In this document: piece after piece, positions 1 to 64,000 of the stretch
Layout: the number at the start of each line of letters is the position of its first letter
Numbering within the stretch: position 1 is the first letter of the stretch
NCBI GenBank assembly: GCA_963930775.1
Contig: OZ005703.1
Coordinates: 1,426,001-1,490,000 of the forward strand
DNA length: 64,000 nucleotides
From: Cliona cf. orientalis
Taxonomy: Eukaryota; Porifera; Demospongiae; Clionaida; Clionaidae
Direction of reading: 5' to 3'
Position numbers and translations under genes: made by a program
Notes under the pieces: generated by a model
What the model saw: the letters and a program-made list of their open reading frames with translations, nothing else
What the model was told of the DNA's origin: nothing
The model's database searches: none

Positions 1-79
1 TGCATAGTATATGAGAGACAGAAGAGAGGGGCAGGGAGGAGAGACGGAGAGAAAGGGGGGGGGGGGAGAGATAAATTAC

Positions 80-3000
80 CTGTATTGTAGGCTTTGTGTC
101 TCTCAGTGCCCTCTGTAGTGAGTGTGGCAGCTGTTTCTCAGAGTGCAGACTCACGTAGAGGTCTCTCAGTTGCTGCACCATGTTGGTCAGGTCAGGGATA
201 GAAAATGGCATCTGACTGCCTACAATCATACATCAAGGATTAATGCAAGACTATTCAGGAAGGGGGGGGGGCGCAGTTAGACATGTAGTTGAGCACTATT
301 CTCTACGTACACTCTAGGGAAGGGAAATCAATCTCAGTGCTCCCCACACTCTGAATAGATCTACGAATATTTCATGAGCTAACCTTCGGTCCCCCACACT
401 CCCCACATTTCATATAATAAATCCACACATTATACTACGATAGTATAATGTAAGTAGTAAATCTACGTGTAGCTGTTAATAATTAATTTTCATGAACTAC
501 TAACCTTTGATCTCTTGGAAGAACTCTGCGTCGTGCAGGGTGGAGAGGTAGATGTTGAACAGGATGCTAAATAACGTCAGTCGCTCGACGATTGCCACGC
601 CCATCTGAGGGAGGATCACCACTCCCCTCGCCAGCTGCTGAAGAGCACTCACTGAATCACTGCATTATTATATGAAAAAAGAAGTTTATTATAAATAAAC
701 TCTTGAACTAATTTCTCAGCTAGCACATAAAATTTACTTCTACAAACTACAGTTAAAACAGTCACAATCATGATACATGTATCTTAGTGTTCTTCCCTAG
801 CCAACATTAATGTTGAAAACATGGGAGTGGCCTGGGGACGAGGCTAGTTCTCCCCAGCATACTTTAAATTCAAGGGCCTTCAGTGAACTTTAATTATTAG
901 AAGTGAGTCTTACCCTCCAAACATTCTCTCAATTTTGATTGCCTGCACTCTGTCCCATATTGGTAGCAGGATGCGAGGCTGCAAGGCCAGCTGCCTGAAT
1001 AGCTTGGTCCTCGCCTGGCTGACCAGCGGCAGCTGAGAGAACTGAAGCTGAAAACAGAATGAACAAAGACTCCACACCACAGCATCACTGAGGGAACTGC
1101 CGAGGGAGGGGGGAGAGGAGGGAGAGAGAAAGTTATGGTGATAGAGAAGTATAATTCTGTGACTGGCTTCAGCCACTTGGTAGTGAAATTTGCATAAGTA
1201 ATGTAATAAGTAAATACTAACGCTTCTTGTCTGATTCTGTCCGGTATCTCTCTCCCACAGAGTATGCTGAGACAGCAGGCCAGTAGCTCGTCTTGGGAGG
1301 AGAGGGGGTCCATGTCGCTGAGCCCATCGACACTCATTACATCATCGAAATCCTCCTCCATATCCTGTAACATGATGTCATCCGGGTGGACTTTGCCCAG
1401 GAGCACGGCGACCACATGAAAATAGTCGGCCAAAAGTTGCTGACTCATCAGTTTCAGTCGAGAATGGAGCAGCTGTATTGTGGCGTAGAGGAGGTCGAGA
1501 GGTGAGGCCACACCCTCCAGTGCCACGCCCCTAATGGCCTCCAGTAGGCGGGTGAAGTTGAGGTTGAAGGTCATGAGGTGCGGCAGGATGATATAACAGA
1601 GATGAGGGGTGAGAGGTCGAGAGAATAAATTGAGAGCGAACGTCTTGTACAGCGACTGCTCAGGGCCCATACAGAGTAGCGGGCGTATCAAAAGTTTTAA
1701 AATACTGTCGGCTAAGGGAGAATGGGCGTGGTCAGTCCCATCAGGGGGTGGGGCTCTGTGCTCGAGGAGCTCTCTCATTGCAGTAAAGTAGCCTCTGGCT
1801 ACCAAATTTCTGCAGAGGTGCGTGGCGATCTTTGATCGCTGTTGCTCAGGGTAGGTGAGGGGGTTGAGGTAAATTTCCAACATTCGCAGGGGGATGGCGA
1901 GGTTCTGAGAGGGGGAGGAGCTAAGGGAGGTAGTGCAGTGAGTGAGGAGTGTGAGGAGGTGATGGATGACAGAGGGATCTGTCGAGGCAAGTGCTGCCAA
2001 ACTGACGCGATGGTGAAGCCACTTCTGACACAGTTTGATCTACAATACACATGTTTTACCAAACAGTTAAGTTGTCCGCAAAGAAATCTTCCTTTTGTTT
2101 CATGCAGATAGCAACTGAGAACGACGTCAATACACATGCATACACACACACGCACGAACACAAAAATTTGGAGTTAGGCACTCTCAAAACAAGCATTGAT
2201 ACAAAAAACCACGAACCACAGACCGTGGCCTGGGAAGCCAGCCCCTTCTTCCCCTGATCCAACCATCAACAAGACAAGGAGGGATTTCCTTTTGAATAGC
2301 ATGATCGCTAGGAACATTCAGTTTGGCAAAACAAATCTCAGATTGTACTCAGGTAAACTCTACAACAAACCACAAGCTAGGCTAGTAGTCTACTGGTCTG
2401 TTCTTTTTGTGCATTATCAAGTGTTCCAAGTAAGCCACAAACTTACCAATCTATCGTGGTCTATTCTCTCCCTGTAGAGGGGACAGAGGAGTCTGGAGAG
2501 AGAGATGACAGTGGCCACGTCTTGACAGTGAGGGAAGAGATAGTCAAACTGCTCACGTAACTCTGCATGCTACGATGATTATGTGTGTGTGTGTGTGCAA
2601 AACAATAAATAATGTGATGCTTTGAATGCACAAAGAAGTGGAGTTATGTTCACACCTGCTTTGTCCTATGGACGTAGCCTCTGTAGTGTTTCTGTATGAC
2701 AGTGGCCGACTGGTGACGATGGCGAACATTCTGAGTACAAAGGAATGAAAACACAAGAGTGAAAATTCTATCAGTCGATTAAAAGTAGAGGGTGTACATG
2801 TTAGACTGTAGATAGCTGATACTACAAGTTTAATACGCACATGTTGAAGACCAAAAATTTGTAAACTCTTTGTTACACGCATGTACTTGAACCCAAGGAA
2901 ACCCATGCTCATTTAAATTCAAACGGTATTCCTACCTCTCTCTGTTCTCTCTCTTGGTGAGCTCTTTTCAGTAAGTTCCCCCTGTCTTCCTGTAGAAAGA

Positions 3001-3118
3001 TTTGACGACATAAACGCACTCTCAAACAACGAAATTTCTGTCTTACCTTCTTACTAGCGCCTCTGAGAGAAACCTGAGGCTTAGAGCGATACTGACCGTC
3101 GAACATGGGCGAAAACAT
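80..3118 (-). CDS. UBE3C: HECT-type E3 ubiquitin ligase UBE3C, N-terminal part (3' end off window)
   Basis: Family role: proteasome-associated HECT ubiquitin ligase that extends ubiquitin chains. Eight exons are seen on the minus strand: 3118-3047, 2989-2936, 2730-2656, 2560-2447, 2024-1222, 1087-914, 647-505 and 219-80. They splice in phase to 525 codons. The start resembles human UBE3C (SKPQVSL, GASKK, NLLKRAHQERE). Exon 3 encodes an IQ-like helix (ATVIQKHYRGYVHRTK), where UBE3C has its IQ motif. Exon 5 holds IPLRMLEIY and exon 7 holds LHDAEFFQE, both matching conserved UBE3C segments. The catalytic HECT domain lies beyond position 1. A second ATG at 3106 is an equally plausible start. The gene is divergent from POMGNT1. 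Acceptors of exons 4, 6, 7 and 8 were chosen by reading phase and are less certain than the rest. Confidence 0.88.
2049..2130. repeat. One arm of a foldback element, in UBE3C intron 4
   Basis: This stretch (containing AACAGTTAAGTTGTC and TGTTTCATGCAGATAGC) matches the reverse complement of the left arm of the foldback element in CCDC130 intron 3 (30985-31145). Only one arm is present here, so it is a solo or truncated copy. Confidence 0.6.
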
Positions 3119-3412
3119 TGCGTCTGGTTGCTAAAAACTGCTGAGTAGTGCATGGGTGAAGCGAATAAAAAAGTCGTGGCGTTGCTGATGCTGAGTCAGT
3201 ACTCGAAATTTCCCTCTGTTTTCTTCTCGAAGTTACTTTCGAATATTTAGAGAATTCACGAAGCGTTCGGGTTGCTCTAAATATCCGAAACCGCAAACAC
3301 AATGCAATTTTCAAAAATTCTCAGATAATAGCCACGCCTCTTTGAATTGATGAACCGCGAACTTAACTATGGAGCTAAGATAGAACGATGCGACTTGTCT
3401 GATCTGCTAGGC
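3119..3412. promoter_or_regulatory. Divergent promoter between UBE3C and POMGNT1
   Basis: 294 bp separate the start codons of UBE3C (minus) and POMGNT1 (plus). No TATA box is evident near either start. Shared promoter function is inferred from geometry only. Confidence 0.5.
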
Positions 3413-6400
3413 ATGTTTCTCAAGCGTCGAAAATGGACAGTAAGACACTGCAAAAGATTGCGATTCGTGAGTAATCCCGCTGATATTTTCTGACAGGTGC
3501 TACTGATTGCGATTGTGCTGTTGAGTCTCTCCTTCAATATAATTTTCATATTCGACCTCACCCTTAATCGTGACGCACACAGTAAGTCATTAGTTATAAA
3601 CTGTAGTCTATGGGGTATAATTTTTTTTGTAATTCTGGTATGGGGGACGGCATCCAGTCTTCATCAGAATAATAATTTTTTAAAGCATAATTGATGTCCC
3701 TTCTCAAAGTAAAATTTTACTAATGGGTGTGGCAACTAGGCTGTAATGAACTAAAGATACAGAATATTTATTTCTAGTCTTGATCATTATTAAATGCAAT
3801 TTTTGTTGATAGGTCATTTGGTAGATGTACTGAGCCGAGACGAGGATATTGGTGCCGGTGGTGTGCCCCCAGATGGAGACGTGGGATTGGGAGGGGGAGG
3901 GGGAGCGAGAGGGGGGAAGGGAGGGGAGCACAGCGTCAAACAGTTTATGAACGTCAAGGTGAAGTCGAGCAAGGAAGAGGTCAAAGTATATGCCAAGAAT
4001 GAATTGGTGAGTGAAATGGTGAAATTTGAAATTCTTGTTGTTGGGTGCACTTGCATTCGTAGAAATTGAAGCATTTGTGCACAACGTCATAAATAATGCA
4101 CTTGCTGTGGTCAGTAATGACTCAAATTACCTTTTGACAGAGCTCTTTCTATGTGGGGCATCCAAGTGATAGCTGTCTACTGTCTTGAGCTGTCAGTGAA
4201 CATAGTTCACCAGCTACATGTATATAGGCTAGGGCTTCAGAGCATTGTAGCTTCATGTACATGTCATACAAGGGGTGTATTGTATATATATAATATAATG
4301 TATGTGAAGTAAGTGTGTACTAATGATGCTGTGTATATACTACCCGTTAGTTTTGGGAGTACTTGTGTTTGCCACACTTTCCTATGAACTGATGTAATCA
4401 GTCAGTCCTGCAATAAACTAATGGTCCATAATGTGTTGTGTTGTGATACAATCTTCACAGCCTGGTCTGGTACATTAATATAATAAATAACTAGTGTCAT
4501 GCAGGGCCTGTTTGGGGTGAGCCTGAGCTGAGCCTCTGAAAGTCTCTGTCAGTAGCTGAGACTCAAAAAAACTTTAATAAAGCCATAGCACGATAGATCT
4601 TGAAGACCACTGACACAGATCCAAGCAGACTCGATGACAGTCTCATAGTACATTAATATAATAATAAATATATCGTTTGATACTATGTATTGACCTCATT
4701 TCCAAGCCCTATCCCCAGCTTTTCTCAATCATAATAATAATTATTTTGCAGGGAGCCTGAGGATGATGCTAGTCTATAATAGATAAGCTATGGTGTTTTG
4801 TATAAAATGTGCAGGTCTATTCCAGTAGTTCATCCGATCAGAGAGGCATCCATGTGGCAGTGCTCAACCAGGCCACTGTGAGTTAAAAAAACCACTTCAT
4901 ACTATATTTAGTTGCATGAATAGTAGACTACTATTAATAACTTGTTTGTCTCCCTACACTCCTTCCTAGAGCCAGACCACTCCCTTCTGTAGAACTGTAT
5001 GTACCAGCATACTTTCAGTGCATGCTATGATAGTGTATGTACATGTACCTGCATACATGCTATATAGTGCTACAAAAGCTAGGGAGTGGTCTGTCTGGAG
5101 GGTGGTTGCTCCCAGGTATAATGATAGGTATTTTGGGATCGGGCTAGTTTGTAACAATTTGTACAAATGCCCCAAGAAATAGTATAACTGCAACCCTGTA
5201 TACTAGAATATGAGTGAGTTTAATTGAAGTACAACTGCTTAAAAGAATGGTATTTTTTGTACGTGAGGAGCATAGGAAATATATATATATTATGTCAGCA
5301 ATGGTTAATTATTAAGTTAACACATAGCAGACTGTATTCTCTATGGACAATGCAGTGTTCTGAACAATGTGTCATACATAGTGTACCATAGATCGGGATA
5401 TTTTCGCCAGTAAAATATTTCGCTTGTTAAATTTTTGTGTAGTCTAATTTTTGTCACATACACGAACGTATGTAATACATCATTGTATTGACTATCATAC
5501 GCAAAATATTTTGCTTTAATTTTTGTCGGGAAAGATCGTCGACAAAAATTTCTAACAACGAAAATTTCCTGATCTATGGTAGTACAATATTATTATACAT
5601 TGTAGCCTCACATACTTACCTTGTTTTTGCCTGCAGGGAGGGCTAATGGCATCAAGAGTGTTTGATACGTACATGCCAGGCAGTGTGGAGCCGCTCATCT
5701 CCTTCATCAACTCCCTCAGTGATGGAAGGATTCTCTGTCTGGCTATCATGGTGAGTAACATTATCAAGATTAAAATAAAATTGGAAAATTTAGCAGTTTC
5801 GCTTTCTGTGTTTGTAACGGCCAAATTAGAATAATAATATTGCAAGGCTCGTGCAGGGCGCAGAGAATGCATATTACCGTGTTTATGCTAATAGAACGCA
5901 AGCTGATTTTAAATTTCACGTGATTTTCTGGTAAAGGTCGTCACACGCTCCATTAAGATACACTGTGAAAAATCCTAGGACGTGAATTTTCTTGCACTAA
6001 TTAGATCATGCATTTTTATTAGCATAAACACGGTATCAAGAGTAAAATTGAAAAATTAGGCAGTTTGGCTTTCTGCATTTGTAATGGCCAAATTGGAATA
6101 ATAATATCGCTAAAATACAAGGCTGGGAATACACATGTAGGATCCAGAGAATGCCCCAGAGAATACATGTTATACTATTAATTGTTATAATATTATTGCA
6201 ACATTCCCATAATAATTATACTAATTACCATGGATTATAGAGCACACACTGCATGGGAATAGTCCGTGCATTAGCTAATAGCTGCTATGGATGCTTTATA
6301 AGAGGTTCTCCAAATTCTTCTCGTGTATAATGAAATTAATTATTGTACAGGATGAGGGGACATTCTCTCTATCTGAAGACGGCAAATCGGCTCTCAAGGC

Positions 6401-9129
6401 TCTGGGAAGTAGACTCAGCAGTAAGTGCAATGGAAACTTATAGCACAAAATTCTTTTGAACAAAATTAATGCAAATTACAGTTATTATATTATATTTCTA
6501 CCTCCATCCATCCAGCCTCACTATCATGGCGAGATATGTGGGCGTTGGTAACCGTGAAGGGCGGAGCTCCGGTGGGCGAGGACGTTGGTAGGTCACATGA
6601 CCTCCAAAGCTGGGGGCTACCCGTCGAGATTCACGTCACCGTGCCCCTACAAGACTCGCTAGTCGAGTGTGACTGGCCGAGGACAAAGGAGAACGAACTG
6701 AGACGCGAGTTCTGCTCAAAGTACGAGGGATATGGGGCACTCTGTCACTGTGCCAAGCCACTCCCACTTTCTGTCAAGTCTCCGTCCCTCTCTCCTAATA
6801 ATGTGGTGAATGTACCAGTCACGATTATTGCCAGCAACAGACCACTGTACCTATTCAGGTGAGTGAGTAGATTATGAGAGTACACGTATTATACAGGTGT
6901 CCGTTGATGTCTCAATTGTGCAACAGAATTTCTTTGATTTTCGTTGTGTTTTGGCTAGTTATATTAGCTTGCATACATGTGCACTCGAACCTCCAAACAA
7001 AGGACACTTTGGGAACAATATAAATTCAGCTGTTTTGTCCCTTATAGAGAGGTTGTCCTCTTCTCGGAGGTTCTCAATGAGTAGAAACTATAGGGAATGG
7101 TAGTCTTTGGGACCCCAAACAGTGTCCCCTATAGAGAGGTTTAACATACAGTGTCCCTTTCTCGGAGTGTCCTTTATTAGAGGTTCAACTGTATGCTACA
7201 TTCCTAATCATGAGAGAGAGGAAGAGTGTGATACATGTACCTATTGTTTGTCTCTTCCAGGATGATTCGTGGCCTTCTCTCAGCCCACGGGGCCAACTCC
7301 TCCCTTGTCACTGTCTTTGTGGACGGTTTCTTCCAGGAGCCAGTGGACGTGGCCGCTCTCTTTGGCATCAGGGCCGTCCAACATGCACCCCAGAGCCAGA
7401 AGAATGGGAGAATATCTCAACACTACAAAGCCAGCCTCACACAAACCTTTGACCTTTATCCGGTAAGTGAAAAAAATATATATGAGCGGCAAAGTGAGGA
7501 AATAATATTACATTTTATTCGCTTTTATTAGCCTTATTCCCAGCCCACCCCTAAATTGTCCATAAGATAAAAGTGAATTTATATATAACAGCTTAGTCTG
7601 CAGTAGCAGCACATGACAATCACATGACCTGCCTCCTCTCACCTGCACCATGCACCGTGCAGTCTGCAGAGTACACAATAGTGATCGAGGAGGATCTGGA
7701 TGTCTCCATTGACTTCTTCAGTTACTTCAGTCAGACGGTCCACCTGATGGCCAGGGACGACTCTGTCTACTGCATATCGGCATGGAACGATCAAGGCTAT
7801 GATCACTCCTGTCAGGATCCATCACTGCTCTACAGGATTGAGACAATGCCAGGACTAGGATGGTAAGCTCTATTAGAATTAGTTAGTTATTGGGGTCATG
7901 CATGATAGTTAGCCTATTATTATAGATGGAGGCCTTCGCATTCATTCATATCTGTGTTGATAGCAGCCAAACTGTACTAGAGCACCACAGACCCTTCCAT
8001 TCATATATTATATTCGTATTGATACATGGAGCAGCCAAATTGTACTAGAGCCATGCATGGACCATTGTTTTTCTTTTAGGCTACTGAAGAGGCAGCTGTT
8101 TAAAGAGGAGCTGGAGCCAAACTGGCCGTCGCCAGACAAGCTCTGGGACTGGGACATGTGGATGCGATTAGACGTAATCAGGAAGGGGCGCGAGTGCATC
8201 ATTCCCGACGTCTCGCGGACCTACCACTTCGGAGCATCCGGTCTCAACATGAACCCCTACTTCCAAGAACACTACTTCAAGAAGCACACGCTGAACAAAG
8301 TGCCAAACGTTCAGCTCAGAGACGTGGATTCGTTGAGGAAAGAGAAATATGAACTGGTCATCCATGGCTTGTTTAGGGAGGCCAATATTCTGGATCACAA
8401 GAAGGATCCTTGTGACAAAGATTTCATTCCTGATACTAAGGTGAGTATAATAATATTATAGCCTCCTGCCTCGCCCCTTGCCTTCCTTGTAAAATTTCTG
8501 AATAATGCATGTAATAATATGTAGCCCTGCACTGCTCTTGGCCATGAAATTTGATATTACAATGTAATATCAAATTTCATTGATGTAGTCTTTTTGTCCT
8601 TTGATATTAATTATTGATCAATATTTAATGTGGTACTTATTAGTAGCTGGACTGTTAATATTTTTTCCCCAGGGTAAGGTGTATGTGATGTACATTGGCA
8701 TGGAGGAGGTTCATGACTACAAACACTGGATGAAGCTAGCTACAGTGAGTTGCATCCTAGATCATGCAGCCTATAGTATAATCTATGGTAGTTGCACTTT
8801 GGTGATAATTATGCCATAAACCAATGCATGTTATTATTCTCACACTGCAGTGTTTTCATCTATGGGACCTTGATGCCAGAGGATTCCACAAAGTTAGTAG
8901 AATAATATCGAAATTTAATCTCTCGTCTATTTTAGTGATTCTTAGTGTTACAAACTAATATTCAATTTTCCCTTTGCACATGCAGGGCTTGTGGAGATTC
9001 TGGTTGAAGGGAAATCAGATTTTAGTCGTGGGCCATCCCTACTCCCCCTACTCCACAAAATACAAACCTCAGGGGGTCAGCCCCCTGCAATTAGCCTCTG
9101 ATGAACCCCCCAAGAAAGACCAGAGATAG
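3413..9129 (+). CDS. POMGNT1: Protein O-linked-mannose beta-1,2-N-acetylglucosaminyltransferase 1
   Basis: Golgi type II membrane enzyme that adds GlcNAc in beta-1,2 linkage to O-mannose, for example on dystroglycan-type glycans. Thirteen exons: 3413-3466, 3497-3581, 3813-4006, 4815-4877, 5637-5750, 6351-6420, 6516-6858, 7261-7462, 7663-7862, 8080-8440, 8673-8744, 8851-8892, 8986-9129. They close in frame to 647 aa (human about 660). A basic cytosolic tail is followed by a membrane anchor ([19 protein letters not shown]), a glycine-rich stem, a stem domain ([10 protein letters not shown]) and a GT13 catalytic domain. The domain has [13 protein letters not shown] (metal/UDP-sugar acidic motif), [20 protein letters not shown]-like [16 protein letters not shown] and [15 protein letters not shown]. 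Exon 1 needs a 30-nt intron (3467-3496). It converges on DEPDC1, 350 bp away. Confidence 0.95.
5383..5581. mobile_element. MITE-like element, TACCATAGATC termini, in POMGNT1 intron 4
   Basis: It starts TACCATAGATC and ends GATCTATGGTA, a perfect inverted terminal match. The interior is AT-rich with repeated TTTTCG/CGAAAA motifs on opposite strands. No coding capacity. About 200 bp. Confidence 0.7.
5763..6165. repeat. Direct duplication flanking an inverted-repeat element (5875-6035), POMGNT1 intron 5
   Basis: Segments 5763-5870 and 6036-6165 are diverged direct copies of each other (shared CAGTTT-GCTTTCTG and GGCCAAATT-GAATAATAATAT blocks). Between them lies a 161-bp element that starts TACCGTGTTTATGCTAAT and ends AGCATAAACACGGTA. 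A related inner segment (TTTTCTGGTAAAGGTCGTCA) recurs in AGL intron 11 near 42487-42655. Confidence 0.6.
7025..7192. repeat. Copy of the CTCTATAGA-type repeat family, POMGNT1 intron 7
   Basis: Contains CCCTATAGAGAGGTT and, at the right end, TTAGAGGTTCAACTGTA. These resemble the termini of the array at 21563-22157 and the fragment at 35707-35814. Diverged copy; limits are approximate. Confidence 0.4.
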
Positions 9130-9479
9130 CATTGATTGATTTTGATCACAAAATTATCAAAATTAATTTTAATCATCACTTGAAATTTCCTCAAATCTAT
9201 TAAATTTCTGTGTGTGTGCTGCTTTTTCTATTTTTTTCATCTCCACATTTCCAGACTGATTCATTCATTAGTTGCAGTCAATCACCAATCCAGTTCTCAC
9301 TGCTTATTTTTGTCACTACTATTTATAGTAACAAAATAAGTTCATTTGTATATATCACACCAAGAGTAAGTACACTATATAATATGCAGGTACTAATAAT
9401 TTAAGTAACAATATGGCAAAATTATTGATAAAAAGAACAAGACTTAGTGCTGTACTGTACGTGTTATGTCATGAAGTGT
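9130..9479. other. Convergent intergenic gap, POMGNT1 / DEPDC1
   Basis: 350 bp of AT-rich sequence between the two stop codons, presumably the 3' UTRs of both genes. No other feature was recognised. Confidence 0.5.
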
Positions 9480-12400
9480 TCATCTCAATACTGGCTTATT
9501 TGATGTGGGGCTAGCGAGACAGTCTGTGCTGTAATAATTAGTCGCTAATTTAGATAGGGTTCTCCCCTTCCCTCCTTTGCCCTTGCCCGCTTTTTTACTA
9601 GAGCTGAACATAGAGCAGCTGCTGGAGGAACGAGACGAGGGGATGGTAGTGGTGGAAGTGGGCGGGGCTGAGTCTGCTGAGCTGGCGTCTAGGGCAAGGA
9701 GATTGGGCATGGAACTGCGTTTGCCGAGGGCTAGGGTGGTGGGTGTGGTCGCTGGTTGGCCGTGGGCGACTCCACTCATTACTGCCCGAGAGGCGTAGAT
9801 CTCCGGATAGGCCTTTTGAAACTGCATTAATTGAAGAAAAAAAGAGATGCATTATAAATTAAAGTGAAGAAGTTCTAAACAAGTACACTAGTAACACCGT
9901 GTAGTGGGAAATTTTCGAGGGATAAAATCTTCATGAATTTCACAATTTTACAAACACCCGCAAATGTTTTCTCCACGAAATTTTAGGCATGTGACACCCA
10001 TATGCGATCAGTTTAACATTCCGTGAAAGTTTTCTCTGTGAAATGCTCCCTTCCTATATACCGATCCGCGAAAGTTTTCTCCCTCGAAAGTTTCCTGCTA
10101 TATACGGTAACTGGGTGCATTGTAATTACCCTCTATGCCTGCTTTGATAGCATACACAATAGTTACATAATAGTATAACTTTGTGCAGTATAAAAATTAC
10201 TTGTTTGAGTCTTTGCTTTTTGACCTTGGCACTGACGGAGGTGTCTGCTACAATGCTGTCGAGTAGCTCGATGAGAGCACTGTTGCTGCCGCTCTGTCTC
10301 TGTTGCTCGTACTCCGCCGAACTCACACGGTGACAGAAAGCACGTGTCTCTTGAACTGGACTCCCAACCTGGGGGATTGTGGTATGCGTTAACGGAGAAT
10401 GGGAATTGGTCAATTGAGGAATTAAAACATTGCCCCTAAACTAATATCATTATGTGATAAAATGATTAAAAAATACTTATCAAAAAATGTAATGAGGTTT
10501 TGGTATCAGTGTGTATGTATATTTTATAATTATAGCTATTCACTTTTCCAGAGCTGATTAGATCCAGCCTCTTCTGAACCTCCCTCCTTAGGTTGTCTGG
10601 GATCTGCACAATCATGATAAAAATTAATAAAATTTCAACCAATTCAGTTGACTTTTATAATTAAGCTGTACCTTGAAAATTTGCTGGTAGTGTTGCGACA
10701 TGAAGCCAACAAGCCTCTTTAGTGACTCCTTCTCCTCCTCAGACTTAGCCACACCCCCACCACTGTCTGCACTGGACTCACTACTCTTCTGAAAGGCAGC
10801 TGGTAAGTGCAGCGGTGAGATATTATGCGACTCCTGCTTTAGAACGATGGAAGAAAAGTGTTCCAAGAGGACTTCCCGGTTGCTCCTGGTCTTGGAGAGA
10901 ACCAACTGTCGGTTGGAGCTGGCCTTGTGAATCAGTCGCAGGACGCGGTGAAGCCTCGTACGGTTGGTCTGTGGGAGAAGGAGGGAGCACAGCTGGAGGG
11001 CATCGACCGCCGACGGCTTCCCGGCTTTGACGAGACCTGTCAGTGTCAGTGAGCAAGCACAGTTGGGGAGGGAGGAAGGAAGAGAGACAAGAGTTTACTG
11101 AAGTTCACATAGCAACATACACACACTTAGATGGTAGCCAACACTACAGCTACATGAAAAGTTCAGTGGGTTCATCTTTCTTTTAAACTATACGGGGAAA
11201 CCATCCCAGTGCTGACCAGGGATGTAAAGTAGTAGTAATACAATATACCACGATATAGGGTTATGTAGATAATGGGAATCGACTGTAAAGCTTTAAGGAG
11301 ATACACATGTACAGACACACACATATACACACCACAATAGAGAGTTGCATAGATTAATTATGATAATGCATAATACCAGTCGGCAATAAAGTAAGAGCTG
11401 CTATGGAGATAGCGCTAGCGGCTATTTTTTTATAATACGGACACACTTACATGTGTATTGCACACAGGATAATACATCACATATCATAGCTAGGATTACG
11501 CATGAAAATATACATATCCTGTAAGTGTACGACAGTGTTGGTGACCTCCTGCTTAGATGGCTACATATATTACTGTTGTTGCACTAATGGTACATGTACT
11601 GTGTCCTTTAGCAGGAAACAACCTGTCTGAGGTTGCGGTAGTACAGATGCTGGGTTTTAGTAGAGGTTTCCAGGAAAGAGTGATTTGTTTGTAAACATAC
11701 AGAGAAGAAGCACAGTAGTTCAATCATCGGATTTAATTAGAGATGGTACATTCTCCTTGCTGGCCAGAATGCCTCAAGCAATCCACATATTTGTGGTATA
11801 GTCAAGTTCATTGTTGTAATTAAGTGTTTCGTAGGAATACACAACTTTACGTACAAATCTGGTTTATCTGAGAGAACAATGATCAAAACCCATGAGCAGC
11901 ATCTTGGGCTCCTAGTACCTAGTACACGTTGTAACACACAACTATAAATTACCAATGTTTATTTTCAGAATTTGCTCAAGAGAGGTGAAATTAATCTATA
12001 GATAGGCACCCCCATATTAAGCCAATCCTTAATGAGGGCAAATGATCATGAATAAATGAATATTAATTGTTTGAGAGGTGAAATTAATCTATAGTGCCAG
12101 GGCAACCCCATATCAAGCCAATCCTTAATGAGGGCAAATCAATCCCGGGAATAATTATTTGTTTGACTTACTCAGCACTGCCATGTGTAGGTCATACAGC
12201 TTTGGGCTGATGAGAGGATCCGAGAGAGAGTTGAAGTACTGTACGAGGGACTTGAGGACGTCACGTTCAAAGCCACAGTAGACTGCCATGTCTCCAACAA
12301 ACTCCTCGGTACAGCCGTCTGGCCCTAAGGAGGAGGAAGAGAGAGAGAGAGAGAGAGATAGGATGCAGCTCCTTCAAGACTTGGGTGTGGGGATAGTAGA

Positions 12401-15400
12401 ATAGTCTAGCCTAGCGAACAGGGGTTGCTCTGGATGCAAAACTATTTTGTTACATATCTACAAATTGGGGACACGTTGGTGGTTATAACATTTGGCGTGA
12501 TAGTAATTAATTAGGAGAGGTTTCCATTAATCTTGATGGAGTTGCTAATGTCAACATTCACTGTGCTTAGTTTAATAATCATACAGGTACGGTAGCTACC
12601 CATCTTGACAGTATAATAACATTTCAGAGAAGGTCCCCAAGTGGCATAATTATAACAATTTCACTAAAATACAGTTTTCAATACATCAGCTATTGTCAAT
12701 TTTGTTAAACACCGATATTGAGCAGATTTGAGTGTCTCCATTTCCCAAAAAAATGGCCAGTAATCAATAATTTCGCTGAGTAGTCGTATACCTAGAGTGA
12801 ATTTTTGAATACATTGAGTCAGATGTGTTTCTCCTTTCTTTCCCAATTACTGCTAATTATTGTTATAAACAACTACAGTGATACGTAGATCTAGAGCAGA
12901 AACGGGGATCATTTTGTTTCACAGTATCACTTTTGGGGGCTATCAGTATTTGCATTGGTAGCTGACATCAAAGAAGAGTCTTTTGATGAGAAAATACAAC
13001 TGTGTAATATCAAACACGTACAAACAAGGTTTCAGTGACTCCAATCTGAAACATGTTTCTCTCTCTCTGGTATGTATAATTATTTTGACTAGGCGGAATG
13101 ACCATGCGGTCGATTCCCTAGTAACCTATAACCTAATTCTTGAGATATTTGGTAAGCACTTTCGATTGGGAAAGTATACTGTGCCAATGCCAAAACATAC
13201 ACACACACATACACGTTCACTCATGCCTGCATACATGCATTTATGGTGGGTACAAGGCACATTGTCCTAACAAAGCAGGGCGTATGATGGTCCACCAGCA
13301 TACATGGTTGGCTATTAGTAAACAAACAGATACAAGTGAGTGAGTGTGTGTGTGTCCTTCATGCATATGCTCTAGCTAGACTACGTCAGCAAATTGAAAT
13401 TTCAGAATGTATTAATGGTAGTACATTGTTCAGCTCGCTAGCTATAGCTAACAACTCTGATTTTACTGAAGAGCTAGCTAGCTAAGGGTCCCCCCTTTGC
13501 TTGTTAACTCTGACTTTAGTTTATTAGCTAGCTCGCTAGCTAAGGGTCCCTCCCTCCTTTGCTTGGTAATTTACTCAAAGTGGTAAGCTGGCTAACTAAG
13601 GATCCCCCCCTTAATTTGCTTGCTAACTCCGATTTTACTCTCAAAGTGGCCACTACCGGACCTATTACAATAGTAGTAGTGTAGTATGTAGTAGTACCAT
13701 AGAGATGTCCGCCATCAAAGTAAGCCAGAGCTATGATGTGGGACGCTTCAGTGCCATGGATCTTAGATCGAGGAGGTACGTATCTCAGCGATCAAGGAAG
13801 GAAGGGGGTGATGTGATGTACATAAACAATGCTAGAGGTATACATGCATGCTGCTCTGAATGCATAAACAACAGCTGGGGCTAAAATGTCTAGCTTGCTC
13901 GGCATGCAGTCTACTGGCCGGCCATGGCGTGGCGTGGCCGGGGCAGTGGTACTCTATCTGGGACAATTAGAGAGCCATAATCGCAGATGCAGAAGCTAAT
14001 ATGGAGTAGCTAAAGTGCAAAGCTTTTTGACCAGTTCATCTAGTTAGTGTGATATAGAACGATAGCGTCACTAAGACCGCTTGCGATATGTAGGTAGGGG
14101 TAGGGTTCAGTAATTATATTTACACAAATTTGAAGTGATCGGAGAGTCAGCTGAGCTGCACTTTGAACCACAATAATATAGTAATATGATATCGTGATCA
14201 GTTCAGTTTTCATTAGTACACAATTACAAGGATCTTCAGTTTGTGTATGAGTAGAGTTTGTGGCAACCCCACCCTCCCATCCCTTCAATCCAAGCAAACT
14301 AGGGTTCCCCTCCTTTGATTGCACAGACCACTATGATAATTGTCGGAGCAAACATGAAAGTACCTGAATAGTAATTATTCCACCTCGAAGGTCACCCCCC
14401 TAATTTCAATACCAGGAGAGAGAATAATGAAAGTGTATATACAATGCTACCATAAGACCACCACTTTTTCACAATCAGAATGGTCATCACAATAGCTGTA
14501 GCTGTTCTCTAGATCTAGAAGCAATGGAAATGCTCAGTTGCAGCAGTAAGCTAGTTAGCTAAGGGAGACCATTATGAATGTGCTCCAGCAGTGTCCATAA
14601 AGTCACCCCCCTTTTCACTATTGTAGACAATAATGAGACCAGAAGTGCTCAGTTGCAGGTTATTCATCTGAGGGGAACAGTTTGTTGATAAACTACTACC
14701 ATACATGACCAAAATTAATGAGGTCACCAGCTCTACTACATTGCAAGAGGAGTCCACTGTATTACATCAGTACAATGCACTGTCTAGGTTTACAGAGAAA
14801 ATGGTCAATGAGGTAATCCAGGGGAACCTAGTGTTTCAATACTGCATGACCATGCATGTAAATGACATACAGGTGAAGTCAGACTATAACAGTGTCATAA
14901 GTGCTTAGAGCTATAGTAGATTGTCCCACTTAGGCTTCCTTTCCCAGCCATTCTAATGTATGTATGTATGTATGTATGTAGCATGTAACACTGAATAGCT
15001 GGGAATTGGGGCCTAGCTGCAGCGAACAAGGCTAAAATTTCCTGGCTCTAACAATAATATTACATGTTCATCGTGGAATGATTCAACTGTTCACAAGCGA
15101 CCGTAAGTATGGAGAAATGGACGGTAGCCATTAATACCTATATATATATATAGCAGCTATATGGTAAGTTGAAGCCAGAGCTGTCTTATTAACTTGCACA
15201 CAAGAGCTCAATGGCCATTGTACTGATAATGGAAATGCACTTGTATACATATATACTATATAGACTAAAGGGAAGTAGTACCCATTACAAGTAATAGTTG
15301 CAATTGCAATTGCAAGACCTTATCTGGAGTGCATGAGGCACTGTGATAGTCAAATGCATCCCAATTAAGGTCTTGGTATTGTTGGTCCATGACCCCCTTT

Positions 15401-18208
15401 CTGAATCATTAATTGGCCTACTCCGGGCCCATTATCACTCACACCCCTCTGGATCTGGTAGCTGGTAATTCTCCTATAAAATTTTGCAACTGGTTGCTAG
15501 GCGATAGTCAACAAGTTTACTGACTAGTACTGTGTTAAATTATTGTTTAGCAAAGACACTAGGCTAAGGGAACCTCTAGATCTGCTCTTAAGAGACTGAC
15601 TGCCTCTGTGTATGTATAGGAAAAGGAAGAGGAACAATAGAGACATGTCTGGGTGTACAATGAACGACTGTTTTCTTACATTTGGCAAGGCACTTCATAG
15701 CCAGCACCACCCAGTGGGGAACATCCATCACTGACTCTGAGAGAGAGAGAGAGAGAGAGGGAGGGAGAGAGAGAGATAGAGAGAGTGAGAGAATAAAGTC
15801 AATTATCATTGCAGCCCAATCATTCTTAAAGCTTGTATACAATCACATCAAAACAGCACAGAGACTACAATACTAGGAACACTTCACGATGATCCCATCC
15901 AACACCTGACCACACCACATCACACAGGGCAGCTGCACCGGTACATCAAAGGGAATTCTTAGCCACACACACCCCAGCTGACACACTAGCTGCCCAGCCA
16001 CACCAACTGGGCCACCACAAGATGCACCTTTTATCAGCCTGCCCATATCTCTCTAAGTTTCCTATGTTGCTACAATATAGGGCCTCTCCTTTTGGCAAGT
16101 TGGGCCAATGGTGGGTTTCAAAGAGAGAGAGGGGTAGGTAGCAAGCTATTGAGGGAGGTGAGACTTTCCTATTCCTATGGCAAAACATTGCCCACCACAA
16201 AACTGAAACATGGGAGCATGAATCACATTAGTCCCGGATTGGAATTTGCCCACTCCAGCCCACAGAATCATTCAACAATCACACAATTGCAAGCTATTGA
16301 TTGATGTGTACAGCCCATGCACATGCTTACTCACCCCTCCCCCCTTCTTTCTTGCCCGCTGCAGCTGCTGCAAGACAAGGGGAGCTACTGGATAAAGATT
16401 TAGGAGGAAGGTAAGCGGCTGTTGTGGACGTTGTCGTGCGCTCGTCACTGCTTTCACCACCAGATCTAGACGAACGGTGTTTGATCGAATGCCGTAATTT
16501 GTGGTGTAATGTGAGCGATGTCATAGACGACGACGGTGATATCGTTGTTGTTGACGATGAGGAAGAGGGGTGGAGCTTGTTGTTGCTACGGCTACGGTAG
16601 AGGGATGTGTGTACGTTCATAGCCGGGGGTGGGGATGGTACCGGTACGGGCTGAACACGAGACAGCCTCAAACCAAATCGCCGATTCAGCCAATTAGGAT
16701 GTGTTGAGCCTACGCCACCACTACTACTAGCGACTCCGCCCGCTTCACTGTGACCACGCCCACCACCACGACGTCCACGAACCGACCTCGATTTGCCACT
16801 AGTTGAACTTGCACGAGTTGCAAGCATTGATCGGCGGGCCGTGATTCGGAGTGGACCAAAATTTTTTGCTATGTTCTTACCATCAACTGCGTCGTAGGCT
16901 AGCACTCCTTCGAGGGTCTCGAGTTCTACGAGCTGCAGTAGTCGATTGAGAGTTAACTCCTTCCAAACGCCGGCCACCTGTGCTGGACTCAGCTGAACAA
17001 CATCGCTAACATCGACACCACTACGGGAGGGGGAAGCCCCTGATGATTTATCGCCGTTCAGACTTATACTGTCACCGTGGTGATGGCGGTGAAGAGTGAT
17101 CCTAGAAGCAATAAAGGTGTCGCTTCGACACTTCTTTACCGGAGACCCACCGCTAGCCGTCTCGTTTGAGTCCTCCAATTGGACCGTTGTAGATCTTTCA
17201 TCTCCTCCCATCTTAGTCTTGCTATCGCTCTTCATTGACATCTTTACGTTCTCAGCGTGGGTATCACTCGTGCACTGGTTCATGCTGTCACTTAGGAAAG
17301 CGTAGGCATTCATGAAGAGAGTGTCGTCGCCGCACATTTCCTGGTTTGAATCTCCCTCCGCATTTTCCACGATAATAGCCGGTGCTGGTCGCAAGTGTTT
17401 TCCTAGCGGAGATTTCGGGCGACGCGGCGACGAATGACAGCTGCTCGTGTCCATATCCTCGACGAAATTAAGGGGCCCCGGCTCCGTCACAAAGCAGTAG
17501 AGGGTAGAACCCTCCTCATCAAATTTCGAAGATTTCCCACGAGCGTCTCGGATGACGTCGCTGTCTAGAAATTTCTGCAGCAGCTTGAGCACCTGTAGAT
17601 CAAATCAATTTGTGGTGTGAAAGAGCAACGGCTATTTTGTTATCAAACACTAAAAAGTGGCTCCCAGACGCTACTAATGGGTGGGATATGTCGCATAATG
17701 GAATTATCTGGCACCAGCCCATCCTCATAACTCTTTTTAAAAAACGTGCCCAGATTCTAAGTGCTCAAAGAATTATAAGCCCAATAATAATATTGACTGT
17801 AAGATTATTAACACGCGTCTGCTAAATGTTACAGTGTCTATGCAAATATTTGCTGTTAAAATTTTAACGAAATAAGGTGCAAATCACATGGTGCATGGTA
17901 CTCTGTACTATATTATTTACCTGCTCCCTGGAGACGCTTCCAAAGTTGCTGCTCGTCTGCAGGTAAAAGTGTAGCCACTCGACCGCCTCGTGGCCCGTGA
18001 AACACTCCTCGGATACGCGTATCTTGACGCGCTTCTTTCGACGAGGCATACCCGCACGAAAGCTCGTGATGATTTCTCGCCACTGTAGGTGAAAGATACA
18101 TCAAAATTTGCACAATTCTTTGCTAGTGAAGTAAAGGTTTACCAGCTGTGTAGCTTTGAAAGGGGCATTTTGCGGCTCGGTAGTCGTCAGATCAGAACAG
18201 AGCGCCAT
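9480..18208 (-). CDS. DEPDC1: DEP domain-containing protein 1 (DEPDC1 family)
   Basis: Mitosis-related protein of the DEPDC1A/B family: DEP domain plus RhoGAP-like domain. Nine minus-strand exons: 18208-18143, 18082-17921, 17592-16335, 15736-15680, 12324-12172, 11036-10672, 10603-10544, 10368-10201, 9821-9480. They close in frame to 876 aa (human DEPDC1 about 811). The DEP domain (about residues 20-100) shows FKATQLWREIITSFRAGMP and CFTGHEAVEWL. Exon 3 carries a long Ser-rich linker. The RhoGAP-like part begins near LSPAQVAGVWKEL and continues with DVPHWVVLAMKCLAKWPD, GFERDVLKSLVQYF and LVGFMSQHYQQIFK. The C-terminus has FQKAYPEIYASR, as in human. Phases agree at every junction. One copy seems to stand for the ancestor of vertebrate DEPDC1 and DEPDC1B; no classical arginine finger was seen. 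Confidence 0.93.
9892..10110. mobile_element. MITE-like inverted-repeat element, DEPDC1 intron 8
   Basis: Left end ACACCGTGTAGTGGGAAATT, right end TTTCCTGCTATATACGGTAA. The arms share GAAATTTTCGAGGGA / TCCCTCGAAAGTTTC inverted blocks. Non-coding; exact ends uncertain. Confidence 0.6.
11980..12140. repeat. Two diverged direct repeats, DEPDC1 intron 5
   Basis: GAGAGGTGAAATTAATCTAT and AAGCCAATCCTTAATGAGGG occur twice, from about 11980 and from 12073, as a roughly 70-bp unit. No coding content. Confidence 0.7.
13440..13625. repeat. Degenerate tandem repeat, DEPDC1 intron 4
   Basis: About three copies of a unit built on GCTAGCTAAGGGTCCC followed by TTTGCTTG. Imperfect, unit about 65 bp. No other function visible. 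Confidence 0.55.
15738..15794. repeat. GA microsatellite next to DEPDC1 exon 4
   Basis: An interrupted (GA)n tract begins 2 bp past exon 4. On the coding strand it forms the CT-rich tract right before the exon 4 acceptor, so it probably serves as the polypyrimidine tract. Confidence 0.7.
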
Positions 18209-18501
18209 TTTCGCCTTGAGAGGAAGCCGACAGTCACTCTAATGAAGATTGCTTTGTTAGTTCTTCCCTCGAGTGCTGACTGGTTGCACTGCGCGATGCA
18301 ATGCACTGCATGGTGATTGAATGCTCGCGCAGCCCTGCAAGACCTATAATCCGATTGGTCGAATTATTGCATTACGTCATGCCAATAGGGCGGCCCAAAG
18401 GTCAAAGGTCGATCAGTCGGCGCATGCATGCCTCTCGGGCAACGATCCGTCCAGTCAGTTTGCCCAGAGCTCGAGCACTGAAGCCATTGATCGATCGAAG
18501 T
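18209..18501. promoter_or_regulatory. Divergent promoter between DEPDC1 and OSBPL9
   Basis: 293 bp separate the two start codons, with no obvious TATA box. It contains a CCGATTGG sequence near 18350, an inverted CCAAT box that fits a shared promoter. Confidence 0.5.
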
Positions 18502-20287
18502 ATGGCCGTGTCTACGTCGAAGCGATTCGTGGAGGGGCCCCTGTCCAAGTGGACGAACGTGGTGAACGGTTGGCAGTACAGATGGTTCGTTCTTGATCAA
18601 AACTCCGGGCTCCTCTCCTACTACACTGTGAGTACATTTATTACATGTCAGCTAGCTGATTAAGGAGCTGTAGATCTCAGACGCATACACACAAGGCTAG
18701 CAAAGCCACATAAAAGACGAGAAATTTGAACCAGAAAGTTATTTGCCACGGGCATATTTTATTTGACACAGTGAGGATCTCATGCATGGTAGCCATCACT
18801 TGATGGCAATGGGCCAAGAAGTATAAATTGCTACATGTACAAGTGGTTACTTTAGTAGTTCAAAAATATTAAACAGCTGCTATACATGCTATAGCGCTAT
18901 CTTTTAAGCCTATGACATCACTGTCCATATGGGAGGGAGAAGAGAGAGAGAGAGAGAGATGTTAAAAGCTGGGTAGGTGAAATTTGAATATCTTTTTTTG
19001 TTTTGATGTTTCAGTCCAAGGAGAAGATGAAGCGAGGTTCTCGTCGCGGCTGCATCAGACTGAAGAGAGCCATCATTGGCATCGACGACGAAGACGACTG
19101 CACGTTCACGATTAGAGTGGACAATAGAATATTCCACTTTCAAGGTAACAAATTAAAGCCACGCCCCTGTCACACCCACCCACTTATGTTCTTTATAACA
19201 CATACTCTGTAGCCAGGCACTACTTGCAAATTCTCTATTATTGACACCTTCAGGTGTACATGTACTGTACACATAGAAAGATATACAATATCGTGTATTT
19301 TTTTATTTTCCTTATTTCCTAGCTACTACTTGTCCTGATGCCTTACTATAATAATATAGCCGCATCCTTCTGGTGGGGTATCTCTATAATTTGTTATAGT
19401 GCATAGATGCCTTCAAGAGCATAATGCTAATAATAACAATAATAAGTATACGACATTTTATAATATGTACATGTACGTAGCGTAGGTCTAAGGCATATTT
19501 GGTACCATTCATGAGTATGTATGTAGATGACCTTTTGAACCGTTTTCTTTACTATAGTAATATTATGTACACGCACACAGCACAAAACTCTGAGGAGAGG
19601 GAGCAGTGGGTCCATGCCCTCGAGGCTTGCATAAGGCGACTGCATCAGCCAGTCCAGGTAAGTTGTGCGTGAACACGCCTTACATGTACATAGTATGTAC
19701 ACGGCCGGCCATACGTACATGTACATAATGAAGTGTGAAAGTGATCTGTGGTTTCACGGCTTATGTATCATGTGACCAATGGTTTCATAGTTTGTAAGTC
19801 ACATGACCACCAACTGAAACTACCATCCATAATAATTATTATAGCTTGCAGGTTGCATTCGTTACCGATAATTGAAACTACTGTAACATCCACCCTCACT
19901 CATGTCACGTATGTGTATAAACATTGATATTTTGCCAACATCATCACATTTTAGCCGCTCAGCCTGAGCTTGCCGGACCTACAAAGTGGAGTCTCGTTGG
20001 ACCATCGTCTCTCGGAGGCGGAGGGCTACTACAGCCTCCTCCAGGACCAGGTACGGGAGATGAGTAAGTCCCTCAATTCCAGTGAGGAAGCAAAGCAGCT
20101 GCAGGAGACGAGTAAAGCCATGCTGGAGGCTCTCAGGCAGTGCATTGATATCATGAAGGACTCACAACTCACAGACCAGGTGTTGAGAAGGGAGGGGAGG
20201 GAGAGGGAGAAGGGAGAGAGTTGGAGAGAGAGAGAAGGAGAGAGAGAGGGAGAGAGAGTGAAGGAGAGAGAGAGAGGGAGAGAGAGA

Positions 20288-20326
<39 letters not shown>

Positions 20327-23300
20327 GAGAGAGAGTGAAGGGAGTCCGAGTGTGAGTAGAGTACAAGTGACTGTACACGTAAAAGCTTTCCTAGTCTTGG
20401 CAAACTGTCGGTGTTTGTTAACATTATGTTTTCTGTGAGTCCACTGTGTGTGCATGTAGCTTCCAAGGACAGTGTTAGTGATAGGGGGGAGCAGCCTTGG
20501 AGGCCCAACTAGTCATGTGGGTTTGTTTAAGGAACTATATTGAAACTCATAATGTTATTGTCATGTAATGTAGATTTACATTCATCATTTATCCTGCTCT
20601 TTCTCTCTCCTTCCTCCCCCCCCCCCCCCCCCCCCCCCCCCCAGATGAGCTCCCCCCCAATGTCAGGTAGTCCTATAGAGGTACAGAGTCCTACCTCAGA
20701 AGCCATCTCTCCCTCTGTCCCTCCTCCTCCCCCTCCCTCTTCCGCCCCTGCTAGCACGGAGGTGCCTCTCCTTCCTTCAGAGCCAGACCTTGTCAAAGTG
20801 AAGCCGGCTGCCTTGGTAACCGAGCAGGATGCTGTTTCTGAGGACTCGTCCAGTGGCAGTTCAAGGTATGCTGATTATCGTTGTGTATGTATCAACCCAA
20901 CACTGGAATGCTCCCGAAACTTCAATCGCATGGTATGTAGCTAGGCACGGCGAAGTACACAAGTGCTGGCAGCTAATTACATGTAATCAATTATTAAGCC
21001 TAACTAGAGCTCTGTAGAGCACATACCCCACGTGCACATTGTGAAATTTATAGATTTACTTTCGGTGCATGGCTATAATATTAAATAGTATAGCTATATA
21101 TTACATTATGATTGGTTCCATATGGCTTCTGATTTCAAATTCGATTGATTCGTTGCACTTACAAGTTGCTTAGATGCCTACATCTCGAGATATGGCAATT
21201 TTTGTGCTAACGACAACAATGACAACGATGATGACACGACTGATTACTTTACCCCCTTGCGCATGTGCGCGGGGTAATCAGTGCTTCACTCGAAGGTCTC
21301 GCTTGATGCTGTGCTATACTAATTCATAAGCCTTAGAATATTATGCTTACGAGTGCACTAATATTCTGTGTACATTGAAATTATCTGCAAGGGTATCATG
21401 TTCCATAGTGTAGCTAAGGTTGTTTTTTGTGGTAAGGAGAATTCAAATGGGATGTTTCAATTGTTCGGTAATGTTGACTTTCTCTGCTACCACTGCTTTC
21501 ATCATCTGTTTTACTATCTAAAGCAAAGCCACGATACACGGACCACCACACAATTTCAGTATACAGTGGAATCCCTCTTTTGATAAGGACACCCCCCACC
21601 CCCCCCCGGCCCCCTTAATCAGGACTCATTTCATATACAGTGGAACCCCTCTATAGATAAGGACACCCCCCTCCCCTGGCCCCCTTAATCAGGACTCATT
21701 AAGCTGGACTCGTATACCTCTATAGATAAGGACACCCCCCTCCCCTGGCCCCCTTAATCAGGACTCATTAAGCTGGACTCGTATACCTCTATAGATAAGG
21801 ACACCCCCCTCCCCTGGCCCCCTTAATCAGGACTCATTAAGCTGGACTCGTATACCTCTATAGATAAGGACACCCCCCTCCCCTGGCCCCCTTAATCAGG
21901 ACTCATTTAGCTGGACTCGTATACCTCTATAGATAAGGACACCCCCCTCCCCTGGCCCCCTTAATCAGAACTCATTAAGCTGGACTCGTATACAGTGGAA
22001 CGCCTCTATAAGGATCTCCCTTAATCAGGACACCATGTATGGTCCCAGCTGTGTGGAAAAGTGTACAAAACTATCCCTGAGATGAGGGCACCTCCTTTAA
22101 TCAGGAGGACACTTTAAGCTATCCCAAGGGTGTCTGGAATAGAGGGGTTCCACTGTAAAGCCTTGTCCCCTGCTGGCTGCTTCCACATTTTCAATGTACA
22201 CATGAATTTTTTGCATCCAAGTATTTAGTGAAGCTCTGTTTGCGCTGAATCTTTATAAGAAATAGCGCGTAATTTTCTGGAATCTTCATTCATTCTTCTT
22301 ATCTCTCGCGCTATCACAGTGATGTGGATTCTGATGAGTTTTTTGATGCTGACAATGAGCTGGAGGGCCGACCTTGGCCGGCCAATCAGATCGCAGAACC
22401 GCCGAGCATGAGCATCCCCGTTGACGAGGAAGACCCTGAGGATGTTGAAGAGGACCCAGGCCTCATGGAGACAGACGATACCTCTGGTGAGAGCTAAAAA
22501 CTAAATTTTGTGGGAAAGTAATAGTATATTATTATATTATTGCGTAGTTACCGTTCTTATGCTCCAAGACTGCTATTATACATCATTGCATGAGGAAACT
22601 GGTTGGAGCGTAAAAACAGTAATTTAATTTAAGCTATATTGACTGACCAACCAAGAATCTCTCCACAAAAATAATTTCATAATAATATCATTATTTCATT
22701 TAATACACACATACAAACACACTCTTTCATGTAGATGGTATTGCGGCCAACAAGAGTGTGATAATGCATATGCTGTCTCAGGTTCGAGTTGGCATGGACC
22801 TGACTCGCATCGTTCTACCGACGTTCATTCTGGAGAAGAGATCGCTGCTGGAGATGTACGCTGACTTCTTAGCTCACCCAGACATCTTCTCAGAGTAAGT
22901 AAATTCTAATTATACAGAGATGCAGATTTGTGTTTCAATTTTAGGTATTATATTAATATTATGCATAAAATTATACTAATAAAGAGTACTAAGTGCTTCA
23001 TTATTAACTGTTTTCTGTAGAATACCGAACGAGAAAACTCCAAAGGATAGATTGATAGCCATAGTGCGCTACTACCTCTCAGCTTTCCATGCAGCAAGAA
23101 AGGTGAGTGAGCAGTATAATAATGTGTATACTGAGGGACTGGTCGTCACCTCAAGCTAGACAGAGAATAATATAGTATTCTTGATGCATGCCACTATTTG
23201 ATTAACTTCAAAACATGTTTGCTAACATACCGTGGGTCATTTTGGAACGTATCGAGCATAGCTACCGGATTGACAATGTGCAATTATAATAGGTTTGGGC

Positions 23301-26070
23301 ATCTCTTCGTTTACCCAAAAGATCAGATAGACAACTTTTTGCATGTGGATAGAATGGGTAAGGGTCGTCGGGAAAAGTGTCTAGCTTGATGGACTGGTCA
23401 CCTCATTAATTAACTGTATGTATACATGAAATCACCCCTAGTTCTCGAGGCTAGGCACCTATGTGTACATATATTATGTGGCTCTGCCTTTTGGATTTGC
23501 CTGAGCAGGCAATGGGATGGTTGCCCCTTAAGATTAGGATTGATAACCGTACTGATATTGTGCATTATATGACTTGCAGGGTACTGTTGCCAAGAAGCCC
23601 TATAATCCCATCCTTGGTGAGATCTTTTGCTGCTACTGGGACCTGCCCTGCTCCACGAGAACACCTCCTAGTGATACGGCAAAGGTATGTAATTAAATCA
23701 GCCCCCGTCTATTAGTACATGTAATAGTCAATATACAGCACTAGCTGCTTGTTAGGCTACTTGAGCTATTATTGTAATTTCTTGAAGTATCGTTTTGTTT
23801 TTATCTCAGAAACTGGTTGACAGTGGACCCGTGTCGTTTGCCAGCTACAACTCTGTCACATTCATAGCAGAGCAAGTCTCCCACCACCCTCCCAGTAAAT
23901 CTCTCAGTAGATTGATTGATAGTAATTACTAGGGGTTCCCTCTACTCTAGCCAAAGTAGCCATAACCTGCTACTCTATCCTACACTTTGGCTACTAGTTT
24001 TAAGATTGAGTAGCCATGGTTTCCGTTACAATCTGCTTTTGAGACCAACATGTTTACTCTGTACACCGAATAGTAATATCTATGGGAAATGGCTGCTACA
24101 AGATTTATAAGCTTGGGGAACCCTTGGACTCATGTACATGTACGTAGTTAGATTGAATTTTCATTCTTTTTGTGCTTGCTTGGTTCAGTCTCTGGTTTCT
24201 ATGCTGAGTGCCCCCACAAGAACATGTACGTGACAGGCTCTCTCTGGACAAAGTCGAAATTTCTCGGTCTATCTCTCGGAGTACACAACGTAGGCAGTGG
24301 TGAGTGGGCGTGGGCAATTCCTTGCCCGTGAGACGCTCCTGCACTAGTTAAGTTAATTATTGTTATCTGTATCTTCGTCTATTGTAGTCAATCTTCATCT
24401 GCTGGACTTCAATGAGGTGTACTCAGTGACCATACCTAATGCTTATGGAAGGTACGTATATTATATTGTGTATGCCAGTTTAGTGAAATAATGTGACCTG
24501 CTATGAGAAAAGGGACCGTTCGTGGTAGTAGTATGAAACACGACCAATTTTATCATGACAATGACCAACTTGTTTTCTACAAATGCAGTATAGTGAGTAT
24601 ACTTGTATCAGCGTATTGACACCAACATACAGCGGATACACCTACTGTACATTATTATTCCCTACACACTATTACAAGCTACATACGACAAACATAAAAT
24701 TCCAAATGGTCCCTTTTCTCAGAGCTGGTCACAAATATTGTAATGTTGAAACTATTATTATTCAGAAGGTCTGTACTTTCCCAGCATTGAGGGAGAAAGG
24801 AATAAACATGCTTTGATCTCCCTCTCTCTTTCCCTCTCCCTCCCCCCTCTCTCTCTTTCTCTCCCTCTCCCTCCCTCCCTCTATCCCCCTCTTCCTTCTT
24901 TACACTCCCAGGTCCATTCTGACCGTTCCCTGGCTTGAGCTTGGAGGTAAGTGTGAGTTGAGTTGCCCTCAGACTGGCTATGGAGCTGTCATTGACTTCC
25001 ACTGTAAGCCGTTCTATGGCGGGAAGAAGCACAGAGTCACTGCAGAGATGTTGTGAGTCATTAATAATAATATTTTAGTGCTCTGAATATACTCTAGTAC
25101 TGGTGCAGTTGCAACATTAATGCCTATCATAGTACCTATTCTTTGATTATGATACCATAAATTACAAATGTTTCATGTCTAAAATATTTCATGCAATAAT
25201 TTTTCGCATTAAATAATTTTCGGACAAACGACCTTGTACCGTACGTAATATCATTAATATTGTGTATATATTTTCGCGCGTTTAATTTCCTGGCTGTCCG
25301 AAAATATTTTCACAATGAAAATTTAATATTTGTGATTTACGATACTGTTTATCCATCATTAGTGATCTCTCTCTCTCTCTCCAGTCACACTAATGATAAG
25401 AAGCCCTTCATGAAGGTGGAGGGAGAGTGGAATGGTGTCATGTACATCAAGCACCCCAATGGAGTAAGTCTGCATTATTACATAATAAATATTATGATGA
25501 TGATGGTAGCCACCGATGATTAAAAAATCCAACTTTAGCATGTTCAGTTATATGAATGTGATGATGCATGTCGTATACTTTAGGACCAAGAGGTATTCAT
25601 GGACACGATAAACACACCCACCATTCGTAAGAAATTGAAGAAGCTGTCGGCGCAAGATCCAGGGGAGTCGAGGAGGAGATGGCAGTTTGTCACTGAGGCA
25701 CTCTTGAATCGAGACGTGGAAGCAGCCACTGAAGCAAAGCACACGGTGAGCACAGTCATGCCTGTTTCTTTGCTAGAGCATTGAGCAATTACATGCATAT
25801 CTCTGTAACAGTTGTTTCTGCTTGACGACCTTTACCCATTACCAGGCCGCTAGTAGGTAAAGATCGTCAGATAAACTTGCTATTTTCTTCCTTTAGTTGG
25901 AGGAGAAGCAGCGTGCTGATGCCCGAGAGAGGAAGGAGACAGGTACGGAGTGGAAGCAGCAGCTGTTCCACCTGGAGGGGGACACGTGGGTCTACAACGA
26001 CACTCTGGACAAGAGACTGGCCAGGCTCCAGCACCAGGGGGATGCCCCTCAATCAGAAGGGGGACAATGA
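18502..26070 (+). CDS. OSBPL9: Oxysterol-binding protein-related protein, ORP9 type
   Basis: Lipid-transfer protein acting at ER contact sites. Sixteen exons: 18502-18627, 19015-19144, 19581-19657, 19955-20179, 20645-20865, 22320-22486, 22735-22894, 23021-23102, 23580-23684, 23810-23894, 24189-24299, 24388-24451, 24912-25052, 25385-25463, 25584-25745, 25897-26070. They give 702 aa in frame (human ORP9 about 736). The N-terminal PH domain (about 8-110) has [19 protein letters not shown] and [17 protein letters not shown]. An FFAT-like motif, DEFFDADN, sits in acidic sequence at about residue 265; ORP9 uses such a motif to bind VAP. The ligand-binding domain has the family signature EQVSHHPP, plus [20 protein letters not shown] and DAATEAKH-like EAATEAKH. 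The N-terminus [16 protein letters not shown] was chosen because the PH domain follows directly. ORP10/11 are alternatives, but length and FFAT favour ORP9. Confidence 0.94.
20180..20644. repeat. OSBPL9 intron 4: GA-rich 5' half and a 27-C tract at the acceptor
   Basis: From about 20189 to 20340 the intron is an interrupted GA/GGGA purine tract. It ends with CT-rich sequence and an uninterrupted run of 27 C (20616-20642) directly before AG. The C run acts as the polypyrimidine tract of exon 5. Confidence 0.8.
21563..22157. repeat. 70-bp tandem array inside an inverted-repeat element, OSBPL9 intron 5
   Basis: Six copies of a unit containing GATAAGGACACC and GGCCCCCTTAATCAG; five of them have a nearly constant period of about 70 bp. 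The block is bounded by ACAGTGGAATCCCTCT on the left and AGAGGGGTTCCACTGTA on the right, an inverted match. A related fragment lies at 35707-35814 in AGL. Confidence 0.85.
25153..25345. mobile_element. MITE copy 1 of family 'M1', OSBPL9 intron 13
   Basis: Starts near TACCATAAATTAC and ends TGTGATTTACGATA. Internal marks: TTTCATGTCTAAAATATTTC, GACAAACGACC and GGCTGTCCGAAAATATTTT. The same order of blocks recurs at 30399-30586 and 41853-42042. Confidence 0.8.
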
Positions 26071-26355
26071 CCACCTCCCCCCATACACACCAATTATTAT
26101 AGAGCAATTATTACTTTTAGTTCCAGTTAATTAACTTGGTATTTTTATCATTGTTACACTACCATTAATAATAATATTATTATTATAATAATGCACATGT
26201 TGCGCATGTTATTATTAATTTTGGTTCATGGATCATCCACTCGTGTAGCATGCACTAGCAATCGTGCGTTTCATCACATGCATGCTGCATGCATTCTAGA
26301 CATTATTTTTATACTATCCTTATTATATGTTGACCTGTCAAAGGCTTTGTGGAAG
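26071..26355. other. Gap between OSBPL9 and the protease gene
   Basis: 285 bp: OSBPL9 3' flank with a TAATAATAATATTATTATTA palindrome near 26165, then AT-rich sequence upstream of the protease. No further feature recognised. Confidence 0.4.
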
Positions 26356-27405
26356 ATGGCAACCAGTGCCGGTGATTCCTCTATTATCCAGAAAGAATTC
26401 CCATCTGAGTTCGAAAATGTTTTCAATCCTCGCCGTCAGTCGCCAAAGCAAGCTGCTGAGAAGGTGCTGACAGCTGGCAATGACCATCGACAACGCATAT
26501 TGAAAGTAGATACCCCCGCTCCGGGCTTCTTGTATGATGGCGGATCAGGATTTCCCTTCATTGGACTTCTCCGCGTGGAATTCAACAAGAATTACTTCAT
26601 GGGAACAGCCACAATGATCGCCCATGGGAGCACTGTTTTAACGTGTGCACATAATGTGGTAGGCTATGACCCGACGACAAAAGAATTCATGGATCCAATA
26701 TATCCAACTAGCGCGTGGTTCGAACTCAGAGAAAACAAGCCTAGAAGAGGGTCGGTTATGATAAAACGGTACCAAGTGACCAGTATTGATGTGTATCCCC
26801 CCTATTTCAAGGATCCATCATCTTCATCTGGCTTTGATCTTGCTCTATGCTGGATTGATGTGCCTGATGATGACTGCATAGTGAAAGAGCTCTACTCCAA
26901 GTATCGTGGTAATACACCCAACCCACTATCTGGATTCTATATCAGCAGCAAGGCAGCGGTAGTCGGATTCCCTGGTGAACACAGTGGTGAAAAGTGGGGT
27001 ATGGCTGCAGATGTTCCCCGTTCTAAGGCTCAAGATTGGAAGTTTGGCCCAAATCCATTTGATGATGACTCGGATGAAGAACAGAAAGAAAACGAACCGG
27101 ATATTCTCACGTATGACTTTATTGATACAAGTCCAGGCCAGAGTGGGAGTCCAGTCATGGGAATGAAACCAGCCGATATTATAGGTGTGCACACTGGAGG
27201 GAGTGATTTTCAGAAGAAAAACTGGGCCACTCACATCACTCCTAAAAAACTTCAGTGGATAGCAGGAGAACTGGGACATCAATGGATTGTTGATAGTGAC
27301 TATGGCACTTCTTTCTTGCGTAAATGTACATGCAACACTTCTTCCGGTCGGCGACGTCGATATGCCAGGTTTAGTCATAGTCAGGGTGACTTTATACCCT
27401 TTTGA
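26356..27405 (+). CDS. Intronless V8-like (S1 family) serine protease
   Basis: A single open frame of 349 aa from the chosen ATG, which begins MATSAGDSS. The frame is open further upstream, but that extension looks non-coding. A trypsin-fold catalytic triad is visible: His99 in VLTCAHNVVGY, Asp161 in GFDLALCWID, and Ser263 in SPGQSGSPV, followed by DIIGVHTGG. The GQSGSP plus I-G-V-H pattern is typical of glutamyl-endopeptidase/V8-like proteases, common in bacteria and fungi, rather than of classical GDSGGP trypsins. No signal peptide is seen, so it is probably cytosolic or has an unseen upstream exon. An acidic stretch (DDDSDEEQKENEPD) precedes the catalytic Ser. The lack of introns contrasts with its neighbours. 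Natural substrate unknown. Confidence 0.8.
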   Translation: MATSAGDSSIIQKEFPSEFENVFNPRRQSPKQAAEKVLTAGNDHRQRILKVDTPAPGFLYDGGSGFPFIGLLRVEFNKNYFMGTATMIAHGSTVLTCAHNVVGYDPTTKEFMDPIYPTSAWFELRENKPRRGSVMIKRYQVTSIDVYPPYFKDPSSSSGFDLALCWIDVPDDDCIVKELYSKYRGNTPNPLSGFYISSKAAVVGFPGEHSGEKWGMAADVPRSKAQDWKFGPNPFDDDSDEEQKENEPDILTYDFIDTSPGQSGSPVMGMKPADIIGVHTGGSDFQKKNWATHITPKKLQWIAGELGHQWIVDSDYGTSFLRKCTCNTSSGRRRRYARFSHSQGDFIPF

Positions 27406-27949
27406 AGTTCATGATTTTCACATATAGTTGCCCACCAGCAATGACAAGAAGTACAAGATTTTTAGTACTAAGGATAATAATAACCTGTATTATGTCATCA
27501 TTAAATCATTGTTAGTAATTATTAGTATAATAATACCATTTCTCTGTATGTTGCCAACTCAAACTTGATCTCAAAATGATATATTATTATTATTTTAGCA
27601 GCAGGAGCACATTCTGATAGCAGTAAGGGGTTTACTGACCTGGTAAGCAATGTCTCTCATTAATACCATACAATCTCTTCTTCAGATCATGCATGCTCGC
27701 AATGTCCTAGCTCATTTAGCCTCACCCGGCCCCCAGCTGCAGGCCACTTCCACATTTTCAATATTACACACAACATTGAAAACATACAGTGGCAGTGGTC
27801 TGGGAGAAAGGGCTGGTACCCAGACTACCGAGGCTACAAACATGGGTAGTACAGTCTTGTATATACCCAGATCCATTTCCGTAGCACTGGATGTATTACA
27901 ATGACATTGTCATACAGATGGACTTATAATTTATACACATGTAGTAATT
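27406..27949. other. Gap between protease gene and WDR83OS
   Basis: AT-rich 544 bp holding the 3' flanks of two convergent genes. A short open frame at 27650-27904 has no recognisable family and was not called. Confidence 0.4.
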
Positions 27950-28382
27950 TTATGTAAAAGGCAGTGTCATGGGAGCAGGGTTCTGCATGTACACCATCAC
28001 CAGGGAAGATGTTGCCAACCTAACAAAAGAATATTAATTTAATCAGCACTAAAATCACTCGAAGCAAAAACCAACTTACATGAGTAAACTGAGCATTTGT
28101 TTCTTGTCATCAGCTGCTTTGCTATTGGCCATGTAGATCAGTGAACAGTAGACTCCAATCCATGCAGCCCACTTCATCTGAAACAATGACAAAGGGCGTC
28201 AAATCATCAAATTGTTCAGACTAGACAATTTTTGTAAGTCTTCATACCTTGATCAGGAGTCCTACTAGACTACAGACCATCCCGATGGCGTTGATGTGAT
28301 CAGCTGAAGAGGTCTCTGGTTGTTTAGGAGGTACATAGCGTTGCACACGGTCAGGGCGCCTAGGGTCGGTTTGGCCAGGCAT
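27950..28382 (-). CDS. WDR83OS: Asterix / PAT complex subunit (WDR83OS)
   Basis: Small ER multipass membrane protein. Family role: with CCDC47 it forms the PAT complex, an intramembrane chaperone for newly made membrane proteins. Three minus-strand exons, 28382-28248, 28177-28080 and 28019-27950, close to 100 aa (human 106). Diagnostic segments are DPRRPDRVQRYVPPK, INAIGMVCSLVGLLIK (first membrane helix), MKWAAWIGVYCSLIYMANS (second) and LVMVYMQNPAPMTLP (third helix and tail, as YLQNPQPMTPP in human). It starts only 113 bp from NDUFB7 on the other strand. Confidence 0.95.
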
Positions 28383-28495
28383 TTTCAACAGTGACAAAAG
28401 TAGTTGATGGGCTTTAATTAGAACAATACCATCCGGACTCAAACCACGCCCAAATCTCCTGGTGTGCTTTATATGGGAAAAGGGACGATAACAAA
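28383..28495. promoter_or_regulatory. 113-bp divergent promoter, WDR83OS / NDUFB7
   Basis: Only 113 bp lie between the two start codons, so both 5' UTRs and the promoter must fit in or overlap this stretch. An AAACCACGCCC block lies near 28441. No TATA box is obvious. Confidence 0.55.
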
Positions 28496-29017
28496 ATGGC
28501 AGAACCTTTCAAAAGAGGTAAGTTTAAAATAGGGACACATCTACCTGCAATTATTTTGTGCTCTCAATTACAAACTGTTCTCTGTATTATATTAAATTTC
28601 TAGAGATGCAGGTGACTGCTGAGGAAATGGCAGAGGCCAAAGTTCCCCTGAACCTGCGAGACTACTGCGCTCACCTATTCATCCCGCTCATGAACTGCAG
28701 AAAAGACAACTACTATCTCCCATGGAAGTGCAAGAAAGAGAAGCATGCATGGGAGGAATGCCAGTTCCAAGAGTAAGGAAATAGGGATAATACAAGTATT
28801 GGAGAATCATAATAATATTATCATAGTCGTACATATTAAATATCGTGGCGAACCACCTTCAAACTTCAATTTTGATGATCATGGCAGCTATTATTATATC
28901 TTGTGCATGTATGGCATTGTTGATTCCTGTTTCTTTCCTTTCAATATTTGTAGCTATCTTGATCGTGTTCGGCAAAAGAGGAAACAACAAGACCTGGTAG
29001 ATCAAGGAGAGGACTGA
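28496..29017 (+). CDS. NDUFB7: NADH dehydrogenase (complex I) subunit B18
   Basis: Accessory subunit of mitochondrial complex I on the intermembrane-space side. Three exons (28496-28517, 28604-28772, 28954-29017) give 84 aa (human 137; shorter at both ends). The family mark is a twin CX9C motif: Cys, nine residues (AHLFIPLMN), Cys, then Cys, nine residues (KKEKHAWEE), Cys. It is preceded by LNLRDYC and followed by a basic helix with YLDRVRQKRK. The start MAEPFKREMQ is set by phase. Human NDUFB7 starts Met-Gly and is N-myristoylated, but this one starts Met-Ala, so that modification is not expected. Confidence 0.93.
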
Positions 29018-29199
29018 GAAACTAATTGGCATACATCATATCCTATTGCATTGTACCCTCTGCAACTATCTGTACGTTTGTATATAGCTTAAAAAATGGT
29101 CATAATCTCTGTTAGGTAATGGTCATTAATTGAATATTGCTGATACGGGCAATTTACAACATACAGCACACACACACACACATACACAAAAACACATTA

Positions 29200-31452
29200 T
29201 CACTTGGCTGTTCTTATCCCAAGTGAGTTCCTTTTGTCCTTAGTTGGAGTGCCGTGCCCACCACTCTTCCTTGTGCCACTAAATATCCCGGTATCCATCT
29301 TCCCACAAGCCTTGAGTAGAGTCTGTCTTGCCCTCTCATGACTACTCCCAGCTGCCCCATTTTTTCTACTACTCTCTCTAGTCTTTAGTTTGCTAGGACT
29401 GGTCCCTTTACTGCTACTCGGTGCAGAGTTGAACACAGACTGTGTCTTTATCTCTAGTCTCTTTTTTCTCTTCTCATCGCTGGAGCTACCGCTGACGAAG
29501 TCGGTTCTCTTTGCCGTCTTGATGTCGTCTGAGTGTTCATCAACGAGGGGAATGAATAGGTTGGCTCTCTCCTTGAACTTTGTCTCTTCTTCCTCCTTTG
29601 CCTTCAGCTGCTTCTTTTCTTCCTAATATAAATAATCGGCATTGCAGTGACACGATTGTATGATATCAGCTTTTCCGTAGTGCAATGTATTACTGCTGGC
29701 TTACTCTAAATTTCTTTCTTAGCAGCTGGTTGACTCCAAAATCATCCAGTGTGTCCTGCTGCATCTCCTGCATGGAATGACAATACATAATAAGACATGT
29801 ATCATTGAAAGGCTTCACAAGGTGGGGCTGAAGAATAAATAGATATCTGAGAAATTTTATGCAATAGGTATGGTCTATCCTATTTTCAAATAAAGGCGAT
29901 ATACATGTTTCAAAGCAAAATTGAACTCAAAATTAATGCCAAATTTATGGATAGTACCGTAGTCATACATAGCAACATACATGATTGCTCCAGCTCACCA
30001 TTATCCTAGCGATGCGTGGAGCCTCATCCTCTGCCTTTCTCTTGTCCCCAACGTTGTGTTCGAGCCGGTACATTGGATCGGTGGCCAGCTTCTCCGCTTC
30101 AGACTTTCCCTCGACACTGACTGTCTCCCCCTCACTGTGCTCCCACTTCTCATTCTTACGAGACGCACCACTCACAACAACATAGTCCATGTTCTGGCAA
30201 AGAAAGAAATTTTACACAATGTCATGAATAATAGATTTTTAAGCCTTATTCCAGGCCCATTCCCATGTTTTCAAATTACATAATCCTTGCAGAGTGGGAA
30301 CTGGGCCTGGGCTTGGGGAGGGATGTCAATCTTATCTTACACCAATCTGGCATGATATAATACCGAGCATCAATATTAATAATTATTGATAATTATTATA
30401 CCGTAAACTGAGAATATTTCGTGTCTAAAATATTTCATGCGATTATTTTTCGTGTTAAATAATTTCAGACAAACGACCCTGTACCGCATTGTCATTAATA
30501 TTGCGCATTATTTTGTGCGTTTAATTTTTGCACAAGCTATGCTGTCCGAAAATATTTTAACATTGAAATATTCGTGATCTACGGTAATGCCAGATTAATC
30601 ATCGTGTAATGAGTAACACCCAATCAAGAAGCTCACTGAAAAAAAAACAATCTGAGTATACTTATATGACATTGTGGTAGTTGGTGTATATTATAACAGA
30701 GGCTGTCTGCTGAAATCCACTGGGCCATGGGCTACTCACCTTAGGGTCAGTCTGTATCTCAAAGTGGTTGTCACAGAGGTGACACTTCATCCTGAACTTG
30801 AATATCGGGGTGGAGTAGTAACGACCAACTGTTGTCTTCTGGGCATTGTAACGAACACCCATCCCAACGTGAGCACCACACCCACCACACCAGATGTTGT
30901 AGGGAAGTTCAAATCTGTGACAAAGATATTAAAATTGAGATATTATAATAATTATGAAGTGACATCATTCTCAGTTGCTATCTGCATGAAACAAACGAAG
31001 ATTCTTTGCGGACAACTTAACTGTTCGGTAAAATTTGCCGACGTTTCGACTTTTGCCCTGAGGATGACTAGAGCATCTAGTCAAAACGTCAGCAAGTTTT
31101 ATCGAACAGTTAAGTTGTCTGCAAAGAATCTTCGTTTGTTTCGAGATATAATAATTATGTGTACCGTCTTTTACCTGATGATCATGATGCCTTCGTCGAG
31201 CTTTCTGGCCCTCTCCCGCAGCGGGTGAGAACCATGAAAAGTGTTCAGGGAACCCTAGAGATAGTGAAAAGAGAGAAAGAAGTTGATGACAGTGATAGGC
31301 TTTAATTAGAATAGTTAGCTTTTCAGACCTACACACCTGGTCTGGGGTCCATTGTGGCGGATAGTACTTGTTTGTAGCCTTTCTATCAGCCTGCATTAAT
31401 AAAAAGTAGTTTACTACTCCTATCACCCTCAAAAACTCATGAAACTCACCAT
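29200..31452 (-). CDS. YJU2B: CWC16-family splicing-associated protein (CCDC130/YJU2B)
   Basis: Nuclear protein of the CWC16/Yju2 family, linked to the spliceosome. Seven minus-strand exons: 31452-31450 (start codon only), 31390-31337, 31254-31175, 30914-30740, 30193-29999, 29767-29705, 29622-29200. They give 330 aa in frame (human CCDC130 396). Conserved: ADRKATNKYYPPQWTPDQG, SHPLRERARKLDEGIMIIRF, two CxxC zinc pairs (IWCGGCGAH and KCHLCDNH), GVRYNAQK, DYVVVSGA and RLEHNVGDKRKAE. The tail is basic and Ser-rich. Phase and the N-terminus separate it from the paralogue YJU2/CCDC94, whose start differs. It is divergent from AGL and converges on NDUFB7, 182 bp away. Confidence 0.93.
30399..30586. 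mobile_element. MITE copy 2 of family 'M1', CCDC130 intron 4
   Basis: Starts TACCGTAAACTGAG and ends GTGATCTACGGTA. It carries the blocks listed for 25153-25345 in the same order. Confidence 0.8.
30985..31145. mobile_element. Foldback element in CCDC130 intron 3
   Basis: Two inverted arms of about 55 bp. The left contains GAAACAAACGAAGATTCTTT and GACAACTTAACTGTTCGGTA; the right holds their complements. They are separated by a short loop rich in GACGTTTCGA-like sequence. It occupies most of the 260-bp intron. Confidence 0.8.
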
Positions 31453-31844
31453 CTTTGGTTGCCTTTGGCTTGTTGAGATAGAAATGCGCAGTCAGCACAC
31501 CTTTGAAGAGTGGGCATGGTATAGGTATACCGGTACGGCGCGGTAAGTTTGACCCCACAAAACAAATGACGTGATTAGTTATCACCGGAAGTAAACTAGC
31601 AGATCCAGGGCTCCTTTGACCCCTAGCCCCTGCTTCCTACTTCTGCAGCTGGGTCGAGAAGCATCTAGGCTCGGGACTCGGAAAGTGAGAGTAAATCGAG
31701 CGTTTTCTTAAGCTGCAACTACCCGGATTTGTTGCAGTTGGACGAAGTTCAGTCGCCGGAACAAACTCCCGAGAGAGCCACTGTTTAGTCGATAATTCGG
31801 CGGTGGGAGAGGCGATCATACAAGTTTGAATGTCAGACTGAACG
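31453..31844. promoter_or_regulatory. Divergent promoter, CCDC130 / AGL
   Basis: 392 bp between start codons. Includes ACCGGTACGGCGCGG and GCCGGAACAAAC; the latter is an ETS-like core. No TATA box obvious. Confidence 0.5.
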
Positions 31845-45065
<13,221 letters not shown>

Positions 45066-45575
45066 AGGAACACTGCACTGTTGATTTGTTAGTAATCAAT
45101 CCCTGAAAAATGATTTATGTTGTATTATTACAGACTCATCCAGAACATATTTTAGATGCATTATACAAAAATTAATTATACTAGAGTGATGTTTTAGTGC
45201 CATAATATTATTATTGTCATTATTTCTACAGTTTGTATCTGTTATGAGAGATTATTATAATAATATTATTTTAGGTTTTGAACTCAGATTATTGTATTAT
45301 AGTAACTATTGTATCTACGTGCCCTGGTCATTAATAATTTTATGATGGAAATAATTTTTAGCATTCTCGAAGTGTATACGTGCTAATCGGTCAGGAATGC
45401 GCATGTGCCAATTAATTTTATTAATCAGCAGGGGCCGGGGAGCGCGGCTCGCACACGTTTTGCTAGCGCGGCGTCATACTTAGTCTCGTCCCCAGACCCC
45501 ACCCTCGAGGAGGGAAAAGGGTCTGGTGAATTTGGACACAATCCTTGGGCCAGGGAAAGGAATTTGAGCGCTCCA
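45066..45575. promoter_or_regulatory. AGL 3' flank and promoter of kinase-Kelch gene A
   Basis: 510 bp. The first 330 bp are AT-rich AGL 3' flank, present again at 59541-59850. A TGCGCATGTGCC motif follows at 45398-45409, then ATTAATCAGCAGGGGCCGGG. The same order of marks precedes gene B and occurs at 59972-60010. Confidence 0.6.
45398..45409. promoter_or_regulatory. GCGCATGTGC palindrome-like site upstream of gene A
   Basis: TGCGCATGTGCC lies 167 bp before the start codon of gene A. It is one base from the perfect GCGCATGCGC palindrome in the other copies and resembles an NRF1 site. Confidence 0.5.
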
Positions 45576-47669
45576 ATGGCTCAACAACGAGAGAATTACA
45601 AACCTATCGGATTCAAAACCGTTCAGCTTCTCAAGGACCAGACCCTTGGCATTGGCTCTTATGGAAAAGTCTGCAAAGCAAAATGTGATGACCTCCTCTG
45701 TGCTGCTAAGCTCATACACGAAACTCTCTTTGATCCAACCGCACAGCAGCTAATAGCACCTCAGAGAGAGCACAGGCTACCAATGAGGAGGTTTGAACAA
45801 GAGTGTGAGTTCTTGAGCACCATAAGACACCCAAATATTGTCCAATATCTGGGCATTTATCGAGATCCTGATACTGGCCTCCCAGCACTTCTAATGGAGC
45901 TGATGGACGATAGCCTAACCCACTTTCTGGAAAGCTCCCCACAGCTGATTCCCTACCACATTCAAGTCAATGTGTGTCATGATGTCACTCTAGCTCTCTC
46001 GTTTCTCCACTCCAATGGCATCATTCACAGAGATCTCTCCAGCAACAACGTTCTGTTGTGCGGCAACGTCCTAGCCAAAGTGACTGATTTTGGAATGGCA
46101 AGGCTAGGTAATCAAAACCCACGAGCAACTCAGCTTACCTTCACCATGTGTCCAGGCACAGATGTCTACATGCCTCCAGAAGCCATTCTAGATAAGCCAG
46201 TGTACACAGAGAAGATTGACTGCTTCTCATTTGGTGTCATCATTATCCAGACTATAACACGAGAGTTCCCCAAACCTGGAGATCGACGAAAGAGAATTCG
46301 AATCAATCAACCAGGATTACCGCGGATAGTTGAAGTACCCATTTCAGAGATTGAACGACGACAAAACCACATCTCTGAAATTGATCCAAACCATACTCTC
46401 CTACAAGTTGCACTAGACTGTCTTAAAGATGAGGATATTGAACGCCCCTCAGCTCAGCAGCTCTGTGAAAGAGTAGCAGCTCTGAAAGAACATCCACAGT
46501 ACAGGGAGAATGTGGAGGCTGTTGAAACAAGAAGCACAGCAGAGCAGGATAGAAGTGATGAGAGAGACAGGGAACTAAGATCACTGAGACAGCAACATAG
46601 TCGTCAAGTTCAGGACCTTCAACAGATTATTCAATCACAGTCAAATCTCTTAGCCCAGAAAGATCAAACCATTGCACAAAAAGAGCAAGCATTGAGAGAG
46701 AAAGATGAAACAATTGCTGAAAAGTTAGTAGAGATTAATCAACTAGGGAGACAGCTGGGACGAGTCAACAAGCAGCTAAGAGAGAGTGAACAGAGACGAA
46801 TTGTTGAACTAGAGCAGTTGAGATCAGCCACAGATGCAGCACCCAGAAGCCAAGAGCAGAGCAGCAGTAGAGCCAGCATCAAGCTGACATGGAGGGAGGG
46901 GAGGAGAGCAGTGCCACAATGTAAACAGAGTGACCCATACACTGTAGGTGTGGTTGGTAATACACTATACATTAGGACATGGAGTCAAGAAATCTTTGGT
47001 TACACTATCCTCAGCTCCAGCTGGTCTCGACTTCCAAACAGCCCTATCAGTGATTGCCCCTCAGTCATCATCAACAACCTTCTCACTCTTATTGGTGGTA
47101 GTCATGATGGTACCATCACCAATCAACTGTTTAGCCTGACTGGGGAGGGCAGTGATAGGAGATGGACTGAGGAATTCCCACCCATGCAAACAGAACGATG
47201 GAAATCAATTGCACTGAGCACTGAAACAGCTCTGATTGTTGCTGGGGGAAGGGCAAAGGACCGTTCATCGTTGAACACTACTGAAGTAATGAATATTGCA
47301 ACTAAACAGTGGTCCACTGCTGCTGATCTACCTCAATCAGTGGTACGTGCTCCAGCAGCGGTCTGTGGTGATCAGGTGTACATCCTTGGGAAGCCTAGCA
47401 TGTACACATGTTCAGTGACTATCCTCACCCAGCCACAATCGTTGAATATAGTTGGTGTATGGAGTAAAGTTGCTACACCACCAGTCACACAGACCACGTG
47501 TGTGTCCATTCATGATCGACTGCTAGCAATTGGAGGGAAGGATTCAGACAAGGAACCCAGCACAGCCATTCACATGTACAGCCCGACCACTGACTCCTGG
47601 GAGGTCATTAGTCACATGAGGACACCACGGCGGCTTTGTATTGCAGCTGTCCTCCCCAACAACAACTGA
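45576..47669 (+). CDS. TKL-type kinase with coiled coil and Kelch propeller, gene A (3'-truncated)
   Basis: Single-exon protein of 697 aa. The start MAQQRE is supported by the same start in the two paralogues. The kinase domain (about 14-305) is complete: GIGSYGKV loop (25-32), Lys45 in CAAKL, HRDLSSNN (Asp153, Asn158), DFG at 171-173 and MPPEA at 199-203. It should be active. Residues about 325-455 form a charged coiled coil with heptads such as KDQTIAQ, KEQALRE and KDETIAE. The rest is a Kelch propeller of up to six blades (paired Gly-Gly and spaced Trp). It stops at LPNNN after losing one C near 47663 relative to genes B and C; the lost frame continues intact (LMVVGG to about 47758), so most of blade six is missing. 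No signal peptide or membrane segment: cytosolic. Function unknown. Confidence 0.85.
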   Translation: MAQQRENYKPIGFKTVQLLKDQTLGIGSYGKVCKAKCDDLLCAAKLIHETLFDPTAQQLIAPQREHRLPMRRFEQECEFLSTIRHPNIVQYLGIYRDPDTGLPALLMELMDDSLTHFLESSPQLIPYHIQVNVCHDVTLALSFLHSNGIIHRDLSSNNVLLCGNVLAKVTDFGMARLGNQNPRATQLTFTMCPGTDVYMPPEAILDKPVYTEKIDCFSFGVIIIQTITREFPKPGDRRKRIRINQPGLPRIVEVPISEIERRQNHISEIDPNHTLLQVALDCLKDEDIERPSAQQLCERVAALKEHPQYRENVEAVETRSTAEQDRSDERDRELRSLRQQHSRQVQDLQQIIQSQSNLLAQKDQTIAQKEQALREKDETIAEKLVEINQLGRQLGRVNKQLRESEQRRIVELEQLRSATDAAPRSQEQSSSRASIKLTWREGRRAVPQCKQSDPYTVGVVGNTLYIRTWSQEIFGYTILSSSWSRLPNSPISDCPSVIINNLLTLIGGSHDGTITNQLFSLTGEGSDRRWTEEFPPMQTERWKSIALSTETALIVAGGRAKDRSSLNTTEVMNIATKQWSTAADLPQSVVRAPAAVCGDQVYILGKPSMYTCSVTILTQPQSLNIVGVWSKVATPPVTQTTCVSIHDRLLAIGGKDSDKEPSTAIHMYSPTTDSWEVISHMRTPRRLCIAAVLPNNN

Positions 47670-48577
47670 TGGTGGTGGGAGGATGCACTGGCAAAGAGGT
47701 CACTACGGTCACAGACTCGACAGAATTAGCAATAATCGAGTTAATGTACATGTAGTAAGTATTATATAGGTAGTTTTGGTGTTTACACAAGTCATATTAA
47801 TTATCAGAGTAATATTTTAAGTCCAAATCACCACCAAGAGTGCATCACCATCATACACTTCTGCCACCACCCACACTATATTCTCATTCAACAGGCCACT
47901 AGCTATAGTGTACTAAAATTCACAAGGTACTTATTTGATCCTACTAGGGTAGAGAACAGGTAGCAAAAGTGGAGGGGCGGTGGGCTCAGATCTTTGACTG
48001 TGCACTGTGACAATATTTAGGCTATATGCCCACAGTCCACCTAGGGGGGTCTGGGGGCATGCTCCCCCAGAAATTTTTGGAAATTTCAACTCTGAGAACG
48101 ATTCTGATGCATTCTGGCAGCAGTTTTTGGACTGCTATATTTTTACTCGAGCACTCTTTTGCAAACACCCAGAACTATGTTGCTGTAATTTTATAGTATG
48201 GGTATGTGATGGGGGGGGGGGAGGGGGCATTTCCAAAGTGGAGGGGCTGAAGCCCCCCCCCCCCCCCCCCCCCCCCCCCATTTCTCCACCCCTATCTATG
48301 AGCAAGATATTATGCATAGGCCTATATGTGGCCTTGGTATTGTACAGACTGTCTGAGATATTATTTGTACATGTACCTATATATTTCATCCATGTCTCAG
48401 TATGGTCTTGACTGCTTATCTCTCTCTTGCTAGCTGCCATTATCTCCCTGACTTGAGTGAGTGTCTCCCCTTCCCCCTCCACTGCTGACGGTTCATGCCT
48501 TTAGGGTTCTTAGCTCCCAGTCCATCACCATTATAAATAATTATTAGTGTAGTGGTTAACCGTTTAATAATATTATA
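47670..48577. other. 3' flank of gene A
   Basis: Contains the out-of-frame remnant of the final Kelch blade (47670-47758). AT-rich sequence and G- and C-homopolymer runs near 48210-48280 follow. No gene recognised. Confidence 0.5.
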
Positions 48578-50268
48578 ACAAGTATAAAAACAATTGAATA
48601 AAATTGAAGGATGAAGTAGGGATGGCAGGATCAAAAAGTACATAAACAAGATTTGTAGGGATAATCACATCCACTATACATCCGTACACTTGCTTTTCTC
48701 GATTATCATGCATCTAACTTTAATTGTTCGTTAAGCACTCTTGACTTGCATATGGAAGATATTACTGTTCTTGCATCCCTCAAAAGCAAGTGTAGGGATG
48801 TATAGTGGATGTGATTATCCCTACAAATCTTGTTTATGTAATATGGCGGTATATTAGTGTCATAATTATGAATAATGTATAGTATTGTTTTGGGAGGGGT
48901 ATCCATTCTATTTGGGGGTAGCTAGTTTTTTCTTCTGGGGGGTATCCATTTCTTTTGGGGGGGGGGGGGGGATGGGAACTTTCGTTAGTGTTTATTTCAT
49001 TTGGGGGGTACTATGCTTTGGGAGGGGTATCCATTTCATATGGGGGTATAGTCTTATTATTGGAGGGGTGGGCCATTTCTTGGGGGTAGTTTTTTTAGGG
49101 TGTGGTGCCAGCCACGCCCCCACACGGAGAACAAAGGTCACGTGATCGGGTGCTTCCATATAAAGGTCAAAGGTCAATGATACAGTGCTTTAAATGGAAA
49201 ACCTTTTTAAGGCTATCCATTCAATATCGACAGTTGTGAAGGTCTATGAACTTCGGATAACTGGTAAATATTCCCATTATTGATCATTGAAGATTTAAGA
49301 GCCATCGGATAGTCCGTGAGATCATTAAAATTCTATAGAAGTGATAGCATCACCAAAGGTCTGTAATAAGAGGCCTAAATGTATATCATTGCATGCACAA
49401 TCAGAGGTACTTTCGAATGCCGGAAGTACGATTGCTGAAGGTACACATAGGTACATGTAATCTATCCGATCATTGGTGGCCTGATTTGCTTTTAAGTCTA
49501 GGCATAGATAATCAAAGCTGAGAGTAATAAACTACAACATATCCAGCTAGTCCAGAATCCCTTAAAATCACCATGCATGTTAAGCCCATACTATATAATA
49601 GTACGTTCCTATATAACCTTTCTCAGCAAGTCTGCATGATAGCAACTGGCGCTGTAGCATTGATCAGATGGCTCTCAAATCTTCCACAATCCAAGATATG
49701 AACATTTACAAGCTTTCTTCAATAATAAGACCTTCATAACCATTAGTGTTGGATGCACAGCGATAAAAGAAAGGTTTCCATTTGAAGCACAGTATCACTG
49801 ACCTTTGACCTTGTTACAGGACAGTAGCTGATCACGTGACCTTTGCTCTCTGTGCATGTGGAGGCGTGGCTGGCACTTACACCCGATACCCCAAGAAATG
49901 GCCCACCCCTCCAGCAATAAAAGACACCCCCCCCCCACAATGAAATGAACACCCCTCCCAAAACAATAGTACTAGCTATAATGTTATAGCTAGCTAGCTA
50001 CGTCTTTCACTACGATCCCAATATGAAGACGGGTACCCCACCAAAGTGTACAGTGTACTACCCCCAATATAAATTACTATACCCCCCAAAGAAATATACA
50101 CCCCAGCAAGAAGAAATTTCTACCTCTAAATGACCACCCCCAAATAAGATGGATACCCCTCCCACAAAGAGACTACACCCTCCATAATTATGACACTAAT
50201 ATAGCCCCATATATGTACTTTTTGATCCTGCCATCCCTACTTCATCCTTCAATTGTTTTTATACTTGT
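48578..50268. mobile_element. Inverted-repeat element 'E1' copy 1, interrupted by a nested element
   Basis: Left arm begins ACAAGTATAAAAACAATTG and carries GAAGGATGAAGTAGGGATGG; the right end is its complement at 50219-50268. An inner inverted pair (CACTATACATCC / GGATGTATAGTGG) lies at 48661-48810. The second, uninterrupted copy is at 51588-51958. Positions 48841-50212 are foreign. Confidence 0.85.
48841..50212. mobile_element. 1.37-kb foldback element 'E2' nested in E1
   Basis: Left end ATATGGCGGTATATTAGTGT, right end ACACTAATATAGCCCCATAT. Arms of at least 390 bp stay complementary far inward: GGAGGGGTATCCAT versus ATGGATACCCCTCC, GCCAGCCACGCC, GGTCACGTGATC and AAGGTCAAAGGTCA, each with its inverse on the other arm. 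ATGTA at 48836-48840 and 50213-50217 is a target-site duplication. No transposase frame. Confidence 0.88.
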
Positions 50269-50967
50269 TTCTGTTCTTTTTTTATTGCTCTCAGAATGAT
50301 TCATCTTATATGATTCGCTGTCAATATTCCAGTGTAGAAGAATGAAGATCATATTGCCGCAAAATTCTTAGCCACGCCCCTCGTTAAAGGCTTGCGTTCC
50401 TATGCCTATGAGGAGGTTGACAAAGAAGGCAGCGTTAGGCGGCCGATATCGATGTAGCAATGAGACTCTTTCGTTTAGGGAGAAAACCAAGTTCTGGCAG
50501 CAGCTAATCTGTACGTTACCGCTGAGCTCCTCGAGCCTTGCGCACCGGGCTTCATATCCATGCCATCTATCCAGCGGATCACTAGCACTGCACGCGCTAG
50601 CGAGTAGCTCGCTTATGACTAGCGCCTTACTGTTCCTCGAGCCTTGCACTTTCATATCCTTGATCGATCCAACAGAGCGCTAGAACACTAGCGCTAGGGC
50701 TAGGCATGGCAATCGCCGAGGCCTCGAGGGCCTAGGGCCAGGGCGCTGTCACATGACTTCACCATGGCAACACATTCTGAGCATGCGCATTAGATCACAA
50801 AATGGCGTATCTGATTACTGTCAATGCACCGTACACACCCACTATTACGTAACTGTCAAGATAACGCAATATTAGCGTGCCACTGCAATGCGCGCTACTA
50901 AATGGAATGGATTTATACTTAAACTAAGATGAGAGGTCAAGGCAATCTCGAGCTAGCCCTGGAAACT

Positions 50968-50999
<32 letters not shown>

Positions 51000-51587
51000 T
51001 GACAAATGGCCATTTTTTTGAACATCTGGTTCTGGCATATACAATTGAATTGATGGATGATCTTGGTCTTGTTAGATAGATAATTTGCTGGAGATTCCAA
51101 TTTTCACACTTAGAAATTTCACAAAATTACCTATTTTGAGATATTTGGGTATTTGTAATGTATTACATATATGGCATATCCGGGCCATCCCTACTTATAG
51201 AGTCTACCGACTCTATGATAAAATATATAATGTATGCATTCCTGTATGATTAGAAATAAATTATTGCTATAATAATATAATAATATTATAATATTATAAG
51301 GATAATATTAATGGAGAATCATTGGAGAAGCAGTTTCTGAGGACAGCCAGGCTAGTACTGCGCTGGGATAGGTAGACTCGCAGCCTCAACGTACGGGCGC
51401 GGCACGGCCCTCGGCACGGTCGGCATACTAAACAGCCAGCTTAGTAGTGACAAAGATAGTCGATAATAGCTATACTATAACTAGTACTAGAGTCTCATCG
51501 CTACTTGGCCGCCTGGAACAGCTTTATCGGCTAGGCTACGCGAACTTCGGCACCTCCCATCTATACTAGCTGTACAGTTGCACTCAT
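50269..51587. other. Intergenic stretch without a supported gene
   Basis: Includes a 95-codon minus-strand open frame at 50655-50368 (starts MKVQGSRNSKAL) of unknown family, also open on the other strand. An (AAAG)n tract lies at about 50968-50997, and TA-rich sequence near 51270-51310. Nothing else recognised. Confidence 0.4.
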
Positions 51588-51958
51588 GCAATAAAAAAAG
51601 GAACAGAAACAAGTATAAAAACAATTGAATAAAATTGAAGGATGAAGTAGGGATGGCAATGCCAAAAAGTACACAAACAAATAATCACAACCACTATACA
51701 TCCCTACGCTTGCTTTTCTACAGACCTATTGATGTCAACTTATCCAAGGCATGCTATACTTGGAGTGTTCTTGACTTACATATGGGAGAAATTTACCCTG
51801 TCAGTCTTTTATGATCCCAATGCTACTCAAAAAAGCAAGCGTAGGGATGTATAGTGGTTGTGATTATCTCTTATCCCTAAAAATCTTGTTTGTATACTTT
51901 TTGGCATTGCCATCCCTACTTCATCCTTCAATTTTATTCAATTGTTTTTATACTTGTA
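51588..51958. mobile_element. Inverted-repeat element 'E1' copy 2, uninterrupted
   Basis: Left GAACAGAAACAAGTATAAAA with GAAGGATGAAGTAGGGATGG; right CCATCCCTACTTCATCCTTC and TTTTTATACTTGT. Inner arms AACCACTATACATCCCTACG / CGTAGGGATGTATAGTGGTT. About 370 bp, non-coding; it ends about 40 bp before the gene B palindrome. Confidence 0.88.
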
Positions 51959-51996
51959 TGTATAGGAATCCGCATGCGCTATTAACTTTTATGGAG

Positions 51997-52008
51997 TGCG
52001 CATGCGCC
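51997..52008. promoter_or_regulatory. TGCGCATGCGCC palindrome upstream of gene B
   Basis: Perfect GCGCATGCGC core; a second CCGCATGCGCT lies 28 bp upstream. It is about 1 kb from the start of gene B because a transposon (52031-52943) sits between them. Without the insert the distance would be about 110 bp. Confidence 0.55.
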
Positions 52009-52030
52009 AACTTATTAATCAGCAAGGACA

Positions 52031-52943
52031 GGTGTCCTAACGGTAAACGTCCCGTCCAAATTACGTCCGGGGGACGTAAACGGGTTAACGAGCTACGTCC
52101 GGGGGGACGCATGTCGCCATCGAATATTGTCCGGTGGGACGCGATTCACCGTTGAACTGCGTCCCACAGCGTAGAATGTCGTCCCCCTCGCAGACTTCCG
52201 CTGCTCGCGGCTGCCGTACTCAATAGCAAGAGTATGGTCTTGACAGTAGTAAGATAATGTTGTTGAATACTATCTTAGTATAATAATAATAATTATTATA
52301 CTTCATAATGAACAAAAATTACTTATCATGATCTATGAATCAAAGATATCAACAACAAGAATGGCAGTGCCATAGTTCAGTGTACGTCTCAAGGAACAGA
52401 GAAGAATCCAACACAGCGTAGCTATATGATACCAATGCTCACACTTGTCGCATTGAATCATGTCTCCATACAGTGATTCTGGCATTTGGCTGCATTTTCT
52501 TGTGGTTGGAAACCGCACAAGTCCTGTAAACACTGCAATAGGTGATTTCTCATCTGTCAAGTGGTACTGTGCATGGAAGTATACTGACATGTACTAGGTA
52601 TTTCACGGTCATATTATTTATTACATACCGTGCTCTTCTCTCCATCATTCTCATCATCCTGCTTCCCATCTAGTCTGGGTGCCAGCTGAGCCCCTTCACA
52701 AGAGGGAGGAAGGGGCTGGGCATCCCATCAGTGCCTGTCTTCTCTCCATCATCTTCCTCTCCATCAGTACCTAATTAGTACGATACAGCCCTTTGGCGCC
52801 TTTTTCATTGGGGCGCTCGCGGCAGCGGGCGGACGTTATTCCAGCGCGCGGGACGGATATCGTTAATTGATTGCGTCCCCAGGACGTATTATTTTACGTC
52901 CCCCGGACGCGATTCTACGGGGGACGCTATACGGCATGACACC
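52031..52943. mobile_element. DNA transposon in the gene B promoter
   Basis: Left end GGTGTCCTAACGGTAAACGT; the right end read in reverse is GGTGTCATGCCGTATAGCGT. Both are followed by an identical CGTCCGGGGGACGTAAA block. Many subterminal GGGACG/CGTCCC motifs lie in both ends (52045-52180 and 52830-52928). Flanking sequence resumes the gene A-like promoter (GGCCGGGGAGC, then TTGCTAGCGCGGCGTC). No transposase; the interior holds a PHD-like fragment. Target duplication not resolved. Confidence 0.8.
52333..52590 (-). pseudogene. PHD-finger-like fragment carried inside the transposon
   Basis: The minus-strand frame contains GDMIQCDKCEHWYHIATLC. This matches the Cys-x2-Cys...Trp-Tyr-His part of a PHD zinc finger, preceded by CSQMPESL and a further Cys. 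The first zinc-binding pair and any downstream domain are missing or diverged. It looks like a captured or decayed gene piece, not a working protein. Confidence 0.5.
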
Positions 52944-53017
52944 GGCCGGGGAGCAGGAGGCATACAGGGTGCGGCTCACTTTCTTCATTTTTGCTAGCGC
53001 GGCGTCTTACTTTGATG

Positions 53018-55213
53018 ATGGCTCAACAACGAGACAGGCCTACCGGATTCAAAACCGGTCAGCTTCTCAAGGACCAGACCCTTGGCATTGGCTCTTATGG
53101 AAAAGTCTGCAAAGCAAAATGTGACGACCTCCTCTGTGCTGCTAAACTCATACATGAAACTCTCTTTGATCCAACTGCACAGCAGCTAATAGCACCTCAG
53201 AGAGAGCACAGGCTGCCAATGAAGAGGTTTGAGCAAGAGTGTGAGTTCTTGAGCACCATAAGACACCCAAATATTGTCCAATATCTGGGCATTTGTCGAG
53301 ATCCCGACACTGGCCTCCCAGCACTTCTAATGGAGCTGATGGACGATAGCCTGACCCACTTTCTGGAAAGCTCCCCACAGCCAATCCCCTACCACATTCA
53401 AGTCAATCTATGTCACGATATCACTCTAGCTCTCTCGTTTCTCCACTCCAATGGCATTATCCACAGAGATCTCTCCAGCAACAACGTTCTATTGCGTGGT
53501 AATGTCATAGCCAAAGTGACCGACTTTGGAATGGCAAGACTGGGCGATCAAAACCCACGAGCAACTCGGCTTACCTTCACCATGTGTCCAGGAACAGATG
53601 TCTACATGCCTCCAGAAGCCATTCAAGAGGAGCCAGTGTACACTGAGAAGATTGATTGCTTCTCATTCGGTGTAATCACTCTCCAAATTTTATCACGACA
53701 GTTTCCAAAGCCCGGTAATCGTAAGAAAAGAGTCCCAATTAGCCTACCAGGTTTGCCCAGTGATACTATAGCTGAGGTACCTATACCTGAGACTGAACGT
53801 CGACAAAACCATATCAGTGAAATTGATCCAAACCATACCCTCCTACAAGTTGCCCTCGACTGCCTAAAGGACAGAGATGCTGAACGCCCCTCAGCTCAGC
53901 AGCTCTGTGAAAGGATAGCAGTGCTGAAAGAAGACCCACAGTACAATGATGGTAGAAGTGATGAGAGAGACAGAGAACTAAGATCACTGAGACAGCTACA
54001 TAGTCAGCAAATTGAGAGCCTTCAACAAGTCATTCAAGACAAGGATCAAACTATTGCAATGAAGGATCAAATTATCCTACAAAAAGATCAATCACTACGA
54101 GAGAAAGATGAAACAATAAGACAGCAAGAGAGAGAGAAAAACATAATAATGGAGAACAAAAAGAGAGATTTAAGTCAAAAAGTGGGTGAGATCAGTCGAC
54201 TAGAGAGACAGCTGGAAGAAAAGGAACAAGTGATAGCTCACTTTCAGAAACGAATTGCTGAACTAGAACAACCGAGACCAGCTGTCACAGATGCAGCATC
54301 CAGAAGCAGAGAGCAGAGCAGCAGTAGAGCCAGCATCAACCTGACGTGGAAGGAGGGGGAGAAAGCACCTCGTAAGATGAGTGGGTCATACTGTGCAGCT
54401 GTGGATAGTAGTACACTATATATCCGGACGGGGATTAATGATCAAGTCTACGCTTACACTATTAGCACCTCCAGCTGGTCTCAACTTCCAAAGAGTCCTG
54501 CCCGTAGCTGCCCCTCGGTCATCATTAACAACCTCCTCACTCTTGTTGGTGGTAGTCATGATGGTACCATCACCAATCAGCTATTCAGCCTGACTGGGGA
54601 GGGCAGTGGTAGGAGGTGGACTGAGGAATTTCCACCCATGCCAACAAAACGACGGGGATCAACTGCACTATGTGCTGGAAGAGCTCTGATTGTAGCTGGG
54701 GGAAAAACAAAGGAACGTTCAGTGCTAACCGTGGTTGAAGTAATGAACATGGCAACTAAACTGTGGTCCACTGCAGCTTCTCTACCTCAACCTGTGATGC
54801 CAGTATATGCTCCAGCAGCAGCCTGTGGTGATCGTATCTACATCCTAGGGGAGCGTTACATGTACACATGTTCAGTGACTACCCTCATCCTATCACAATC
54901 GTTGAACATGCTAGGTGTATGGAGTGAATTGGCTGTACCACCAGTCACAGATACCACTTGTGTGTCCATTCAAGGTCGACTGCTAGTGATTGGAGGGAAG
55001 GGTTTAGACGAGGAACCCACCTCAGCCATTCACATGTACAACCGAACCACTGACTCCTGGGAGGTCATCAATCACATGGGGATACCACGATGGCAGTGTA
55101 TTGCAGCTGTCCTCCCTAACAACCAACTGATGGTAGTGGGAGGTAGGACCGGCAAAGGGTACGGTACAGACACAGACTCGACAGAATTAGCTGCAATTGA
55201 GTTATTGCAGTAA
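53018..55213 (+). CDS. TKL-type kinase with coiled coil and Kelch propeller, gene B
   Basis: Intronless, 731 aa from MAQQRD (an ATG directly before it, at 53015, would add one Met). Kinase domain about 12-305 with GIGSYGKV, Lys43, HRDLSSNN (Asp151), DFG at 169 and MPPEA; nearly identical to genes A and C up to IDCFSFG. The end of the domain differs more (LQILSRQFPKPGNRKKRV). Coiled coil about 320-440 with heptads KDQTIAM, KDQIILQ, KDQSLRE and KDETIRQ. The propeller starts LTWKEGEKAP, which probably supplies the closing strand. Six blades follow, ending LMVVGGRTGKGYG and ELAAIELLQ. It is the most complete copy. The promoter is split by a transposon. Confidence 0.88.
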   Translation: MAQQRDRPTGFKTGQLLKDQTLGIGSYGKVCKAKCDDLLCAAKLIHETLFDPTAQQLIAPQREHRLPMKRFEQECEFLSTIRHPNIVQYLGICRDPDTGLPALLMELMDDSLTHFLESSPQPIPYHIQVNLCHDITLALSFLHSNGIIHRDLSSNNVLLRGNVIAKVTDFGMARLGDQNPRATRLTFTMCPGTDVYMPPEAIQEEPVYTEKIDCFSFGVITLQILSRQFPKPGNRKKRVPISLPGLPSDTIAEVPIPETERRQNHISEIDPNHTLLQVALDCLKDRDAERPSAQQLCERIAVLKEDPQYNDGRSDERDRELRSLRQLHSQQIESLQQVIQDKDQTIAMKDQIILQKDQSLREKDETIRQQEREKNIIMENKKRDLSQKVGEISRLERQLEEKEQVIAHFQKRIAELEQPRPAVTDAASRSREQSSSRASINLTWKEGEKAPRKMSGSYCAAVDSSTLYIRTGINDQVYAYTISTSSWSQLPKSPARSCPSVIINNLLTLVGGSHDGTITNQLFSLTGEGSGRRWTEEFPPMPTKRRGSTALCAGRALIVAGGKTKERSVLTVVEVMNMATKLWSTAASLPQPVMPVYAPAAACGDRIYILGERYMYTCSVTTLILSQSLNMLGVWSELAVPPVTDTTCVSIQGRLLVIGGKGLDEEPTSAIHMYNRTTDSWEVINHMGIPRWQCIAAVLPNNQLMVVGGRTGKGYGTDTDSTELAAIELLQ

Positions 55214-56088
55214 GCTACATGCATTGATAATAATATTATGTGTATACCGGTAATAATAATAATAATAATTATTATTATTATAGTTATGGTGTATACATAA
55301 GTCCTTCACCAAAGCCCTGAGACACTGCACAAGAGATATTAGCAGCTGCTGACTTTGGGCTAAAGTAAGCATGCATGCGCACATGGGAAAATTCCAATGA
55401 TGGCATGGAATGCATGGTTAGCATAGACTTGGAGGTGTGTAAACTTAATTGGAAATTAAATTCAGTCTGTATGTAAAATCAGTCATCCTCACCCATGCCT
55501 TTTTGATAGATGATCTTGTATTTCAGTAAGGGCGAAATGTGCTGGGTTATTGGCTTTGACTCCGCCACCATCGTTAATGAATTAGGAGATTGGAGTAGGT
55601 GATCATGACATGACGTGGTACCTAGGATTGTAACAATAAATTAAATATTATCATGCAATTATTATTATATAATTGACAGCGCAATAATGATTGCACATTC
55701 GCATGAGTATAATCAAGGGCTTATGGCAGTTACGTGCCCTGGCTCTTTGAATTTCCATTTGGGATCTATAAGCCCTTGGTGTAGAAAATAATCATGATTA
55801 TTATCATGTATTAGCTAAACATATTCATATCTCAGTATGGTTTATCTCTCTCTTGCCAGCTGTCATTATCTCCTCCCTGAGTATCTCTGCATTAATAACC
55901 AACAGTTACTAAGCGGTACCTATCATCATCATAATTCCATAGCTTGCGTGATCACAACTTAATTAGCCAAATGCACAAAAATTACTATGCATACGTTTCC
56001 GTTTCGGAATGCGCATGCGCTAAATGATGGTACGTGGGGTGTGGCTCACAATCACGCCCACAGGTTTTTGCTATACTCACTTCCATCG
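55214..56088. other. Gap between genes B and C, with gene C promoter
   Basis: (TAA)n/(ATT)n sequence at about 55228-55281 and a short inverted pair AGGGCTTAT / ATAAGCCCTT near 55707 and 55768. The promoter palindrome follows at 56010. No gene seen. Confidence 0.5.
56010..56021. promoter_or_regulatory. TGCGCATGCGCT palindrome upstream of gene C
   Basis: Perfect GCGCATGCGC core, 68 bp before the start codon. Preceded by GGAA as in the copies at 45395 and 59969. Confidence 0.55.
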
Positions 56089-58341
56089 ATGGCTCAACAG
56101 CGAGATAAACCTATCGGATTCAAAACCGTTCAGCTTCTCAAGGACCAGACCCTTGGCATTGGATCTTATGGAAAAGTCTGCAAAGCAAAATGTGATGACC
56201 TCCTCTGTGCTGCTAAACTCATACATGAAACTCTCTTTGATCCAACCGCACAGCAGCTAATAGCACCTCAGAGAGAGCACAGGCTACCAATGAGGAGGTT
56301 TGAGCAAGAGTGTGAGTTCTTGAGCACCATAAGACACCCAAATATTGTCCAATATCTGGGTATTTGTCACGATCCCGATACAGGCCTCCCAGCACTTCTA
56401 ATGGAGCTGATGGACGATAGCCTGACCCACTTTCTGGAAAGCTCCCCACAGCCGATCCCCCACCATATTCAAGTTAATATATGTCACGATATCACTCTAG
56501 CTCTCTCGTTTCTCCACTCCAATGGCATCGTCCACAGAGATCTCTCCAGCAACAATGTTCTATTGCGTGGTAATGTCATAGCCAAAGTGACTGACTTTGG
56601 AATGGCAAGACTGGGTGATCAAAACCCACGAGCAACTCGGCTTACCTTCACCATGTGTCCAGGTACTGATGTCTACATGCCTCCAGAAGCTGTTCTAGAT
56701 AAGCCAGTGTACACGGATAAGATCGACTGCTTCTCATTTGGTGTCATTGTTGTCCAGACTATAACACGAGAGTTCCCCAAACCTGGAGATCGCCGAAAGA
56801 GAATTCAAATCAATCAACCAGGATTGCCGCCGATAGTCGAAGTACCCATTTCAGAGATTGAGCGACGACAAAACCATATTGCTGAAATTGATCCAAACCA
56901 CTCTCTTTTACAAGTTGCACTAGATTGCCTTAAAGATGAGGATATTGAACGCCCCTCAGCTCAGCAGCTCTGTGAAAGAGTAGCAGCTTTGAAAGGAGAT
57001 TCTCAGTACAGTGAGAGTGTGAGGGCTGTTGAAGCAAGAAGCACAGCAGAGCAGGATAGAAGTGACGAGAGAGAGAGGGCACTGAGACAGCAAGTTCAAA
57101 GCCTTCAACAAATTATTCAAGAAAAGGATCAAGTTATTGTAAGGAAAGATCAAACCATCACACAGAACTATCAAACACTGAGAGAGAAAGACGGAACATT
57201 AACTGAACTAGAACAACGAGAGAGAAAGAAAAATATAATAATTGAAAACAAAGAGAGAGAGCTGAGACAAAAAGTGGGTGAGATCAGTCAACTAGAGAGA
57301 CAGCTGGAAGAGAGTGAACAAGTAATTAATCAATTTCAGAGACAGCTGGGAGAGAGTGAGCAAGTGACAGCTCAGTTTCAGGAACGGATAGCTAAACTAG
57401 AGCAACTGAGACCCGCCACAGCTGCAGCACCCAGAAGCAAAGAGCAGAGCAGCGGTAGAGCCGGTATCAAGCTGACGTGGAGGGAGGGGGAGAAAGCACC
57501 ATGTAAGATAAGCAGTTCATACTGTGCAGCCACAGATGATGGAGCACTATATATTCGTAAGTGGACTCGAGAGGTCTATGCTTACTCTATCAAATCCTCC
57601 AGCTGGTCGCAACTTCCAAGTAGTCCTTACAATGACTGCCCCTCAGTCATCATCAACAACCTCCTCACTCTTATTGGTGGTTATCATGGCGGTACCACCA
57701 CCAACCAGCTGTTCAGCCTGACTGGGGAGGTCAGTGATAGGAGGTGGACTGAGGAATTCCCACCCATGCCGACAAGGCGATATCAATCAATTGCACTGTG
57801 CACCGAAACAGCTCTGATTGTAGCTGGGGGAGAGACAATGCAAGGCTCAAAGCTGGGTACTGTTGAGATAATGAACACAGCAACTAAACAGTGGTCCACT
57901 GCTGCTAACCTACCTCAACCAGTGATATGTGCTCCAGCAGCAGTCTGTGGTGATCAGATTTACATCCTGGGGGAGTCTAATGTGTACACATGTTCAGTGA
58001 CTATTCTCATGCAATCACGATCATCATGGAGACAAGTTGCTGCACCACCAGTCAAAGAAACCACTTGTGTCTCCATTCATGGCCAACTGCTAGCAATTGG
58101 AGGTAAAGGTTCAGACAGGGAGCCCACTTCAGCCATTCACATGTACAATCCATCGGCTGATTCCTGGGAGGTCATCAGCCACATGGGGACACCACGAAGG
58201 AGCTGTATTGCAGCTGTCCTCTCCAACAACCAGCTGATGGTAGTGGGAGGTATGATTGGCAAAGAATTTGGCACGTACACAGACTCAACAGAATTTGCTG
58301 CAATAAATATTATAGTTATTATCGCAAGCTATACAGCATAA
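56089..58341 (+). CDS. TKL-type kinase with coiled coil and Kelch propeller, gene C
   Basis: Intronless, 750 aa from MAQQRD. Kinase domain about 12-305: GIGSYGKV, Lys43, HRDLSSNN (Asp151), DFG at 169, MPPEA; all catalytic residues kept. The coiled coil is the longest of the three (about 320-465), with an added QLEESEQVINQFQRQLGESE repeat. The propeller begins LTWREGEKAP and runs six blades to LMVVGGMIGKEFG, then DSTEFAAINIIVIIASYTA, a hydrophobic tail not found in gene B. Blade loops differ from A and B mainly at IRKWTREVY, MPTRRYQSI and GETMQGSKLG, while strands are conserved. Gene A resembles C more than B at the kinase C-lobe. Confidence 0.88.
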   Translation: MAQQRDKPIGFKTVQLLKDQTLGIGSYGKVCKAKCDDLLCAAKLIHETLFDPTAQQLIAPQREHRLPMRRFEQECEFLSTIRHPNIVQYLGICHDPDTGLPALLMELMDDSLTHFLESSPQPIPHHIQVNICHDITLALSFLHSNGIVHRDLSSNNVLLRGNVIAKVTDFGMARLGDQNPRATRLTFTMCPGTDVYMPPEAVLDKPVYTDKIDCFSFGVIVVQTITREFPKPGDRRKRIQINQPGLPPIVEVPISEIERRQNHIAEIDPNHSLLQVALDCLKDEDIERPSAQQLCERVAALKGDSQYSESVRAVEARSTAEQDRSDERERALRQQVQSLQQIIQEKDQVIVRKDQTITQNYQTLREKDGTLTELEQRERKKNIIIENKERELRQKVGEISQLERQLEESEQVINQFQRQLGESEQVTAQFQERIAKLEQLRPATAAAPRSKEQSSGRAGIKLTWREGEKAPCKISSSYCAATDDGALYIRKWTREVYAYSIKSSSWSQLPSSPYNDCPSVIINNLLTLIGGYHGGTTTNQLFSLTGEVSDRRWTEEFPPMPTRRYQSIALCTETALIVAGGETMQGSKLGTVEIMNTATKQWSTAANLPQPVICAPAAVCGDQIYILGESNVYTCSVTILMQSRSSWRQVAAPPVKETTCVSIHGQLLAIGGKGSDREPTSAIHMYNPSADSWEVISHMGTPRRSCIAAVLSNNQLMVVGGMIGKEFGTYTDSTEFAAINIIVIIASYTA

Positions 58342-58644
58342 TAATATTATTATTATAATAGTAACTGTTATGTTAGTATACAATGTACTCCTAGTTGATC
58401 TGTCTTTTTATTTCCCAATTGTTAGTAGCAATAAGAAAATCCAAGGACACCCTCAATAGGGACAATGATACTTTGCCTACTGATTATGATAATCTTTATT
58501 GCACATGCATAGAAAAAGTAGAAAACTGGGCGTGGCCTGGGATTATTATCTACTAATTCTTATTTTGACACTACACAATGTCTAGTCTGGCCAGCTAACC
58601 CCTCCTCTCTTCTTGCATAGGAAGAGGAGCTAGTTGATTCATAC

Positions 58645-58727
58645 CTTTGCCAAATTCCCAGCTTTCATAATCTTCCTGCACTCCTCATTCCATTTGTCCT
58701 GATCAAAATTCAACACCTTTCTTCCGG
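58645..58727 (-). pseudogene. Exon-like fragment, possibly from a NADAR-domain gene
   Basis: On the minus strand the frame reads RKVLNFDQDKWNEECRKIMK then AGNLAK, followed by a GTATGA splice donor. Spacing of W-x4-C-x2-IM-K and LAK recalls the NADAR (YbiA-like N-glycosidase) family. Only about 27 codons are present and no partner exon was found, so this is a remnant at best. Confidence 0.3.
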
Positions 58728-59560
58728 GACCACTTGGTCTACGAACACTAGACCCCCAGTAAGTACAGTGTACATAAATGTTTGGATCATAATATTATTA
58801 TTATTCGGAATTATCCGATATTGTAGATTTTTCTAGCAGCATTAGACTTTTAACAAGTGTATAGTGTCATATTACATGTTTATGGAGCTGGTATCATGCA
58901 TGTTGTAATGAATTTCCTTTATTTAGAGAAATTGACAATGTATATGTTGTATCATTGATTTTATCTTGCAGTGACTATGTGTACAATGGCTACTACATCA
59001 ACTCTGTGGACTCTAGCAACTACAACACAGCAAGGGGTTTCAACTACCACCAGGGACCAGTGAGTGGCGTAGAAATACACTTTCAAGTCATTGTATCAAC
59101 CTTTACCAGTTTTGGAGTATAGCCAACCAGAGCTACATGTTCCCTTTTGAAATTGCATTGTGTACTATTTGGGACTGCTGCTATATATATGGAGCCGATT
59201 ATATATGTGCCTTAATTTTTTTAACTCGGTATGAAGTATATTGGACTATTCTTCACTTTTGTCTCTCTATCCCTCCCCTCTAGGAATGGTTGTGGGTGAT
59301 TGGCTACTACCTACGAGCCAAGCTCCACTTTGCCCGTCGTACCGGAGTCCCAGTGGATGACACCATCACAGAGCTACACCACATCCTCAGTCGACACGCC
59401 CAGGCTCTCCGTGAGTCTCCGTGGAAGGGCCTCCCAGAGCTGACCAATAGGAACCGAGAGGAGTGTGCTGACTCTTGCCCCGTACAGGCGTGGTCCATGG
59501 CCACTCTGCTCGAAGTGTTCTAGCAGCAGTGTAAAAAGAATTAGAGGAACACTGCACTGT
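58726..59560 (+). pseudogene. Duplicated 3' end of AGL (end of exon 14, exons 15 and 16)
   Basis: 58726-58758 repeats the end of AGL exon 14 with its donor. 58972-59059 and 59284-59523 repeat exons 15 and 16 with intact splice sites and frame ([28 protein letters not shown]). Introns between them are diverged. In exon 16 a 9-base loss (ATGACATAC in the parent) creates TAG right after LLEVF, so the frame ends early. No upstream AGL exons exist here, so it cannot make the enzyme. Confidence 0.92.
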
Positions 59561-60030
59561 TGATTTGTTAGTATACAATCAATCCCTGAAAAATGATTTA
59601 TGTTGTATTATTACACTCATCCAGAACATGTTTTAGATACATTACACAAAAATTTATACTAGAGTGATGTTTTAGTGGGCCATATTATTATTGTCATTAT
59701 TTCTACAAATTGTATCTGTTATGAGAGATAATTATATTAATAATATTATTTTAGATTTTGAACTCAGATTATTGTATTATAATATCTACCTGCCCTGGTC
59801 ATTAATTAAATTTATAATGGAAATATTTTTTAGCATTCTCATGAGATTCGGAGTGTTATAGCTAGCTAATGGCCGAGATGCTATTATATATAGAGTATGA
59901 TGATTGTTGCTCTTGAAAGAGGGTATTATACTAGAATTACGGATCTTTTAATGGTATACGACATGGTGGAATGCGCATGCGCAAATTTATTGATCAGCAG
60001 GGACTGGGGAGGCGTACTGGGTGCGGCCAT
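59561..60030. repeat. Duplicated AGL 3' flank and kinase-type promoter without kinase
   Basis: 59541-59850 matches 45060-45360 with small indels. After a diverged stretch it has TGCGCATGCGCA (59972-59983) and TTATTGATCAGCAGGGACTG, matching the gene A promoter. Similarity ends near 60020 and no kinase frame follows. Confidence 0.8.
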
Positions 60031-61617
60031 GGATAATTCCGAGCGAAGCGAGGTCGCTCGAGAGTCGTTTCGTATGGCTTCTGGGCGTATCTTTCGCGTG
60101 CGTCTAAATTTTCTTTCTTACTCTCTTCGGCGACTCAGGCCACGTCGCCATGTGTTTCTGGGTCAAAAGCTGTGTCCTCCCTCAAGATGGTCATGCAAGG
60201 CCTACAAACTCTACCGTTCTGCTGGACTGTGCTTACCGGGCAAATCAATGTTCGCGCGGCCAAAAATGATCGCACCTTCTTGGCCCAAAGTTGTTCGTCC
60301 TGTCGCTGATGGTAAAGATGTTGCTAGATGTGGCCTGTCAATTGGTTTACTCTCGGCTTCAAGACTGACGACATAATGGAGCTCCTTTTGTTGCTATAAA
60401 TACTTCTGCATACAGTCTGCACGCAGGGGTATAGATTTGGCCTGATTTCTTTACATGCACGCGCGCCGCAGCGCCCACGCTCAATTATGATGTCAGCATG
60501 CAAGCAGGAGTGGTTAATTAAGTTCAATTAGTATTCCCATTGACTGTGTACGGAGCGCTCTTACCGCACGCGCGATAACTAATTGTTTTGCCGGGAATGG
60601 GCACTGTACCCGCCAGAATCCAGTCCAAAGTGAACAAAATCCAATCTTCAAGTTGATTTTTCTTCCTTTCTGTACGGAGTTATACTACCCCAGGGTCACA
60701 TACTGTAGTACTGGTGGTAAGGTAAGTATACGGAGAGTAAGAAGGGTGGGAGTGGCTTTGCCCAAAAACGAGCAAAAATCGAAGTTGGCAGTAAACATAA
60801 ATTATCAAAAATAGGGGTATAAACTTTATTACACAACAACAAAACTATACAGGGTATGAAACTGAGAAATGTTTTGTATCTTCATGGGGTCCAGTAGTCT
60901 TCATCTGTCCTGTGTTGGAGCTCCAGGCCTCTGTTTAGCAAGAGTAGCGTGGCCGTGAAAAATCGCCGATTTTTCGATAATCGAGGGTGCTGTATCTCAC
61001 TATCTGTAAGAAGTCAAGGTTATTCAGTCATACACACACTTCTTTACATGCTTAACTAAAGTTACATCCAGCTAAAACAGCTTCAGCTACCTTTGCCCAA
61101 AAACGAGCAAAAATCAAAGTTGGCCAAATTGCTAATTCAGCGTTTCCCATGAAAAATCGGGGAAAGAATAAAAATTTACAGAAATACTGAATATCATACG
61201 AAAATATAATCTTACTTCTTACCTCGAAGCACTTATCCACCCTTCAGAGCCGTTCTTGTGAAGAAAAAACATGCTGATACTGTAGCTACTCCATTTCTTG
61301 CACACTCGCATGGTCAATTTATGATGACGTAATCGGGTAAAGAAATATTGACCCCTGCGTGCAGACTGATAGACGAAAGAAACTACTCCCTTCTCACGTG
61401 ATCTACATGTGCAACACAAATTTAATTTACAGGGGCTAGGGCTAGGGAAGGCGGGGGAACCCTAAAATAATGCAAACTCATCATGTATAAACAGGAAGTT
61501 CAATACAGGATATTGGTTGGCATAGTGGCTCGCTGAGCGAGGACTGCTACACAAAGTATAACTCTAGTATGGGCTATTCCAGTTAATAAAGATACACCAT
61601 GGAAGAACAATATCACA
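60031..61617. repeat. Repeat-rich stretch with inverted and direct repeats
   Basis: CAGTCTGCACGCAGGGGT at 60413-60430 has its exact inverse at 61351-61368, with weaker similarity around both, suggesting an element of about 1 kb. CTTTGCCCAAAAACGAGCAA occurs at 60756 and again at 61091 as a direct repeat. No gene supported. Confidence 0.6.
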
Positions 61618-62775
61618 TTTCCCCCCATGACAATAATTGAAACCACCTAAACACCCTCAAGACTAATTTATGGGCACATTTACCCTGATGACAACTTAAT
61701 TGAAGCCACTTTACCCCTCAAGACATCATTATGAATACACTGGGTAGCGTAAAGTACCAATTATCGGCACCTAAATTTGCCCCGCGCATAACTTACCAGC
61801 AGAACAACCTATGATGATGGTTCTTGCACCAAAAGGTAGGTTTTTAACTCAATATACTATACCGCAAATCCAAGGCTATAGATACAGTTCTTCGCGAAAC
61901 TATGGGCAGCACAGCCAAGGTATCAAAAAATCAGATATCGGCACCCCGTACGTATTATCGGCACCCCATAGTACTGCCTATACTCAATTATCGGTACCAG
62001 CAAGCTTTCGTGTATCTTGACACTTACCACTTACTTGGAAAATTCTGAAAAAAATTCCACAGGTTCCTTTCAATGTGCTCCACTAACAGTAGCGTTTAAA
62101 GAGAGTGAATCTTTCCATTCGCTACGTAATAGCTAAAATTACATCCAAAAATACACAAAATTTTCTCTTAGATATGATCGGCGTTAGTCTGACACTTTGT
62201 AGGCTAAACTCTAGCTTCTGGCAATAGCCTGAAGCTATAGAACTCATAAATAGTAACTTCAAGACTCAGTGGAGACTACCAGACAACAAAATAGCAAAAA
62301 AACTCGATCCCAAAATTCGGCTAGCAAACTGGGGGTCGAAGGTCACTTTCTTGGGCTCTATGGGTCCGTTGCCACGCCTACATAACGGCTGTTGGCCTTA
62401 AAACGTCCTGTTTACTTCCCTTCGAGAGATAGCGCGAGTTTTTGTTCCAGGACCGTAAACGGGTCTGTAATTTCCCGTAAAATTTGCCGTAAACGCGGGT
62501 GCCGATAATTGATACATGCCGATAATCGGTCGTTTACGCTACCCTCCGGACTAATTATGGGTATTATACATTTACCCTCATGGAAACTCAATTAAAGCCA
62601 CCCCCCCCCCCCCCAAGACGTCATAATGAATACACTGGGTACCCTCCAGACTAATTATTGGTACATTTACCCTGATGATAACTTATGATTAATTGAAACC
62701 ACTTTACCCCCAAGTCATCATAATAAATGCACTGCATGGGTACCTTCCAGACTAATTATAATATACACTCTTCCA
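61618..62775. repeat. Tandem repeat of about 100 bp, split by an inserted element
   Basis: Unit marks: GACTAATTATGGGTA, ACATTTACCCTGATGA and CATAATGAATACACTGGGTA. Copies lie at about 61618-61746 and 62540-62775; the element 61747-62539 interrupts them. Confidence 0.8.
61747..62539. mobile_element. 793-bp TA-flanked non-autonomous element
   Basis: Starts GCGTAAAGTACCAATTATCG and ends CGATAATCGGTCGTTTACGC. TA lies on each side (61745-61746, 62540-62541), so removing the element restores the tandem-repeat sequence CTGGGTACCCTCC. ATTATCGGCACC-type motifs recur inside near both ends. No transposase frame. Confidence 0.85.
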
Positions 62776-62892
62776 AATCCCTTCACAGGTGAAATTAGCA
62801 ATGATGGCTATTAATTTTATTCCATAGTGTGTTCTGTGATTATTATCTCAAGCATTTTTGAATTGACATTACAGTGTCCATGATGGAATAAG

Positions 62893-63684
62893 ATGACCTA
62901 ATGGCCTTTGGCCTTGAGGCTTTATGGCCAAATGGCCTTAAGGTAAGCAAGCAATAATTTATCCCTGTTTAAGGTACCATGGACTATACTCTAGCCTGTC
63001 CCCTGGTGTCTTGCTAGGAAATTATAGCTATTCATGACTCTGTGTCAGTTTTGATCTGATACTGAAATATAACATTGAAAGTTGAACTATCCGATCAGTG
63101 AAAAGATATGCACTCGTTTGATCATGCTGGTGCAATTAGATTCTTCCGAGATAAATAGTCCCCATAACAACGGTATCCTGTCCAGGTACACGACAGTCAA
63201 GTCCAACTTAACATGTTTGTGTCAACATGACAGGGTAACTCTATTAACTTAGCTACACACCTGTGATTATATCGTACAATAATTATACATAATATTATTA
63301 TCAATTTTATGACACTTTGAGTACTATCATACTATTATTAAGGACCATCCATAAGTTACCCTGTCATGTCAACACAAACATATTACTGACGTTAAGTTGG
63401 ACTCGACTGTCATGTACCTAGACAGGATACCATTGTTATGGGGACTATTTATCTCGGAAGAATCTAATTTGCACCAGTAGCTATGATCAAATGAGTGCAT
63501 GTGTACCTACTCTTTTCACTGCCATCAGATCTGATAGTTTAACAGTGTCAGATCAAAACTGATACAGAGTCAGTAAGAGACCTGGGGGCAGGCTAGAGTC
63601 ACAGTCCATGGTACCTCAAACAGGGACACATTGCTTGCATAGTTGACTATAAAGCCACAAGGCCAAAGGCCATTAGGCCACAAG
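62893..63684. mobile_element. Large foldback element with arms of about 340 bp
   Basis: Left arm 62893-63242 and right arm 63350-63684 are inverted copies, for example CCTAATGGCCTTTGGCCTTG, TTCCGAGATAAATAGTCCCC and ACATGACAGGGTAAC with their complements. A roughly 107-bp AT-rich loop separates them. Small indels, no coding frame. Confidence 0.88.
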
Positions 63685-64000
63685 TTTTTATAGGCAAACT
63701 GCTGGATACCAGTGGGGTATTGGTGATCATAGGGTAGGCCTATGATGAGAGGAGTCATGGGCCAACTACTTAACAACTCATACATACCCTAATCACTTCA
63801 CACATACATATCATATCACATTCTCATACCCTAATCACATCACATTCTCAAACAATTAACTAATATACATAATATTATATCCATACACTCTAATACCTCC
63901 AAACTGTTCATGAACATACCCAATTAAACTATCACTTCATTGACTCATACACATACCCATTCCATCATTGATCAATATATGCATATAATGTACCCTAATC
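63685..64000. repeat. Low-complexity CATACCCTAATCA-type sequence at the right edge
   Basis: Irregular repeats of TACCCTAATCAC and CATACACATACCC through to the end. No gene seen. Confidence 0.6.

What the first reader, a model, noticed from the sequence alone, without database searches (positions are those of the whole stretch)
45576..58341. Array of intronless kinase - coiled coil - Kelch genes with conserved kinase and varied propeller loops
Seen: three long intronless frames with the same order of parts. Kinase catalytic residues and long kinase stretches are nearly identical. In the propeller the strands are kept, but short stretches between them differ in every copy (MQTERWKSI / MPTKRRGST / MPTRRYQSI; RAKDRSSLN / KTKERSVLT / ETMQGSKLG). 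Known: Kelch propellers bind partners through loops on one face. Inference: a family of cytosolic sensors with one output and diversified recognition, perhaps for defence or self/non-self. I do not know a described system with this make-up.
Basis: partly seen in the sequence, partly recalled or inferred. Interest (0 to 1): 0.78.

Follow-up and report, generated by a model that had tools for sequence, protein, structure and literature searches.

The report
Large family of Kelch-sensor kinases
An animal-like genome carries a very large family of intronless genes that join a nearly constant enzyme switch (a protein kinase) to a propeller-shaped grip whose likely contact points differ from copy to copy, as expected of many sensors sharing one output.

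Summary
In detail: K1 (45576-47669), K2 (53018-55213) and K3 (about 56089-58341) each encode kinase, coiled coil and six-bladed Kelch propeller in one frame. They belong to a family of at least 169 gene places on 18 contigs, mostly clustered. All 40 copies checked keep the catalytic residues. Median kinase dN/dS is 0.18, Kelch 0.48.

Fast-changing propeller positions coincide with those that touch ligand in Keap1: nonsynonymous rate 1.8-2.6 against 0.6-0.7 elsewhere, in two subfamilies, and lower at every slid register. A test for sites with dN>dS exceeds simulated nulls, modestly. Synonymous rate is also raised there, and plain top-versus-bottom loop tests are mixed. Kinase and Kelch halves have partly separate histories, pointing to conversion or exchange.

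Best reading: a repertoire of cytosolic Kelch-recognition kinases with one shared output. Defence or self/non-self is plausible but untested: no expression, population or ligand data. K1 lacks the end of its propeller through a one-base frameshift. Eight full-text searches aimed at it listed no paper that, by title and abstract start, describes it.

The parts
45576..47669 (+). K1: kinase - coiled coil - Kelch frame, 697 aa, end of propeller lost by a one-base frameshift
   Evidence: homology continues in another frame to 47746
45636..46469 (+). K1 kinase domain
   Evidence: Pkinase residues 21-298, E 2.5e-41
46878..47666 (+). K1 Kelch propeller (incomplete)
53018..55213 (+). K2: intact kinase - coiled coil - Kelch gene, 731 aa from the MAQQ start
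53072..53911 (+). K2 kinase domain
   Evidence: Pkinase residues 20-299 of the frame from 53015; solved relatives IRAK4, RAF, plant receptor kinases, after one EGFR construct
53912..54331 (+). K2 coiled coil
   Evidence: 3.5-residue periodicity p=0.0010; helix 314-416 in the model
54332..55210 (+). K2 Kelch propeller, six blades closed by the N-terminal strand (my reading of the strand order)
   Evidence: AlphaFold2 pTM 0.70, pLDDT 65; Foldseek to designed Kelch proteins, KLHL20, KLHL3, KLHL12, NS1-BP, Keap1
54641..54664 (+).
54698..54730 (+). K2 blade 3 B-C loop after the double glycine (GGKTKERSVLT), variable
56089..58341 (+). K3: kinase - coiled coil - Kelch gene, 750 aa from the MAQQ start (the open frame itself begins at 55987)
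56143..56976 (+). K3 kinase domain
   Evidence: Pkinase residues 53-330, E 8.6e-41
57466..58338 (+). K3 Kelch propeller
44246..45065 (+). 3' exons of the neighbouring glycogen debranching enzyme gene, the arm that was copied
   Evidence: GDE_C E 1.2e-18; repeats D7, D11, D15
58721..59523 (+). second copy of those 3' exons downstream of K3: mark of a segmental DNA duplication across the array
   Evidence: GDE_C E 1.4e-18; blocks of 92-98% identity, and further matching blocks to 59788

Best explanation
K1-K3 are members of a very large, clustered, intronless family of cytosolic receptor-like kinases. The C-terminal six-bladed Kelch propeller binds a peptide or protein partner through its top ring, which has been diversified from copy to copy. 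The coiled coil joins subunits. Ligand-driven clustering lets the conserved kinase phosphorylate a common target, so that many recognition heads feed one output. Shown: architecture, copy number, conserved catalytic residues, slowly changing kinase, and fast sites on the contact ring of a known Kelch domain. Inferred: cytosolic place, dimerisation, activation by clustering, a shared target, and a role in sensing foreign or damaged-self molecules.
For: Domains; kinase residues kept in 40 of 40 copies. dN/dS medians over 105 pairs of 15 copies: kinase 0.18, coiled coil 0.49, Kelch 0.48. Kelch fold and relatives with known peptide ligands. Contact-equivalent positions (15, set by motif only): beta 1.79 vs 0.60 in subfamily A (MWU 3e-7), 2.57 vs 0.70 in B (5e-8), highest at shift 0 of 17 shifts in all six rows. 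Residue entropy at 21 such positions 3.05 vs 1.72 bits over 46 frames. Test for dN>dS sites: 2dlnL 14.1 in A and 7.7 in B, 0 of 20 null simulations as high in either. Top versus bottom loops with columns of at least 60% occupancy: beta>1 at 42 of 109 vs 6 of 49 sites in A (Fisher 0.0005), 35 of 108 vs 6 of 41 in B (0.022). At least 169 places, 137 in 27 clusters.
Against: beta/alpha at the ring is only about 0.9-1.2 (1.2-1.4 on gap-free columns) and alpha is raised there too, so relaxed constraint or mutation/conversion hot spots could contribute. Top vs bottom loops on gap-free columns: Fisher 0.126 in A, 0.0125 in B; rank tests 0.48 and 0.11; rank tests on the fuller columns 0.15, 0.14, 0.059. 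Single-site calls hardly exceed the null: A 8 sites at P>0.9 (null mean 2.7, max 6), B 2 (null mean 0.9, max 3). The blade-4 C-D loop on the other face varies most in length. No expression, ligand, output or polymorphism data.
Confidence: 0.55

Rival explanations
1. Ordinary lineage-specific expansion of docking kinases: each Kelch head recruits a different endogenous substrate or scaffold (as KLHL adaptors do), in development or cell signalling, with no defence role.
For: Closest natural propellers are KLHL20, KLHL3, KLHL12, NS1-BP and Keap1, several solved with endogenous peptides. Paralogues with distinct endogenous ligands would also differ at ring positions. Kelch dN/dS is below 1 overall.
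Against: At least 169 places in clusters with interrupted copies look like a birth-and-death repertoire rather than a stable wiring set; slowly changing kinase beside a changed ring in tandem neighbours (K1/K3 dN 0.03 against 0.20).
Confidence: 0.3
2. Neutral birth-and-death with gene conversion: the kinase half is homogenised by conversion and selection, while the Kelch loops drift under weak constraint; no selection for diversity.
For: Kinase dS is below Kelch dS in 91 of 105 pairs; alpha raised at ring sites; gap-free top-versus-bottom test not significant in subfamily A; single-site calls in B within the null; 12 of 61, 12 of 57 and 11 of 60 places have a stop in the match.
Against: Strands and many loop residues change slowly (strand beta 0.41-0.52); the fast sites sit on the contact register in two subfamilies, and the dN>dS test exceeds nulls simulated without such sites.
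Confidence: 0.12
3. Spread as retrocopies or by a mobile element: intronless copies dispersed by reverse transcription or transposition.
For: Intronless frames; similarity of K1-K3 starts at the ATG (positions 0 or -1) and, but for one 32-nt match further on in K1/K2, stops near the stop codon.
Against: Tandem clusters; segmental duplication marked by the debranching-enzyme 3' exons with their introns; the closest pairs share flanks (L011/L012 to +816/+473, L014/L028 to +1373/+1056, L020/L029 from -931/-1056). No repeat of 40 nt or more that brackets each gene was listed in 40001-64000.
Confidence: 0.03

Closest known systems
KLHL / Keap1 Kelch propellers (KLHL20, KLHL12, KLHL3, NS1-BP, Keap1)
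   Same: Six-bladed Kelch fold; best natural sequence and fold matches; variable sites fall at positions that bind ligand in Keap1
   Different: No BTB or BACK domain was reported; here the propeller is fused behind a kinase and coiled coil instead of an E3-ligase adaptor
TKL-type kinases: IRAK4, plant receptor-like kinases (BRI1, BIK1), RAF, MAP3K12
   Same: They fill most of the 60 shown of 1330 solved matches, after one EGFR construct that ranks first; intact catalytic motifs
   Different: No death domain, extracellular or RAS-binding domain reported; group membership was not tested with a kinome tree
Plant tandem kinase and kinase fusion resistance proteins (Pm4, Lr9, Pm57, Sr43)
   Same: Kinases, some in fusion with other domains, that confer resistance to pathogens (titles and abstract starts in a search listing)
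   Different: Plant resistance genes, no Kelch head named in what I saw; here a repertoire of at least 169 places in an animal-like genome, role unproven
LRRK2 (recalled, not tested)
   Same: TKL kinase followed by a beta-propeller (WD40) in one cytosolic protein
   Different: Also has LRR and ROC-COR parts; single gene, no diversified ring
NLR repertoires of invertebrates (recalled)
   Same: Large clustered families with conserved effector part and variable recognition part
   Different: No NACHT or LRR match here; output is a kinase

Membership tests
Kelch propeller proteins | Several Kelch repeats forming a propeller | tested here: met
   Kelch_1 above cut-off in all three; K2 model pTM 0.70 with KLHL matches at E about 5e-14 to 1e-12
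KLHL (BTB-BACK-Kelch) adaptors | BTB and BACK domains before the Kelch part | tested here: not met
   No BTB or BACK among Pfam matches to E 0.001 in three proteins
Active protein kinases | Lys of beta 3, HRD, Asn, DFG, APE Glu | tested here: met
   40 of 40 copies keep each; third glycine of the glycine loop 39 of 40. Activity itself not tested
TKL-group kinases | Closest to TKL kinases in sequence | tested here: inconclusive
   phmmer list dominated by IRAK4, RAF and plant receptor kinases, but an EGFR construct ranks first; no tree made
IRAK | Death domain | tested here: not met
   None in Pfam scan of K1-K3
LRRK / Roco | ROC-COR tandem | tested here: not met
   None in Pfam scan of K1-K3
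NLR receptors | NACHT or NB-ARC domain | tested here: not met
   None in Pfam scan of K1-K3
Kinase fusion immune proteins | Kinase fused to another domain | tested here: met
Kinase fusion immune proteins | Shown role in resistance | not testable with these tools
   No expression or phenotype data
Diversified recognition repertoire | Variable sites at ligand-contact positions | tested here: met
   with the limits given
Diversified recognition repertoire | Population polymorphism or somatic variation at those sites | not testable with these tools
   One assembly only

The most novel reading that the evidence does not exclude
A previously undescribed innate or allorecognition repertoire: well over a hundred cytosolic Kelch-headed kinases in one invertebrate. 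The peptide-contact ring of the propeller is diversified between copies by point change, loop-length change and exchange of halves, while one kinase output is kept, as NLR or plant resistance repertoires do with other parts.
Probability: 0.33. Interest if true: 0.85.

Novelty: new variant of a known kind. Interest (0 to 1): 0.6.

Why it matters
If the ring is a diversified recognition surface, this would add a kinase-based, non-NLR, non-Toll class of intracellular sensor to animals, with a propeller fold that is easy to express and to test with peptide libraries. It would also give a natural library of Kelch specificities: solved Kelch heads such as Keap1, KLHL12 and KLHL3 bind short peptides, so about 170 variants on one scaffold would help decode how Kelch rings choose ligands.

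Tried and rejected
Plain loop test. Loops were split into top (D-A, B-C) and bottom (A-B, C-D) by the K2 model. With columns of at least 60% occupancy, beta>1 was found at 54% of B-C and 24% of D-A sites against 15% of C-D and 7% of A-B sites in 19 copies. Counted this way top beats bottom (Fisher 0.0005, 0.002, 0.022 for the three sets), but rank tests do not (0.15, 0.14, 0.059). On gap-free columns Fisher is 0.126 (A) and 0.0125 (B), rank tests 0.48 and 0.11 (the script stopped with an error before subfamily B, which was run). M7/M8 gave very large statistics (2dlnL 135, 159, 195). I do not rely on them, because dS varies among sites and B-C loops are gapped; the simulation-checked test is the one used.

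Ring positions. The register-derived ones (65, 66, 165, 166, 214, 215) were chosen after a first site list had been seen. The motif-only set (GG+1, +3, +6 in four blades and the two residues after the conserved Arg in two blades; 15 of 16 covered) gives the same result. I also chose its offsets, but from recall of Keap1. Blades 1 and 4 have no clear double glycine and were left out of that set.

Copies dropped. Subfamily A was tested with 19 frames, a subset of 14 and 16. L009, L016, L020, L029 and L055 were left out of the 14 and 16 as more diverged; L056 and L057 were added to the 16. Subfamily B used 12 frames. Six frames were Kelch-only (L010x, L049x in A; L037x, L038x, L042x, L045x in B), their genes being interrupted or cut by the end of the fetched stretch. 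In all 46 frames were read, of at least 169 places; 14 read frames of other subfamilies entered only.

Mosaic test: 22 pairs were picked for bootstrap; in 10 of 22 Kelch dS exceeds kinase dS beyond the 95% interval, in 12 it does not.

Retrocopy or mobile element: rejected for the reasons under the rivals. Naming the species: not achieved. SRCR domains are abundant (172 matches, 150 of 2082 candidates scored, none in the 14 control genomes), which fits an invertebrate animal; a sponge is my guess, not a result. Full-length structure: poor except for the coiled coil and part of the propeller.

Papers: ten searches, eight of them aimed at this architecture or its host (all but 68 and 76). By titles and abstract starts none listed describes it as a gene family; the library is open-access only. 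Seen in passages: PMC6208332, PMC11000336, PMC6891428. The rest were seen in search listings only.

Full report
What is there. The window is C15:1426001-1490000 of an unnamed eukaryote assembly of 216.8 Mb in 149 contigs. Three frames on the + strand, K1 45576-47669, K2 53015-55213 and K3 55987-58341, each give Pkinase followed by Kelch repeats in Pfam. The shared start (MAQQ) lies at 45576, 53018 and 56089. Between the two domains is a stretch of 124-151 residues, 47-48% Glu/Lys/Gln/Arg, with heptad-like periodicity and a single long helix in a model that is otherwise poor. No strongly hydrophobic stretch was found in K1-K3 (largest 19-residue mean 1.4), so a cytosolic protein is likely.

K1 is not intact. 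One base fewer than in K2 and K3 near the end of the propeller gives an early stop, and similarity continues in another frame to 47746. The frames of K2 and K3 are open to the end.

The array is part of a large family. Protein searches of the genome, each of which scored only about 60 of its 1706-2910 candidates, gave 61, 57 and 60 places. With 19 places that I read myself in fetched loci (18 of them new), the union is 169 places on 18 contigs: 137 in 27 clusters (neighbours within 60 kb) and 32 alone. Places with starts under 1.7 kb apart were merged, which joins at least two pairs of distinct genes, so 169 is a lower bound. It includes interrupted copies, and for one of the 19 (L043) only the kinase and coiled coil were seen. 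The array continues at C15:1492903 (75% identity) and has a reverse-strand cluster at C15:1352498-1389170. By my count a stop codon falls in the matched stretch of 12 of 61, 12 of 57 and 11 of 60 places. Some of these are the normal stop, since two such copies that I read, L010 and L050, are open.

How it grew. The 3' exons of the glycogen debranching enzyme gene lie just before K1 (44246-45065). They recur, with introns, at 58721-59523 after K3. That marks duplication at the DNA level. Similarity among K1, K2 and K3 begins at the ATG and, apart from a 32-nt match in K1/K2, ends near the stop, while the closest pairs elsewhere share flanks. Kinase dS is lower than Kelch dS in 91 of 105 pairs. 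In 10 of 22 pairs chosen for bootstrap the gap is beyond the 95% interval: for example L016/L055 0.143 against 0.595, L009 with six C15 or C1 copies 0.37-0.46 against 0.99-1.18, K1/K3 0.216 against 0.394. In 12 of 22 it is not; K1/K2 leans the other way (0.375 against 0.251, interval -0.26 to 0.02). I read this as conversion or exchange acting unevenly on the two halves.

Selection. Median dN/dS over 105 pairs of 15 copies is 0.18 for kinase, 0.49 for coiled coil and 0.48 for Kelch. Each catalytic residue checked is kept in 40 of 40 copies, apart from one loop glycine in one copy. The Kelch part was modelled from the three window sequences (pLDDT 65, pTM 0.70). It has six blades, and its best natural matches are KLHL20, KLHL3, KLHL12, NS1-BP and Keap1, beside designed Kelch proteins. 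Sequence search names the same kinds.

Where the change lies. Keap1 contacts its ligands with residues such as Tyr334, Ser363, Arg380, Asn382, Arg415, Ile461, Arg483, Ser508, Tyr525, Ser555, Ala556, Tyr572, Phe577 and Ser602 (passages of PMC6891428). From recall of the Keap1 sequence these sit one, three or six residues after the double glycine, or one or two after the conserved Arg. The 15 usable positions so defined have nonsynonymous rate 1.79 against 0.60 elsewhere in subfamily A (19 copies) and 2.57 against 0.70 in subfamily B (12 copies). Sliding all positions by 1 to 8 residues either way always lowers the value. With the register-derived positions added (21), they carry 3.05 bits of residue entropy over 46 frames, against 1.72 for the rest and 2.06 for bottom loops. 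Four of six B-C loops vary widely in length, A-B loops hardly.

Results against. The same positions have raised synonymous rate (p 8e-7 to 1e-4 against the rest), so beta/alpha there is only 0.9-1.2. A plain comparison of top and bottom loops is mixed: significant by count on fuller columns, not by rank; on gap-free columns not significant in A, Fisher 0.0125 in B. The C-D loop of blade 4, on the other face, is the most length-variable. A test that lets sites have dN above dS, on gap-free columns and with dS free to vary, gives 2dlnL 14.1 in A (16 copies) and 7.7 in B (12). None of 20 simulated nulls reaches either (largest 10.7 and 2.7). Single-site calls are weak: 8 sites at P>0.9 in A against a null maximum of 6, and 2 in B against a null maximum of 3. 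That is real but modest support for diversifying selection, based on few simulations; conversion was not modelled in it.

How it most likely works. The Kelch ring binds a peptide or protein, the coiled coil joins subunits, and clustering turns on a conserved kinase with a shared target. Binding by the ring is inferred from homology; clustering and the shared target are inferred; a defence role is a hypothesis. The rival that needs most care is a large set of docking kinases for endogenous partners, which would also vary at the ring; I had no KLHL paralogue set as a yardstick.

Known or new. The parts are known. KLHL, IRAK, LRRK and NLR membership each fail a defining domain in the Pfam scan. 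Plant kinase fusion proteins are the nearest in principle (listing). Eight full-text searches aimed at it listed no description of a kinase - coiled coil - Kelch repertoire, but the library is open-access only and no eukaryote protein collection was at hand. In two sponges a Kelch-motif gene was reported as down-regulated after microbial patterns (passages of PMC6208332); I cannot link it to this family.

Noticed in passing
G000:C17:2316568-2323794 (-): Four separate kinase-domain matches inside one open frame of 2925 aa: a giant intronless poly-kinase frame.
   Followed up: no
G000:C7:8485971-8509483 (-): A tandem row of ten short intronless kinase frames (310-369 aa); whether they relate to the Kelch family was not looked at.
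   Followed up: no
32387-45065 (+) and 58721-59523 (+): Glycogen debranching enzyme gene (hGDE_N, amylase and GDE_C parts) with its 3' exons copied downstream of K3; the copy ends with an earlier stop.
   Followed up: partly
48577-48919, 50136-50288, 51608-51957: Short, mutually inverted repeats between K1 and K2 (arms of 42-87 nt, 87-99% matching), like non-autonomous DNA transposons.
   Followed up: no
63108-63500: Large imperfect palindrome (79-nt arms, 95% complementary, within a longer inverted match) near the window end.
   Followed up: no
26191-27405 (+): 404-aa frame with only weak trypsin-like matches below Pfam cut-offs.
   Followed up: no
G000:C8:3780959-3941860 and 9522273-9544131: Dense SRCR-domain clusters (172 matches genome-wide, 150 of 2082 candidates scored), another expanded recognition family.
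   Followed up: no
K2 blade 4 C-D loop, 54875-54922: The most length-variable loop of the family (11 to 82 residues over 46 frames, the longest in one frame), on the face opposite to the contact ring; unexplained.
   Followed up: no
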